From: a virus | Virus record (IMG/VR): IMGVR_UViG_3300046755_000360 | Coordinates: 1-41,923 of that record | Reading direction: 5' to 3' (one strand) | Length of the DNA: 41,923 nt | Shown here: one piece after another, positions 1-41,923 of the stretch | How positions within the stretch are numbered: position 1 is the stretch's first letter | How the letters are laid out: each line of letters begins with the position of its first letter | The notes under the pieces: model-generated | Seen by the model: only the letters and a program-made list of their open reading frames with translations | Database searches by the model: none | What the model was told of the DNA's origin: nothing | Made by a program: the position numbers and the translations under genes

Positions 1-1092
1 TCACCACTCAAACCCATTAATTGCGCGCATCGCCTCGGCCGCCAGAACGCGGCGTTCGGCGTCCTTGGTGTAGATCGCGGATGTGCTTGGCTGAGTGTGA
101 GAAAGCACGGCCATGATCTGGTGTTCGCTACACCCTTCCTCCGCGAGCAACTCGGCCAGCGCTTTGCGAATTCCATGAGAGGACCTGCTCGAAAGCCCGG
201 CCTCATCACACCTCTTACGCAGCCAGTTTCGATAGCTGTCTGCGTTTTTGAACGGCTTGCCGTACTCGTTCAAAATGAACGCTTCACCGATCCGGGCGAC
301 AGCTGCGACCGCCTCGGTCAATGGGGGCGCGACAGGAATCTCAACATAGGCCGCGCCCCGCTTTCTGGGCTGCCAGCCCAACCAACGCATGCCGTGGCTC
401 TCGAACTCCTGACCGCGCCCAAGCCAGATCGCGTCTCCCGATCGCGCGCCGGTGAACATGTGCAAAGTGAGGGCAAGATGCGCCATGCTTCCTTTAGGGT
501 GGCGCTCTTTAAATTTTCTGAGGTCATCCACGGTCCAAGGAGTCGCGCCCCCTTGGCTGCGATGGATCTTGCCAACCCCGGTCAGCGGGTTGACCTCCGC
601 ATGGCCGACATCGCAGGCCCACTTGTACATCGATCGGGCGGCCTTAATGATGTTGTCAGCCTCTGCTGGCGTGGCGGCGCGCGCATCCCTCGCGCGAACA
701 AATGCTGCACTGGGGGCGCTCAGGCTCATCTCGCCGTATGCATCTCCATCCTCAGTCGCGAAACTGCACAGCCAATTCAGCTGGCTCTTCCGCTTCCGGA
801 GCGTTGCGGGGGAAGCCTGCCGCGCATCGACCATTCTCTGCAAGTGCGCTAGATATTTGTCGGTCAGCCATTGTATCGAGTGGCGCACGGCCGTGGTTTC
901 CGGCTCGAATGGAAGCTGGATGCCAGCCCGGGCGCTCCAATAGTGCTCCGAGAACTTGGGGTGGTCCAAGTCAACATTGAGGCGAATTTTCCTGTTCGGC
1001 TTGCCTTCAACGCGAACGCGCAGCCTCTCCTTGCCGGAAGGTAGTCGCTCCACGGTTAGGCCTGGGTAGTTTTTGCGCACATCGGTCACCAT
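1..1092 (-). CDS. int: Tyrosine-type phage integrase
   Basis: Site-specific recombinase of the tyrosine (lambda Int) superfamily, expected to integrate and excise the phage at attP/attB. The 363-residue protein has an N-terminal arm-binding/core-binding part (about residues 70-165) and a catalytic C-terminal domain. The catalytic residues can be read in order: R217 in TGARSGD, a likely hairpin lysine near K244, H306-x-x-R309 in SSHGIRK, H332 in LSHTQ and the nucleophile Y341 in AIYTK. Length is normal for the family. It is the last gene of the leftward operon, and its ATG overlaps the stop of the preceding small gene by 7 bp, so translation is probably coupled. attP would be expected next to its 3' end, just outside the window. 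Confidence 0.95.
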   Translation of the reverse strand: MVTDVRKNYPGLTVERLPSGKERLRVRVEGKPNRKIRLNVDLDHPKFSEHYWSARAGIQLPFEPETTAVRHSIQWLTDKYLAHLQRMVDARQASPATLRKRKSQLNWLCSFATEDGDAYGEMSLSAPSAAFVRARDARAATPAEADNIIKAARSMYKWACDVGHAEVNPLTGVGKIHRSQGGATPWTVDDLRKFKERHPKGSMAHLALTLHMFTGARSGDAIWLGRGQEFESHGMRWLGWQPRKRGAAYVEIPVAPPLTEAVAAVARIGEAFILNEYGKPFKNADSYRNWLRKRCDEAGLSSRSSHGIRKALAELLAEEGCSEHQIMAVLSHTQPSTSAIYTKDAERRVLAAEAMRAINGFEW

Positions 1093-1259
1093 TCTTTAGG
1101 CCCCCGACTTTTGCTCGTTTCAGGCTTGGCGTCTACCGGGCAGAGAATCTTGATTGTCCCGTCCGGTCCGATCTCAACGGCGCTGATGATGAGGTCGCAA
1201 GCTTTGGCGGCGTCCACGGCGCGCGTTATCTCTGCCTTGGTGAAGCGTGTCGCAACCAT
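1086..1259 (-). CDS. Small conserved phage protein next to integrase
   Basis: A 57-residue basic protein beginning MVATRFTKAEITRAVDAAK. An upstream in-frame TTG at 1286 exists, but a GGAG eight bases before the ATG at 1259 supports the shorter start. The sequence looks like a short helix followed by a beta-rich stretch (AVEIGPDGTIKIL). Similar small proteins are common beside alphaproteobacterial phage integrases. A directionality (Xis-like) role is possible from position only; there is no clear MerR-type excisionase motif. Confidence 0.7.
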   Translation of the reverse strand: MVATRFTKAEITRAVDAAKACDLIISAVEIGPDGTIKILCPVDAKPETSKSRGPKEW

Positions 1260-1307
1260 TAGATTGGCTCCAGAAAATCGAGCCAAATAGGCTCCGCGTT
1301 GATCTTC

Positions 1308-1592
1308 TTAGACATCTGCGCGCTCCGGTTTTTTATCCTTTACTGCCGGGCCCCAAATAAATGCGCTGACCAGCTGTCCGGGCGCAATTCCAGGAACGTA
1401 GACGCGGAACTCATCCTCGCCTTCGCCGTAGTTTTCGTCGACGTGCACGATCTCCCAATCGATCGACGCCCAGTCCTCATCTGCCGGCTGCTTTCGGGGC
1501 GAGACAAGCTTAGCCCAGTAGTATCCGGTTTCCCGTGGTTCGAGGTCTGTTGAGTTGGTGTCCGGCGGTGACTTACAGGCGGCGTCAAGCAT
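1308..1592 (-). CDS. Hypothetical phage protein (94 aa)
   Basis: Acidic protein of 94 residues, rich in W/Y and D/E, with a likely beta-strand core around DWEIVHVDENYGEG. The start at 1592 is chosen because its ATG overlaps the upstream stop by one base (TGATG) and AAAGGA lies about nine bases before it; longer in-frame starts at 1625 and 1637 lie inside the upstream gene. No family recognised. The last residues (KDKKPERADV) look like a charged tail. Confidence 0.65.
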   Translation of the reverse strand: MLDAACKSPPDTNSTDLEPRETGYYWAKLVSPRKQPADEDWASIDWEIVHVDENYGEGEDEFRVYVPGIAPGQLVSAFIWGPAVKDKKPERADV

Positions 1593-2110
1593 CAGGCGCA
1601 TTCCTTTGCTGATTCGAGAAACCATGGCTTTCGCCATGCCAGTTTCAGATGCCCAACAATCGCTCGACCATTGACCCTTACCCCAAAGTCGCGATCTGTT
1701 TCGGGGCCGCCCACCATTGCGCTCAGGATCGTATGCCCGCCCGGAAAGCGAATGGGCTGCACCTGCCTGCGACCAATGGTCGGGCACGCCGCTTGAGCAA
1801 TTTCTGCGCACCGGAAATGTACAGGGCTTTCGGTGCTGACCCACCATCTGTCGCGGAAGTCGCCAAACGGAAACCACCAACGATCGCCCTCTGTTGTCCT
1901 TTCACCACATACGGTGCAGCGCATTTCAGCGATGCTTTTGCGCTGTCTGACGTGATGCGGTTTCGCGAAGATTGGTTTTCCCTCGCCGGGATTGAACGGG
2001 GACCAGAGCGCGAGCTTGTTGCCTGCATATTTACACGGCCGAATTTCGTTGCGGTCCTCGCCAGACCACATTGCGTTCCATGGAACGTCTTTCCCGATAA
2101 CCAGCGTCAT
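1592..2110 (-). CDS. Hypothetical phage protein with Cys motif
   Basis: 172 residues. A possible metal site is visible: RCTVC (CxxC) near residue 65, then HFRC and AACP about 35-45 residues later, with an aromatic stretch (DRWWFPFGDFRDRWW) between. The start ATG overlaps the stop of the upstream ASCH gene by 4 bp (ATGA) and has an AGGGGGG ribosome site. Part of the leftward operon. No function can be assigned; zinc binding is inference from the cysteine spacing. Confidence 0.7.
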   Translation of the reverse strand: MTLVIGKDVPWNAMWSGEDRNEIRPCKYAGNKLALWSPFNPGEGKPIFAKPHHVRQRKSIAEMRCTVCGERTTEGDRWWFPFGDFRDRWWVSTESPVHFRCAEIAQAACPTIGRRQVQPIRFPGGHTILSAMVGGPETDRDFGVRVNGRAIVGHLKLAWRKPWFLESAKECA

Positions 2111-2508
2111 GCCGCTACCCCCCTGGGTACGTCAGGGCTGCGAGGTGCCAACCATCTGATCATCTGTCCGGTGAATGGCAGGCCGTGCGCCTTCTCGAAC
2201 CAGTCACGCATGTCCGCCCAGCACGCAAAGCCATCTGACTGCGCAAGGCGTTCAAGTTCTTCGCCAACGAAGAGCTCCTGCGGCCCAAAGGTCCACGCCT
2301 TACCCCACTCAAGTCGGATGGCGCATGAATCGTGGCACACTGCATCACGCAGCTTGCGACAGGACTTCGTGCGCATGCCGGTGTATAGCTGCAGCCTGTC
2401 GCCTGACTTTGCGTGGCGGTTATCCTTGCGTGGCGCTCGAATGGTCTGTCGCTTCTGACCGCTCGCGACGGCCTCAGCGAACTGGGCTTGGAAATTATAG
2501 GCAACCAT
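2107..2508 (-). CDS. ASCH/PUA-like domain protein
   Basis: 133-residue protein beginning MVAYNFQAQFAEAVASGQKRQTIR, which matches the start of small ASCH-domain proteins (the F-x8-10-G-x-K-x-x-T-I-R pattern followed by G-D-x-L-x-x-Y-T-G). ASCH folds are PUA-like and bind nucleic acid or modified nucleotides, so an RNA- or nucleotide-binding role is likely but the substrate is unknown. The ATG at 2508 is supported by GAGG six bases upstream and lies 14 bp inside the end of the DUF5131 gene, so the two are probably translated together. A longer in-frame start at 2646 would sit within that gene and is not favoured. Confidence 0.75.
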   Translation of the reverse strand: MVAYNFQAQFAEAVASGQKRQTIRAPRKDNRHAKSGDRLQLYTGMRTKSCRKLRDAVCHDSCAIRLEWGKAWTFGPQELFVGEELERLAQSDGFACWADMRDWFEKAHGLPFTGQMIRWLAPRSPDVPRGVAA

Positions 2509-3538
2509 AAGGCACCTCGTTCCACTCTCTCCCCTCAAGTGATCGCCCGGCAGCTTTCTTGCCGATGCGGTGCATGGGCATTGGCCGCGGCCCTGCGAAC
2601 GCCCCCGATGGGGCCTTTGGGAATTGACCCTTTTCGCCAAGTCCATACTCCGTGCCGTCGCTATCTATGCAGATCGCGTCAAAGCGATTCCGGGTTGTTT
2701 CATCAGGGCGCTCGGCCGGCGCTTCATCGTGCAATGCAGGGCCGTTGCTTTCGTCGTGTTCAGAGTAGGGTTGCCACTCCCCCCACTGCTTAAAGAAGAA
2801 CGCTGTGCCCGCATTCTGGCATTGCTCGCGCAGCGACTTAGCCCAGTCGGGATGCATTGGGCGGGCGTTAGGGCCGCTCTCGCCGCCACAGATGACCCAA
2901 TCAATGCGTGGGCCGCCGTGGCCGAGGCCATCGACACCCGTCAATGCGCCAAAACAGATGGTGATGTTCTTGCTGATTGTACCCTTCGGAACTGCGGCAA
3001 AGTCTATGCTTCCCAAAAGCGGCTCTGCGCTGACGAAGCGAACGGCGGCAGGCGCTTTCAGAAGGTGTGGGATGTTCTGGTTTGCCGTCTTCTGCGTCCC
3101 TGCGCTGGTGCCAAGCCAGACGTGGGGCCAACCATCGCCCCAATCCGGCGGCAACATCTTCGCGATGTTCTGTGGGCGTTTGGTCAGTAGCAGCCAGTCC
3201 AGCTGGTCGCATTCCCGAATGAGCGCCCAAAGGTCATCGCGCCAGCTGGTGTCGACTGCATTGTCGAAAACATCGGCAAGCGATGCGCAGAAAACCCGCT
3301 GTCGCCGCCCGTGAGTGGCATAGAAGGCTTCGGCCTGCGCATTCCACCTCCTCGGCTTGCTCCAGTTCTGCGCACTAGTCCTACGCCGTGGAGCCTTTGG
3401 ACCCCAATGGGTGCCACCTGTGAAGCGCACGTCGCGCGCTTCTGCGTAGCAGTTGTCGCACTCTGGCGCGACCTTCTGACAGCCCTCCCACGGATTGAAG
3501 GTGTGGTCCGTCCATTCGATTTTCGACTGCTCAGCCAT
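2495..3538 (-). CDS. DUF5131 (phage Gp37/Gp68) family protein
   Basis: 347-residue protein starting MAEQSKIEWTDHTFNPWEGC, the typical opening of the phage Gp37/Gp68 (DUF5131) family. A cysteine cluster C20, C28 and C31 (EGCQ...PECDNCYAEA) resembles the radical-SAM-related three-cysteine pattern of this family, and further conserved blocks are visible (WDVFCASLADVFD-like, LDWLLLTKRPQN, WVICGGESGPNARPMHPDW). Function is not established; the family is related to radical SAM/photolyase-like TIM barrels and is often carried by phages. The start at 3538 is preferred over 3598 because of AAAGG eight bases upstream. No three-Cys-motif partner protein (TcmP) is seen in the window. Confidence 0.85.
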   Translation of the reverse strand: MAEQSKIEWTDHTFNPWEGCQKVAPECDNCYAEARDVRFTGGTHWGPKAPRRRTSAQNWSKPRRWNAQAEAFYATHGRRQRVFCASLADVFDNAVDTSWRDDLWALIRECDQLDWLLLTKRPQNIAKMLPPDWGDGWPHVWLGTSAGTQKTANQNIPHLLKAPAAVRFVSAEPLLGSIDFAAVPKGTISKNITICFGALTGVDGLGHGGPRIDWVICGGESGPNARPMHPDWAKSLREQCQNAGTAFFFKQWGEWQPYSEHDESNGPALHDEAPAERPDETTRNRFDAICIDSDGTEYGLGEKGQFPKAPSGAFAGPRPMPMHRIGKKAAGRSLEGREWNEVPYGCL

Positions 3539-3597
3539 TGCTCTCGCCTTTCTGGTGTCTATCGCTGCCCCCTGTTGCCAAGGGGCAGAAAGAGGCA

Positions 3598-4590
3598 TCA
3601 GCTTTCAGGATCGCCTTTGAAGATTGGCAGTTCGGTCTTTTCGGTGGCCTCCGCGACAGCCTCCTTGAACGCCGCCTCGAACGCTTTTTCCGGGTTGTAG
3701 ATGGATAGGATGAAGCGAACCGCGCCGCCCATCTTGCGATAGCGAAACCGCACTGGCATACGGTATGGGGCGCCGCCCATGAACACCGGGATGGCGACGA
3801 TGATAAGGTTGGGGATCTGAAGCGGCTTGCCGTCAGCGCCTTTGTGTTCGTTCAGGAACTGGATTTCGCTTTCGCCAGTGTCGCGATTGCTGGTCACCTT
3901 CAGGTTGCTGGTTTCGTACACCTGAAACTGGCGCGACATTTGCAGCAGTTGGGTCAGCTGGCCATAGCGGCCTTCGATTTGATGGGCCGTCTGAATAAGG
4001 CGGTTTTCCCACGGCTGGTTCTTGTCACTTTCCTTCGCGGAAAGAATGGCGGCCGTCGGATCCATGATGTCCTTGGCGTTGGCCTCGATGAACTCGCCCA
4101 GGTCATCCTTTTCCAGCGGCTTGCCAGCAACACCTATCCACGCCTTCCATTCTTCCGACAAAGGGAAATTGTAGATTGCTCGATGATGGCAATGGCGGGC
4201 GGTGGGGTCACCGGTGGCGGTGTCTTGGTCGGCAGGGCCTTCGGCATGGTAGTCCGCAATGCAAGTGATCGTGGGGGCTTTCAGGTCTGGCTTGGCAAAG
4301 AGCGCTGATGTCGGTCCTTTGAAGCGGTTCGCCCAGTCGATCAGGCTTTGCAGGTCATCCAGTCGGGCGGTGCCCTTGCGCCGGGCTGGTTTCAGAAACT
4401 CCGCCGCTTCTCGATATTTGGCGGTCAGGTCTTCAACCTTCCGGTGACTGGGCACTGTAATCAGATGGGCGCTTTTCAGGTCGAAATCATTCGGCTGCTC
4501 AATGGCTTCCGAGCCGCCAATCTTCTCCATGACATCACGCATGGTGGCGGCGGTGTTTTCTGCGTTGAATTGTGTGAGTTCTTCGGTCAC
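3598..4590 (-). CDS. DUF2303 (YfdQ-like) phage protein
   Basis: 330 residues, GTG start with GAGGAA about eight bases upstream. It matches the DUF2303 family (E. coli prophage YfdQ): an N-terminal helix with a leucine-rich stretch, SAHLITVPSHRKVEDL, the block TARHCHHRAIYNFPLSEEWKAWI and a C-terminal beta region ending in a charged helix. Family function is unknown; it is usually found with phage recombination and early genes. It sits directly downstream of a small gene that often accompanies it. Confidence 0.85.
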   Translation of the reverse strand: MTEELTQFNAENTAATMRDVMEKIGGSEAIEQPNDFDLKSAHLITVPSHRKVEDLTAKYREAAEFLKPARRKGTARLDDLQSLIDWANRFKGPTSALFAKPDLKAPTITCIADYHAEGPADQDTATGDPTARHCHHRAIYNFPLSEEWKAWIGVAGKPLEKDDLGEFIEANAKDIMDPTAAILSAKESDKNQPWENRLIQTAHQIEGRYGQLTQLLQMSRQFQVYETSNLKVTSNRDTGESEIQFLNEHKGADGKPLQIPNLIIVAIPVFMGGAPYRMPVRFRYRKMGGAVRFILSIYNPEKAFEAAFKEAVAEATEKTELPIFKGDPES

Positions 4591-4620
4591 GTCTCTGTTC
4601 CTCGTTTGTTGCTGGTGGCG

Positions 4621-5049
4621 TTATTCGATGTCTCGGATTTCGCCGGTGGTGGGGTCATAGTTGTAGTCATCGACATCCCGCACGGGCTGGTGCATCCGCT
4701 TCATCATCGGGCTGTAGAGGGTGAGTTCGCCCGCATCGTTGATGTGTGCGCCCGCGCTGGACGGCGGCTTTTTTGGCGCCTTGAAGGTGACGGTCGCGCC
4801 CATCCCGACATCGCCGGAATTTCCAACCGCATAGGACAGCTGCAAGGTCATCGTGCCACTGCATCCCTTGGTCCCATGTTCGGCGTTATGCTCCAAAAGC
4901 TCATGCATCAGCTTCTGGTGCCCGGTCATGACCTCGCCCATAAAGTCACCGCCATCGAACAGCATCAAAATCTGCTCCAGCGTGCGCATCTTGTAGGGGT
5001 CGTGGGTATCCGCAACGGGCGCGGCGGTCGGTTCTTTGCGCTTGGTCAT
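4621..5049 (-). CDS. Hypothetical phage protein accompanying DUF2303
   Basis: 142 residues, acidic N-terminus and a glycine/threonine-rich beta-like centre (GTMTLQLSYAV...GATVTFKAPKKPP). AAGGAG ten bases before ATG 5049 fixes the start over a GTG at 5070. Located 31 bp before the DUF2303 gene in the same operon. No function is recognised; neighbours suggest an early, non-structural phage role. Confidence 0.7.
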   Translation of the reverse strand: MTKRKEPTAAPVADTHDPYKMRTLEQILMLFDGGDFMGEVMTGHQKLMHELLEHNAEHGTKGCSGTMTLQLSYAVGNSGDVGMGATVTFKAPKKPPSSAGAHINDAGELTLYSPMMKRMHQPVRDVDDYNYDPTTGEIRDIE

Positions 5050-5085
5050 CAAGATCGCACTCCTTTTCACTTTCTTTAGGTTCAG

Positions 5086-5631
5086 TTACGCGGCGGCATT
5101 TGCCTCTGCCTCGCGACCGATGTCATCGCGAAGTGTGTCCAGGTCGACAAAGACATCGACCTGACGCCGCAGGTCATCGGAAATCATTGCTGGTTGGGTG
5201 CGGATGCTGGAGATCAAAGTGACCCGCACTCCGCGCTCTTGCAGGAACTTCACCACCGGGGCGAAATCCCGGTTCCCGGAGACGATCACCGCGTGCTCGA
5301 TCGCAGGCGCCAATCTCATCACCTCGACCGCCATCTCCATGTCGGTGCTGCCCTTGGTCCGCTTCCGGCCGTACTCATCCTCGTAGACCTTGGCCGGCTT
5401 AGTCACCACGTTCCATCCGTTGTACTGCATCCAATCAACGAGGGGGCGGATCGAGACGTGATCTTCGGTGTCCGCCAGTGGCGTGAAGTAGTTTGCGCGC
5501 ACCATCCGGCCTTTGGACTGAAAGAACTCCAGCAGCCGCTTGTAATCCACATCGAGGTTCAGCGCGCGGGCCGTCGAGTAGAAATTCGGGCCGTCAATGA
5601 AGAGCGCAAATCTTTCGTTTTCGTAAAACAT
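5086..5631 (-). CDS. NYN-domain (LabA/DUF88-like) putative nuclease
   Basis: 181-residue NYN-domain protein of the PIN-like nuclease superfamily. The acidic metal-binding residues are visible: D13 in ALFIDGPNFY, D97 in KGSTDMEMAVEV and D122 in SGNRDFAPVV, in the order and spacing of LabA/DUF88 proteins. These enzymes are predicted single-strand RNases. In a phage early operon it could act on host transcripts or tRNA; that target is inference. It lies between small unknown genes and is transcribed toward the integrase. Confidence 0.88.
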   Translation of the reverse strand: MFYENERFALFIDGPNFYSTARALNLDVDYKRLLEFFQSKGRMVRANYFTPLADTEDHVSIRPLVDWMQYNGWNVVTKPAKVYEDEYGRKRTKGSTDMEMAVEVMRLAPAIEHAVIVSGNRDFAPVVKFLQERGVRVTLISSIRTQPAMISDDLRRQVDVFVDLDTLRDDIGREAEANAAA

Positions 5632-5646
5632 ATTCGTTTGTCCTTA

Positions 5647-5916
5647 TCAGTTTTGGTTTGCGTGAATTTTGATGCGGGCCTCTCGAAGATCGATGGGCTC
5701 GAAGGGCCAGGATTGCCCTCCCGCCTGCGCCACCGCTTCCAGTGCGGCAGCTTGCGCCGTGGTGCCTATCCAGGCATGCGCCGTGCCTTCAGTCCGTCCG
5801 GACCCCGACAGGTGCAGGTATTGGCCGCTACGGGGATCAATAAGCCGGACCTGCCCTCTTCCGGGCTGCGCGCATTGGGTCTTTATCGCGGGGTTGCCTG
5901 AAACGATCTGGGTCAC
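5647..5916 (-). CDS. Hypothetical phage protein (89 aa, GTG start)
   Basis: 89-residue protein starting (GTG)TQIVSGNPAIKTQ. The GTG shares GTGA with the stop of the upstream 59-aa gene and has GGGGG six bases upstream, a better-supported start than the ATG at 5958 which lies inside the upstream gene. The central part (VRLIDPRSGQYLHLSGSG) looks beta-rich, and the C-terminus is a short basic helix. No family recognised. Confidence 0.65.
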   Translation of the reverse strand: MTQIVSGNPAIKTQCAQPGRGQVRLIDPRSGQYLHLSGSGRTEGTAHAWIGTTAQAAALEAVAQAGGQSWPFEPIDLREARIKIHANQN

Positions 5917-6092
5917 CTCGCACCCCCGGCTAAAGAGAGCGTGGCGAGCAGCTGGCATGACGCCAGTGAGTGGTTGATGCGGATCGCCGACAACGTCCCG
6001 CGCACCTCCTCCAGCCGATCCGCGAGCTGCGCCACCAGATCATCATCTAACGCGCGATCGCGGGCAGCTTTAATAAGGTCCTGATCACGCAT
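5913..6092 (-). CDS. Small hypothetical protein (59 aa)
   Basis: 59-residue protein beginning MRDQDLIKAARDRALDDDLV and largely predicted helical. GGAGGGGG nine bases before the ATG is a strong ribosome site. It overlaps the upstream 56-aa gene by 8 bp and the downstream gene by 4 bp, so it fits the operon exactly. No function recognised. Confidence 0.65.
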   Translation of the reverse strand: MRDQDLIKAARDRALDDDLVAQLADRLEEVRGTLSAIRINHSLASCQLLATLSLAGGAR

Positions 6093-6255
6093 CGCGGGTA
6101 TCCCCCTCCCCGCCTCGTGTCAGCATGCGCTGAGCTGCGGCGGCGAAGTGAGCGGTGCCTGCACAGGGGTCGACTTGGACAAAGCAGTCAGTCGATGGCA
6201 GGTCCGTCAGTATCCGTTCGATCAGATGTTGGGGCGTGTAATGCGAAGGTCTCAT
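6085..6255 (-). CDS. Mini-protein resembling methyltransferase motif I
   Basis: 56-residue protein. It starts MRPSHYTPQHLIERIL and contains VDPCAGTAHFAAAAQRML. This looks like the first 50 residues of an N6-adenine methyltransferase: the YTP entry, then a motif I SAM-binding loop of D-P-C-A-G-T/S-G/A-x-F type. The rest of the enzyme, including any (D/N)PP(Y/F) motif, is absent; the next gene starts in another frame. It overlaps the HNH stop by ATGA and the next gene by 8 bp, so the reading frame is preserved in the operon. It may be a truncated relic or a small SAM-loop protein. Confidence 0.6.
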   Translation of the reverse strand: MRPSHYTPQHLIERILTDLPSTDCFVQVDPCAGTAHFAAAAQRMLTRGGEGDTRDA

Positions 6256-6899
6256 TTTGCCCCCTCACCGTCACCAGGACTCGTGATCTCGCGCGCGGCA
6301 TGCTCCAACTGCGCCACGGCCAAGATGGTGGGGCGAAGTTCAGCTTCGTACTGATCGAAGGGCTTGTACCAGCGTCCGCCGCTCAGGCGAGGCAAGAGCG
6401 CCCGCGGTATGGCCTTCCAGTTGGACGGGTCGGTATTGGCCTTATTGCCATCGATGCTCTTAAGCACGTGCCCCTCAGGCACTGGCCCGTTCTTCTTTTC
6501 CCAAAGGTAGCGATGCTTCGCCACATAGCGCCGCCCATATCCAGTGTGCGGATTCACCTGATCGACGCTGATCTCGACGTATCCGTCCGTGCCGACCCTT
6601 TCGTGCCCAAGATGTTTTGTGTTGTGCGGCAGGTTTCCCTTCTTGAAGCGACCCTTCTCGCTTCCAGGCGGGTTGAAGGGCTTACCCTTATTGTGGGGTG
6701 CCTGCCCCTTCTCAAACCCGCCGGTCCGACCAGTCAGCCACCCCTTTCTGGAGCAGAGCGCCTTAAGGTTCTCAAGGTTGACGTCAGCCCGGTCGAAATG
6801 GGCGCAGAATTGGGCGTGCAACTCCTTCCGGGGGAGCTTTCTGTGCCGCTTGACCCACGCAAGCTCGTCTTCGCTATACTGGATGCTGTGGCCCTTCAT
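6252..6899 (-). CDS. HNH endonuclease
   Basis: 215-residue HNH-family endonuclease of the HNH_3 type. The N-terminal 50 residues look like a DNA-binding helix-turn-helix (DELAWVKRHR...LENLKALCSRKGW). They are followed by lysine/glycine-rich repeats (GGFEKGQAPHNKGKPF, GRFKKGNLPHNTK) and a core with H129 (AKHRYLWE), H144 (PEGHVLKSID) and N160 (DPSNW). It may be a free-standing homing-type endonuclease or a phage DNA-processing enzyme. It is tightly coupled to both neighbours by ATGA overlaps, which argues for a resident operon gene rather than a recent mobile insertion. Confidence 0.9.
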   Translation of the reverse strand: MKGHSIQYSEDELAWVKRHRKLPRKELHAQFCAHFDRADVNLENLKALCSRKGWLTGRTGGFEKGQAPHNKGKPFNPPGSEKGRFKKGNLPHNTKHLGHERVGTDGYVEISVDQVNPHTGYGRRYVAKHRYLWEKKNGPVPEGHVLKSIDGNKANTDPSNWKAIPRALLPRLSGGRWYKPFDQYEAELRPTILAVAQLEHAAREITSPGDGEGAK

Positions 6900-7135
6900 T
6901 TTGAAGGCCCACCGATCTGTGGCAAGTGCTTCAGCACCGGCTCGCCATACTCGGCGTAGAGCTTCGCAGCCTTCAGCTGCAAATCTCCGTTGCCGGTAAT
7001 CCTGTCCGCAACAGAGACCATGGCATTCGCGCGCTGAACCTCTTTCGCGATCTGCTCATCGCTCATGCCTTCTGAGGTTAGGCGCTCCATTTGGGCGAAA
7101 AGGTGATTGTTCAGGTCGGACAATTTATTGTTCAT
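6896..7135 (-). CDS. Conserved small phage protein
   Basis: 79 residues, starting MNNKLSDLNNHLFAQMERL; helical with an AKEVQRANAMVSVADRI segment. Proteins of this kind occur directly upstream of HNH genes in several unrelated temperate phages. AAGG lies about ten bases before the start; the stop overlaps the HNH start (ATGA). The function is unknown. Confidence 0.75.
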   Translation of the reverse strand: MNNKLSDLNNHLFAQMERLTSEGMSDEQIAKEVQRANAMVSVADRITGNGDLQLKAAKLYAEYGEPVLKHLPQIGGPSK

Positions 7136-7153
7136 GGCATCAATACCTTAAGG

Positions 7154-7567
7154 TTAGCCGCACTCAGCTTCGAAGCGGAGGCGGGCGTTGTAATTCTTGG
7201 TGATCCGATCCAGCATCTCGACGCGAGCTGGTGTCGCCCGGTAATCGACGCTGATCCGAATGATGATGGCGCGGTCTACGTCGCACTGATTGCGCAGCGC
7301 CAATCGCGCCAACGTGTAGATATCGACCAGCAGACTGGCCCCATTGATCAGGACCGTTGAGGTGGCGACATCGCCATTTGGGCACTCATAGGTCACCAGC
7401 CATTTCTGGTCGGGGAGCGGCGTCTGTGGGCGCACGGGCTTGGCCGCGTCACCTCCGGTCTTTTTGCGAAACCGGCGAAAAAAAGCGCCGGGAACGGCGA
7501 GCAGTCCGCCCCCGGCAGTGGTGCCGGTTTCATACGGCAAGGGTGCGGGGTGAGCGCGCTTGATCAT
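7154..7567 (-). CDS. Hypothetical phage protein (137 aa)
   Basis: Basic N-terminal 45 residues with a short hydrophobic stretch followed by RRFRKKTGG, then a beta-alpha domain (KWLVTYECPNGDVATSTVLING...IIIRISVDYRA). The ATG at 7567 overlaps the preceding stop by one base (TGATG); a GTG three bases upstream is an alternative. No family recognised. Confidence 0.65.
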   Translation of the reverse strand: MIKRAHPAPLPYETGTTAGGGLLAVPGAFFRRFRKKTGGDAAKPVRPQTPLPDQKWLVTYECPNGDVATSTVLINGASLLVDIYTLARLALRNQCDVDRAIIIRISVDYRATPARVEMLDRITKNYNARLRFEAECG

Positions 7568-7872
7568 CACGCGACCCCCAATTTCTTGATGGGCGGATGG
7601 ACGGTGATAAACCCGTCATCCTCGGCATCATCCAGCGGGCAGACTAGCCGGGCCGCCTGCATCCATCTGGTGATCGCTTCCTGCTCGGTCGCGCCGTGGG
7701 CTGAGATGCCGTGCAAGCTCAGTTTCCATAGCTCGACGCCGTCCTCAGGTGCGGTGTCAAAGCGACCAGAGGTCTCCATGATTTCATTCACGAAGGCGTC
7801 AAACTGGTCATCGGCAGCCAAACGACCCAAATTCATCAGAAAGGCCGGCAGTCGGTTGTGCGCTTCGACCAT
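7567..7872 (-). CDS. Hypothetical phage protein (101 aa)
   Basis: Acidic protein with an amphipathic N-terminal helix (LPAFLMNLGRLAADDQFDAFVNEIMETSGRF) and a C-terminal IKKLGVA. The start at 7872 overlaps the preceding stop in the same GTGATG arrangement used at 7570 and 8255. Operon context and codon continuity support a real gene; no function is recognised. Confidence 0.65.
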   Translation of the reverse strand: MVEAHNRLPAFLMNLGRLAADDQFDAFVNEIMETSGRFDTAPEDGVELWKLSLHGISAHGATEQEAITRWMQAARLVCPLDDAEDDGFITVHPPIKKLGVA

Positions 7873-8252
7873 CACGATCCCCTCCGGCGCATCGCTTGAG
7901 CTTTCAAGTCGGCTATTTCCTCTGCGGAGCGCCCATGCTTTTCTCCAATCTGTTCATCAGAAAGAAATTCAGAATAACGGAGAACTTCAGATGCCTGACA
8001 TGCCAGAACATCTTCCTCGCAAAGTCCAAGCGAACTCGGATCAGATTGAGAGCCTGCGCCTTGCGCTTCGTGATTTCGCATACCTAATGATGACCGCCGC
8101 GGGACTCCCAGATGAGCGTCAATTGCAGGTTGCTGACATGCTGCGATATATGCCGCCATCCGACGCTCGAAGCGCCGCTCACTCGGAGATAGTTTTCGAA
8201 TTGCGAAACGAATGGGCCGACGCAATTGAGCGATTAATTCTGAAATAGCCAT
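7872..8252 (-). CDS. Hypothetical phage protein, possible HTH C-terminus
   Basis: 126-residue protein with one-base TGATG overlaps on both sides. The basic N-terminus (MAISELIAQLRRPIRFAIRKL) resembles the start of the 62-aa early-right protein at 10050. The C-terminal part (FLSDEQIGEKHGRSAEEIADLKAQAMRRR) looks like a helix-turn-helix. The middle, about residues 50-85, is low in structure and lies opposite a plausible plus-strand reading frame (see findings). Third-position GC is lower than in most neighbours. Confidence 0.6.
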   Translation of the reverse strand: MAISELIAQLRRPIRFAIRKLSPSERRFERRMAAYIAACQQPAIDAHLGVPRRSSLGMRNHEAQGAGSQSDPSSLGLCEEDVLACQASEVLRYSEFLSDEQIGEKHGRSAEEIADLKAQAMRRRGS

Positions 8253-8629
8253 CACGCGGCCTCTTGCATCTCAGCCAGAACGGCGGACGCGGCTACGCGT
8301 TCATCGACGTCGATCGAGTGACGCATCAGGGATTGGCAGGCGACACCCAAAGCGCCGGGATCAATCGCGCCTGTCGTGCTGACAACGCGGCGCGCATCGC
8401 TCAGGCGGCTCTCGATGGAATCTGACCGGAGCGCCATCGCTAGCGCGGCAGGTTTGCTGGCGGCCATCTGGCGCCACAGCAAAAGCTCGGTGCAAATTTC
8501 AGGCAGGGCGGCGGCAAGCAGTGCGCAGGTCTCTACGTCGAAATCGCCGCACTGCTGCCGATATGTCGGATTGGCCAATTCGGTCAGCAGTTCGTCGCTA
8601 ACCAGTGGCTGGTTTTCTGTCGCACGCAT
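8252..8629 (-). CDS. First gene of the leftward operon
   Basis: 125-residue, mostly helical acidic protein (ETCALLAAALPEICTELLLWRQMAA...). GGAGG five bases before ATG 8629 decides the start over ATG 8641, which has no ribosome site. It is the first gene after the putative leftward promoter at 8657-8685, so it should be the earliest product of the left operon. No homolog is recognised. Confidence 0.7.
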   Translation of the reverse strand: MRATENQPLVSDELLTELANPTYRQQCGDFDVETCALLAAALPEICTELLLWRQMAASKPAALAMALRSDSIESRLSDARRVVSTTGAIDPGALGVACQSLMRHSIDVDERVAASAVLAEMQEAA

Positions 8630-8656
8630 CGTTGCCTCCATCGGTTGATGGGGACA

Positions 8657-8685
8657 TCTCTAATAGGACAATTTACCTATGTCAA
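8657..8685 (-). promoter_or_regulatory. Putative early-left promoter (PL-like)
   Basis: On the minus strand a perfect -35 hexamer TTGACA (8685-8680) is followed after 17 bp by TAGAGA (8662-8657), a weak -10. The expected start site, near 8650, leaves a short leader with GGAGG before the gene at 8629. The spacer is filled exactly by operator 8663-8680, so repressor binding should shut it off. Confidence 0.6.
8663..8680. promoter_or_regulatory. Repressor operator, left site 1
   Basis: 18-bp interrupted palindrome ATAGG-N8-CCTAT with centre ACAATTTA. Same arms and same 8-bp spacing as two sites in the divergent repressor region 1.1 kb away. It occupies the spacer of the left promoter. Confidence 0.75.
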
Positions 8686-8690
8686 TAAAG

Positions 8691-8708
8691 TTAGTACAAA
8701 AACCCTAT
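8691..8708. promoter_or_regulatory. Repressor operator, degenerate left site 2
   Basis: TTAGT-ACAAAAAC-CCTAT: one intact arm and one degenerate arm with the same 8-bp centre length, 28 bp centre-to-centre from the first left site and just upstream of the -35. The centre resembles that of the site at 9811. Confidence 0.5.
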
Positions 8709-8724
8709 TGCGCGTTAACACAAA

Positions 8725-9225
8725 TCACCCCGCTGTCAGATCGCAAAGCTCTTTTAGCTTGCCAATGCTCGCAGTCGAACCGCGCACGTTAAATTTGGTT
8801 TCGTGATAGACGCTACCGAGCATTTTTGTAGCAACCGAAACGCCGGATCGCGCCGCCTCCAACTGCTGCGCAAGCGCCTTCGGCGCGGCAGCGTGGAAGG
8901 TTAGCTTTCCATCAGGGGTATCGCCTTCCGCCGCAAGAGAGAAAGCGTCATTCTGATCGACGCGCACCAGAATTTCCGGAGCAGCCATATTGATTGTACT
9001 CGTGACGTCGCGATCCACCACTTCGGGCGTGATAAAAATCAGCGTAAGATCACTCGCCTCGGTGCAGCGAAGCCCGACCGCATATCTACCGTGCGATGTC
9101 AGCGCGATCTGCGTCTTCTCATCCTCAAACGCACTTCCATGCTCTTGGTGCGCCCACTGAGCTGCGCCTGGCCCAGCCGTCACGGCAAACATGAATATAC
9201 CTGTGCACAAATGGCTTATTTTCAT
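8725..9225 (-). CDS. Secreted protein behind the repressor (putative lysogenic conversion gene)
   Basis: 166-residue protein with a clear Sec signal peptide (MKISHLCTGIFMFAVTAGPGAA, cleavage probably after GAA) and a mature beta-rich domain with two cysteines (LRCTEAS and the C-terminal ELCDLTAG) that could form a disulphide. AGGAG lies eight bases before the start. It lies in the same orientation behind the repressor, so it could be expressed in the lysogen either by read-through or from its own AT-rich upstream stretch (TATATA near 9250). No known toxin or exclusion family is recognised; a periplasmic location is well supported, the role is not. Confidence 0.75.
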   Translation of the reverse strand: MKISHLCTGIFMFAVTAGPGAAQWAHQEHGSAFEDEKTQIALTSHGRYAVGLRCTEASDLTLIFITPEVVDRDVTSTINMAAPEILVRVDQNDAFSLAAEGDTPDGKLTFHAAAPKALAQQLEAARSGVSVATKMLGSVYHETKFNVRGSTASIGKLKELCDLTAG

Positions 9226-9380
9226 CGGTGATTCTCCTACAAGGTAAAAATATATAGACTATGCACCCAACATCGTGGGCGTTTCTAATGCTAAAGTACG
9301 GCATGTAGAGGTTGCAACTGCAACGCTTCGTTCCCTTAATGTTCCCATTTTGTGGGAGGGTGCTTTGGAAGAAGCAGAAT

Positions 9381-9752
9381 TCATTTATCGCCTTCAGGAG
9401 GTTCTTCGTTGTCGATGCGGTGCGCATCGCGAAGCCCTTCTCCGTAAGTTATCAGCAGACGGCGCTCGCTCGGTGATAGTTGAGATAATAGGGAGCGAAT
9501 ATGCTGAGCTTCTGTGTCAGCCGGAACCCGACCCGATTCATAAGCGCCAGACATAAAATCCTCTAGGGTCGTGCCGAGCGCGGAGCAAACCTTCACAGCA
9601 GTATCCAGGCGGGGATTTTTTACCCTACCGGACAACAGCGATCTTAAGGCGCTGTTGTCCAGCCCTGCACGCACGGCGAGGCCAGCCACGGTTAGGTTTG
9701 GGTCGTTCTCGATGACGCGCCGAAGGCGCTCTGCAAATGTAGGTTCGGACAT
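9381..9752 (-). CDS. Phage repressor (XRE-family HTH, short form)
   Basis: 123-residue protein with an N-terminal XRE/Cro-C1 helix-turn-helix (LTVAGLAVRAGLDNSALRSL, recognition helix near residues 30-40; then LDTAVKVCSALGTTLEDF). The tail is a short helical region (SPSERRLLITYGEGLRDA) instead of a LexA/S24 peptidase domain, so induction is not by RecA-mediated self-cleavage of this protein as in lambda CI. It is divergent from the 70-aa gene at 9838 and surrounded by ATAGG-N8-CCTAT operators. No Shine-Dalgarno precedes the ATG, and the -10 TATAAT sits eight bases before it, so the transcript looks leaderless. Confidence 0.85.
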   Translation of the reverse strand: MSEPTFAERLRRVIENDPNLTVAGLAVRAGLDNSALRSLLSGRVKNPRLDTAVKVCSALGTTLEDFMSGAYESGRVPADTEAQHIRSLLSQLSPSERRLLITYGEGLRDAHRIDNEEPPEGDK

Positions 9753-9759
9753 GAATCTA

Positions 9760-9765
9760 ATTATA
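9760..9765 (-). promoter_or_regulatory. Repressor-maintenance promoter -10 (PRM-like)
   Basis: On the minus strand, a perfect TATAAT (9765-9760) lies seven bases before the repressor ATG at 9752, placing the start site at or next to the initiator A. At the proper 17-bp distance the -35 position reads ATAGGC, a poor match lying in operator 9771-9788, the layout of an activator-dependent PRM promoter. Confidence 0.6.
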
Positions 9766-9770
9766 TCGAA

Positions 9771-9788
9771 ATAGGCTTTTTCGCCTAT
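9771..9788. promoter_or_regulatory. Repressor operator, right site 1
   Basis: ATAGG-CTTTTTCG-CCTAT, an 18-bp interrupted palindrome next to the repressor's -10. A degenerate copy (ATCGT-TCAAAAAC-CCTTT, 9787-9804) directly abuts it and may be a weaker middle site. Confidence 0.75.
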
Positions 9789-9802
9789 CGTTCAAAAACC
9801 CT

Positions 9803-9831
9803 TTGACCGCATAGGACAAAATCCCTATCAA
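9803..9831 (+). promoter_or_regulatory. Putative early-right promoter (PR-like)
   Basis: TTGACC (9803-9808), 17 bp spacer, TATCAA (9826-9831). The start site is expected about seven bases on, at the A of ATG 9838, giving a leaderless mRNA. Operator 9811-9828 fills the spacer and enters the -10, so the bound repressor would block it. Confidence 0.6.
9811..9828. promoter_or_regulatory. Repressor operator, right site 2
   Basis: ATAGG-ACAAAATC-CCTAT, the best-formed copy of the 18-bp operator, inside the rightward promoter and 40 bp centre-to-centre from the other intact right site. Confidence 0.75.
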
Positions 9832-9837
9832 CGAATT

Positions 9838-10050
9838 ATGGAACAGTTCATGGAAGAAGTGCGCGCCTACGCGGACGCGCTTGGGGTTCAGCCTTCGACA
9901 GTTGTGCAACGCGCGGCGAAGCTCGGCGGGGCGGCGTGGGCAAAATGGGAAGCGGGTGACGGATCGCCCACCCTGCGCACGGCGGATAAGATTTTGAAGT
10001 ACATCCGGGAGAACCCCGCTCCGACAGAGCCCCTTAAGGAGGCCAGCTGA
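9838..10050 (+). CDS. Small Cro-like early protein
   Basis: 70-residue protein, first gene of the rightward operon and divergent from the repressor. The helix-turn-helix-like arrangement EVRAYADALGVQPSTVVQRAAKLGGAAWAKWE suggests a small DNA-binding protein, consistent with a Cro role, though the HTH match is only by eye. No Shine-Dalgarno is visible before ATG 9838, in agreement with a leaderless transcript; a second ATG at 9850 with a weak GGAA is the alternative. The stop overlaps the next start (TGATG). Confidence 0.7.
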   Translation: MEQFMEEVRAYADALGVQPSTVVQRAAKLGGAAWAKWEAGDGSPTLRTADKILKYIRENPAPTEPLKEAS

Positions 10051-10238
10051 TGCGCGCGTTGATAAAATCACTTCGCCACCACATTCGCTATGCGTTCGAC
10101 GCGGATTACCGGATCGAGTGTATCGCGGACGCGGTAGAGCGACGGCTTCAGCCCCAGATTGGAGCTGAAGTTCGTGGTGAACTCGATCGCGTCGCTGATC
10201 GGGTCTCGGCCACCATGTCGGCAAGCTTTGCGGATTGA
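10050..10238 (+). CDS. Small hypothetical early protein (62 aa)
   Basis: Starts MRALIKSLRHHIRYAFDADYRIE, a basic amphipathic helix, followed by an acidic helical part. AAGGAGG lies seven to eight bases before the ATG, which overlaps the upstream stop by one base. The N-terminus is similar in character to the 126-aa left-operon protein at 7872. The function is unknown. Confidence 0.6.
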   Translation: MRALIKSLRHHIRYAFDADYRIECIADAVERRLQPQIGAEVRGELDRVADRVSATMSASFAD

Positions 10239-10254
10239 CCGTCAGGGGGATGTT

Positions 10255-10365
10255 ATGATCCGAACCAACCGTGCAAATTCCTCGGCCCGGACCGGTGTCG
10301 ACGTGTCGGCACTGCCGATTGCGTCTAGCCGCACCGGAATGTCCGGTCGGCGGAGGATTACCTGA
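10255..10365 (+). CDS. Possible small early protein (36 aa)
   Basis: A 36-residue frame (MIRTNRANSSARTGVDVSAL...) with AGGGGGA just upstream. It is arginine/serine-rich and low complexity; it ends fifteen bases before the end of a convergent minus-strand gene. It may be a real micro-gene or the remnant of a gene cut by insertion of that neighbour. Confidence 0.35.
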   Translation: MIRTNRANSSARTGVDVSALPIASSRTGMSGRRRIT

Positions 10366-10379
10366 TGCTTGGAAGCGCC

Positions 10380-10874
10380 TCACCGATTCATCCACTTGTT
10401 CGACGTCTTGAGCGGCGGGTTGGGCTTAAGCTGAAACGACGCGCCGCATTTGGGGCATTTCGCGATCCGGCTACCTTGCAGGATCGACTTGCGATTTTCC
10501 TCAATGCAGTTTGGGCAAAGGAAATGGTCTGGCTCCCCCAGGCTGTCGCCTTCTTTGAGGCGATAAACCACCGCACTGGCTGGGGATTTCCAAAGTTCAT
10601 AGCGGTCAAAATCAGCTTGCGCTGCCTGGACCGCCTTAAGGGTGGCCTCCAGCGCAGTCAGCTGGTGAATCAGCTGAGCATTCGCCGCCTGCGTGTTTGC
10701 TACCTGAAGCATCATTTCACTCATGGCCACTTTGACATCCGGGTCAGCACTAACCTTCGCGCTGCCGAAAAGGCCTCTGATCGTTTCAAGCGCACCGGCG
10801 ACCTTTTGTGCGGCGCTGCCGGTATCGCCGGCAAGGGAAAGAGCTTCTCGGATAGGCTGAAAGTCGATCTCCAC
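10380..10874 (-). CDS. Reverse-strand cargo gene 1: coiled-coil zinc-ribbon protein
   Basis: 164-residue protein read against the surrounding operon. Residues about 60-100 form a long helix (VAMSEMMLQVANTQAANAQLIHQLTALEATLKAVQAAQADF), likely a coiled coil; the C-terminus carries a zinc ribbon with CPNC and CPKCG about 20 residues apart. The GTG at 10874 is chosen because GGAGG lies five bases upstream; a GTG at 10886 lacks a ribosome site. The zinc ribbon suggests binding to nucleic acid or protein, but no function is known. Its opposite orientation suggests independent expression, possibly in the lysogen. Confidence 0.75.
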   Translation of the reverse strand: MEIDFQPIREALSLAGDTGSAAQKVAGALETIRGLFGSAKVSADPDVKVAMSEMMLQVANTQAANAQLIHQLTALEATLKAVQAAQADFDRYELWKSPASAVVYRLKEGDSLGEPDHFLCPNCIEENRKSILQGSRIAKCPKCGASFQLKPNPPLKTSNKWMNR

Positions 10875-10965
10875 GGAAACCTCCACGTTGCTGCAAATGA
10901 ATGCAGCCTAGCGAAAGCCGGGGGAAAGTCATGAGCAACCGTCTGATTAAGAAGGAGGCCAACTG

Positions 10966-11061
10966 ATGCAGGGATATGTGCTTTGCGTTTCATGCGGTCA
11001 TGATTGCCTGACCGGCTTGTCCCGTCCTGCGAAATCTCAGGGAGGTTTTTCTCGTGGCTAG
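10966..11061 (+). CDS. Micro-protein with Cys-rich motif (31 aa)
   Basis: 31-residue frame beginning MQGYVLCVSCGHDCLTGL, with a CxxCxxxC cluster that could bind zinc. GGAGG seven bases upstream is a strong ribosome site, and its ATG overlaps the stop of an 11-codon frame starting at 10931 (TGATG). The downstream gene's GTG lies inside its last codons. Short, but start and stop are both built into the operon. Confidence 0.5.
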   Translation: MQGYVLCVSCGHDCLTGLSRPAKSQGGFSRG

Positions 11062-11527
11062 AGCAACACGACCAGGCTCAATTCAGGCAGCTGTACGGCA
11101 GTCTATCCGCGCTTTGGGCGGATTGGAATGCGCCTCTGATGATTTGGGGGTTTCGGTTTCCGTGCTGTCTTACGGAACTGAAGTATCCGACACGCGCCCC
11201 GGTGGTTTAGGTGTGAACTACCTCGATCGGCTCGGCCGGATTGATGGCCTAGCGGCGGTTCCGATCGCGCAGCACTTCGCGCATCTGGCGGGTGGTGTTT
11301 TCCAGCCGATTTGCCCGGAGGGCGCGACCGCCACCAACATCAACCACATCACGCAAGAGTTCTCGGACGTGCTGGCAAAACACGCTGAGGCGCACTCGAA
11401 CGCTTCGGAGAACCCAAACGACTACACCCCGCATGAGGCGGCAGCGCAGATCAAAGAATTGGACGAACTGATCGCGACATCGGCCAACCTTCGAGCGGCA
11501 CTGACGCGCAAAGCGGGCCTGTCATGA
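11054..11527 (+). CDS. Putative early regulatory protein
   Basis: 157 residues, GTG start with GGGAGG eight bases upstream. Residues 8-75 (PGSIQAAVRQSIRALGGLECASDDLGVSVSVL...YLDRLGRIDGLAAVPIAQHFAHLAGG) have the layout of phage CII-like DNA-binding proteins that pair an early HTH with a 'sequential operator choice' region; the C-terminal third is acidic and helical. A transcription-activator or replication-control role is likely from context and architecture only. The stop overlaps the next start (ATGA). Confidence 0.6.
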   Translation: MARATRPGSIQAAVRQSIRALGGLECASDDLGVSVSVLSYGTEVSDTRPGGLGVNYLDRLGRIDGLAAVPIAQHFAHLAGGVFQPICPEGATATNINHITQEFSDVLAKHAEAHSNASENPNDYTPHEAAAQIKELDELIATSANLRAALTRKAGLS

Positions 11528-11895
11528 AGGAACTGGACACATCCAAAGCAGCAGTGAGGCAAGCTGAAATGACCAAGCCGCTACCGCATACCTCGCTTCC
11601 CCAGTGGAAGGTCGGCACCTGTTTGGGTGCTGGATATTTCTGCCAGATAACTGGGCTGTCGAACGTCATGTTCGATCTGCACGACGGCACGCGGCTCCGC
11701 TTGCTGCTCGACCGCGCCGAAGCGACCGAGCTCATCAAGGCGCTCCAAGCCACGCTGGCCGCACCTCAGGCTAAGGTAAATTTGCCCCATTGGGTGATAT
11801 CATCGCTAATTCCAAGATCGCCGGGGTTCAGCACGCCTGGCCATTCACATCCGCCGCTCGAAATTTCCTCAACCGCTACTTCTGGTGAGGGGTAA
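11524..11895 (+). CDS. Hypothetical early protein with run-on C-terminus
   Basis: 123-residue frame. Residues 1-80 look genuine (PQWKVGTCLGAGYFCQITGLSNVMFDLHDGTRLRLLLDRAEATELIKAL, a beta-alpha fold), while the last 43 (PRSPGFSTPGHSHPPLEISS...) are low complexity and lie opposite the C-terminus of the minus-strand gene at 11766. This suggests that the original 3' end was lost when the cargo gene arrived and the frame now runs on for 130 bp to the next stop. Confidence 0.6.
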   Translation: MKELDTSKAAVRQAEMTKPLPHTSLPQWKVGTCLGAGYFCQITGLSNVMFDLHDGTRLRLLLDRAEATELIKALQATLAAPQAKVNLPHWVISSLIPRSPGFSTPGHSHPPLEISSTATSGEG

Positions 11896-12011
11896 CCCAA
11901 CGGATGGAGCCGCTGATTATTGAAATACGGGACGTACTTTCCGGCATGATAGCGCACGTTCCAAAGGCCGTGCGGGGTTCGGTAAGCCAAGCCGAATTTA
12001 GTCCAATCCAT
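11766..12011 (-). CDS. Reverse-strand cargo gene 2 (81 aa)
   Basis: 81-residue protein starting MDWTKFGLAYRTPHGLWNVRYH; W/Y/G-rich and apparently compact and beta-rich. ATG 12011 has AGGAG ten bases upstream; a longer in-frame start at 12101 lies on low-complexity sequence. Convergent with and overlapping the preceding plus-strand gene by 130 bp. No family recognised. Like the two other reverse-strand genes in this operon it looks like cargo (a 'moron'). Confidence 0.65.
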   Translation of the reverse strand: MDWTKFGLAYRTPHGLWNVRYHAGKYVPYFNNQRLHPLGYPSPEVAVEEISSGGCEWPGVLNPGDLGISDDITQWGKFTLA

Positions 12012-12042
12012 TTTCCAACATCTCCTCATGCGTGGACGAAAA

Positions 12043-12225
12043 ATGCTCAACACTGAAAACAAAGAAAATTCAGCGAAACTGTTTGCTGTCGATTCTGACA
12101 TCTTAGACCGGTTTCAGGATCGTGTCGTGCGCATCGAATTTGTGCGATCAGTCAATCCTACGCGGATGTGCACCATCCTCCATCTCCGCCAAGCTCAAGC
12201 GGCGAGTGAGGGTTCCGATGGTTGA
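12043..12225 (+). CDS. Small hypothetical early protein (60 aa)
   Basis: 60-residue frame (MLNTENKENSAKLFAVDSDILDRFQDRVVRIEF...) whose end overlaps the DUF1937 start by 8 bp, as in a coupled operon. The ribosome site is weak (GGACGA), and the start lies 31 bp from the divergent cargo gene. Probably real, but the start is uncertain; 12028 is an alternative. Confidence 0.45.
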   Translation: MLNTENKENSAKLFAVDSDILDRFQDRVVRIEFVRSVNPTRMCTILHLRQAQAASEGSDG

Positions 12226-12817
12226 AACGGTCGAGGGTAAATTGGCCCGCGCGAAAGCTGAAAATCGCGCCCGAAGTAAGCGAAATGAAGCGGCCGGCAG
12301 GCGCACTATGGGGCATGACTTCCAGTTCCCACGCGATCCTGATTGGGATTGGCTGAAGGCCAGCTATCCGGGCAACGTTCTGCTGCGCGCAGACTGTCAA
12401 TTCGTCGAGGCCGTAAGTCACCTGATCGGACGAATGGCCTACCTCTCAACCCCCTACACCAAAGCTGTGGTGAACGATCAAATGGAATGGGATCGCGGCT
12501 TGTCGTGCGACATCGAAGTGCGCACCGCCCGCTGGGTGCGCGCCTTTGCGATCGAGGGCATCACGGGCGCCTCGCCGATCCTACTTTCCTGCGCGGCCTG
12601 TCACGCGGACATCGAAGACCGGCTGGACCCTCTGGATGACGTGTTCTGGGCGCGATGGCGCCGCCCGCTTCTTTCAGCCTCTGGTGCCGTGGTCATCCCG
12701 GCAATGGACGGCTGGGATGTATCCCAGGGCGTCTGGCGAGACGCCTGTTGGGCATTGCTGCACAACGTTCCCGTGTACCTCATTGCCAAGGGTTCCGAGT
12801 TTGGAGCTGACCTATGA
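12218..12817 (+). CDS. DUF1937 family protein
   Basis: 199 residues. GAGGG five bases before ATG 12218 sets the start; an upstream ATG at 12122 is inside the previous gene. After a basic N-terminal helix, the protein carries the DUF1937 pattern: MAYLSTPYTK, a helical middle, WRRPLLSASGAVVIPAMDGWDVSQGVWRDACWALLHNVPVYLI. DUF1937 resembles nucleoside 2-deoxyribosyltransferase-like/TIR-related folds; enzymatic activity is not established. Frequently found among phage early genes. The stop overlaps the next start (ATGA). Confidence 0.8.
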   Translation: MVETVEGKLARAKAENRARSKRNEAAGRRTMGHDFQFPRDPDWDWLKASYPGNVLLRADCQFVEAVSHLIGRMAYLSTPYTKAVVNDQMEWDRGLSCDIEVRTARWVRAFAIEGITGASPILLSCAACHADIEDRLDPLDDVFWARWRRPLLSASGAVVIPAMDGWDVSQGVWRDACWALLHNVPVYLIAKGSEFGADL

Positions 12818-12981
12818 GTTTTTGGGAATGGGTAGCGGTGGTCGATTTGGCCTGTCAGCTCGTAATACTGGGCGTGCTGGTCAGTCTTTTCTTTGTTCGA
12901 CGTAGCTTGGCTTCGTCGTTCCAGCGCCAAATCAACGAAATCTTTGAGCGGTTAGAAGAAATCGAAAGAGGTATGCGGTAA
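12814..12981 (+). CDS. Small single-TM membrane protein (55 aa)
   Basis: 55-residue protein: a transmembrane helix at residues 6-27 (WVAVVDLACQLVILGVLVSLFF), positively charged RRS after it, then an acidic amphipathic helix (QRQINEIFERLEEIERGMR) likely to form a coiled coil in the cytoplasm. ATGA overlap with DUF1937. It overlaps the end of the convergent cargo gene at 12855 by 127 bp. Possible superinfection-exclusion or membrane-signalling role; not established. Confidence 0.7.
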   Translation: MSFWEWVAVVDLACQLVILGVLVSLFFVRRSLASSFQRQINEIFERLEEIERGMR

Positions 12982-13367
12982 TGTTGTGCGTTCGGATACC
13001 TTTTGACCTCAATAGCCAGGTAGCCACGCGCCTTGCTTGCATCCTTTTTGAATGGACTGCGGCGGCCACTCAAAATTGGCTCATTCTGCTCCGCTTCCGT
13101 AGCCCAGATGTCCTCGGCACGAAACAGAATTGGCTTTCGGGCCTTCACCCCCAAGAAGGTGTAGCCGACGGGCTCAAGGCTGGTGACGTGGATCTCCCAA
13201 AATTCAATTTCGGGAAGTTCTTCAGATACGAATGGTCCGAAAAACTGGAAAATCGGGCTTTTGCGCATTTCACTTTTCCTCTGTCTAAGGAAGACCAGAA
13301 AGCTAAGCGCGGTCGCGGATACGCCCCCGACGGCACCTATCAAGCTGGTCACTTCAACGAGGTTCAT
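12855..13367 (-). CDS. Reverse-strand cargo gene 3: membrane-anchored protein
   Basis: 170 residues. An N-terminal transmembrane helix (VTSLIGAVGGVSATALSFLVFL) is followed by RQRKSEMRK and a soluble beta-rich domain (IEFWEIHVTSLEPVGYTFLGVKARKP...). The lysine/arginine stop-transfer suggests that the domain is cytoplasmic. No strong ribosome site precedes ATG 13367; GTG 13421 is an alternative start. The C-terminal 42 residues lie opposite the plus-strand TM gene. No family is recognised. A membrane exclusion or defence effector is possible but only inferred from location. Confidence 0.65.
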   Translation of the reverse strand: MNLVEVTSLIGAVGGVSATALSFLVFLRQRKSEMRKSPIFQFFGPFVSEELPEIEFWEIHVTSLEPVGYTFLGVKARKPILFRAEDIWATEAEQNEPILSGRRSPFKKDASKARGYLAIEVKRYPNAQHYRIPLSISSNRSKISLIWRWNDEAKLRRTKKRLTSTPSITS

Positions 13368-13396
13368 GCGGCGGTACCGATTGCTAGCGTGAGCGC

Positions 13397-13426
13397 GTGG
13401 GGTGAGTGTTGGCGCACTCACCCCGC
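13397..13426. repeat. Near-perfect inverted repeat upstream of methyltransferase
   Basis: Arms GGGGTGAGTG (13399-13408) and CACTCACCCC (13415-13424) are exactly complementary with a 6-base loop; one wobble and one further G-C pair extend the stem. No T-run follows on either strand, so it is not a standard terminator. It lies between cargo gene 3 and the methyltransferase. Confidence 0.75.
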
Positions 13427-13471
13427 ATCAGGAATAGGTTTGTTTGCCTTTCCGGTCAAATGGAGCCTGAC

Positions 13472-14185
13472 ATGACATCGGCGGCGGCGAGAGACGTCAC
13501 GATCGGCAAATGCCGGTTGATCCTCGGCGATGCCCTGGATGTTCTGCCGAACCTTTCGGGGCAGGCAGATTTGGTGGTCACAGACCCGCCATACCGCTTG
13601 ACGTCCGGAGGCAACCGCCCCGGAGCCATGGGCGGCAAGATGGCGGCATCCGTATATGACAACAGCGGGTTGCTTATGGATGTCGTGGACTGGGCCGATA
13701 TCGGCGGGCCGATCTACCGCGCCCTCAAGCCTGACGCGGACGCGTATGTCATGGCCGACGATAAAAACCTCTTCGCGGCCCACGGGGGATTCCTCGGCGC
13801 CGGGTTCAAGCTTCACAGCCTGCTGACTTGGGACAAGATCACCCCCTCGCGCACCCGCTACTACATGAAGGACAGTGAGTTCACGCTCTACCTCTGGAAG
13901 GGGACGGCGCGCGACATCACGAACGGCGGTGACAAGCGCATAACGCGGATGGCGCGCCCGAAAGGCGCAGTGCACCCGACGCAAAAGCCCGTCGAACTGA
14001 TGGCGCAGTACATCGGCAATTCCAGCCGCGAGGGCGATCTCGTCCTCGATCCGTTCATGGGGTCCGGAACCACATTGGTTGCTGCGGCTATGCTGGGTCG
14101 ATGCGCCATCGGCATTGAAAAGAACCCTGCGCACTTTGAGGCAGCCTGCGCCCGCGTTTCGGCTGCTGTGAGGGAGGCTGCATGA
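13472..14185 (+). CDS. DNA methyltransferase (N4-cytosine/N6-adenine, beta class)
   Basis: 237-residue SAM-dependent DNA methyltransferase. Motif IV DPPY (38-41) comes first and motif I LDPFMGSGTT (192-201) near the C-terminus, preceded by the typical HPTQKPVEL (169-177); this order is that of the beta class, which includes N6-adenine and N4-cytosine enzymes such as CcrM. No restriction partner is seen, so it is an orphan methylase that could protect phage DNA or alter gene control. GGAG six bases before ATG 13472 fixes the start. Upstream lies a strong inverted repeat. The stop overlaps the first of a chain of micro-frames. Confidence 0.93.
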   Translation: MTSAAARDVTIGKCRLILGDALDVLPNLSGQADLVVTDPPYRLTSGGNRPGAMGGKMAASVYDNSGLLMDVVDWADIGGPIYRALKPDADAYVMADDKNLFAAHGGFLGAGFKLHSLLTWDKITPSRTRYYMKDSEFTLYLWKGTARDITNGGDKRITRMARPKGAVHPTQKPVELMAQYIGNSSREGDLVLDPFMGSGTTLVAAAMLGRCAIGIEKNPAHFEAACARVSAAVREAA

Positions 14186-14353
14186 TGGACACTCAGATGC
14201 CCTCCAGCACCCTGTCATGGCCCCGCATACTCAAGCCGCCTGCTCGACCTCCATGAGCTGGGTGAGAGGCGAAAAACAGGCCGCATAAGGCCTGAATAAT
14301 ACACGATTGGCGCGGCGTTTTGCCGTGCCAACAGGCATGCGAGGGCGAAACGA
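14186..14353 (+). other. Micro-ORF chain between methyltransferase and replication gene
   Basis: The stretch holds two very short coupled frames: 23 codons from 14185 (MDTQMPSSTLSWPRILKPPARPP), then 11 codons from 14253 (MSWVRGEKQAA) joined by ATGA. After that comes non-coding sequence up to the GAGGG ribosome site of the next gene. These may be leader peptides or remnants; there is no firm evidence that they are translated. Confidence 0.35.
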
Positions 14354-15037
14354 GTGGATCCAATGCGCAAATACGACATCGAGCGGTCTCCCTTTGAGGG
14401 TGAGCTGCGCGTCATCGCCCCGGAAGAGTGGCGTCAGCAACGATGGGGCTGGATGGAAAGCGTGCGCCGTGACAGCAGCCTGAGCCCTATGGCGCGACTT
14501 GTTGCCGACACCTTGGTGCTGGAGTTCGCCAACCGCGAAACCCATCGCTGCGATCCATCGCGGCGTCAATTGGCCGACATTCACGGCTGCTCGGAAGACA
14601 CCATCAAGCGGGTCATCAAGGAGTTGATTGAAGCTGAATGGATCGTCATTTTGGCAGGCGTCGGCCGGGGGAAGAGCACCCAATATGGGTTCCTCACGCG
14701 GGCCAAAATCGTGCAGCTAAAAGGGGGCAAAAATGCACCCCTAAAAGGGGGTAGGAATGCCCCCTTTTGCGATTCCGAAAAGGGGGCAGATTTGCCCGGA
14801 AAAGGGGGTAAATCTGCATCGGTGCATAATATAGATAAACCACAGAAGAACCAAAGGGCGAAAGCGGGGAAGTTTTCTCCAAATCCGATGGTTCAGCGAG
14901 AGGCGAAAAACGCCGTCGGCAGATTGCGGGAGGGCCGCCCTGATGCCCTCGCCGATCTGCAGCCTTGGGTCATCGATCACATCATCGCTGCGAACCTGCT
15001 CACCGATGCCGAACAGGCAGCGACGGGACTGGGCTGA
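14354..15037 (+). CDS. Helix-turn-helix replication protein
   Basis: 227-residue protein with GTG start (GAGGG eight bases upstream; ATG 14363 is the alternative). A winged helix-turn-helix is visible around residues 70-100 (SRRQLADIHGCSEDTIKRVIKELIEAEWI), as in phage and plasmid replication initiators. It is followed by a linker with repeated KGGxxAP units (LKGGKNAPLKGGRNAPF, GKGGKSAS) encoded by DNA iterons, and a helical C-terminus. As in lambda O, the origin appears to lie within the initiator gene. Origin binding is inference from this arrangement. Confidence 0.75.
   Translation: MDPMRKYDIERSPFEGELRVIAPEEWRQQRWGWMESVRRDSSLSPMARLVADTLVLEFANRETHRCDPSRRQLADIHGCSEDTIKRVIKELIEAEWIVILAGVGRGKSTQYGFLTRAKIVQLKGGKNAPLKGGRNAPFCDSEKGADLPGKGGKSASVHNIDKPQKNQRAKAGKFSPNPMVQREAKNAVGRLREGRPDALADLQPWVIDHIIAANLLTDAEQAATGLG
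14719..14808 (+). repeat. Iteron cluster, putative replication origin
   Basis: The 9-mer AAAAGGGGG occurs at 14719, 14743, 14778 and 14800, each followed by YARRWWTGC-like sequence, and once inverted as CCCCCTTTT at 14760-14768. The pair 14743/14760 forms a palindrome with an 8-base loop. A further copy lies at 15039. The first two repeats extend as CTAAAAGGGGGYARRAATGC with a 24-bp period. Confidence 0.65.
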
Positions 15038-15057
15038 GAAAAGGGGGAATGGGGCAA

Positions 15058-15669
15058 ATGGATCAGATCAAAACCACCGATGCGGCAACTGAAAGCGCCG
15101 CGCCGCAAGAAACCAACCGAGCGCGGGTGCGTCGCCTGTTCATCGATCCGCTGGTCAAGGATGGCATGCGCTTCCGCCGACAGACCTCGGCTGAGGATCA
15201 GCGGCGCAAGCTTGACCAGATGGCCGATGATCTCGGGTATCTCTCGGATGAATCGCTGCGCATCCTCGCCGCCTGCATGCGGACGAAGGGAGAAGGGTCG
15301 AGCAAGGTCTTTTGGCCCAGCCGGATCAGCATCCTCGGATTTGCCGAGGCGCGTGAGCGCATGCCGTTGCAGGACGTGCCTGGCCTGCGCTCGTGGTTTG
15401 TGTCTGCCGCTGGTCACGAGGCGGCAGCTGTGCCGGGCCGGTTGATCTCCGAGTACGTTTTTTGGAAGAACCACAAGCGCCCTCCGCGTGGGGATCGGGA
15501 GTGGTCGATCGTCACGAGCCGCGCGGAGGACTACGCGCGCCGGGTTGAGCTGATCGAAGACCGTCTGCATCGCGGCGTGACCGTCACCGAGGAGGAAAAT
15601 CGCTGGTTGCGGCGATACCACGAAACTGAAGAAATGCTGCGCGGCTGGCTGACCGGAGAGGGTGCGTGA
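15058..15669 (+). CDS. Putative replication accessory protein
   Basis: 203 residues (start 15058; 15049 also possible, both behind AAAAGGGGG). Charged and mainly helical: RARVRRLFIDPLVKDGMRFRR, a conserved-looking LGYLSDESLRILAACMRTKGEG block, then an arginine-rich C-terminus. It follows the initiator gene in the position of a helicase loader (lambda P-like) and probably assists replication, but I do not recognise the family. The stop overlaps the next start (TGATG). Confidence 0.6.
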   Translation: MDQIKTTDAATESAAPQETNRARVRRLFIDPLVKDGMRFRRQTSAEDQRRKLDQMADDLGYLSDESLRILAACMRTKGEGSSKVFWPSRISILGFAEARERMPLQDVPGLRSWFVSAAGHEAAAVPGRLISEYVFWKNHKRPPRGDREWSIVTSRAEDYARRVELIEDRLHRGVTVTEEENRWLRRYHETEEMLRGWLTGEGA

Positions 15670-16571
15670 TGAAAATGGCGAAACTTCACACCCCCGAAAT
15701 TCAATGGTTCGCGTGCCGGGTGAAGCGCAAGCAGCTCGGCGGCATTCGATCAGTCACCGTCGGCGGAGACTTCGAAGCATACCGCGATCGGTCAGGCCGG
15801 ATGCGCAAGCGCCGCATCGACGGGACCGGAAGCCGGGTGTTCCTGCCGGAGCACCTTCTACGCCGCGCTGGCTTCGAGGTCTTCCTGCCCGTGAAAAAAG
15901 TGTTGCGCCGGAAAAACCGCTTCACGCCTGAGAAAGCCCATGTGACCCAGCCGCTCTTGGCGGATTGGCTGTTCGTTGGATGGCGGGCAGATATCGATAG
16001 GTGGCATGAACTGATGGATTTGGAAGTGATCTCAGGCGTCATGGGGACTGGCGGGCGGCCGGCAGCCATTCCTTCGGACAGAGTTGCCCGGCTGATGCGG
16101 CAGTGGGGCGGAGGCCGTTTATCCCGTGAGTGCAAAAAAATGGCTGAACAACCACAGATGTACAATCCGGGCGAGGTCGTGAAGGTCCCTGATGGACCTT
16201 TTGTCGACTTCGATTTCAAAATTGTGGATGTGACTGCAAGGGCTGCCCGAGGGGTTATTAACATCTTCGGGCGCGAAACCCCTCTTGAGGTCCCGATCGA
16301 AAAACTTCCAGAGCGCGTCGCTGAGGAGGACCCGGCTATGCCCGCTGATTTGAACCTTAGCGACCCATTCGATCCCGCGCTTTCAACGTGCATCTGCGGC
16401 CATCGGGCAGCGCAGGTATTGCCTGACGATTCGGGGTATTGCGTGACATGCGGCAACTGCGGTGGCCGCGCTGCGCGATGGTCTCAAGATGAGGTCACCG
16501 CGAAAAAGCGCTGGAATGCCTGGGCGGAGAGCATGACGTTAAGTTTCCCCCACAACGTTAAGAGGGCTTGA
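15669..16571 (+). CDS. NusG-like antiterminator with C-terminal zinc ribbon
   Basis: 300-residue paralog of NusG/RfaH. The NGN-type domain spans about residues 11-150 (IQWFACRVKRKQLGG, LRRAGFEVFLPVKKVLR, LLADWLFVGW), and a KOW domain about 167-212 (PGEVVKVPDGPFVDFDFKIVDV...RGVINIFGRETPLEVPIEKL). It carries an extra C-terminal zinc-ribbon resembling Lar-family proteins, with cysteines at 241, 243, 258, 261 and 264 and the ending EVTAKKRWNAWAE. It would bind RNA polymerase and favour elongation; its location immediately before two terminators and the structural genes fits a late-gene antiterminator. The start at 15669 has GAGAGGG six bases upstream. The first cysteine pair is C-x-C instead of the usual C-x-x-C. 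Confidence 0.85.
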   Translation: MKMAKLHTPEIQWFACRVKRKQLGGIRSVTVGGDFEAYRDRSGRMRKRRIDGTGSRVFLPEHLLRRAGFEVFLPVKKVLRRKNRFTPEKAHVTQPLLADWLFVGWRADIDRWHELMDLEVISGVMGTGGRPAAIPSDRVARLMRQWGGGRLSRECKKMAEQPQMYNPGEVVKVPDGPFVDFDFKIVDVTARAARGVINIFGRETPLEVPIEKLPERVAEEDPAMPADLNLSDPFDPALSTCICGHRAAQVLPDDSGYCVTCGNCGGRAARWSQDEVTAKKRWNAWAESMTLSFPHNVKRA

Positions 16572-16764
16572 CTGCGGGGGTGCATGTCTCTTAACAGTTG
16601 GGCATAGACGAAGGTTTGTTGGCCACTGTTGAAAGATACATGCCAGCGCTCCGGGCGGTCGAAGTCGCATGTGTTGCACCCGATTTCGACTGTATGCCGT
16701 CAAGTCCGGGCTACCACGCGAAAGCGCCGCCGCCTGTGACACTGCTGCTGCAATGGAAAGAATG
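16557..16764 (+). other. Gene-free structured region before late genes
   Basis: No gene is visible between 16572 and 16947. The stretch holds three inverted repeats: GTTAAGAG/CTCTTAAC (16557-16564 with 16588-16595); AACAGT/ACTGTT (16593-16598 with 16625-16630); and a 10-bp arm pair at 16658-16667 and 16681-16690 with a single G-U. GGCGGTCG at 16654-16661 differs in one base from the start of the RfaH ops element. It may encode a leader RNA that loads the NusG-like protein; this is inference. Confidence 0.5.
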
Positions 16765-16792
16765 GCCCGGCTGAAAAGCTCGGGCTTTTTTT
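16765..16792 (+). terminator. Intrinsic terminator 1 before late genes
   Basis: GCCCG at 16765-16769 pairs with CGGGC at 16781-16785; the inner GCT/AGC extends the stem around a GAAA loop, with one bulged T. Seven T residues follow (16786-16792). Confidence 0.85.
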
Positions 16793-16880
16793 ATGCCTGA
16801 AGGGTACTTGCACCGATGCTTGGTGGGTATTGAGATGGAGGTTGCCATGTAAATGAAATCCAATTCCTCCCTGTTGAACT

Positions 16881-16918
16881 AAGGCCGGTCACCGCTTGGA
16901 GGTGCCGGCCTTTTTTTT
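16881..16918 (+). terminator. Intrinsic terminator 2 before late genes
   Basis: AAGGCCGG (16881-16888) pairs with CCGGCCTT (16905-16912), with CACC/GGTG continuing the stem around a single bulged T. Eight T residues lie at 16911-16918. Strong rho-independent terminator 30 bp before the first late gene. Just upstream, GGAGG-TTGCC-ATG is followed at once by TAA, a start-stop frame. Confidence 0.88.
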
Positions 16919-16947
16919 GTGAGCGGCGCTCAGATGGAGGAATGCCA

Positions 16948-17520
16948 ATGTTCAGCGTGGGCGAAATTGATGTGAAGGGTTTGCAGCAATTCGAGAACAT
17001 GCTGGGGGCCTTGGGGGCGGAAGCACCGAAAGCCGTGAACCGGGCTATCAACCGCACTGGCGATATGGCCCGCACACAGGTGGTCAGGACGCTGGCGCGG
17101 CAAACCGGCCTGCCACAGAAGACGATACGCAAGTCGGTGAAGATCAAGCGGTCATCCTGGGCCAGCTTGGAGTACCAGCTCAAGTCGGCGGGCGGTGACG
17201 TTTCGCTGAAGTACTTCAAGAAGCGCGAGACCGATGACGGGGTCCGGGCTTACCTGGGCGATGCGAGGGGCTGGGATTGGTTTGCTGAATCCTTCTTCCG
17301 CGGTGGCCGGTGGCCGCGCCCACGAAAGGCGATCGTTTGGAGCCATGGGCACGTGTTCGTTCGCGTTGGCGGGCGCACCGAATTGGAAAAGGTCAAGTCC
17401 GGCATGTTCATCCCCGAAGAGATGGTGGATGGCGCAACGGCTGAGGCGTTCGAGAAATCGGTTGAGAAGAACCTCCCGCGCCGACTGGACCATGAGATCA
17501 GCCGCCTTCTGGGCCTGTAG
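16948..17520 (+). CDS. Minor tail protein Z-like (tail completion)
   Basis: 190-residue protein matching the prophage minor tail protein Z / Gp10-like group: EIDVKGLQQFENMLGALGAEAPKAVNRAINRTGDMARTQVVRTLARQTGLPQKTIRKSV, then a beta-rich middle and a GMFIPEEMV...FEKSVEKNLPRRLDHEISRLL ending. Such proteins act in head-tail joining or tail completion. Unusually, it lies before the terminase genes instead of after the capsid. GGAGG seven bases before ATG 16948 sets the start over 16942. The 194 bp that follow hold only a 25-codon frame and a 10-bp ATAAGCTTAT palindrome. Confidence 0.75.
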   Translation: MFSVGEIDVKGLQQFENMLGALGAEAPKAVNRAINRTGDMARTQVVRTLARQTGLPQKTIRKSVKIKRSSWASLEYQLKSAGGDVSLKYFKKRETDDGVRAYLGDARGWDWFAESFFRGGRWPRPRKAIVWSHGHVFVRVGGRTELEKVKSGMFIPEEMVDGATAEAFEKSVEKNLPRRLDHEISRLLGL

Positions 17521-17714
17521 CGCGGGCATATGAGTATAAGCTTATGACCCTGAAAAAAAGGGACCGTACAGCATCTGGCGCGCACGCGGGGCGGAAGCTG
17601 CCCGAGGGTTCGGCAGTCTGACCGTTTTTTCAAAGCCTTAACATAAGGGGATATGCTTAACGCTGGCTGCTCGGCTTACCAAATTGAGCGGTTAGAAACT
17701 GAATGGGGCGATCA

Positions 17715-18389
17715 ATGGAAACCGCACAAGAGGCAGTATCGCAGGCGCAGCTGGCGAGGCATTTTGGCGTCAGCCGAGCGGCCGTAAGCCAGTGGAAGTC
17801 AAAGGACATCCTTCAGGAGGATGCGTTCACCGAGCCGGGTAAAACGGGAAAGGTCTATCTCCACAAAGCCATGGAGCAGGTCCGCCGGAACCGCGACATC
17901 GGCCAATCTCTTGGCAACGGGATCGCGACCCGCACAACCGGCACCCCGGCCTTGCAGCGGCAATCACAGGAAGCGGCCGAGGAGGAGGCGGCGGAGTTGC
18001 CGTTGGAGGCGGACTTATCTGAGCAGATCGCTTCGAACAAACCTGTTTCCGTGGAGGATCAGCTCAAGCGGGCCAAGCTGGAGCAGCAGCTGCGGACAAA
18101 CCGCATGCAGGCCTCGGAGGAGGCGCTTCGGCAAGGCAAATTGATGGCGGCAGAGGATGCGCGTGAGCAGATGGGGCGCATCGCCGGGATGATGCTGCAG
18201 ATCTTCGAGGGGGCGCTTCCAGACTTCGCGGCCGCGACAGCAGCGCGGTTCGATCTACCCCAAAGGGATGTGCTTCACCTGCTCAGGGCGGAGTTCAAGA
18301 AGGTTCGCAAGACGGCGGCGATGAAGGAGCGGGCCCGCGCGGAGGTCGCTCAGAAGGACGTGCAAACCTCGGTTGATATGGAGGCGTAA
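17715..18389 (+). CDS. Terminase small subunit (Nu1-like)
   Basis: 224-residue DNA-recognition subunit of the packaging motor. The N-terminal winged HTH (SQAQLARHFGVSRAAVSQWKSKDIL) matches lambda Nu1; a central acidic linker and a helical oligomerisation region (EDQLKRAKLEQQLRTNRMQASEEALRQG) follow. GGGG six bases before ATG 17715 favours it over 17703. The stop overlaps the large subunit start by one base (TAATG). A cos-type cleavage site would be expected nearby but was not identified. Confidence 0.88.
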   Translation: METAQEAVSQAQLARHFGVSRAAVSQWKSKDILQEDAFTEPGKTGKVYLHKAMEQVRRNRDIGQSLGNGIATRTTGTPALQRQSQEAAEEEAAELPLEADLSEQIASNKPVSVEDQLKRAKLEQQLRTNRMQASEEALRQGKLMAAEDAREQMGRIAGMMLQIFEGALPDFAAATAARFDLPQRDVLHLLRAEFKKVRKTAAMKERARAEVAQKDVQTSVDMEA

Positions 18390-20365
18390 TGCTGGATGTT
18401 GCGGTCACAAGTGCCGAATGGATGGCGCACGATGTATTGGCAGACGTGATCGACCCTCCGCCCCCCGTGGATTATCTGACCTGGGCGGAGGAGAATATCG
18501 TTTTCTCCTCACGGGAAAGCCCCCTACCCGGCCCGTACAACCGCGAGCGATTCAGCTACTTCGATGAAGTTCTGACCGCACTGTCTCCGGACGATCCCTG
18601 CCGGATTGTAACCCTTTCAAAGTCGGCGCAGCTCGGCGGCACGGTGCTGGCCAACATTTTTACCGGCGGCTCCATGGACATGGACCCCAGTGATTTCTTG
18701 TATGTCCACCCGACCGACGAAAACGCACGACGGTGGTCGAAGATGAAGTTGGCGCCAATGCTGAAAGGCACCACGGCGCTGCGAAAGATTTTCCCGATGA
18801 AGGCCCGCGATGGGCTGGATTCGGTTTTCTACAAAGAGCGCCGCGACGGTCGTGGTGCGATTCAGATTTCAGGTGCGAACTCGCCCGCCTCCCTTTCGCA
18901 GGTATCGATGTCCCGTCAGGTGCAAGATGACCTTGCTAAGTGGGACATGAACAGCGCTGGCGATCCGGAGACCCAAGCGGACAGCCGCAGCCAGGGGTAT
19001 GAGTTCGCGAAGATATTCAAGATTTCGACACCCATGGTCGTTCCGGGGTGCCGGATCACCAAAAACTTTGAGGCAGGAAGTCAGGAGCTCCTGCATGTGC
19101 CCTGCCCCCATGATGAGTGCGGGCACATGCAGGTTTTGGAGTGGGAGAACATGCTCGCGAGCTTGGATGAAGATCATCCAGAGCGCGCGCACTTTACCTG
19201 CGAAAGCTGCGGCTCAGCGATCGAGGAGCACCATCGACCGAAGATGCTGCGTGGCGCGAAATGGGTCGCGGGAAACCCGAAGATGAAAAGGGTCCACCGA
19301 TCGTTCTACATTTGGTCAGCCTATTCGCTGCTTCAATCCTTCGAGCGCATTGCGCGCTCGTGGCTTTCGGCGAAGGGCGACCCGCCAAAGGAGCAGACCT
19401 TTTGGAATGACGTTGTGGGAAAAGCCTATCGCGTCCTCGGGGAGGCTCCCCCGTGGGAGGATATTCGAGACCGCGCCGCAGAGTCTGATTATGCCCACGG
19501 CAACATTCCGGCCGGGTATCCGATACTAACCTGCGGCGTAGATTGCCAAGGGGACCGGGTGGAATGGCAGGTTGTCGCATGGGGTCAGAACAAGCGCCGC
19601 GCAGTCATCGAGTACGGCGTGTTTAATGGGCACGTCTCGGAGGATCAGTGCCAGTCAAAGCTCAACGATTTGCTGCGGCAAGGCTTTCGGAACGCCTACG
19701 GGCGCAAGATTGAAATCGATATGCTTGCGATCGACGGCAACGCCTACACCGAGGATGTGTGGGACTGGGCGCGCAAGCATCCAGCGTCACGGGTCATCAT
19801 GGTGCGAGGTGTCCACCCTGAAAGCGCACCGTTGCTGGCTCAGGTGAAGAAGGAGCGAAATCGGCGCGGGAAAATCGTCCGCTACTCGAAGCGCTTTTAC
19901 AACTTCGCTTCCTCGGTTTTGAAGATGGGCCTCTACCGGAACCTGAAGAAGGATGATCCGGAGGAGCGCGGTTTTATCGCTGTGCCGAAAGGCCTGGAGG
20001 ATGAATTTTATCGCCAGCTTACGGCGGAAACTCGCAAGGCGCAGAAAGCGAAATCGGGATTCACCCGGTATCTCTGGGTGAAAGACCCGAACCAGGCAAA
20101 CGAAGGGTTGGATACTCACCTCCAGGCTGAGGCTGCCTGGGTTAGGTTGGCTGGCCCGCAGCGCGATCTGCCCGAAACTGAGTGGGACCGCTTCATGGCC
20201 GATCGAGAGCGCCCCCCGGAAGATATCCAAGGGGATTTTGAAGATCTTCTAATGGCGGCGCAGCCGCAGGCCGAACCGGCGGAATCAGAGAATACAACCG
20301 AAGACGAAACTGAAGCGCGGGCCAAAGAGCGCGCGCGGTCGAAGTGGAGAAACAGAACGCGATGA
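18389..20365 (+). CDS. Terminase large subunit (GpA-like)
   Basis: 658-residue packaging ATPase/nuclease of the lambda GpA family. Walker-A-like SKSAQLGGT at residues 77-85, acidic QDDLAKWD at 179-186 in the Walker B region, and a zinc-finger insertion C239/C244 with C271/C274, typical of GpA. The C-terminal nuclease begins around CGVDCQGDRVEWQVVAWG with a catalytic aspartate. The acidic tail (ENTTEDETEARAKERARSKWRNRTR) may contact the portal. Length is usual for the family. Confidence 0.95.
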   Translation: MLDVAVTSAEWMAHDVLADVIDPPPPVDYLTWAEENIVFSSRESPLPGPYNRERFSYFDEVLTALSPDDPCRIVTLSKSAQLGGTVLANIFTGGSMDMDPSDFLYVHPTDENARRWSKMKLAPMLKGTTALRKIFPMKARDGLDSVFYKERRDGRGAIQISGANSPASLSQVSMSRQVQDDLAKWDMNSAGDPETQADSRSQGYEFAKIFKISTPMVVPGCRITKNFEAGSQELLHVPCPHDECGHMQVLEWENMLASLDEDHPERAHFTCESCGSAIEEHHRPKMLRGAKWVAGNPKMKRVHRSFYIWSAYSLLQSFERIARSWLSAKGDPPKEQTFWNDVVGKAYRVLGEAPPWEDIRDRAAESDYAHGNIPAGYPILTCGVDCQGDRVEWQVVAWGQNKRRAVIEYGVFNGHVSEDQCQSKLNDLLRQGFRNAYGRKIEIDMLAIDGNAYTEDVWDWARKHPASRVIMVRGVHPESAPLLAQVKKERNRRGKIVRYSKRFYNFASSVLKMGLYRNLKKDDPEERGFIAVPKGLEDEFYRQLTAETRKAQKAKSGFTRYLWVKDPNQANEGLDTHLQAEAAWVRLAGPQRDLPETEWDRFMADRERPPEDIQGDFEDLLMAAQPQAEPAESENTTEDETEARAKERARSKWRNRTR

Positions 20366-21942
20366 GCGGTCTTATCAAGCCAGACGGAACGCCCTTGATG
20401 GCGACTGGACGGTCATCGCGTCCGACCGCCCGCTATATGCGTGACACCAAGAGTGGCGTCATTGCATCGCGCGCGACGTCATTGACAAACCACCGTGACG
20501 ATGTGCGCCAATCATGGTCGCGTGCCGCAGGGCTTGCCATGGACCTGATCCAGAACAGCGGCCGTCTAAAGGGGGCAACCGACCAGGTGCTGGCGGATAC
20601 CGTTGGCGTGGGACTCACCCTGACGCCAGACCCTGACCTGCTCGCCGTGGGGTACGACGAAAAGGAGAAGACTGACTGGATTCGCTTGGTGAAGAAGCGC
20701 TGGCGGTCCTATTGGCACAACGCGCGCGAGTGCGACATGCGCGGCAAGCTCACCGGTGCGCAGATGGTCGACATCGGGCTGCGCTGGCATATTGCTTACG
20801 GGGAGGCCACAGGCGTCTTTGATTTCTTCTCCGGTAGCGACCGCAGCCGGTATGGGATCACTTCCGGCACCAAGCTGTGCCTTGTTCCCCCATCTCGGCT
20901 CGTTCAGGACACAAGCCCGATGGAAGGCCTGTTTCAGGGCGTCCGCCATGACGGTAAGGGACGGCCAATTTCCTATCGTTTTGAAGCCAACGCGGCCGGG
21001 TTCAAAACCAAGCGGGACTATGCTGCCTTCGATGCAGATGGCCGGCCGCTGGTTATGCACGTCTTTGACCCAATGGATGCAACGGACGTTCGAGGTATCT
21101 CGCTCCTCGCCCCCGCTTTCCGGAAGCACATACAGGCCGAGATGTTGGACGATGCGACCCTGCAGATGGCTATTTTGCAAACTGTGTTTGCGATCACTTT
21201 GACCAGCGAGTCTCCCAGCCAAGACGCCTATGAGGCGCTCGAAGTGCTTAAGGAGAGCGACGGTGGAACAGGCTATGCGCAGGAGTATCTCGGGTATTTG
21301 GGATCACAGTTGGAACGGGCCGCCGACAGCAGGATTTCTGTTGGGTCGGACCCGCAAGTGTCCCACCTCGGTCCGGGCGAAAAGCTTGGGATGGAAACCG
21401 CAAAGATACCGGGGCAAGATTTTCTGCCATTCTCGAACAGCCTTGCGCGCGACATGGCTCGCACCATCGGGATCACCTATGGCGGACTGACGATGGATCA
21501 CACCTCTGCCACATATTCCAGTGTGCGGATGGAGAATGCGTCGATCTGGGCCGTGGTAATGCGGCGACGTGAGCGGATCGCAGCACCGATGTGCCAGATG
21601 GTCTATGAGAACTGGCTCGATGAAGAGGTTGGCGAGGGACGTATACCATTCAAGGGGGGCTATGCCGCGTTCCGCGCCAACCGCAACCGCGTGAGCGCCG
21701 CGAATTGGCAGGGCCCAGCAAAGCCGACGGCTGACGATCATAAATCAGCAAGAGCGTCGACCGAAAGATTGCAGAACGGTACCAGTTCAATCGCCCAGGA
21801 GACCGGCGATCTGGGCGTCGACCCGGATGCACTTTTCGAGCAGCGCCAACGTGAGCATCAGCGGTATCTCGACGCGGGTATGGAATCGCCCTACGCGCCG
21901 CGCACCACTCAGCAAGTCATTGAGACGGAGCCTGTAGTATGA
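20362..21942 (+). CDS. Portal protein (lambda GpB family)
   Basis: 526-residue portal that forms the dodecameric ring at the packaging vertex. Recognisable GpB-family segments: TVGVGLTLTPDPD, a long central domain with RLVQD, DPMDATDVRGISLLAPAFRKHIQAEMLDDATLQMAILQTVFA, and FLPFSNSLARDMARTIGITYGGLTMDHTSATYSSVRMEN (the usual portal helix and loop). ATG 20362 overlaps the terminase stop (ATGA); a GTG at 20344 is less likely. The C-terminus continues beyond the core as an acidic extension. Confidence 0.94.
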   Translation: MSGLIKPDGTPLMATGRSSRPTARYMRDTKSGVIASRATSLTNHRDDVRQSWSRAAGLAMDLIQNSGRLKGATDQVLADTVGVGLTLTPDPDLLAVGYDEKEKTDWIRLVKKRWRSYWHNARECDMRGKLTGAQMVDIGLRWHIAYGEATGVFDFFSGSDRSRYGITSGTKLCLVPPSRLVQDTSPMEGLFQGVRHDGKGRPISYRFEANAAGFKTKRDYAAFDADGRPLVMHVFDPMDATDVRGISLLAPAFRKHIQAEMLDDATLQMAILQTVFAITLTSESPSQDAYEALEVLKESDGGTGYAQEYLGYLGSQLERAADSRISVGSDPQVSHLGPGEKLGMETAKIPGQDFLPFSNSLARDMARTIGITYGGLTMDHTSATYSSVRMENASIWAVVMRRRERIAAPMCQMVYENWLDEEVGEGRIPFKGGYAAFRANRNRVSAANWQGPAKPTADDHKSARASTERLQNGTSSIAQETGDLGVDPDALFEQRQREHQRYLDAGMESPYAPRTTQQVIETEPVV

Positions 21943-22208
21943 GTGCTTCAACCATGGTCCGCATTGGCGGCGAGTTGATCGACATCAGCAAGCCCTGCGA
22001 TGTGCACACGGCTCTGCTAAAGGTGCAGCTGAAGCTGGCAACGGGAAGCTTGCGGGAAACCGTTCGCATCGATGGCGAGGAAGTAACCTTCTCACGCGCA
22101 AACGATCGCCGCCTCGCGGCGCTTATATTGCAGTACCGCGAGCTTTGCCCGGAGGCGCGTCAAAGCAAGCCCCGAACGCGATATGCGAAGCGCTTTCGCT
22201 TCAATTAA
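21939..22208 (+). CDS. Small head protein, gpW-like position
   Basis: 89-residue basic protein, coupled to the portal stop by ATGA. The pattern SKPCDVHTALLKVQLKLATGSLRETVRIDGEEVTFSRANDRRLAALILQYRELC is that of small lambda-type head completion proteins of the gpW group (two helices flanking a beta hairpin). Lambda has gpW before the portal; here it follows. The assignment is based on pattern and position. Confidence 0.6.
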   Translation: MSASTMVRIGGELIDISKPCDVHTALLKVQLKLATGSLRETVRIDGEEVTFSRANDRRLAALILQYRELCPEARQSKPRTRYAKRFRFN

Positions 22209-22225
22209 CCGACAAGGAGAAAGAT

Positions 22226-23296
22226 ATGCCCGTCTTGGTAGACGGCGAACTCGTGCTTTACGGGTTCGTCGGCGATGACTTTTGGGATGAGGGCTTCACT
22301 TCCACTCAGGTGCTCGATGCCTTGGCGGAAATTGGAGCCGAAACCGATCTTACAGTGCGCATTAATTCCGGCGGCGGCTTTAGCCACGAAGGTATTGCGA
22401 TCTACAACGCGCTGACCCGGCACAAGGGCAATGTTCGCGTGGAAATTGACGCCATCGCCGCGAGCGCCGCCTCGATCATCGCCATGGCCGGTGACCAAAT
22501 CTTGATGCGCCGTGGCGCTGACATGATGATCCATGATCCGTCTGGCGTCACATTCGGAACCGCAGCTGATCATGAGCAAGCGGTCACCCGCCTCAATCAT
22601 CACGCCAGCAGCATGGTCAGCATCTACGCTGAACAGTCCGGCGAAGACCCTGATGCCATCCGCGCGGATATGAAGGCGGAAATCTGGCTGAACGGCGAAG
22701 AGGCTGTGGCGCGCGGCTATGCAACCGAAACGGATGATACCGAAGCGACCGAAGTCGCCGCATTTCCCTACCAGATTTACTCACACGCTCCGAAGCGACT
22801 GACCTCACAGGCAAAGCAAGAGGGTTGGCGCATCGAGAGCTTTTTTCGACCAACGGCGTCTGCCGCAAAACCCAAGGCCCTTGAAAAGGAGAAACCCAAC
22901 ATGGCACAAAAACCTGAAGCGGCGAACAACAAAGCCGCCGATACGGCAAACAGCCCGCAGCCCGGGAGCGCCACCGCAACCACTGCGGCTGACGTTAAAG
23001 CGCGCATCAAAGCCATCACTGAAGATGATGCCGCCCAAGGGTATCAAGCTCTCGCCAAGCATCTGGCTTTCGATACCGACATGCCTGCCGATGAGGCCAT
23101 CGCGACACTGAAAGCGGCGGTATCCGATGCTCCGACCGATCAAAGCGATCCGGCCCCGGACCCTGCGCAATACCAAGCAAGCCGCAGCGCCGCGGCGGAC
23201 TTGGCCCAGCCCGCTCAGCGCGACACCGCCAAGCCGAAGGCCGCCATCAACACCGGGAGCATCTACGCCGCCCGCCGCATCGCAAAGGAGGCATAA
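22226..23296 (+). CDS. Head maturation protease (ClpP/S14-like) with scaffold domain
   Basis: 356-residue protein. Residues 1-175 form a ClpP-type serine protease: oxyanion glycines RINSGGG (46-51), S80 in DAIAASAASII as the likely nucleophile, and H103 in MMIHDPSG; WLNGEEAVARGYATE ends the domain. The remainder (from about 226) is an alanine/lysine-rich scaffold tail, also made separately from an internal start, as in lambda C/Nu3. AAGGAG six bases before ATG 22226 fixes the start. It should cut scaffold and itself during head maturation. Confidence 0.92.
   Translation: MPVLVDGELVLYGFVGDDFWDEGFTSTQVLDALAEIGAETDLTVRINSGGGFSHEGIAIYNALTRHKGNVRVEIDAIAASAASIIAMAGDQILMRRGADMMIHDPSGVTFGTAADHEQAVTRLNHHASSMVSIYAEQSGEDPDAIRADMKAEIWLNGEEAVARGYATETDDTEATEVAAFPYQIYSHAPKRLTSQAKQEGWRIESFFRPTASAAKPKALEKEKPNMAQKPEAANNKAADTANSPQPGSATATTAADVKARIKAITEDDAAQGYQALAKHLAFDTDMPADEAIATLKAAVSDAPTDQSDPAPDPAQYQASRSAAADLAQPAQRDTAKPKAAINTGSIYAARRIAKEA
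22901..23296 (+). CDS. Nested scaffolding protein (Nu3-like internal start)
   Basis: In-frame internal start within the protease gene: ATG 22901, nine bases after a near-consensus AAAAGGAG (22884-22891), would give a 131-residue protein starting MAQKPEAANNKAADTA. The composition (A, K, D, P-rich, helical, ending ARRIAKEA) suits a scaffold. It matches the lambda gpC/gpNu3 arrangement. Confidence 0.75.
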   Translation: MAQKPEAANNKAADTANSPQPGSATATTAADVKARIKAITEDDAAQGYQALAKHLAFDTDMPADEAIATLKAAVSDAPTDQSDPAPDPAQYQASRSAAADLAQPAQRDTAKPKAAINTGSIYAARRIAKEA

Positions 23297-23299
23297 GCC

Positions 23300-23680
23300 A
23301 TGGAAAATGTAACTATGCAGACCCGCAATCTGTCCTTTCTGCTTTCTGAGGCAGCAGGGCAGCGCTCGCGCAACGCCGGCACGATTGCCTCGGGCGCGGG
23401 TAAGCTCGCGCCCGGCACCGTGCTGGGCAAAGTCGACGCCTCCGGCGAGTACATTCCTTCGCCCGCCGCCTCAGTCGTTGGTAAAGAGGGTGGAGAGACC
23501 GCCGTGGCCATTCTTGCCTATGGCGTAGACGCGACTGACGAGGCCGTTGAGGTGGCCATCATCGATCGTGATGCCGAAGCCAAGCTGCCGATGCTGTCTT
23601 TTGACGCCTCGGTGGATGATCAGACAAAAACCGATGCGAAGGTGGCGCAGCTGGACGCTGTCGGCATCCGCGTGCGCTAA
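23300..23680 (+). CDS. Head decoration protein (GpD-like)
   Basis: 126-residue lambda GpD-family capsid-stabilising protein. The family signature is seen in the order N-terminal arm (SFLLSEAAGQRSRNAGTIASG), GTVLGKVDASGEYIP, then AVAILAYGVDATDEAVEVAIIDRDAEAKL. GGAGG eight bases before the ATG is a strong site, as expected for an abundant product. Lies between scaffold and capsid, as in lambda. Confidence 0.92.
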   Translation: MENVTMQTRNLSFLLSEAAGQRSRNAGTIASGAGKLAPGTVLGKVDASGEYIPSPAASVVGKEGGETAVAILAYGVDATDEAVEVAIIDRDAEAKLPMLSFDASVDDQTKTDAKVAQLDAVGIRVR

Positions 23681-23693
23681 GGAGACAGCCACC

Positions 23694-24701
23694 ATGGAAC
23701 AATTCAACGACCCGCAGTTCAGCGTTATCGCCCTCACGGCCGCGCTCAACGACCAACCCTTCGTCCCGGGCCAGATCGGCGATCTCGGGATCTTCGAAGA
23801 AGATGGGGTGAATGTCACGACCGTCGAAGTCGAAGAGGAAAACGGCGTTCTCGATCTCATCGAGCCCACTCCGCGCGGCGCGCCTGGGGTGACCATTGGT
23901 GACAGTGAGCGCAACAAGATTCCGTTCAACATGGATCACTTTGAGATCAATGACGCGGTCTATGCCGATGAAGTGCAAGGGGTGCGAGCGCTTGGCAGCG
24001 ATGACGCCCTGGAGACAATCCAATCGCGCATCGATTCAAAGCAAGAGCGTCATGCCCGCGCCATGGACAACACGTTGGAGCATTACCGGGTTGGCGCCAT
24101 CAAGGGCCTAATCGTCTCGAAGTCAGGCCGGGTGCTCCACAACCTCTATGATCGCTTCGGCATTGCTGTCCCCAATGCGGTGAACCTCGGCATCGGCGCG
24201 GGCGAAGTGGCAAATCTCGGCGAACTCCTCGACGGCGTGACGCATTCCGTCGAAGACGATCTCGATGCAAATTACGATCACTTGCACGTTTTGACCGGTC
24301 GTACCTTCCACACGAAGATGTGGACCCAGAAGGTTGTCCGCGAAACATTCCTGAACACAAATGCGGCCGAGGTTCTGCGGCGTGGCATCCCGCGCGTCTT
24401 TGAATTTGGCGATATGGTATTTGAGCGCTATCGCACGGGGCGCAAAGCCAAGACGGCAAACAACAACGCCGCCTATATCGCAGATGATGAGGCCCGGCTG
24501 TTCCCAGTAGGCGTTCCTGAGATGTACCTGACCCGGTTTGGTCCGGCGGATTACGAGGAAACTGTCAACACAATCGGCCTGCCCCGCTACGCACGTCAGT
24601 ATGCGATGCCAAATGGCAAGGGGCGGCACCTCGATGCGCAGATGAACGTCATCAACCTGTGCACCCGTCCAGGCGCGCTGCGCCGCCTGACCATCGCCTA
24701 A
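23694..24701 (+). CDS. Major capsid protein (GpE family)
   Basis: 335-residue major capsid protein of the lambda GpE family: the N-terminal arm (PQFSVIALTAALNDQPFVPGQIGDLGIFEEDGVNVTTVEVEEENGVLDLI), RSKQERHARAMDNTLEHYRVGAIKGLI-like central helix, and the C-terminal VGVPEMYLTRFGPADYEETVNTIGLPRYARQ. AAGGAG nine bases before ATG 23694 sets the start. A strong hairpin follows the stop. Confidence 0.95.
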   Translation: MEQFNDPQFSVIALTAALNDQPFVPGQIGDLGIFEEDGVNVTTVEVEEENGVLDLIEPTPRGAPGVTIGDSERNKIPFNMDHFEINDAVYADEVQGVRALGSDDALETIQSRIDSKQERHARAMDNTLEHYRVGAIKGLIVSKSGRVLHNLYDRFGIAVPNAVNLGIGAGEVANLGELLDGVTHSVEDDLDANYDHLHVLTGRTFHTKMWTQKVVRETFLNTNAAEVLRRGIPRVFEFGDMVFERYRTGRKAKTANNNAAYIADDEARLFPVGVPEMYLTRFGPADYEETVNTIGLPRYARQYAMPNGKGRHLDAQMNVINLCTRPGALRRLTIA

Positions 24702-24726
24702 AGCCGCAAAAATTTCTGTGAGATCA

Positions 24727-24750
24727 GGCCCGCCGGTAATTCGGCGGGCC
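24727..24750 (+). repeat. Hairpin after capsid gene
   Basis: Nine-base perfect arms GGCCCGCCG (24727-24735) and CGGCGGGCC (24742-24750) around a 6-base loop, with no T-run. A second, imperfect hairpin follows at 24761-24788. Likely an mRNA-stabilising or partial termination element between the capsid gene and less abundant products. Confidence 0.75.
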
Positions 24751-24811
24751 CTTGGCTGCATTCCCGAGCGCCGCGAGGCGTTTCGGAATTTAGCCCCAAG
24801 AGGAGACGATC

Positions 24812-25189
24812 ATGGCCAAGAGTAAAAAGAAATGGGTGGCGTTCCGGACGAATGCCACGGTTCCTGCTGAGGTGATCGGCGCGGAAAAGGATCAAAAGAT
24901 GCAGGTTGGTGAGTCCGTCTTACTTCCGGCCGATTACGCCGACCACGTTGTTCATGAAGGCTTTGCTGAGAAAAGTCAGGCGCCAAAGAAATCTGAGCCT
25001 AAAGCATCCGGCGGGCAGTCAGAAGAAGGGAAGGCCGAGGCTGCAAAGCTCAAAGCCGCCCAAGACCGCGTTGATGACCTGAATGCCGAAGAGTCCGAAA
25101 TGTCAGAGGGCGACGATGGCTGGGATGATCTGATCAAGGAACTCGAAGAAGCGGAAGCTGAACTGACAGCCCTGAAACCGGCGTCGTAA
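24812..25189 (+). CDS. Hypothetical head protein (FI-like position)
   Basis: 125 residues. A basic, beta-like N-terminus (KKKWVAFRTNATVPAEVIGAEKDQKMQVGESVLLPADYADHVV) precedes a very charged coiled-coil tail (AEAAKLKAAQDRVDDLNAEESE...LIKELEEAEAELTAL). GAGGAG lies six bases before the start. It has the place and acidic nature of lambda FI, which aids DNA packaging, but the sequence is not recognisably that family. Confidence 0.6.
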   Translation: MAKSKKKWVAFRTNATVPAEVIGAEKDQKMQVGESVLLPADYADHVVHEGFAEKSQAPKKSEPKASGGQSEEGKAEAAKLKAAQDRVDDLNAEESEMSEGDDGWDDLIKELEEAEAELTALKPAS

Positions 25190-25560
25190 TGGACAGGAGC
25201 CTGCGCCAAGACTTGATGGCCGAGGTGGATGATGTGTGGGCGGAAATGGTCCGCCATCTTCCACTGACCGATGGTCGCCGAGACGTCGATCGCGATGCCG
25301 TGGAGTTTATCGCGGTTTTGCGGACCGGGGATCGTAACGTGGAGCGGCTGAACTTCGGCCGCGGAAACAGCGCGCGCTCGGGGGTCGCAGCGGATGGTGG
25401 ATATCTGCGGGTCGATCGGTCGGCCTATGCAACGGTCTCAATCCGCAAGGGCGACAAGATTGTTGCGATGGAGCGTGACGGGCAGCCGATCTTTGAGGTG
25501 CTGTCAGTCGACGATCGATCACACCTCAGACTAATTTGTGAACTGGGAGATGCGAACTGA
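25189..25560 (+). CDS. Head-tail connector protein (FII-like, tentative)
   Basis: 123-residue protein with N-terminal helix and a C-terminal beta-barrel-like part (VSIRKGDKIVAMERDGQPIFEVLSVDDRSHLRLICELGDAN) typical of head-tail joining proteins. Coupled to both neighbours by one-base overlaps. The call rests on position between capsid and tail genes and on this pattern. Confidence 0.6.
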   Translation: MDRSLRQDLMAEVDDVWAEMVRHLPLTDGRRDVDRDAVEFIAVLRTGDRNVERLNFGRGNSARSGVAADGGYLRVDRSAYATVSIRKGDKIVAMERDGQPIFEVLSVDDRSHLRLICELGDAN

Positions 25561-26336
25561 TGTCCTTGACGATGATGGCATTGCGCATTGCGGCCGTGCA
25601 GGCCCTGAAGGCTGGCGGGACGTTGGTCGGTGACAATGTTCTGGACAGTCAGATTTCCGCCATCGATCAGACGGCAGATGGAAAGCTGAAAAGCGACCAA
25701 AGCCGCCCCTTCATTGCAGTATATACCGACGCCGCCAAATCGCAGGACCTGAGCCAGACTGGCCTGCGCTCGAATGGCCGCATCGACGTCATGTTCAATT
25801 GCGGCGTCTCGGTCACCATGGCGGAAACCAATCGAGAGACCGGCGAGACACAGATTGTGGACCTCTTCCCAGCCACTGACGCGAATCTTGAGGCGACGAT
25901 CGACATGCTCGATTTGCAGATTACGCGCGCGCTGACAGACCCGGACAATCCGTGGGCGCAGGTATTTGCGGACTTCGTTCAGTCCTATGTGGCGAAGGAA
26001 CATGTGAGGTCGAGTAGTGCGGCAGAAAACGTGCGCCTCGCCGCAGGGCAAACCAAGATAACCGTCGACGTCTTCGCAGACCCGCGCCACGGTCAGCCTT
26101 TGGCTGAGGGCGGCCCCTGGCCTCGCTTTCTAGCCTTGATGGCCGAGCACGGCGCGCCGCAGTTGCCATTATTCCAGCAGATGCTCGGCGATCCGGCGTC
26201 TGGCCCCTATGAGGAGTTTGAGCGCCTGACCGGCATGTCGACCCGCGACGCGCATTCGCTCCGGCTCTACACCTTTGGCGGCGTGCCGCGCGATGTGGTT
26301 GTGACCGAGGTCAGTAGTGATGCGGTGCCGAACTAA
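25560..26336 (+). CDS. Hypothetical head-tail/tail completion protein
   Basis: 258 residues, alpha-beta: MSLTMMALRIAAVQALKAGGTLVGDNVLDSQI, then RPFIAVYTDAAKSQ, a strand-rich core, and a C-terminal helical domain. The N-terminal 140 residues resemble tail terminator/completion proteins that bind the tube end. The later LRLYTFGGVPRDVVVTEV is not assigned. Overlaps both neighbours by one base. Confidence 0.55.
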   Translation: MSLTMMALRIAAVQALKAGGTLVGDNVLDSQISAIDQTADGKLKSDQSRPFIAVYTDAAKSQDLSQTGLRSNGRIDVMFNCGVSVTMAETNRETGETQIVDLFPATDANLEATIDMLDLQITRALTDPDNPWAQVFADFVQSYVAKEHVRSSSAAENVRLAAGQTKITVDVFADPRHGQPLAEGGPWPRFLALMAEHGAPQLPLFQQMLGDPASGPYEEFERLTGMSTRDAHSLRLYTFGGVPRDVVVTEVSSDAVPN

Positions 26337-26881
26337 TGCGGGGCTTGCCGGAAATCATCGATGACCACCGCCGCCGCATAGCCGAATTGGAGCGACGCCT
26401 GCGGTCTCAATCCCGCATCGGCGTCGTGACAGAAGTGGATGCAGGCAGCGGCACGGCGCGGGTGAAGCTGCAAGACGGCGACCAACCGTTTCTGACGGGA
26501 TGGATACCTTGGGTGGAGCCCTCCGCGGGCGCCAACAAAACACACAACCCGCCTTCAGTGGGGCAGCAAGTGCAGATCGCATCTGAATCTGGCGACCTGC
26601 ATGACGCGGTTATTCAGGGCAGCCTGAACTCGGATGCCAATGGCCGTCCCTCCGGCGCAGGCGATGAGTACGTGATGCTGTCAGTTGGACCCGCGAAGAT
26701 AACGGTAACAGGCGGCGGGTCTGCAATCGTCTTTTCGGTCGGCGGCTACTCACTGACCCTATCTAGCGGTGGCGCGACCAATTCGGGCGGCGTGCTGACC
26801 CACGATGGCAAGGACATCGGCAAAACCCACACCCATGGCGGCGTCCTGAGCGGCCCCGCTGACACGAAACCACCAAACTAA
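26336..26881 (+). CDS. Baseplate spike protein gpV (P2-like)
   Basis: 181-residue P2 gpV-type baseplate protein, the central membrane-piercing spike. An N-terminal helix is followed by an OB-fold (RIGVVTEVDAGSGTARVKLQD...LTGWIPWVEPSAGANKTHNPPSVGQQV) and a C-terminal triple-beta-helix region. The tip carries THTHGG with H165-x-H167, the HxH motif that binds iron at the apex in P2 and phi92 spikes. It opens the baseplate gene block. Confidence 0.93.
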   Translation: MRGLPEIIDDHRRRIAELERRLRSQSRIGVVTEVDAGSGTARVKLQDGDQPFLTGWIPWVEPSAGANKTHNPPSVGQQVQIASESGDLHDAVIQGSLNSDANGRPSGAGDEYVMLSVGPAKITVTGGGSAIVFSVGGYSLTLSSGGATNSGGVLTHDGKDIGKTHTHGGVLSGPADTKPPN

Positions 26882-26892
26882 TGGAGAGAACC

Positions 26893-27117
26893 ATGGCTGA
26901 ATCCAAGAAGATCGAACCAGTTGACTATGAAGTAACCAAGGCTCGTGAAATCCAAGGCGTGCATCGCGCCGTTGGCGAGACCGTGTCCATGACGCCTAGA
27001 CAGGCGAAGTACTATTTGCCCCCGCACGGCGCAGGCTTGAAGCTGGCTGGGGATAAGCTTCCCAAGCAGAAGGTGCATGCGGAGAAGTCCCTGAAGGCAG
27101 ATAAGACCGAGGTCTGA
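26893..27117 (+). CDS. Small hypothetical protein in baseplate cluster
   Basis: 74 residues, lysine-rich, with RAVGETVSMTPRQAKYYLPPHGAGLKL suggesting a small beta/SH3-like domain. It lies between gpV and gpW. A weak GGAGAG precedes ATG 26893; the longer start 26881 overlaps the previous stop. Not a standard P2 gene; the function is unknown. Confidence 0.65.
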   Translation: MAESKKIEPVDYEVTKAREIQGVHRAVGETVSMTPRQAKYYLPPHGAGLKLAGDKLPKQKVHAEKSLKADKTEV

Positions 27118-27122
27118 TCGCT

Positions 27123-27512
27123 ATGGATCTGAACCATGAGACCGGGGCCGCGGTGGAGGGGTGGGATCATGTGGTGCAAAGCATCCAGACCATCCTCACC
27201 ACACGGCTGAATTCGCGCGTGTTTCGCCGGGAATTTGGCTCCGAGGTCCCGGCTCTGGTTGATGCGCCCATGAATGACGCGAACGTCTTAGCGCTTTACG
27301 TGGCTGTTGCAGACGCTTTGGAGCGGTGGGAGCCACGATTTGAATTGACCGACGTCGCGGTCGAGGCCGCTGAAAGCGGCGTCATGACCATGACATTGGT
27401 CGGAAGCTACCGCCCCAATGCGCACAAAGGCGATCTGGCGGCTGTGGTGGATGACACTCAAACCGTCCGCGTTGTTCGCGATCGGGTGGAAAACTGGAGA
27501 CTTGTAGCATGA
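27123..27512 (+). CDS. Baseplate assembly protein gpW (gp25-like)
   Basis: 129-residue member of the gpW/gp25 family that joins wedge and sheath in contractile tails. Family features: GWDHVVQSIQTILTTRLNSRVFRREFGSEVPALVDAPMN, followed by the ALERWEPRFELTDVAVE strand set. Sits between gpV and gpJ as in P2, and its stop overlaps the gpJ start (ATGA). Confidence 0.92.
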   Translation: MDLNHETGAAVEGWDHVVQSIQTILTTRLNSRVFRREFGSEVPALVDAPMNDANVLALYVAVADALERWEPRFELTDVAVEAAESGVMTMTLVGSYRPNAHKGDLAAVVDDTQTVRVVRDRVENWRLVA

Positions 27513-28465
27513 GCCGTTTCGCCGCTCTCGATTTGACTACCCTGCCAGACCCAACCGCCATCGGCGTTTTGGATTTCGATGCTATTCTTGAGGCGCGCCT
27601 AGTTGAGCTTGAGGCGCAGTTATCGGAGGTGTTTGATGCGCCGAAGGTGGCCGAGATTATGGCGCTCGCCCGAAACATCGCCGCGAGCCCGATGCGCTAC
27701 CTGAGCGAGACTGGCGCTGCTCGTGAACTTTATATGCAGAATCGCATTAACGAAGCCGTGCGATCAGTTTTTTTGGCAACGGCGCGCGGCGATGACCTTG
27801 ACCAGATTGGCGCAAATCGCGGTGTTGTTCGCAGGATCGTGGATGACGGTGACCCTGACAACGTTATTTTAGAAGCAGATGAAGTGTTCCGCGCACGCAT
27901 TCAGCTGGTGATCGAAGCTTTTTCACCTCACGGCACCGAAGGTTCATATGTTTATTGGGCGCTAGATGCTGATGAACGTGTTGTGGATGTTGTCATCTAT
28001 GGTCCAAACCATAAGTTGGAACCCGCAATTCCGCCTGCAGAACCAAAAATGGTTATTCTGTCGCGCGATGGTGATGGAACTGCCAGCCGAGAATTGATTG
28101 ATACAGTTTTCGCAAATTGCACCGCTGACAAACGCAGACCGGTGGCTGACAAGCTGACAGTCGAAACTGCGGTGGTTGTTCCATACGTTCTGACCGCTGT
28201 GCTTCATGTCACAACCCCGGAAACTGCTGCAAGCGTTGTTGCGGCGGCGCAGGCGGCAGCTGAAGCGTTCGTGAACAACAGACTGCGCATTGGCCGTAAA
28301 CTTTATCGCACATCGCTTGCTGCAGCACTTTCCGTTGACGGGGTCGTTGATGTTGAAATCTCGTCCCCTGCGACTGACCTGGAAATGGGACCATTCGAAG
28401 CGCCAACTTGTTCGCAGATCAATGTGACGTTGCAGTCCATTTCGGGTGGGTGGCGCGATGTTTGA
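27509..28465 (+). CDS. Baseplate assembly protein gpJ
   Basis: 318-residue P2 gpJ-type wedge protein. N-terminal PDPTAIGVLDFDAILEARLVELE, then YLSETGAARELYMQNRINEAVRSVFLATARGDDLDQIGANRGVVR, and a C-terminal SLAAALSVDGVVDVEISSPATDLEMGPFEAP. From about 27720 the codon use shifts visibly toward T/A-ending codons (GTT, TTT, CTT), a change that continues through the next two genes. Confidence 0.93.
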   Translation: MSRFAALDLTTLPDPTAIGVLDFDAILEARLVELEAQLSEVFDAPKVAEIMALARNIAASPMRYLSETGAARELYMQNRINEAVRSVFLATARGDDLDQIGANRGVVRRIVDDGDPDNVILEADEVFRARIQLVIEAFSPHGTEGSYVYWALDADERVVDVVIYGPNHKLEPAIPPAEPKMVILSRDGDGTASRELIDTVFANCTADKRRPVADKLTVETAVVVPYVLTAVLHVTTPETAASVVAAAQAAAEAFVNNRLRIGRKLYRTSLAAALSVDGVVDVEISSPATDLEMGPFEAPTCSQINVTLQSISGGWRDV

Positions 28466-29027
28466 TGTTGAAGACAGTTTTCTGCCGAAAACGGCAACGC
28501 CGCTAGCAAAGGCCATGGATGTTTTAGAGGAGCGTCTTTTTGCGTTGCCAGTCCAGATGATAAGCAAAGACCCCGAGACGGTTGATGCAGGTCTTTTGGA
28601 TCATTTGGCGTGGGAGGAATCGGTCGATGTTTGGGATGAAACATGGACGCCTGAAGTGAAACGCAACGTCATCGCCGTTGCCGCTGAGGTGCATCGCTAT
28701 AAGGGCACGCCATTTGCAATTCAGAAGGCTTTACAGGCTTTCGATGTGCGGATGGAGTTGCTGGAGTGGTGGCAGGAAGCGCCAACAGGGCAGCCCGGCA
28801 CATTCACTGTCACTGTGTTCAATGGCGCCAGTCTATCAGGGTCTGGTGATGTGGTTGTGAACATCGCCTTGATGCGCGCACTGATTTCAGTCGTGGAGCG
28901 CGCCGCGCCGGTCTCGCGTGGGTTTTATCTGCGCGTTCAAGAAGACGTGCTTTCAACATTTTATGTTTCGCCTGCCTTGAGTGAAGTCACGATTGATCGT
29001 GCAGAAATCATTATGGGGATGCCTTGA
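28458..29027 (+). CDS. Tail protein gpI (baseplate)
   Basis: 189-residue P2 gpI family protein: LDHLAWEESVDVWDETWTPEVKRNVIAVAAEVHRYKGTPFAIQKAL is the hallmark block. It joins gpJ to form the wedge and connects to fibres. Start 28458 overlaps gpJ's end by 8 bp; GTG 28446 is possible. Its T-rich codon use is unlike the head genes. Confidence 0.92.
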   Translation: MFDVEDSFLPKTATPLAKAMDVLEERLFALPVQMISKDPETVDAGLLDHLAWEESVDVWDETWTPEVKRNVIAVAAEVHRYKGTPFAIQKALQAFDVRMELLEWWQEAPTGQPGTFTVTVFNGASLSGSGDVVVNIALMRALISVVERAAPVSRGFYLRVQEDVLSTFYVSPALSEVTIDRAEIIMGMP

Positions 29028-29578
29028 TGCCAACGGGATTGATTACGAACGCGGCTGTTCCGCTTTTTGCTGCAGCCGTTGGCAATGCAACTTCTGTTGA
29101 AGTCACGCACATTGCTTTGGGTGATGGAAATGGTGCTGGATATGCCCCAAGCGCAGCGCAGACCAGTCTGGTGAATGAAAGGCTGCGCATTCCAATCGAA
29201 AACCGACGGTTCCTAGCGCCGCAGCGTTGGCGCGTTGTTGCAGAGGTTGCGGCGGACACCCCCGCATTCAGTCTGCGAGAACTTGGCTTTTTCGCAGCTG
29301 ATGGAACGATGATTGGAATTTGGGCTGGCGCTGATGTGGCGGTCAGGCCCATTGGCGTCACAGCATATCGCGTCTTTTATCATCTGGATTTGAGCGCGGC
29401 ACCGGAAGGTTCTGTTGTGATCGAAGCTGATAATGATGACTTTTATCGCCACACTTTGACTGACTTGGAAAGCCACGGCGTTCTTGGTGATGAACAAATC
29501 AAGCAGCGGTTGCTTGTTCGCGACCTTACCCGAAACCTTAAAGAATTGACGGTCCGCGTGGCCGCGCTGGAGGCTTAA
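29027..29578 (+). CDS. Tail-collar/fibre N-terminal protein (gpH-like, DUF3751)
   Basis: 183 residues matching the tail-collar fibre N-terminal domain (P2 gpH type): GLITNAAVPLFAAAVGNATSVEVTHIALGDGNG...LRELGFFAADGTMIGIWAGAD, which anchors fibres to gpI. It stops after a helix (LKELTVRVAALEA), so the adhesive shaft and tip are not fused to it; the next gene probably supplies them. TGATG overlap with gpI. Confidence 0.85.
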   Translation: MPTGLITNAAVPLFAAAVGNATSVEVTHIALGDGNGAGYAPSAAQTSLVNERLRIPIENRRFLAPQRWRVVAEVAADTPAFSLRELGFFAADGTMIGIWAGADVAVRPIGVTAYRVFYHLDLSAAPEGSVVIEADNDDFYRHTLTDLESHGVLGDEQIKQRLLVRDLTRNLKELTVRVAALEA

Positions 29579-30403
29579 ATGAGTGATCCTGATCTCGATC
29601 TGATCCAACAAACACACGACGCCCACGCCGCCCTTATGGCGCGGATCAACGGCTTTCTGGATCAAGTGGATGGCGATGTTGCTGCAGCTATCGCGCTGGC
29701 GCAGGCAGAGCTTGGCGTGCGCCAAGGGGCCTATGATGGGCTGGCCGCAAACTTGAAAGCGCTAATCGCCAGCGAGCTAACTGTAGTTTGTACGTGGAAC
29801 CCCTTGGCGGGGGCTGATGACCCTGAAAAAAACATTTACACCACGTTCGGTGCTTTAATGGATCGTATTGACGAATCCCCAGAGGGCGCGTCGATCACCG
29901 TGAATGTGTCACAGGGGGAAACCGGCATTGTCGATGAACAGCGCACCTTTGAAGGCAAGACGCTGACGATCAATTCACAGGGCGGTCCCGGTGGTTCTGG
30001 TTTGCGTTTTGATCAACGTGGCAACAATGAATTTAACGGTCTGGTTCTGCGCCGCTCCTCCGTTCGACTGAATGGCCTCACCATCGAATTTGGTGCTTTG
30101 GCGGTGCCTGCTGATCCCCTTGGGTCGGGTGCAGCTTTTGAAATCAACGGCGGTGACTGCTCTATTTTAACATCCTGTTTTTACACCTGCGTGAACAAAG
30201 GACGCATCGCCTACATGAATCACGGCACCGGTGTCTTTAAGATGCAATTCGACGGCGCATCTTTGGACGGAGACATTCAAGGTGTGAGCGCATCCAATGG
30301 GCCGAATGTTCTGTTGACTGCCCGAGCAACAACTACCGCCAACGGTGCCGCGCTCTATGACGCCGGTGTGTTCACACCCGGGGTAAATCTTCTGTTTCAA
30401 TGA
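29579..30403 (+). CDS. Putative tail fibre/receptor-binding protein
   Basis: 274 residues: a helical N-terminal 65 residues (possible trimeric coiled coil), then a parallel beta-helix-like region (GASITVNVSQGETGIVDEQRTFEGKTLTINSQGG...NEFNGLVLRRSSVRLNGLTIEFG) with regularly placed small hydrophobics, as in receptor-binding spikes. It lies directly behind the collar protein. No enzymatic residues are recognised. The role is inferred from fold and position. Confidence 0.65.
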   Translation: MSDPDLDLIQQTHDAHAALMARINGFLDQVDGDVAAAIALAQAELGVRQGAYDGLAANLKALIASELTVVCTWNPLAGADDPEKNIYTTFGALMDRIDESPEGASITVNVSQGETGIVDEQRTFEGKTLTINSQGGPGGSGLRFDQRGNNEFNGLVLRRSSVRLNGLTIEFGALAVPADPLGSGAAFEINGGDCSILTSCFYTCVNKGRIAYMNHGTGVFKMQFDGASLDGDIQGVSASNGPNVLLTARATTTANGAALYDAGVFTPGVNLLFQ

Positions 30404-30411
30404 GGCTAGAT

Positions 30412-30918
30412 ATGAATAATTTTGACATCACACATGAAGGTCGCACAACTCTGGCAGCGGATCGAAGCGCTGCCATTGATCTGGGCTATCCGACCGATGC
30501 CATCGCTGTTGCTATGAAAAGCGCAGCCAAGGCCGAGACCACAAAGGTGGCTGACGCCAACCGAGCCAAGTTGGCAAGTACCTCAGCGGGCAAGCTACAA
30601 GCCTATCGGATCAAAGAGCAGATCGCCCGCGATCCGGCCAATGCCGATGCTGCCGAGTTAGCCTTAATTGAGCGCGAAGCTGCAGCGCGGGGTATCAGCC
30701 GCGATGGTCTGATTTCCCTTATTGCCGCGCAGGCTACGGCCTACCGGCAGAATGCGCTTTTGATTGAGGCTCTTGAAGCCGAAGCGGGCGCGGCGATTGC
30801 AGCCATTCCCAATGATGCTTCTGACATCGAAGCACAAATCGCCAACGTGCTTGAAGCGGCAAAAGGCCAAGCAGAAATTGTGTTTGGTGAGGCTGTAAGT
30901 CTTATCGGTGGTGGCTGA
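30412..30918 (+). CDS. Putative fibre accessory/assembly protein
   Basis: 168 residues, alanine-rich and helical. GAGG six bases before ATG 30412 selects it over 30400. DAIAVAMKSAAKAETTKVADANRAKLASTSAGKLQAYRIKEQIARDPANADAAELALIEREAAARG resembles DUF4376-like fibre-associated proteins; a role in fibre assembly or in the distal fibre is plausible. It is the last gene before an intrinsic terminator. Confidence 0.6.
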   Translation: MNNFDITHEGRTTLAADRSAAIDLGYPTDAIAVAMKSAAKAETTKVADANRAKLASTSAGKLQAYRIKEQIARDPANADAAELALIEREAAARGISRDGLISLIAAQATAYRQNALLIEALEAEAGAAIAAIPNDASDIEAQIANVLEAAKGQAEIVFGEAVSLIGGG

Positions 30919-31055
30919 AAGTTTGCAGTTGCGGGGTTTCCCTTTCAGCTGATGCTGTCAGCTTCAATCAACAGCTAGTGAATAACGGTTTGGCGGTCAC
31001 GGCAAACTACTGAAGCGCATCTGCGCACAACCCGAATGGCGTGAAAGCCCTTCGC

Positions 31056-31082
31056 CCCGGCCAGCGTGCCGGGTTTTCTTTT
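31056..31082 (+). terminator. Intrinsic terminator before sheath gene
   Basis: CCCGGC (31056-31061) pairs with GCCGGG (31068-31073) and is followed by TTTTCTTTT. It ends a 137-bp gene-free gap after the fibre genes. Since the sheath follows within 20 bp, either a new promoter in the gap or read-through is needed; no clear promoter was seen. Confidence 0.75.
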
Positions 31083-31101
31083 GACCAAAGGAGAAAGACC
31101 T

Positions 31102-32280
31102 ATGGCTGACCTCAGCTTCCACCACGGCACCCGCCTTCAGGAGTCCAATGAGACCCCGGTTTTGGTGCAGGTGGCACAAACTGCCGTTGTAGGCCTCTTG
31201 GGCACTGCCCCTGAGGCCGACCCGGCGAAGTTCCCCATCAACACCCCCGTGCTGCTGAAAGGCAATCCTGCGGAGGCGGCTGATCTTGGCGCGACCGGCA
31301 CCCTTAAAGATGCCGTCGATGATGTGTTCGATCAAATCGGCGCGTACACCATCGTGATCCGGGTCGAGGAGGGTCTTGATGACGCCGCAACGATGACCAA
31401 CTTGGTGGGTGATGCCACGCAGCTCACTGGTGTGCACGCGCTGAAAAAGGCAGAGGCTCAGCTGGGCATTAAGCCGCGGCTGATTGCTATCCCGGGCTTC
31501 ACCAGTGGCGACGGCGTTACCGCAAATCCCGTTGTGGCTGAGCTGGTCGGGGTTCTGGATCAGCTGAAGGCTGTTGGGTTTGTTGATGGGCCCGACACCA
31601 CCGACGAGGATGCCCTCGCCTATCGCGAACTGATCGGCTCGCAACGCGTCTATGTTGTGGATCCGAAAGTTCTCGTTTGGGATACCGAAACCAACGCATA
31701 TGCTGCGCGCCCTGCATCGGCTCGGTTTGCTGGCGTCCAGGCTCGCGTGGATACCAATCTTGGGTTCTGGCACTCGCTGTCAAACAAAAACATCAATGGT
31801 ATCGGCGGCGCATCTCGCACCGTGACTTACGGCCTGCAATCTGACTACCTCAACGAAAACCATGTCGGCACCATCATCAATATGGGGTCGGGCTTCATCA
31901 CTTGGGGCAACCGCGCGGCAACCACCGATGACCTCTGGGTGTTCCTGTCTGTGCGCCGCACTGCTGACTTCATCAATGAGGCCATTGAAAAGGCGTATCT
32001 TGAATTTGTGGATAAGCCATTCTCGGCCGCGAACCTGAAGTTCATGCTGGAAAGCGGCAATGCCGCCATGCGGACCTTCAAGGCCTCCGGGGCTATTTTG
32101 GGCGGTCGCGTCTGGATTGATGAGACCCTGAATGAGCCCACCGAAATGGCCGCGGGCAAGATCACGCTCTCGATGGAATTCGAGCCGCCCGCGCCTATGG
32201 AGGACATCCGTTTCATCGCCCACCGCAACATCCAGTACTATCTGGAACTGACCAAAGAGGCGCTGAAGGCGGCAGCCTAA
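31102..32280 (+). CDS. Tail sheath protein (FI)
   Basis: 392-residue contractile sheath protein of the P2 FI family: HHGTRLQESNETPVLVQVAQTAVVGLLGTAPEADPAKFPINTPVLL, the variable outer domain, and the conserved C-terminal GFITWGNRAATTDDLWVFLSVRRTADFINEAI and DIRFIAHRNIQYYLELTKEAL. AAAGGAG before ATG 31102 is near consensus, fitting high expression. Confidence 0.95.
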   Translation: MADLSFHHGTRLQESNETPVLVQVAQTAVVGLLGTAPEADPAKFPINTPVLLKGNPAEAADLGATGTLKDAVDDVFDQIGAYTIVIRVEEGLDDAATMTNLVGDATQLTGVHALKKAEAQLGIKPRLIAIPGFTSGDGVTANPVVAELVGVLDQLKAVGFVDGPDTTDEDALAYRELIGSQRVYVVDPKVLVWDTETNAYAARPASARFAGVQARVDTNLGFWHSLSNKNINGIGGASRTVTYGLQSDYLNENHVGTIINMGSGFITWGNRAATTDDLWVFLSVRRTADFINEAIEKAYLEFVDKPFSAANLKFMLESGNAAMRTFKASGAILGGRVWIDETLNEPTEMAAGKITLSMEFEPPAPMEDIRFIAHRNIQYYLELTKEALKAAA

Positions 32281-32306
32281 AGGCACCGCCCACTGCGATC
32301 TGGAAG

Positions 32307-32331
32307 CCAAGCGCGCACCCCGCGCGCTTGG
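32307..32331 (+). repeat. Hairpin between sheath and tube genes
   Basis: Ten-base perfect arms CCAAGCGCGC (32307-32316) and GCGCGCTTGG (32322-32331) around a 5-base loop, with no T-run. Comparable in style to the hairpin behind the capsid gene. Confidence 0.8.
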
Positions 32332-32364
32332 TCTGCAACATTGCGCTGACAAGGAGAAACAGCC

Positions 32365-32871
32365 ATGAAATCCACCCCAGCCCTCATCCTGCGCAACTGC
32401 GCGCTTTGGGTGAACGAAGACGTCAAGGTCGGGCAGATGTCCGAAGTGACCATTCCCGCGTTCAAGGTGAAGACCGAAGGGCTTCGCAACGCCGGTATGG
32501 TGAAAGAGCGTCAGGTTTCGCTCGGATATGAAACCGATGACCTGAAATTCAAGATGACCGCCATGGATCCCGCCACGGTGACCGAGCTGACCGGCAAACC
32601 CGGTTATGAGTTGCCCTTCATGGTCACCGGCGCTCTGGCCGATGAAGATGGCACCATGACGAATGCAACACTCTACCTGCGCGGCTTCATGAAGTCCTTT
32701 GATTTCGGCACATGGAAGCCCGGCGATAAGGCCGAATCCGAGTACGAATTTGTCTGGCACTACTTCAAGCTGGACATCGGCGGTCAGACCCGCGTCGAAG
32801 CCGATGACTTCGACGTGAGCATCAACGGCGTTAGCCAGACCGGCGATATCCGCGCCGCACTGCTGCTGTAA
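32365..32871 (+). CDS. Tail tube protein (FII)
   Basis: 168-residue P2 FII-family inner tube protein: LRNCALWVNEDVKVGQMSEVTIPAFKVKTEGLRNAGMVKERQVSLGYE and FDFGTWKPGDKAESEYEFVWHYFKLDIGGQTRVEADDFDVSINGV are characteristic. AAGGAG precedes the start. Hexameric rings of it line the tail lumen inside the sheath. Confidence 0.95.
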   Translation: MKSTPALILRNCALWVNEDVKVGQMSEVTIPAFKVKTEGLRNAGMVKERQVSLGYETDDLKFKMTAMDPATVTELTGKPGYELPFMVTGALADEDGTMTNATLYLRGFMKSFDFGTWKPGDKAESEYEFVWHYFKLDIGGQTRVEADDFDVSINGVSQTGDIRAALLL

Positions 32872-32880
32872 GGGGGCATC

Positions 32881-33180
32881 ATGGAATATCCTATCGAAGT
32901 GCCGCTGAAGCGTCCCGTTGAGGTTGATGGCAAGACGATCGACAAGCTCTCATTCGACGAGCCCGATCTTGCGACCAGCATTGCTGTCGAAGAGGCGCAA
33001 TCCCCCGCCCTCCAGACGGCCACCCTTCTAGCGGGCATGGCGGGCGTAGACCGCTCGGTGATGCTGAAGGTGAAGGAAAGCGATTTCCGAGAGATCGGCA
33101 AACTCGTTTTGCGCCCCTATCAAGCGCATGTGGCCGCGCAGCAGGGGTCTGACGCGGGAAACGACCAACCGGCAAAGTAG
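32881..33180 (+). CDS. Tail assembly chaperone E
   Basis: 99-residue P2 gpE-type chaperone of tape-measure folding and tube length (IEVPLKRPVEVDGKTIDKLSFDEPDLATSIAVEEAQ...LAGMAGVDRSVMLKVKESDFREIGKLV). A slippery site 18 bp before its stop allows a -1 shift to the E' extension, as in P2 E/E+E' and lambda G/GT. Confidence 0.9.
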   Translation: MEYPIEVPLKRPVEVDGKTIDKLSFDEPDLATSIAVEEAQSPALQTATLLAGMAGVDRSVMLKVKESDFREIGKLVLRPYQAHVAAQQGSDAGNDQPAK

Positions 33181-33329
33181 CGAAAGACCTGCGCTTTGCC
33201 GCGGGGTTTGTTGCGAAGGCGCTTTCCACCCCGCTCCCGCAGGTGCTGGCCATGAAGGTCAGTGAGTTCGACATCTGGCAAGACACTGCCCGCGATGTAT
33301 GGGACGCAACCCGTTTGAAATTCGAATAG
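32881..33329 (+). CDS. Frameshift product E-E' of the tail chaperone
   Basis: A -1 slip at GGGAAAC (33156-33162, read G-GGA-AAC in the zero frame) joins 94 residues of E to 55 residues in the overlapping frame (RPTGKVAKDLRFAAGF...LAMKVSEFDIWQDTARDVWDATRLKFE), giving about 149 residues. The extension contains the SEFDIW-like block common to GpT/E' proteins. The lengths are close to those of P2. Confidence 0.88.
33156..33162 (+). promoter_or_regulatory. Programmed -1 frameshift slippery site
   Basis: GGGAAAC matches the X-XXY-YYZ heptamer in the correct phase and differs from lambda's G/GT slip site (GGGAAAG) only in the last base. The zero-frame stop (33178-33180) lies 16 bases downstream; a coding -1 frame continues to 33329. 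Confidence 0.88.
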
Positions 33330-33331
33330 GG

Positions 33332-33550
33332 TCAGTCGTCAGACAGAGGGCGCTGAAAGGCGTTCAGCTCGTCTCGCTTCAAAGGGCGCGATGGCCCGCT
33401 TTGGTGCGTCATGGCGCGATAGATCGCGATCAGCAGTGCAGCGAATGCCAGGGCGCCCCACACCCCACCTGCAAATACGCCGACAAAGATTGTCGCCGCG
33501 ACAGCGGCGGCAATCATGAAGATGGCAAAGATCATCGCGAAGATTTCCAT
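33332..33550 (-). CDS. Small two-TM membrane protein on the reverse strand
   Basis: 72-residue frame with two hydrophobic helices (residues 2-26 and 28-45: MIFAIFMIAAAVAATIFVG and WGALAFAALLIAIY) and a charged C-terminus. It lies between E' and the tape measure gene but is read in the opposite direction, with its stop three bases from the E' stop. No strong ribosome site. It may be a cargo gene; a chance hydrophobic frame cannot be excluded. Confidence 0.5.
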   Translation of the reverse strand: MEIFAMIFAIFMIAAAVAATIFVGVFAGGVWGALAFAALLIAIYRAMTHQSGPSRPLKRDELNAFQRPLSDD

Positions 33551-33600
33551 GCCTGATACATAGGCTCCCTCCTCAATCAGTTCAATGTGAGTACTGACTT

Positions 33601-36600
33601 ATGGCGACCAAGCGCATCGAAACCCTCCTTAGCATTAAGGCGATCGACCAGTATTCGAACACCTTGCGCAATATGCGAACCGCTACCGGTCGGTTTGCAG
33701 ATGGTGTCCGCACTGAATTGAGCAGCCTGCAAGGCATTCGAGGGCCGCTGCGACTGATCGAGGACTTCCGCAAGCAGCAAGATGTGGTGCGCAAATCAGG
33801 CGCCGCCATGGAGCAGGCTCGTGAAAAACAGCGCCGCTTGCTTGCCGAAATCCGCGCGACAAACAGCCCGACAGCTCAGATGCGCCGTGAGTTCGACCGC
33901 GCTCGAACGGCGGCCGATAGGCTTGAACAGCAGCACCATCAGAACCGCCGCACGCTGTCCGGGCTTCGGGGTCAAATGCGTAGCGCGGATATCAACACCG
34001 CAGACCTTGCGGGCGAGCAGCGGCGGCTTGCTGGATCAGTCGATCGCGTCACCACATCGATCGGCAGCCAGATCGATCGCCTGCGTCGACTGGAGACAAT
34101 GCAGACCCGCATCGCTGAAGGTCGTGAGCGGATGGATAGGTCACTGGCAACCGCCAGCAATGTCGCAATCACCGGCTTTGCGTCGATACATTCCGGCAAG
34201 CGCATCCTGACCGCGCTCTCGGGCCCGGTGCAGCAGGCGGTCGAATTTGAAAGCGCGATGTCTGACGTCCGGAAGGTTGTAGACTTCGACACGCCAGAGG
34301 CGTTTTCCGAGATGTCCGAGGACATCCTGGAGCTTTCCACCCGTATCCCCATGGCGGGGGACGGTTTGGCGCAAATCGTTGCCGCTGGCGGTCAGTCGGA
34401 TATCGCCCGCGAAGAACTGCTGAAGTTTGCAGAAACGGCGGCAAAAATCGGTGTCGCGTTCGATATCTCTGCGGCGCAGTCTGGCGATTCCATGGCCAGC
34501 ATCAAAACGCAACTTGGCCTCACAGTCGAAGAGACTAGTGCGCTTTTCGATGCGATGAACCACCTGTCTAACAACATGGCTTCGACGGCTCCGAAGGTGT
34601 TGGATTTCACCACCCGCGTGGCTGCGGACGGCGAAGTCAAAGGCTTCAATGCGACCGAAACCATCGCATTCGGCTCTGCAATGATTGCAGCAGGGGGTGG
34701 CGCTGACGTGGCTGCGACATCGTTTCGGAATATGGGTAAGGCGCTGGCCCGGGGCGCGGCCTCCACACCTAAGCAGCGGGCCGCTTTCGAGTCGCTTGGC
34801 TTGAGCGCGGCAGATGTTGCGAAGCGCATGCAGGAAGATGCGGTTGGCACCACGTTGGATGTCATGGAGCGCATCAACCAGATGCCTGCTCATATTCAGT
34901 CATCAACCATGTCGCAGATTTTTGGCGATGAGGCACGTGCAGTGACGCCTCTTATCAATCGCCTTGATCTGCTTAAGGGGGCATTGGGACTGGTTTCGGA
35001 TGAACAGCAGTACCTCGGCAGCGCCGAGGCTGAGTATGCCGAGCGCGCGAAAACTACCGCCAATAACCTTCAGCTGATGCGAAACCAGATGTCCCGCCTT
35101 GGCATCAGTATCGGTGAGGTGGTCTTGCCCCCACTGAATGACCTACTCGAAGTGTCGCAAGGTGTCATCGATCGCATGGTGGCGTGGACGAAAGAGAACC
35201 CCAAACTAACCAAAGGTCTCGTTATTGGCGCCACTGCGTTTGGCGCTCTGGCAGTGGCAGGGGGTGCTGTGTTGACCGTCGCAGGCGGCCTGATCGGGAC
35301 GATGGCAGTTCTGCGCTTCGGTTTGGTTGGGTTGGGCGCTCGCGCGGTATTCGCGGGCGGCGAGGTTGCAACGTTGGCGTCCAGTATCGTTCGCGCCGGC
35401 CGCAGCGGTTCGGGTCTCGCGCGCCTCGGCACGGGGTTGACCGCATTTACCACTAGCCGTGCGGGCGCAATGAGGGCGGTCAGCGGCGCTTTGCGTGGGT
35501 TTGCCGGGATCACTGGGCTACGCGTGGTGGCCACGGCCCTGACGGGCCTCGTCGGCGTCGTGGGCACCATCAGCGCCCCTGTGTGGGTGGCGGTCGCCGG
35601 GGCTGTTGCCGCGGTTGGGGCTGCATGGAAGTACTGGGATCGGATTTCCTCGATCGTCAGCGGCGTTGCTTCGGCGATCGGAGAGCGGCTCCAGCCCGTG
35701 CTGGAAAGCATCAAGCCGGTGCTGGAGTTCTTGTCACCTGTGATCGACGGGGTGAAAACCGCATTCTCGGGGATCGGGGACGTCATCAGTGACGTTGTGT
35801 CGGCCATTCGTGAGTTCTTTTCCGGTGACCTTTTCTCGCGCGAAGTGCTGACCGATGAGGAAAAAGCCCGTCTAGAAAATAGCGCATCTGAAATGACCGA
35901 TAAGATCATCGACGGTATTGCGTCGGGGGTTTCTGGTGTCTTCCAGGTTGGCCGCGAAATCATCGTCAGTCTTTGGGATGGCGCGCGAGCTGAATTCGCT
36001 GAGTTCATTGAATGGGTGAAGGGCATGCCTGCGCGCATCATTGGTTCAATTGGCGTGATCGAGATGTCCGATGTGTTTGATTGGGGTGGACCGCCAAGCT
36101 GGTGGATCTCCATCTTTAGCGGAGATGAGGCGAAAATTGCTGCGCCGACCATTATTGACGCTCCAAATTTTCCCCAGCTGCCAGCCGCGCAGCAGTCAGC
36201 TGCGGAGACAGTGGTTTCAGTGGCGCAGGCCGGGCAGTTACCGACGCCCCGCCGTCTGCAAGATTTACGCGAACACGCGACCAGTCTTCGTGAAGAGATC
36301 GCGAGAATTCAGGGGCAAATTGATAACCTCGGCCAGGGTCCGATGGCTGATACCATGGAGATCCCGCTGCGACAGGATATGGACGCCCGCCGCCGGGAGC
36401 TGCAAGAGGTCGAGACGGAACTGTCGACCGCTGAGAAGCGAGCGGACGAGCTGACCTCTGCGCTTCAGGTTCTGGACGGAACTGAGGCGACACCTGAGAT
36501 CAGCACTGCATCCATCGATCGTGCGAATGAAAAAGTGGCACGCCTGCTGGCGCAGTTACGGGCAATCCCATCTGCGGGGACCGGCTCGGTCGCAAGCCCG

Positions 36601-37056
36601 AAGCCCGCTGGGGCGCGTGCGCTTGGGGGGCCGGTTCGGTCTGGCCTGCCCTATCTGGTGAATGAGAACACTCCTCGATCTGAGTGGTTTGTCCCGTCTC
36701 AGTCAGGAGGGATTCTGAATGTATCTCAGGCGCAATCCGCACTTCGAGCTCACATGACCTCGATGTCCTTCCGCCCGATCCCCACGAACCCCTCTCTGAC
36801 AAGGCTTCACCGGGGGGCTCAGGGGCTGCGTGCGGCGAGCTTGGCGGTTCTGACCAGCTCGGCCGTCACGATGCCAGCCGCGGCGCAGTCTGCCCCGCCG
36901 GTCAAGCCCGGCAGCAGTTCCGTCACGGTGCAGATCGAAAACTTCACCGTGCAGGTTCCGTCTGGCGTCTCTGATCCCGAGGCGATCGCAGACCTCGTGT
37001 CTGAGCGCATCGGGCAGCGGGTGTCCGCCACGATCACTGCAAGCTTTTCAGACTAA
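33601..37056 (+). CDS. Tail tape measure protein
   Basis: 1151-residue tape measure protein that sets tail length and is ejected with the DNA. The N-terminal coiled coil (to about residue 195) is followed by the TIGR01760 core (FESAMSDVRKVVDFDTPEAFSEMSEDILELSTRIPMAGDGLAQIVAAGGQSDI...). A hydrophobic stretch at about 545-690 (LVIGATAFGALAVAGGAVLTVAGGLIG and later VAVAGAVAAVGA) is followed by amphipathic helices and a second coiled coil around 895-970. The C-terminus is compact. The ribosome site is weak. Several long antisense frames across the gene are shadows. Confidence 0.94.
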   Translation: MATKRIETLLSIKAIDQYSNTLRNMRTATGRFADGVRTELSSLQGIRGPLRLIEDFRKQQDVVRKSGAAMEQAREKQRRLLAEIRATNSPTAQMRREFDRARTAADRLEQQHHQNRRTLSGLRGQMRSADINTADLAGEQRRLAGSVDRVTTSIGSQIDRLRRLETMQTRIAEGRERMDRSLATASNVAITGFASIHSGKRILTALSGPVQQAVEFESAMSDVRKVVDFDTPEAFSEMSEDILELSTRIPMAGDGLAQIVAAGGQSDIAREELLKFAETAAKIGVAFDISAAQSGDSMASIKTQLGLTVEETSALFDAMNHLSNNMASTAPKVLDFTTRVAADGEVKGFNATETIAFGSAMIAAGGGADVAATSFRNMGKALARGAASTPKQRAAFESLGLSAADVAKRMQEDAVGTTLDVMERINQMPAHIQSSTMSQIFGDEARAVTPLINRLDLLKGALGLVSDEQQYLGSAEAEYAERAKTTANNLQLMRNQMSRLGISIGEVVLPPLNDLLEVSQGVIDRMVAWTKENPKLTKGLVIGATAFGALAVAGGAVLTVAGGLIGTMAVLRFGLVGLGARAVFAGGEVATLASSIVRAGRSGSGLARLGTGLTAFTTSRAGAMRAVSGALRGFAGITGLRVVATALTGLVGVVGTISAPVWVAVAGAVAAVGAAWKYWDRISSIVSGVASAIGERLQPVLESIKPVLEFLSPVIDGVKTAFSGIGDVISDVVSAIREFFSGDLFSREVLTDEEKARLENSASEMTDKIIDGIASGVSGVFQVGREIIVSLWDGARAEFAEFIEWVKGMPARIIGSIGVIEMSDVFDWGGPPSWWISIFSGDEAKIAAPTIIDAPNFPQLPAAQQSAAETVVSVAQAGQLPTPRRLQDLREHATSLREEIARIQGQIDNLGQGPMADTMEIPLRQDMDARRRELQEVETELSTAEKRADELTSALQVLDGTEATPEISTASIDRANEKVARLLAQLRAIPSAGTGSVASPKPAGARALGGPVRSGLPYLVNENTPRSEWFVPSQSGGILNVSQAQSALRAHMTSMSFRPIPTNPSLTRLHRGAQGLRAASLAVLTSSAVTMPAAAQSAPPVKPGSSSVTVQIENFTVQVPSGVSDPEAIADLVSERIGQRVSATITASFSD

Positions 37057-37065
37057 GGAGGTGAC

Positions 37066-37488
37066 ATGGCTGGACCTGTGACCATGGCCCTGGGGCCATT
37101 CATGTTTCGTGCCCATGGCTTTGGCTACAACGGGCTGGGCCGGAAGCTGGATACCACATGGGCTGAAATTGAAACGGCAGGGCGTCTGAACGCCCTGCAA
37201 TGGACCGGCCCGCGCAGCGAGGCGGTGACGATCAACGGTGTCCTATTTCCGCAAGAGTTCGGTGGTATCGGCACGCTTGAGGGGGCACGCCTTGCGGCCA
37301 AGTCAGGCTTGCCCCTGATGCTGGTGTCGCTCGGGGGAAAGGTTTTTGGCAGCCACGCAATTCAGAAGATCGATGAGGATCGAGGATTTCATGATCGCTA
37401 CGGTACCCCCGGCCGAAACGCTTATACCATCGAGGTAAAGCGGATCGGTGCCGGGTTCTCTCTCCTATCCTTGCTGGGGGCATTCTAA
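37066..37488 (+). CDS. Tail protein gpU
   Basis: 140-residue P2 gpU family: MALGPFMFRAHGFGYNGLGRKLDTTWAEIETAGRLNALQWTGPRSEAVTINGVLFPQEFGGIGTLEGAR is diagnostic. It helps complete the tail and follows the tape measure gene as in P2. GGAGG lies close before the start. The stop overlaps gpX by one base. Confidence 0.93.
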   Translation: MAGPVTMALGPFMFRAHGFGYNGLGRKLDTTWAEIETAGRLNALQWTGPRSEAVTINGVLFPQEFGGIGTLEGARLAAKSGLPLMLVSLGGKVFGSHAIQKIDEDRGFHDRYGTPGRNAYTIEVKRIGAGFSLLSLLGAF

Positions 37489-37700
37489 TGGCAGGCACCT
37501 ACGTCACCCGCGCAGGGGATGCGCTCGACCTCATTTGCTTACGTGAATACAGCGCGCAATCCGGTGCTGTTGAGCGCGTCCTGGAAGCAAACCCCCACAT
37601 CAAAACGGTAGCGCATCGGCTTCCAGGGGGCATTGAGATCACGCTACCTGACATCGCGATCCAAGAGAAGTCCGGTCAGCCGCTGAGGCTGTGGGACTAA
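37488..37700 (+). CDS. Tail protein gpX (LysM-like)
   Basis: 70-residue P2 gpX type protein with a LysM-like fold (TYVTRAGDALDLICLREYSAQSGAVERVLEANPHI...LPGGIEITLPDI). It is thought to bind the tail hub. It overlaps both neighbours by one base. Confidence 0.92.
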   Translation: MAGTYVTRAGDALDLICLREYSAQSGAVERVLEANPHIKTVAHRLPGGIEITLPDIAIQEKSGQPLRLWD

Positions 37701-38689
37701 TGACACATCCTCAAATCGTTGTCACCGTCGACGGGGTTCCGGTGTCCGGGCCCTTCTTTGAGCGGCTGGTGAGCCTGACCATCACTGATCGGGAGGGCAT
37801 CCAGTCGGACACCTTGGAGATGACCTTTAACGACGCGCCGCCGCATTTCCAGTCACCGCGCCGCGGGGCCGTTGTGTCTGCCACGATATTAAACGGCGCA
37901 ATCGGGGCGTTTGTCGGCTCCTACATTGTCGATCGAGTGGAGTTCGCTTGCCTGCCCTACACGATCACGGTCAGGGGGCATTCTGCCGATCTTCGCTCAG
38001 CGATGAAGGCGAGCAAAACCAAGCACTGGGATGGCGTTTCAGTAAAAAGCATCGTCGAGGAAAAGGCCGGCGACTACGGCCTGGAGGCTAAGGTATCCGA
38101 TGTTGTTTCAGGGCACGTCTATGAGTGGATTGCTCAGCAAGATGAATCGGACCTGAACTTTCTAGAGCGCCTCGCGCGCCGTCATGGCGCCCTGTTCACG
38201 ATCAAGAACGGCACCCTCCTCTGGCTGGAACGCGGCGCGGGAAAAACAGCAGACGGAACCGCCATCCCCCCGACGATCGTGCTTGCGCCAGCGGTGATCG
38301 AAGGATCATGCCGCCTGTCCGAAACTGATGTCGATCGGTTCAAGACGGTCAAGGCTTATTGGCAAGACCGGAAGGGAGCAAAACGTCAGGAGATCACCGT
38401 CGAAGCAGACCCCGAGGCGGGTGGAGAGCATGTACTCCGCGACCCCTACAGCTCGAAAGAAGAGGCGACATCCGCAGCCAAGGCGGCCGCACGAGAAATG
38501 ATGCGCGGGCTTATCGAAACCCAGTGCTCGATCGTTGGCCGCCCCGCCCTCATGGCGGGGCAGCCGCTCGTCTACGCCGGTGTGCGCCCGCTGGTCGATG
38601 GTCGGGAATTCATTCTCGATCGTGTCACACACTCCTTCACGAAGTCTGGCGGTTTGCGCACCGCATTTACGGGGAAAGCTAAAGTATGA
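37700..38689 (+). CDS. Tail hub/late control protein gpD
   Basis: 329-residue P2 gpD family hub protein that connects the tube to the spike. Recognisable segments: VSLTITDREGIQSDTLEMTFND, GAFVGSYIVDRVEFACLPYTITVRGHSADLRSAMKASKTKHWDGVSVKSIVEE, ESDLNFLERLARRHGALF, and C-terminal FILDRVTHSFTKSGGLRTAF. ATG 37700 overlaps the gpX stop (TAATG). The stop overlaps the next gene by ATGA. Confidence 0.93.
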   Translation: MTHPQIVVTVDGVPVSGPFFERLVSLTITDREGIQSDTLEMTFNDAPPHFQSPRRGAVVSATILNGAIGAFVGSYIVDRVEFACLPYTITVRGHSADLRSAMKASKTKHWDGVSVKSIVEEKAGDYGLEAKVSDVVSGHVYEWIAQQDESDLNFLERLARRHGALFTIKNGTLLWLERGAGKTADGTAIPPTIVLAPAVIEGSCRLSETDVDRFKTVKAYWQDRKGAKRQEITVEADPEAGGEHVLRDPYSSKEEATSAAKAAAREMMRGLIETQCSIVGRPALMAGQPLVYAGVRPLVDGREFILDRVTHSFTKSGGLRTAFTGKAKV

Positions 38690-39291
38690 ATGAAAAGACG
38701 AAGACGAAGGCGCGTGAACGTGCAGAGTCAGCGTTTCTTTGGTGGCGCATCATCGCCACCGCCTGTGGCGTTGCAGCTGCGCTATGGGTTCAATTGATCG
38801 GCCCCGGGGTGCAGGAATGGATCCGTGAGTTTTCCGGTCAAAACGAGATGCGCCGCGACTTCAATAACCAGTTCAGCGGCATGTCTGAGCGGCTGGAATA
38901 TATCGAACGTGTTCTGCCGGCGCCGCCGGTGGTCGACTGGATACCCGAAGCATCTTTCCAGGTCGGCGCGTGCACCTCTCGGCGTTGCGTTTACCGCTTG
39001 GTCGGCTCTCGAACTGAGTTCGGCGAAAACTGCGGACGTCCCCGCGAAGTAGAGGTCTTCTTACGGTTATCAAGCGGGCGTCAGCTGCGCATAGGCTATA
39101 GCGGAGATTTTCGACCTGTGGAGCTGGGCCGCACCCCGCAAGAGTTTGATGTCCCGCTCAATCTTCCACCCCTAATTGCTGAGGGCGAATACTACTGGCG
39201 CAGTCGTGCTGTTTACCCTGAGTGCACTGGCCCCCGAGAGCCTATCCCAAGATTCTCGCCATGGTGGCCCTTGAACGTAAGCCGCGGCTGA
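38686..39291 (+). CDS. Membrane-anchored protein at start of lysis cluster
   Basis: 201 residues. A basic N-terminus (KTKTKARERAES) precedes one transmembrane helix (WWRIIATACGVAAALWVQLIGP), then a short coiled-coil part (MRRDFNNQFSGMSERLEYIERVL) and a beta-rich domain with cysteines, probably periplasmic (N-in, C-out). Coupled to gpD by ATGA. Not a recognised holin; possibly involved in lysis or host envelope modification. Confidence 0.65.
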   Translation: MNEKTKTKARERAESAFLWWRIIATACGVAAALWVQLIGPGVQEWIREFSGQNEMRRDFNNQFSGMSERLEYIERVLPAPPVVDWIPEASFQVGACTSRRCVYRLVGSRTEFGENCGRPREVEVFLRLSSGRQLRIGYSGDFRPVELGRTPQEFDVPLNLPPLIAEGEYYWRSRAVYPECTGPREPIPRFSPWWPLNVSRG

Positions 39292-39360
39292 AAACCAGAT
39301 CACTGAAAACTCAACCACTACACCCCGCCTGCGGGGCCTTTGAACATGGAAGGATCGAAC

Positions 39361-40224
39361 ATGAACCTCATAGACAACTGGCGGCGGATCGCCTTTCGAA
39401 GCTATTCGATGTGGAGCCTGTACCTTGGCCTCCTCGCCCTCTTGGGCAGCGAAATCCTCTACGGGTTTTTCGGCATCGAGGCGGACCCCTACCCGCTTGG
39501 CAAGGCCGCTCTTGCGTTCTTCATTATCGGCATCTTCGGGCGCTTGATCCGGCAGGATGCGCAAAGCGTTGTTTTCCGCCGAGGCCTGTTCCTCACAGCC
39601 TTTGCCTACGGTTTGGTGATGTTGTTCCAATCGCTGGGCGGTGCGGTCATCGAGGACCGACAGGTGCCGGAGTATCGCCATGAAGTCCGCATTGAACAGC
39701 GCGCCTTAATCATCCCGGCGATGGCCGGGGCCCCTGCGAAGCTGGTCAAGGCCGGGGGTGTCGCACCCGAAGGCAAGTTCTTGGCGCTCGCCGTGCCGTT
39801 TATTGGCGAGTGGGAGGGCTTGCGGCTGGTGGCCTACAAGGATGTTGTCGGCGTCTGGACAGTCTGCTTTGGGGAGACGAAGGGCGTGCGGCCCGGTGAC
39901 CGCTACACCGTAGCAGAGTGCGAAGCCATTCTCGCCCGCGAGATACTGAGCTACAGGCAAGGTCTGCACCGCTACTTCACCCCATCGACCTTGTCCGATC
40001 GGCTTCCCGCCAAGCGTGATGTGGCCTATGTCAGCCTTGCCTACAATGTCGGCGTGTCGCGGGCCGGGACGGCCACGGCGACCAAGCGTCTGAATGCGGG
40101 TGATGTGCCGGGCGGCTGCGAAGCGCTGACCTGGTACAATAAGGCGGGCGGCCGCGTATGGCGCGGCCTTGTGCGGCGCCGCTCTGCTGAGAAAGTGTTC
40201 TGTATGGCCGGGGTGATCGCATGA
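39361..40224 (+). CDS. Holin-like/GH24 lysozyme fusion endolysin
   Basis: 287-residue fusion. Residues 1-100 contain three predicted membrane helices (about 17-37, 48-64, 74-94) and begin MNLIDNWRRIAFRSYSMW, resembling DUF7940 holin-like proteins. Residues 140-287 are a phage T4-type lysozyme (GH24) with the triad E152-x8-D161-x5-T167 in WEGLRLVAYKDVVGVWT. Charge distribution (RR before TM1, RLIRQ and RR between TM2 and TM3) predicts N-inside and the lysozyme outside. AAGGA six bases before ATG 39361 fixes the start. A hairpin CCCCG-CCTG-CGGGG lies 25-40 bp upstream. Confidence 0.9.
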   Translation: MNLIDNWRRIAFRSYSMWSLYLGLLALLGSEILYGFFGIEADPYPLGKAALAFFIIGIFGRLIRQDAQSVVFRRGLFLTAFAYGLVMLFQSLGGAVIEDRQVPEYRHEVRIEQRALIIPAMAGAPAKLVKAGGVAPEGKFLALAVPFIGEWEGLRLVAYKDVVGVWTVCFGETKGVRPGDRYTVAECEAILAREILSYRQGLHRYFTPSTLSDRLPAKRDVAYVSLAYNVGVSRAGTATATKRLNAGDVPGGCEALTWYNKAGGRVWRGLVRRRSAEKVFCMAGVIA

Positions 40225-40505
40225 TCTACGAGCTCGTAACAATTCTCGCCTTGTTCGCGGTCCAAATTGCAGACGTTTGGACAACCAATCAAATTCTTGC
40301 CCGCGGCGGCCGTGAGCTGAACCCGATCATGAAGTGGATCATGGATAAGACCGGCGATCAGTGGTCGGTGGTGAAGGTGGCGGCCGCGCTGATCGTATCC
40401 GCTTTCCTTTGGGCCGATGGGAATATCTCGGCCGTCTGGATCATCACCGCGATCACGGGGCTCGTTGCCCTGAACAACTATCGGGTTTTGCGAGGCATGA
40501 GATGA
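40221..40505 (+). CDS. DUF5658 membrane protein (holin candidate)
   Basis: 94-residue protein with three membrane helices (3-20, 49-66, 69-84) and the DUF5658 signature ADVWTTNQILARGGRELNPIM. It lies between the endolysin and spanin genes with ATGA junctions on both sides, so it is a holin or antiholin candidate; the family's function is not established. Confidence 0.75.
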   Translation: MIYELVTILALFAVQIADVWTTNQILARGGRELNPIMKWIMDKTGDQWSVVKVAAALIVSAFLWADGNISAVWIITAITGLVALNNYRVLRGMR

Positions 40506-40789
40506 TCGGGGCAGCCCTGATTTCTCGCCTTGCGCCCTACCTGGTCGCCGCCGCACTGGCCGGTGGCGGCGTCTGGTGGGTCATGGGCCTCAGAGAAGAG
40601 AACGCCGCCCTACGGTCCGATGTTGACCGACTGACAAGGGTGCTGGCCGGATGCACGGCCCGCGCAAACAACCTCATAGAGGACAGTGAAAGCGATGCCA
40701 AAGTCGATAACATGCCTGATCTTCGTGCCGTTCCTGATGAGTGGCTGTTCGTGGTTCCTGACACCCCCGGCCCCTCCACCATTTATTGA
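40502..40789 (+). CDS. Inner-membrane spanin (Rz-like)
   Basis: 95-residue protein with a single N-terminal membrane anchor (YLVAAALAGGGVWWVMGL) followed by a coiled coil (REENAALRSDVDRLTRVL) in the periplasm. Together with the overlapping lipoprotein gene it matches the Rz/Rz1 two-component spanin that fuses inner and outer membranes at lysis. Confidence 0.82.
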   Translation: MIGAALISRLAPYLVAAALAGGGVWWVMGLREENAALRSDVDRLTRVLAGCTARANNLIEDSESDAKVDNMPDLRAVPDEWLFVVPDTPGPSTIY

Positions 40790-40937
40790 GACCGCGTTTT
40801 GTGACGTCGAAGAGAAGCGCCGGTTCACTCGCGAGGAGATCGATTGGCGCGCGAAGAACGCGCCTTGGAATCTGAGGCGGGATTACAAGACCAACCTGAC
40901 CTTCGAGCGAGAGTGCGAGGATGAAGCGGCTAAGTGA
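40695..40937 (+). CDS. Outer-membrane spanin lipoprotein (Rz1-like)
   Basis: 80-residue lipoprotein: signal MPKSITCLIFVPFLMSGC with lipobox LMSGC, then the proline-rich TPPAPPPF typical of Rz1. It starts inside the i-spanin gene in the +1 frame and continues past it by 148 bp. GTG 40686 is an alternative start. Longer than lambda Rz1, with an acidic/basic tail (KRRFTREEIDWRAKN). Confidence 0.85.
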   Translation: MPKSITCLIFVPFLMSGCSWFLTPPAPPPFIETAFCDVEEKRRFTREEIDWRAKNAPWNLRRDYKTNLTFERECEDEAAK

Positions 40938-41024
40938 CGCCTTGGCGATCGCCCCGTATGGGTTATGTCTGGTTTGCAGAATCACCACCAATGATGAAAG
41001 CTTTACTGGCTAGTATTAGTAAAT

Positions 41025-41054
41025 TTGAAAAGCTACGCACCCATGTTATATATT
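41025..41054 (+). promoter_or_regulatory. Promoter of right-end unit
   Basis: TTGAAA (41025-41030) and TATATT (41049-41054) with 18 bp spacing, or TATATA (41047) with 16. It lies in a visibly AT-richer stretch after the spanins. The start site would fall at or just before ATG 41059. Confidence 0.6.
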
Positions 41055-41058
41055 TCCT

Positions 41059-41235
41059 ATGTGTAAGAATGATCGACACAATCATGAAGCTAGCGACCGC
41101 ACCCGGTCGGACGACGCCTGTGACGCGGCGAACAAGCTTTTTGATGCTATATTTCAGGACGATACGTTGGAAAAGTCAGTAAAAAGAGATCATTCAGATG
41201 GCGCATTCCGAGGAAAAAAACCTTTCCGTTTATGA
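41059..41235 (+). CDS. Small hypothetical protein at right end
   Basis: 58-residue frame (MCKNDRHNHEASDRTRSDDACDAANKLFDAIFQDD...). It follows the promoter closely with no visible ribosome site (possibly leaderless) and overlaps the next gene by 37 bp. No family; may be a short regulatory or leader gene. Confidence 0.4.
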   Translation: MCKNDRHNHEASDRTRSDDACDAANKLFDAIFQDDTLEKSVKRDHSDGAFRGKKPFRL

Positions 41236-41923
41236 GTTTATTTATGTCGACTGGAGGCGCGTTGCTAGTCTGATCGCTCAAATGGACCCGAACGGGGTCA
41301 TGACGGCGTTAGAGACCACATCAGCTCGCGACAAAGCCGTTTCACTAGATCTAGAAACCGCAGGTGAAGCGGGGATACCTTTGGTCAAAAAAGGTTCTCT
41401 GGGCGCAACCCTGCAAGGTCAAGCTGGCTATGCGGCCTCGGTTAATAAGAGCTTTGACGCATCCGACATCGCTCCGCAGACGCTACTCTCACTACTTGAC
41501 CATAGAGGAATGATCTTCCGAGATGCCAGCAAAGGAACATTTGGGTCAATTGCATTGATGCGGGGTAACTTGCACATACTGGATTTGGGCATGATTTCTG
41601 AAAGTTGGCATCAATTCGAAAGCGAAGGCGAGCAAGGATTCGGTGCAGTGGCGGGCAAACTCTTCGACGATCCAGTCGCACTCCTATTCGGGGCCGGGAA
41701 AAAGACTTGGTCTCCCTTCAAGCGAGAGTATTGGCAATTGGGCGCTTCCAGTATCCTCACGCACGGTCACCATATCGCTGGAAAATGGAGTATCTTGGGG
41801 GTGATTTCGAAAATGCCCGAAGCCAAGTCTTCCAATTCAAAAGCTAATAGTTTTCCCGACGGACACCGTATCCCTACTATGCTTGAGGGAATGGATGAAC
41901 TTAAACAGGAAGTGGGTTGTCCG
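41199..41923 (+). CDS. Partial protein at right edge (possible DUF6414-like)
   Basis: Open frame of 241 codons that leaves the window without a stop. It begins MAHSEEKNLSVYEFIYVDWRRVASLIAQMDPNGV, whose 'YxFIYxD...V.S...AQ' opening resembles the DUF6414 group found in some accessory loci; this similarity is by eye and weak. The codon use has more A/T at third positions than the phage late genes. AAGAGA precedes the start. Either phage cargo or flanking host DNA. Confidence 0.55.

Follow-up and report, generated by a model that had tools for sequence, protein, structure and literature searches.

NusG is a transcription factor conserved in all life, yet to our knowledge an address signal has been established for only a few of its specialised paralogs. 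RfaH is recruited by the ops DNA signal, and the late regulator Q by qut. At lambda pR', Q acts on a late promoter of its own, followed by a leader of ~200 nt that ends at a terminator and then by the late operon, the signal being DNA. The HK022 put element is an RNA acting on polymerase by itself, and in eukaryotic elongation complexes Elf1/ELOF1 acts with Spt5. LoaP is reported to bind a leader RNA hairpin through both of its domains and to suppress a leader terminator by opposing NusA (PMC12691694), and rfaH-like genes of prophages are mentioned in another paper (PMC7593976). In the literature covered, mostly journals open without subscription, no description came to light of a phage NusG paralog that works with a late-gene leader RNA, and no paper on a Lar–NusG fusion was found.

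Here, we analyse a window of 41,923 nucleotides (virus record IMGVR_UViG_3300046755_000360) in which an earlier note had drawn attention to a single gene. The larger finding lies outside the coordinates of that gene, in a non-coding structure directly 3' of it that the note did not mention. With a probability of roughly 70%, all evidence being comparative, we propose that the gene encodes an RNA-guided, LoaP-like late-gene antiterminator of a temperate phage, working like lambda Q.

A NusG paralog in the place of lambda Q

The gene order of the window starts with an integrase, a CII-like activator, an O-like replication protein and a methyltransferase, followed by the paralog gene and, 3' of it, by Neck1, terminases, portal, protease, tape measure and endolysin (Table 1). 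The paralog gene stands between the replication and the late genes, which is the place of lambda Q, and the record is that of a virus of Rhodobacterales-type bacteria, probably a temperate phage. In 27 of the 31 paralog loci, the gene is followed on its own strand by a terminase; of the other four, the stretches of L001, L013 and L016 stop too soon, and in L065 no terminase is seen. L060 and L062 duplicate the prophages of L020 and L006. The terminases of L006, L023 and L025 match one another and not that of the window at the limit used, and the paralog also precedes terminases without a match to each other at this limit.

With regard to the gene itself, the likelier start is ATG 15669, the other candidate being GTG 15666; it is overlapped by the stop codon of the upstream ORF, and the stop is TGA 16569-16571. 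Among PHROG families, the top match is 6386, annotated 'transcription antiterminator', with E 5.8e-16. The earlier description of the product as a NusG/RfaH paralog with NGN and KOW domains was borne out by a Pfam match for the NGN domain (NusG PF02357, residues 61-142, E 5.9e-8, 33.5 bits vs a cut-off of 22.2) and by fold matches for both domains. In structure comparisons of the AlphaFold2 model (mean pLDDT 74.7 for the whole protein), RfaH was the closest NGN fold (residues 10-147 against 8pen_P, rmsd 2.2, 101/101 residues), and the KOW domain matched the C-terminal domain of E. coli NusG (2jvv, Z 7.6, rmsd 2.0, 54 aligned residues, 35% identity). In the single model made, looked at for the fold-switching helical KOW of RfaH, the domain is predicted as strands forming a barrel; an NGN followed by a KOW barrel is the arrangement of the NusG/Spt5 superfamily. 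Since the protein scores far under the NCBIfam cut-offs for housekeeping NusG (TIGR00922, 41.5 vs 135.7 bits), RfaH (TIGR01955, 35.1 vs 144.5 bits) and LoaP (NF033641, 21.7 vs 125 bits), it belongs to a separate branch. Each of three related host genomes has a separate nusG over the cut-off. The basic insertion of ~35-40 residues that follows the first NGN strand is among the best conserved parts of the family, is absent from three host NusG proteins in the alignment and may contact nucleic acid.

The paralog occurs in 9 of 390 Rhodobacterales genomes; at E 1e-20, none was found in 384 genomes of other Alphaproteobacteria, G001 not counted. One prophage with the gene is that of Rubricella aquisinus DSM 103377. 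Distant matches were found in 7 phage records only, at up to 28.1% identity. In L054 (1510-2392), the NGN part of the paralog continues in frame into sequence resembling a late gene, as would be left by a deletion of KOW, RNA and terminators.

Table 1. Features of the paralog gene and of the region 3' of it, in window coordinates.
Feature	Position	Strand	Details and basis
NusG/RfaH paralog with C-terminal zinc ribbon	15669..16571	+	300 aa from ATG; ORF calls, profiles, AlphaFold2 model
NGN domain (expected RNA polymerase binder)	15696..16109	+	residues 10-147; Z 11.0 to RfaH NGN 8pen_P
Basic insertion in NGN	15723..15839	+	about residues 19-57; alignments; conserved in phage family
KOW domain	16155..16316	+	residues 163-216; NusG-like signature IFGRETPLE; fold, alignment
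Zinc ribbon	16359..16535	+	residues 231-289; C-x-C-G-H ... C-x-x-C-G-N-C-G; five invariant Cys; predicted beta-beta-beta-alpha
Candidate operator	16538..16595	+	GTTAAG direct repeat at 16538 and 16557 (19 bp apart), inverted CTTAAC at 16590
Candidate late promoter	16568..16596	+	-35 TTGACT 16568-16573, 17-nt spacer, -10 TTAACA 16591-16596; consensus reading
Class A structured leader RNA	16604..16756	+	~150 nt; covariation
Intrinsic terminator T1 (stem + U-run)	16764..16793	+	-15.4 kcal/mol, shuffles -8.0
Mini-ORF between T1 and T2	16837..16852	+	GGAGG, then ATG-TAA (start-stop)
Intrinsic terminator T2	16881..16920	+	centroid -22.2 kcal/mol, shuffles -12.2
First late gene, tail completion/Neck1 protein	16942..17520	+	PHROG 27, E 2.7e-29
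Terminase small and large subunits (start of packaging/head genes)	17703..20365	+	PHROG 57, E 1.1e-13; PHROG 15, E 4.6e-165

The leader RNA and its distribution

The region between the paralog gene and the first late gene holds a candidate promoter, a structured RNA and two terminators. The promoter and both terminators were read by eye and the terminators then confirmed by folding; none of the three is listed by the sigma-70/terminator scanner. The -35 box overlaps the stop codon of the paralog gene, and TTGAC is present in 22/22 listed loci of RNA classes A and B. Upstream of it, GTTAAG occurs in two copies at 14 of these loci, in one copy at six and in none at two (L006 and L014). In the window, four of the five GTTAAG copies belong to 19-bp pairs; the second pair (17637-17661), with its copies inverted, lies just before the small terminase gene.

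The RNA of the window scores 179.4 bits with the class A model R1, among whose own sequences it was, and Rfam (4227 families) gave no match at gathering score in the window and eight related loci. Among 15 class A sequences, changes on both sides are seen in 23 of 54 pairs, vs 7.2 in shuffles; none of 500 shuffles reaches 23 pairs, and slid registers give 1-10. The T1 stem is helix 8 of this covariation structure. Class B, with six distinct sequences, has 7 of 42 such pairs vs 2.0 expected. A third class, D, has its own conserved core and is based on three sequences (L025:8228-8362, L051:1300-1438, L052:1295-1430), the shuffle controls covering classes A and B. The 3' motif CTGCAATG is common to the class A RNA and the class D RNAs of L025 and L052. 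The locus has the leader of the LoaP type, namely structured RNA and intrinsic terminator, and also the Q-type layout, with a position between replication and late genes, a promoter (by sequence), leader, terminator and late operon.

An SD-ATG-(0-4 codons)-stop arrangement between T1 and T2 is found at 15 of 22 loci under a loose pattern, encoding mostly MKRI outside the window; searched on both strands, the window as a whole contains 12 matches to the loose pattern and two to the strict form. Close to this position, L022 and L049 each have the start of a real small gene.

An RNA of known class lies between the paralog gene and the late operon in 27 of 31 distinct loci (15 of class A, eight of class B, one weakly of class B, L022, at 15.1 bits, and three of class D), and no such RNA was found in L023, L024, L053 and L054. 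L041 and L034/L076 were found through the RNA, and leaving both out gives 25 of 29 loci. In L019, L020 and L021, the RNA is 0.6-2.5 kb from the paralog gene and still adjoins the late operon, which marks the junction between gene and RNA as a tolerated insertion site; the extra DNA spans L019:8753-10620, L020:8676-11137 and L021:8868-9455.

Among the 390 Rhodobacterales genomes, class A RNA was detected in four and class B in one, and all five are among the nine that bear the paralog; these searches used strict filters and scored at most seven candidates per genome, and may have missed weak copies. In viral contigs, the class A DNA pattern picked out ten, all with the paralog (10/10): nine are known paralog loci, and in the tenth the paralog stop lies ~90 bases before the RNA core. 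The class B pattern matched eight contigs, seven of them with the paralog. The match in L039, where the stretch was read without finding the paralog, was set aside as a chance one.

Co-inheritance of KOW and RNA class

In the class tests, which leave out L022 and the class D loci, the nearest neighbour shares the RNA class for 18/19 KOW and 12/19 NGN domains (dereplicated proteins, 19/22 kept after near-duplicates were dropped), compared with 6/18 for the first late (neck) gene and 5/17 for the small terminase. On trees keeping all 22 loci (20 for neck), the fewest RNA-class changes are one for KOW, three for NGN and seven for neck, vs label-shuffle means of 6.8, 6.8 and 6.0; shuffles as low as observed number 0/300, 1/300 and 300/300, respectively. 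The neighbour and tree counts therefore tie RNA class to KOW and not to the gene on the other side of the RNA. In L034/L076, checked apart, the best KOW neighbours are of class A, and so are the two best NGN neighbours. The rule is not one to one: L006 breaks it, and L009 and L011 carry class A RNAs that are 92-95% identical with KOW codons of different types (about 50-60%). Linkage may explain part of the co-inheritance because KOW codons and RNA are neighbours, but linkage alone is hard to reconcile with the neck gene, which lies equally near and does not track RNA class.

Pairs of closely related phages point in the same direction. Compared in 60-base steps, L012 (class B) and L011 (class A), whose NGN domains are 97% identical, show 83-100% identity between -1500 and +540 of the gene; the figure then falls to 48-79% over KOW codons, promoter and RNA, is back at 95% for the following 120 bases and is mixed across the late genes. 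L014 displays the same drop from +541 compared with L015 and L016, and is back at 93-100% from +901. In L010 and L017, identity is 85-97% in the 660 bases that precede the gene and 90-98% over the first late genes, with different paralog genes and RNA classes between these similar flanks; this is a second exchange, here of the entire gene together with its RNA. Between viruses, the RNA is swapped along with the part of the protein that probably reads it.

This pairing bears on the strongest rival explanation, which we consider unlikely, namely that the late antiterminator is recruited by a DNA signal, as are RfaH and Q, and that the folded RNA is a stand-alone small RNA ending at T1, or one acting on polymerase as put does. 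The RNA does have its own candidate promoter and terminator, the closest NGN fold is that of RfaH, and the conserved GTTAAG repeats and promoter could hold such a signal. However, the -35 box and GTTAAG are common to classes A and B, yet KOW changes with RNA class, and a DNA signal at the promoter would not need a differing KOW, which counts against it.

For the RNA-guided antiterminator that we favour, the computed domain make-up, RNA structure, terminators, gene order and KOW/RNA-class co-inheritance suggest the following sequence of events. Host RNA polymerase would initiate from the promoter located at the gene's 3' end and go on to transcribe the structured leader RNA; without the paralog protein, it would stop at T1 or T2. 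The last early gene would supply the NusG paralog, whose NGN would dock on the elongating polymerase, while its C-terminal module would read the folded leader RNA, so that only transcripts from the late promoter would be loaded. In most relatives, the reading module would be a diverged KOW alone; in the window, a KOW resembling that of host NusG would be joined by the zinc ribbon. The modified polymerase would then pass T1 and T2 and transcribe the late operon. Promoter use, protein–RNA binding and suppressed termination are the steps that we infer here. The many natural protein–RNA pairs, and the swaps between near-identical phages, make the RNA specificity of the KOW module directly testable.

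A wider proposal, on which we would lay even odds, is that of a new phage late switch in which a NusG/Spt5 paralog takes the place of Q and is guided to its target by large structured leader RNAs. Its C-terminal module (either a diverged KOW or a host-like KOW with an Elf1-like ribbon) would be matched to a cognate RNA, and phages would exchange the two together by recombination, the RNA classes numbering at least three (A, B and D). A late antiterminator of the kind favoured here would also explain how late genes could be controlled in some temperate phages of Alphaproteobacteria that have no recognised Q.

The zinc ribbon and comparison with known systems

The earlier note had also described a five-cysteine ribbon with an RWNAWAE ending, and both are found as described, with cysteines 241, 243, 258, 261 and 264 followed by this motif. 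It had suggested looking for the same domain order in other phages, and the NusG–ribbon fusion turned up in 5 of 26 phage proteins compared (the window, L008, L009, L010 and L021), across which all five Cys, CGH and W-N-x-W are invariant. The C-x-C spacing that it had called unusual is kept in all five fusions and is therefore no sequencing accident. A stand-alone ribbon from an internal start (in-frame ATG at about 16339, after GAGGAGG) was considered and rejected, the methionine being absent in L008, L010 and L021. Between the window and L008, dN/dS is 0.51 for the ribbon (five synonymous and nine non-synonymous changes), vs 0.075 for NGN and 0.135 for KOW, indicating that the ribbon is less constrained, with few changes behind the estimate.

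Modelled by itself (pLDDT 75), the ribbon is predicted to have a beta-beta-beta-alpha fold, and its best fold neighbours, at modest Z, are transcription zinc ribbons. The top four second-look entries are all Elf1/ELOF1 (Z 5.3, 5.3, 5.0 and 4.3, vs 3.1 for the next), and 56/59 residues superpose on 8b3d_M with Z 5.3 and rmsd 3.0. Foldseek with the ribbon alone returned nothing under 0.001, a comparison of the ribbon with solved structures gave nothing under E 0.67, and a sequence match to Elf1 was obtained for one of the five ribbons (E 0.037). The predicted likeness to Elf1, seen with the second-look aligner alone at Z near 5, is modest, and other families may fit.

The ribbon could alternatively be an anti-restriction domain of Lar type carried along with the NusG paralog, giving the protein two separate jobs. 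Its Lar-like sequence, pointed out earlier, stands, in that Pfam Lar (PF14354) is the best match for 5/5 ribbons (best E 6.1e-5, window E 5.8e-4); membership of the family does not, the window scoring 20.5 bits (ribbon) and 16.4 bits (whole protein) vs the cut-off of 28.6, with C-x-C in the place of the C-x-x-C of Lar in the first Cys pair. Furthermore, the ribbon was found only fused to NusG: phage records held no stand-alone match at E up to 1, and the four viral contigs matched by a ribbon profile were all known fusions. It is present with one KOW type only, and its best fold neighbours belong to transcription. We regard two separate jobs as quite improbable, and the second, anti-restriction activity raised earlier is not supported; the place of the gene points to one job, control of late-gene transcription, and the ribbon would provide an extra contact with RNA or polymerase, not with a restriction enzyme.

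The signature IFGRETPLE is typical of the ribbon-bearing proteins, its general form IFGRxTPLx is host-like, and their identity to three host NusG KOW domains is 31-46%, compared with 13-38% for ribbonless proteins. In our reading there are two solutions, in which KOW either is diverged and stands alone or is conservative and comes with a ribbon. This host-like KOW would also suit a competitor of Rho/NusG or a general polarity suppressor of phage transcripts without a link to the leader RNA, the least probable of the rivals, which leaves the position, the terminators and the KOW–RNA pairing unexplained.

Among known systems, LoaP of Bacillus velezensis is likewise a specialised NusG paralog, and the long operon that it serves also has a leader in which a structured RNA precedes an intrinsic terminator. 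Unlike LoaP, the present gene is a phage gene in the Q position, with a larger multi-helix RNA, several exchangeable RNA classes, an NGN insertion and a fused ribbon. Lambda Q shares the place between replication and late genes and the promoter–leader–terminator–late operon topology, but the window protein is built from NusG and its signal appears to be RNA, not DNA. RfaH shares the NGN fold (Z 11.0) and is likewise an operon-specific paralog; the differences are a KOW modelled as a barrel in the one model made and the score under the RfaH cut-off. Lar shares the ribbon sequence and the W-N-x-W end, and the ribbon departs from it in its score under the cut-off, C-x-C, fusion and transcription context. 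Elf1/ELOF1 superposes on the whole predicted ribbon, at a weak score and with hardly any sequence support; if this likeness is true, proteins with the ribbon would be the counterpart, in a bacterial virus and within one chain, of the Spt5–Elf1 partnership.

Follow-up and report, generated by a model that had tools for sequence, protein, structure and literature searches.

The locus studied here raises the question of what is done by a stretch without genes that lies between the gene for a NusG-like protein and the late genes of a phage, and whether the neighboring protein acts on it. The window, that is, the whole stretch of DNA analyzed, is a virus record of 41,923 bases (IMG/VR IMGVR_UViG_3300046755_000360, one strand). 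A sequence-only reading of it had proposed an antitermination control switch with an RNA or DNA loading element, and had pointed to a word one base off the ops core within a 10-bp hairpin.

The Gene-Free Gap and Its Terminators

The gap measured 370 bp and extended, free of genes as the sequence-only reading had described it, from the stop of the NusG-like ORF at 16571 to the next gene at 16942 (16948 by conservation). The strand folded 3.8 standard deviations better than shuffled sequences (-152.8 vs. -131.1 kcal/mol), and the arms 16655-16667 and 16681-16693 covaried among relatives, which confirmed the hairpins noticed at first sight. The gene following the gap, on the plus strand (16942-17520), encoded a Minor_tail_Z/Neck1-like protein (Pfam, 2.8e-10; phrog_27, 2.7e-29) whose conserved start is probably at 16948, and was followed by terS (17703), terL (18389), and portal (20344) genes. 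No consensus promoter was found by scanning 16919-16947, the interval in which, according to the sequence-only reading, a promoter would speak against a switch.

Both of the tandem terminators previously seen before the late cluster were real, but only one was general. T1 (16764-16792, plus strand; -15.4 kcal/mol, z -3.7, tail of seven T) lay directly 3' of the leader described below and was retained in nearly all relatives with the general form GGCCCGGCUGNAAAGCNCGGGCC, displaying the same shape behind all three leader classes. T2 (16881-16918, plus strand; -22.2 kcal/mol, z -4.6, tail of eight T) was absent from several relatives (L010 and L044 among them), and by this comparison is outside the conserved core. 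A simple terminator scan of the window reported neither T1 nor T2, probably because of a bulge in both stems. Strong intrinsic terminators were few beyond T2 in the late region, so that the sequence does not demand processivity of an antiterminated polymerase.

Two side observations concern the T2 region. The stretch 16837-16918 (5909-5993 in L003) resembled the 3' ends of the Rhodobacter sRNAs SorY and SorX and of mmgR, where CCUCCCUGUUG and a terminator form a module. A search with 96 bases gave E values from 8e-4 to 6e-3 for the window, with scores far below gathering or curated cut-offs; a host-like sRNA may be released from late transcripts. In addition, the T1-T2 interval of the window (16837-16852) and of many relatives contained a good Shine-Dalgarno sequence followed by an ORF of one to four codons (MKRI*, MRHI*, M*), the codons of which differed between relatives while the start and the early stop were retained. 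Its position corresponds to the start of a gene for a small signal-peptide protein in L042, L050, L059, and L062.

The NusG Paralog

The gene upstream of the gap (15666-16571, plus strand) encoded an NGN-type domain with a basic insert, a KOW domain, and a C-terminal Lar-like zinc-ribbon tail. The NGN domain matched PF02357 (Pfam NusG) with 33.5 bits against a cut-off of 22.2 (6e-8), the protein matched phrog_6386 at 5.8e-16, and a profile search retrieved NusG chains (best 7e-14). For the KOW domain, a profile built from 19 relatives matched isolated NusG C-terminal domains (e.g., 1nz9, 1.3e-8). The AlphaFold model of the paralog matched NusG and RfaH (Foldseek E down to 8e-9) and the NusG-RNA complex 8f5g (E 6e-4); its overall pTM was only 0.53, as expected for flexibly joined domains. 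On these profile and model matches, the protein is a specialized member of the NusG/Spt5 family. The tail (16392-16520) matched Pfam Lar_restr_allev at E 0.011, below the cut-off, and among the relatives read it appeared only in the subgroup formed by the window, L005, L006, L017, and L067.

Relatives of the paralog were mostly 55-65% identical (range 42-89%) and occurred in IMG/VR contigs and Roseobacter-type genomes, with genera including Ruegeria, Phaeobacter, Antarcticimicrobium, Thalassovita, and Rubricella. No relative was obtained from the phage collection, searched with DNA and protein, at the limits used. The family phrog_6386 was dropped as a search profile for this class of paralogs since housekeeping NusG also matches it.

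A Conserved Promoter and a Structured Leader RNA

A conserved promoter, overlooked in the sequence-only reading, is indicated by the comparison of relatives directly behind the NusG gene (16568-16596, plus strand). This predicted late promoter consists of the -35 hexamer TTGACT (16568-16573), a 17-bp spacer and the -10-like hexamer TTAACA (16591-16596), the latter being the reason why a consensus scan misses it. In relatives it had the form TTGAC-17 bp-TTAAC and was found in the same position in 15 of the 18 loci gathered by NusG protein alone. The 17-bp spacer was present in 26 of 27 listed loci, part of which had been found with the promoter pattern; in the loci gathered in this way (22 matches), conservation of the hexamers follows from the way they were collected. 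Transcription is inferred to start near 16603. Of the three inverted repeats reported before, the hairpins hold, but the first has one arm in promoter DNA, which is probably absent from the RNA.

Two GTTAAG boxes accompanied the promoter on the plus strand: a downstream one adjoining the -35 hexamer (16557-16562), kept in nearly all relatives and with all three leader classes, and an upstream one 19 bp away (16538-16543), inside the end of the NusG ORF, which is a probable activator half-site. The boxes were mostly 19-21 bp apart in relatives, and an activator probably binds there. A second GTTAAG pair, with a spacing of 18-21 bp, was observed on the complementary strand between the tail gene and terS (17590-17665), in a stretch strongly conserved in most relatives. 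It was considered as a second late promoter and dropped, the location before terS and the conserved stretch pointing elsewhere; these features suggest a candidate cos/packaging site. With these boxes in common, the late promoter and the candidate packaging site might be bound by a single protein, either TerS or an activator.

The transcript from this promoter would begin with a structured leader (16603-16763, plus strand), referred to as class A, with six helices and 40 pairs: P1 (16607-16610/16698-16701), P2 (16613-16623/16642-16652), P2b (16627-16629/16638-16640), P3 (16655-16667/16681-16693), P4 (16704-16711/16732-16740), and P5 (16717-16719/16724-16726). In 13 class-A sequences the pairs were formed in 95.3% of cells, and half of them (20 of 40) showed compensatory change, with changes on both sides; compensatory cells amounted to 45, vs. 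10.4 ± 2.6 in shuffled sequences and no more than 13 when partners were slid. Covariation of the hairpins among related phages, the check proposed at the outset, was thus obtained. An enlarged set of 16 distinct sequences, in an alignment fitted to the structure, gave 23 of 40 pairs and 57 cells. In L048, GAC/GUC in P1 was switched to GUC/GAC, and P3 was rewritten in L044, L048, and L051 with the pairing mostly retained. The class-A covariance model scored 182 bits for the window leader; it gave a single strong match in each class-A locus searched and no match in the other loci. The primary sequence was strongly conserved as well, in loops as much as in helices, and leader length in relatives was around 140-165 nt. 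The candidate loading element is a multi-helix RNA of around 160 nt with its own conserved promoter rather than the hairpin at 16654-16690 alone.

Other relatives carried unrelated leaders in the same slot, assigned to class B (L001, L002, L003, L009, L010, L019, and L031) and class C (L041, L042, L046, L050, L052, and L059, with L024 as a weak member at 27 bits). Their folds are predictions, with little variation to check them against. A single model for all leaders was abandoned, as the class models do not cross-match members, and a match in a transposase-like stretch (G324/L065, 32.8 bits) was discarded as due to chance. No Rfam 15 covariance model reached its gathering score over 16603-16763, and permissive searches with classes A, B, and C gave sub-threshold matches only, none of them convincing over the leader. 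The outcome is three candidate leader-RNA families without an Rfam entry; every one of them goes with a single protein family and a single type of terminator.

Linkage of Leader and Paralog

The order NusG paralog, GTTAAG pair, promoter, leader, T1, and late genes was fixed in about 28 loci, which belonged to Roseobacter-type phages and prophages. An HMM search of upstream ORFs placed the paralog directly before nearly all leaders, usually within 60 bp. It adjoined the leader in G572 and G483 and was located around 2.5 kb upstream on the same strand in G514 and G650; G649 and G651 carried a leader and no paralog, their contigs ending around 2.4 and 1.4 kb upstream. The class-A model, run over 390 genomes from the order, yielded five convincing leaders, all of them in paralog-carrying genomes, whereas the class B and C models gave zero matches in genomes drawn without a positive control, which makes this result uninformative. 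Paralog, class-A leader, and a terminator-like hairpin were also found side by side on a Leisingera plasmid whose packaging module is of another kind. Two loci (L022 and L025) had the NusG gene and no leader of class A or C over the sequence examined. In L025 (3980-4882; Tropicimonas sp. IMCC34043) the paralog was apparently fused to a tail gene by a deletion that removes promoter, leader, and terminator, and by its sequence this is probably a decayed prophage.

Comparison of close relatives revealed that the KOW domain and the leader had been exchanged together. Between L008 (class A) and L009 (class B) the NGN coding region was mostly 87-97% identical; identity fell to around 62% from about codon 174 through KOW and to around 40% in the leader, and rose again to around 95% after T1. 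At the protein level, NGN was 97% and KOW 71% identical. The pair L010 (class B) and L013 (class A) had the same borders: in both cases one lay where KOW begins and the other at T1. In the NGN tree the leader classes were scattered and seven changes were needed; in the KOW tree, which is short and poorly resolved (71 columns), class B formed one group and classes A and C were mixed, with five changes. The simplest reading of these patterns is that KOW and leader travel as one unit because they are functionally matched. The exchange could also reflect plain linkage of neighbors, since the two adjoin and the breakpoints fall within conserved sequence. A more general proposal, possible though rather doubtful, would be a modular recognition code in which KOW and a large leader RNA are inherited or swapped as a pair, with at least three unrelated folds used in one antitermination slot. 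If it were true, prophages that share a host may fail to switch on one another's late genes.

A Putative Late Switch and Its Alternatives

We regard as probable, on comparative grounds, that the locus is a late switch of Roseobacter-type phages similar to the lambda pR'-leader-tR' arrangement, with the phage NusG paralog as antiterminator. RNA polymerase would start near 16603, probably aided by an activator at the GTTAAG boxes, and without the paralog most transcripts would stop at T1, giving a short RNA of around 185 nt. When present, the paralog would be recruited by binding the folded leader, with KOW as the most likely contact, while its NGN domain would bind the polymerase; we infer that the latter would thereby resist termination at T1, at T2, and perhaps at sites further on in a processive manner, and that the virion genes would then be transcribed. 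The compensatory changes in the leader, its linkage to the paralog, the joint exchange with KOW, and the terminator right after the leader all favor antitermination as first proposed, and of the two loading modes the RNA one fits the comparative evidence, loading through DNA or an ops element being unsupported. Against the late switch, classes A and C did not map cleanly onto KOW clades, and in G649 and G651 a leader occurred with no paralog over the upstream sequence covered. The leader may also do more than recruit the paralog.

Reading of a DNA element by the paralog, as in an ops/RfaH-type switch, would place the signal in the non-template strand at GGCGGTCG (16654-16661), one mismatch from the ops core. 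The word and the hairpin around it are indeed present, as had been reported; the word consists of one flanking base and the 5' arm of P3. However, among 17 class-A sequences, 9 departed from ops by two to five mismatches at the aligned octamer with the helix largely paired, and words within one mismatch of ops numbered 46 over the two strands of the window. A conserved ops element GGCGGTAG in the leader was ruled out by this drift and chance frequency, and we hold an ops-type switch to be very improbable. The leader might instead act alone, suppressing T1 through the polymerase like the put RNA of HK022, with the paralog as a general late elongation factor. Its strong conservation, loops included, would agree with this, and put RNA needs no phage protein (PMC9378689); nevertheless, the leader is linked to the paralog, also in another phage type, and is exchanged jointly with KOW, which makes such an autonomous leader unlikely.

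Possession of its own conserved promoter, a conserved T1, and a highly conserved sequence, together with the resemblance of the window T2 to SorX/SorY 3' ends, would also fit a T1-ended transcript of around 185 nt acting in trans as a phage sRNA, of the kind of lambda 6S RNA or a host sRNA, while the late genes would be driven otherwise. Yet the consensus scan found no other promoter ahead of the late genes, the leader stands upstream of them with the paralog, and three unrelated RNA classes in one slot are a better fit to a cis element with a matched protein; we thus give a trans-acting RNA only a small chance. Finally, a compact multi-helix RNA ahead of a terminator, and in many relatives a Shine-Dalgarno sequence with an ORF of one to four codons before T2, are what would be expected from a riboswitch-like or translation-coupled attenuator, where a ligand is sensed or a ribosome on the short ORF controls T2. 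The predicted folds displayed no competition between leader and T1 stems, T1 folding independently; T2 is not universal, and the short ORF may be a relic of the signal-peptide gene still present in the four relatives mentioned above. Attenuation of this kind appears distinctly improbable.

Relation to Known Systems

In lambda, a late promoter is followed by a short leader, a terminator, and then the late operon (pR'-leader-tR', with Q). The same layout was recognized by sequence in the window and its relatives, but the protein next to the switch is a NusG paralog and not a Q-like protein. Antiterminators such as Q, Q21, AlpA, and GafZ (Caulobacter GTA) enable polymerase to read past terminators (PMC11150451). 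None of Q, AlpA, and GafZ is homologous to NusG, and their loading occurs, or is believed to occur, via promoter DNA elements, whereas a folded RNA is conserved here. HK022 put is a structured nascent RNA near the beginning of a phage transcript; it suppresses termination and requires no phage protein to do so (PMC9378689). The window leader shares this position and structured nature, but exceeds put in size and occurs in linkage with a NusG paralog. RfaH is a NusG paralog with an NGN fold matching that of the window protein; the ops DNA word is not conserved here, and rfaH stands alone while the window paralog is beside its presumed target.

LoaP is the nearest tested precedent for the proposed late switch, by analogy. 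This NusG paralog binds to a hairpin of the leader RNA and, by counteracting NusA, allows read-through of an intrinsic terminator (PMC12691694); loaP-type genes adjoin their target operons, in contrast to rfaH genes, which stand apart from theirs (PMC7819879). The LoaP system of Bacillus velezensis, with its dfn/mln leader hairpin, likewise combines a specialized NusG paralog, a leader RNA element, and then an intrinsic terminator, and the window paralog is likewise beside its leader. Differences are evident in the RNA: LoaP, acting in antibiotic operons, uses a single small hairpin of the UNCG type, whereas the phage late operons have an RNA of 140-165 nt with several helices, six in class A, and a different conserved core. 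The leader is thus much larger than the LoaP hairpin. Unlike the LoaP system, the phages also have three unrelated leader classes, behind a boxed promoter. In the open-access papers searched, no RNA target of a phage-encoded NusG paralog was found described.

The natural swaps suggest which domain of the paralog may recognize the leader RNA. The proposed switch would carry NusG-RNA antitermination from antibiotic operons to the late genes of phages in a large marine bacterial group, and the locus offers a testable system for target choice by NusG paralogs.

Follow-up and report, generated by a model that had tools for sequence, protein, structure and literature searches.

Holins and endolysins are normally separate proteins, so that lysis can be timed. 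A natural holin-endolysin fusion, TpeE, has been recorded in Clostridium sporogenes (PMC9527704), and the Enc34, M4Lys and Siskin (chivirus) endolysins carry a membrane domain, for which holin-independent lysis has been suggested (PMC8943055). Lys44 of phage fOg44 is an endolysin with a cleavable signal peptide that is exported by the Sec machinery and stays inactive until depolarisation (PMC6116005).

Here we analyze a window of 41,923 bases, positions 1 to 41,923 of the virus record IMGVR_UViG_3300046755_000360, which it covers in full. The window encodes an integrase, terminase, portal, ClpP-like protease, baseplate, sheath and tape-measure protein, and its source is, judging from this gene content, a temperate, contractile-tailed phage. 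The best match of the terminase is in phage phi2LM21, the lysis region of which differs from that of the window. The last ORF (41198-41923) extends past the window end and weakly matches DUF6414.

The lysis gene of this phage encodes a single chain of 287 amino acids. We consider it reasonably probable that this chain joins a pinholin-like DUF7940 module with two helices to an exported endolysin (SAR or signal-peptide type). The gene and its leader comprise the following features:

39323..39336, + strand: short G+C hairpin CCCCGC-CT-GCGGGG read from the sequence, directly 5' of the endolysin ribosome-binding site (retained in contig L001 with an altered loop)
39348..39354, + strand: Shine-Dalgarno-like GGAAGGA, about 6 nt 5' of the ATG, identical in L001
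39361..40224, + strand: fusion of DUF7940, helix 3 and GH24 endolysin, 287 aa plus stop (ORF, Pfam, alignment, AlphaFold2)
39367..39555, + strand: DUF7940 module, residues 3-65, helices 1 and 2, holin-like (Pfam, weak phrog_1356 match, low dN/dS)
39403..39471, + strand: predicted transmembrane helix 1, residues 15-37 (AlphaFold2, hydropathy)
39487..39546, + strand: predicted transmembrane helix 2, residues 43-62 (AlphaFold2, hydropathy)
39568..39645, + strand: predicted helix 3, residues 70-95, matching the N-terminal export signal of split relatives (AlphaFold2, hydropathy, charges)
39646..39768, + strand: flexible linker, residues 96-136 (pLDDT mostly under 60, relaxed constraint)
39769..40221, + strand: GH24 muramidase domain with triad E152/D161/T167 and Cys169/187/253/281 (Pfam, alignment, AlphaFold2, PDB matches)

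A previous reading of this DNA from the letters alone (the sequence-only reading) had named a missed stop or frameshift between the domains as a threat to the fusion. The frame is open from ATG to TGA, with no internal stop and no frameshift, another virus contig carries an intact copy of the protein that is 94% identical, and 48 fused proteins can be aligned; a missed stop or frameshift was rejected accordingly. An internal start yielding free lysozyme was rejected as well: the window has only a TTG at codon 62, and in the homologues the start codons within this stretch are scattered, with no common place.

Genomes and viral contigs were scanned with an alignment of fused sequences, which led to a set of 48 aligned proteins. 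Apart from the window protein and its 94% identical copy, this set comprises 46 fused homologues, most of them from (pro)phages of Rhodobacterales and Rhizobiales. Because fused sequences had guided the first scans, fused forms are over-represented in the set. All 48 proteins match lysozyme, 33 match DUF7940 (E 0.01) and 16 weakly match phrog_1356. Full-length fused matches were detected in 8 of 150 genomes from the Salipiger order and 3 of 150 from the Mesorhizobium order, and a phylum-wide draw yielded the full-length fusion in 2 of 299 genomes (G001 and G006, which the Salipiger-order set also contains); these counts include the centre genomes. In all, dozens of alphaproteobacterial viruses and prophages carry this fusion. 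In four loci (L040, L041, L042 and L086), the DUF7940 half appears broken or frameshifted while the lysozyme is still open.

Comparison of the window with the 94% copy gave dN/dS of 0.05 for DUF7940, 0.055 around helix 3, 0.45 for the linker (computed over residues 97-140) and 0.04 for the lysozyme, indicating that both halves are under purifying selection and that the linker is relaxed. The near-identical copy, the 46 further fused homologues and the low dN/dS in both halves together indicate that the fusion of DUF7940 and endolysin is real, conserved and selected, not an accident of one genome.

In the enzymatic half, Phage_lysozyme covers residues 150-277 (117 bits, cutoff 22.3), and the intact E-D-T triad noted in the sequence-only reading is borne out, with the usual spacing E152-8aa-D161-5aa-T167 conserved in the homologues. 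Cys169, 187, 253 and 281 lie at positions common to R21; the sequence supports a disulfide-capable, active-looking muramidase. The lysozyme domain also matches, below the cutoff, the Bartonella gene transfer agent endolysin BgtA and SpmX models. Matches of the whole structural model to chimeras of GPCRs with T4 lysozyme were dismissed as an artefact of helices plus lysozyme.

The nearest solved structures of the lysozyme domain in the PDB are the SAR endolysins DLP12 RrrD and R21, as would be expected if the protein were an ordinary SAR endolysin with a functionless extra membrane sequence at its N-terminus. We regard this as highly improbable, given that the two extra helices are conserved across many lineages and under purifying selection, and that about 57 residues separate the end of helix 3 from E152, whereas SAR endolysins have one weakly hydrophobic N-terminal helix adjoining the catalytic domain.

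A search of the phage collection with residues 1-115 (tblastn) gave no match even at E 0.1, so the N-terminal half was traced through profiles and neighbour genes. DUF7940 was detected at residues 3-65 with 34.0 bits, above the Pfam gathering cutoff of 27, and the same half weakly matches phrog_1356 (E 0.0067), a family labelled 'holin', a label that is an annotation and not proof of holin function. In the open-access literature, where absence is a weak sign, no paper naming DUF7940 or DUF5658 was found. The AlphaFold2 model, built on the 48-sequence alignment, comprises helices at residues 15-37, 43-62 and 70-95, a low-confidence linker and a well-modelled lysozyme (137-281). Of the claim that three helices of DUF7940 type precede the enzyme, the number of membrane helices holds, but DUF7940 spans helices 1 and 2 only, and helix 3 lies outside the match. 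Helices 1 and 2 form a hydrophobic pair with positive ends inside according to the charge sums and the AlphaFold2 model, as in two-helix pinholins, with the third helix following in the fusion.

Summed over the 48 homologues, the charges are +83 before helix 1, -47 between helices 1 and 2, +66 between helices 2 and 3, and -37 after helix 3. This positive-inside pattern supports a topology in which the N-terminus is inside and the lysozyme is in the periplasm, where the sequence-only reading had also placed it. A cytoplasmic lysozyme is disfavoured both by the charges and by the relatives in which the two modules are separate genes, where the same enzyme is exported via its own signal sequences.

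Separate homologues of both halves, envisaged in the sequence-only reading, do exist: in such split cassettes, a DUF7940 gene stands beside an independent endolysin. On plasmids of Sulfitobacter and Rhizobium, and in phages of Rhizobium and Sinorhizobium, the gene immediately 5' of the endolysin encodes a standalone DUF7940 protein (70-84 aa, two helices) and overlaps or adjoins the endolysin gene, the product of which has a SAR-like start. Most of the standalone proteins match the holin family phrog_1356 (best 2e-12). Split members also occur inside the fused clade (L059, L060, L072, L079, L081, L083, L084 and L088); here, the DUF7940 gene ends 4-8 nt inside the endolysin gene, and the endolysin starts with its own signal or anchor where helix 3 would be, as in L072 (MRKALLAALACMVAFFAPVLA/QP). 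A different type of fusion was observed in L006 (2210-2926), where DUF7940 continues into a SAR-like helix that abuts the catalytic domain.

A tree of the lysozyme domain, from which L084 was left out because it is cut by a contig end, requires 8 changes between the fused and split states, a count to which a few long-branch split outliers add; at least 7 are forced by well-supported branches, and the tree does not settle the direction of each change. These changes, along with the signals or anchors of the split endolysins, argue that helix 3 belongs to the endolysin and that DUF7940 is a separable partner. Helix 3 thus corresponds, by position, to the endolysin's own export helix. The contrast drawn in the sequence-only reading with one-helix SAR endolysins therefore stands as to the number of helices, but the gap is smaller than claimed.

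Helix 3 could also be a cleavable signal sequence. Signal peptidase would then free the lysozyme early, the DUF7940 hairpin would remain as a holin of its own, and the gene would encode two products in one processed chain; this would be compatible with our preferred reading. Secreted endolysin of fOg44 provides a precedent (PMC6116005), and the split relatives L072 and L059 have endolysins with ordinary-looking signal peptides. An [AVST]-x-A motif follows helix 3 in 79% of the 48 homologues and in 73% of 30 non-redundant ones, compared with 10% and 4% of homologues after helices 1 and 2. Much of this excess, however, reflects alanine richness: the shuffled expectation is 62% (58% in the non-redundant set, where 63 of 2000 shuffles reach the observed frequency). 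Furthermore, the window shows only GGA here, with no strict signal-peptidase motif, and its nearest relatives likewise only GGA or GEA. On balance, we find early cleavage unlikely; the lack of a clear signal-peptidase site after helix 3 in the window also counts against our preferred reading as regards how the enzyme would become active.

The genes around the fusion bear on which protein times lysis:

38686..39291, + strand: 201-aa protein with one predicted helix, a possible lysis-related neighbour (sequence)
40221..40505, + strand: DUF5658 small membrane protein, candidate holin or antiholin, its start overlapping the endolysin stop (ATGA; Pfam 37.6 bits, hydropathy)
40502..40789, + strand: putative i-spanin, Rz-like, with an N-terminal membrane helix followed by a polar stem (by anatomy, no family match)
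40695..40937, + strand: putative o-spanin, an Rz1-like lipoprotein (lipobox LMSGC) whose gene starts inside the i-spanin gene in a different frame (by anatomy)

The product of 38686-39291, which has no family match and no match in the phage collection, is a candidate lysis regulator. Proteins of comparable length, also with one helix, precede the endolysin in L060 and L064. At about 4000-4530 of L001, a terminase-like gene runs into the tail of a gene of this type, in a mosaic or chimeric contig.

The DUF7940 module and helix 3 might serve only to anchor and export the lysozyme, with a separate holin, either the DUF5658 protein or an upstream one-helix protein, timing lysis. In the window, L001, L018, L051, L005, L065, L066 and L068, a DUF5658 gene lies between the endolysin, the stop of which it overlaps, and the spanins; both its position in the window and the potential of the upstream one-helix proteins to act in lysis weigh against a pinholin-like role of the fused module. 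These eight loci, the only ones in which DUF5658 was seen, are, however, a minority of the fused cassettes, most of which contain neither DUF5658 nor another nearby small gene with at least two helices. Among 40 fused loci flanked by 2 kb or more in both directions, about 27 have no other such gene within 2-3 kb, a hydropathy-based count that is no proof of holin absence; in many fused loci, a one-helix, spanin-like gene lies directly 3' of the fused gene. Moreover, DUF7940 genes fill the holin position in the split relatives, and the holin-family match belongs to DUF7940, not to DUF5658. We therefore hold a purely anchoring role to be rather doubtful. The union of holin-like and muralytic functions proposed in the sequence-only reading is upheld to the extent that one polypeptide carries both halves and that the holin-like character of the DUF7940 half is supported by the standalone proteins, which mostly match phrog_1356 and precede the endolysin; the dual function itself is less certain, as a separate DUF5658 protein could be the holin.

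Under the preferred reading, the host Sec machinery would insert the protein with its N-terminus inside. Helices 1 and 2 would form the DUF7940 hairpin, and helix 3, the endolysin export helix, would carry the disulfide-capable muramidase into the periplasm on the flexible linker, both steps being supported by topology and homology. During virion maturation, the muramidase would stay at the inner membrane, inactive or unable to reach the wall; inactivity until depolarisation is inferred as for exported endolysins generally (PMC6116005). Lysis would set in with depolarisation of the membrane, most likely by the DUF7940 module and possibly with the DUF5658 neighbour. The enzyme might then attack the wall from its tether, or be released first by a proteolytic cut in the linker or after helix 3; completing the disruption of the outer membrane would fall to Rz/Rz1. 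A bolder version, which we advance tentatively and with less confidence than the modular reading itself, is that one polypeptide acts as both timer and effector, the DUF7940 hairpin depolarising the membrane and activating its own muramidase in cis, and that the modules were repeatedly fused and split without loss of function.

A conserved fusion in phages of Gram-negative bacteria that also exists naturally in split form allows direct tests of whether two proteins are required for timing, whether a tethered muramidase can lyse and whether DUF7940 is a pinholin. In the latter case, a Pfam family now without a function would gain one.

Among known systems, the pinholin S21 with the SAR endolysin R21 of phage 21 (as well as the HP1 and phiKMV cassettes) resembles the fusion in combining a small two-helix holin with an exported GH24 lysozyme with an E-8-D-5-T triad, but consists of two genes, with a single SAR helix adjoining the enzyme, whereas the fusion has three helices and a long linker in a single chain. 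The split alphaproteobacterial cassettes (L008, L010, L011, L012, L013, L081 and L072) have the same modules in the same order, in genes that overlap or adjoin and are often followed by spanin-like genes, but yield two proteins. Lys44 of fOg44 resembles the split members L072 and L059 and lacks a fused holin module (PMC6116005). TpeE shares with the window protein the arrangement of an N-terminal holin and a C-terminal endolysin in one polypeptide; its TpeE/BhlA-type holin, however, has one helix plus an amphipathic helix, its host is Gram-positive and flipping from the cytoplasm to the outside has been proposed (PMC9527704), whereas the window protein has a two-helix DUF7940 hairpin plus helix 3. 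The Enc34, M4Lys and Siskin endolysins likewise join a muralytic enzyme and a membrane domain in one protein, but the membrane domain is C-terminal, and the Enc34 enzyme belongs to another family (PHA02564) (PMC8943055), whereas in the window protein the membrane part is N-terminal and the enzyme is GH24. The fusion is a conserved variant of known lysis systems.
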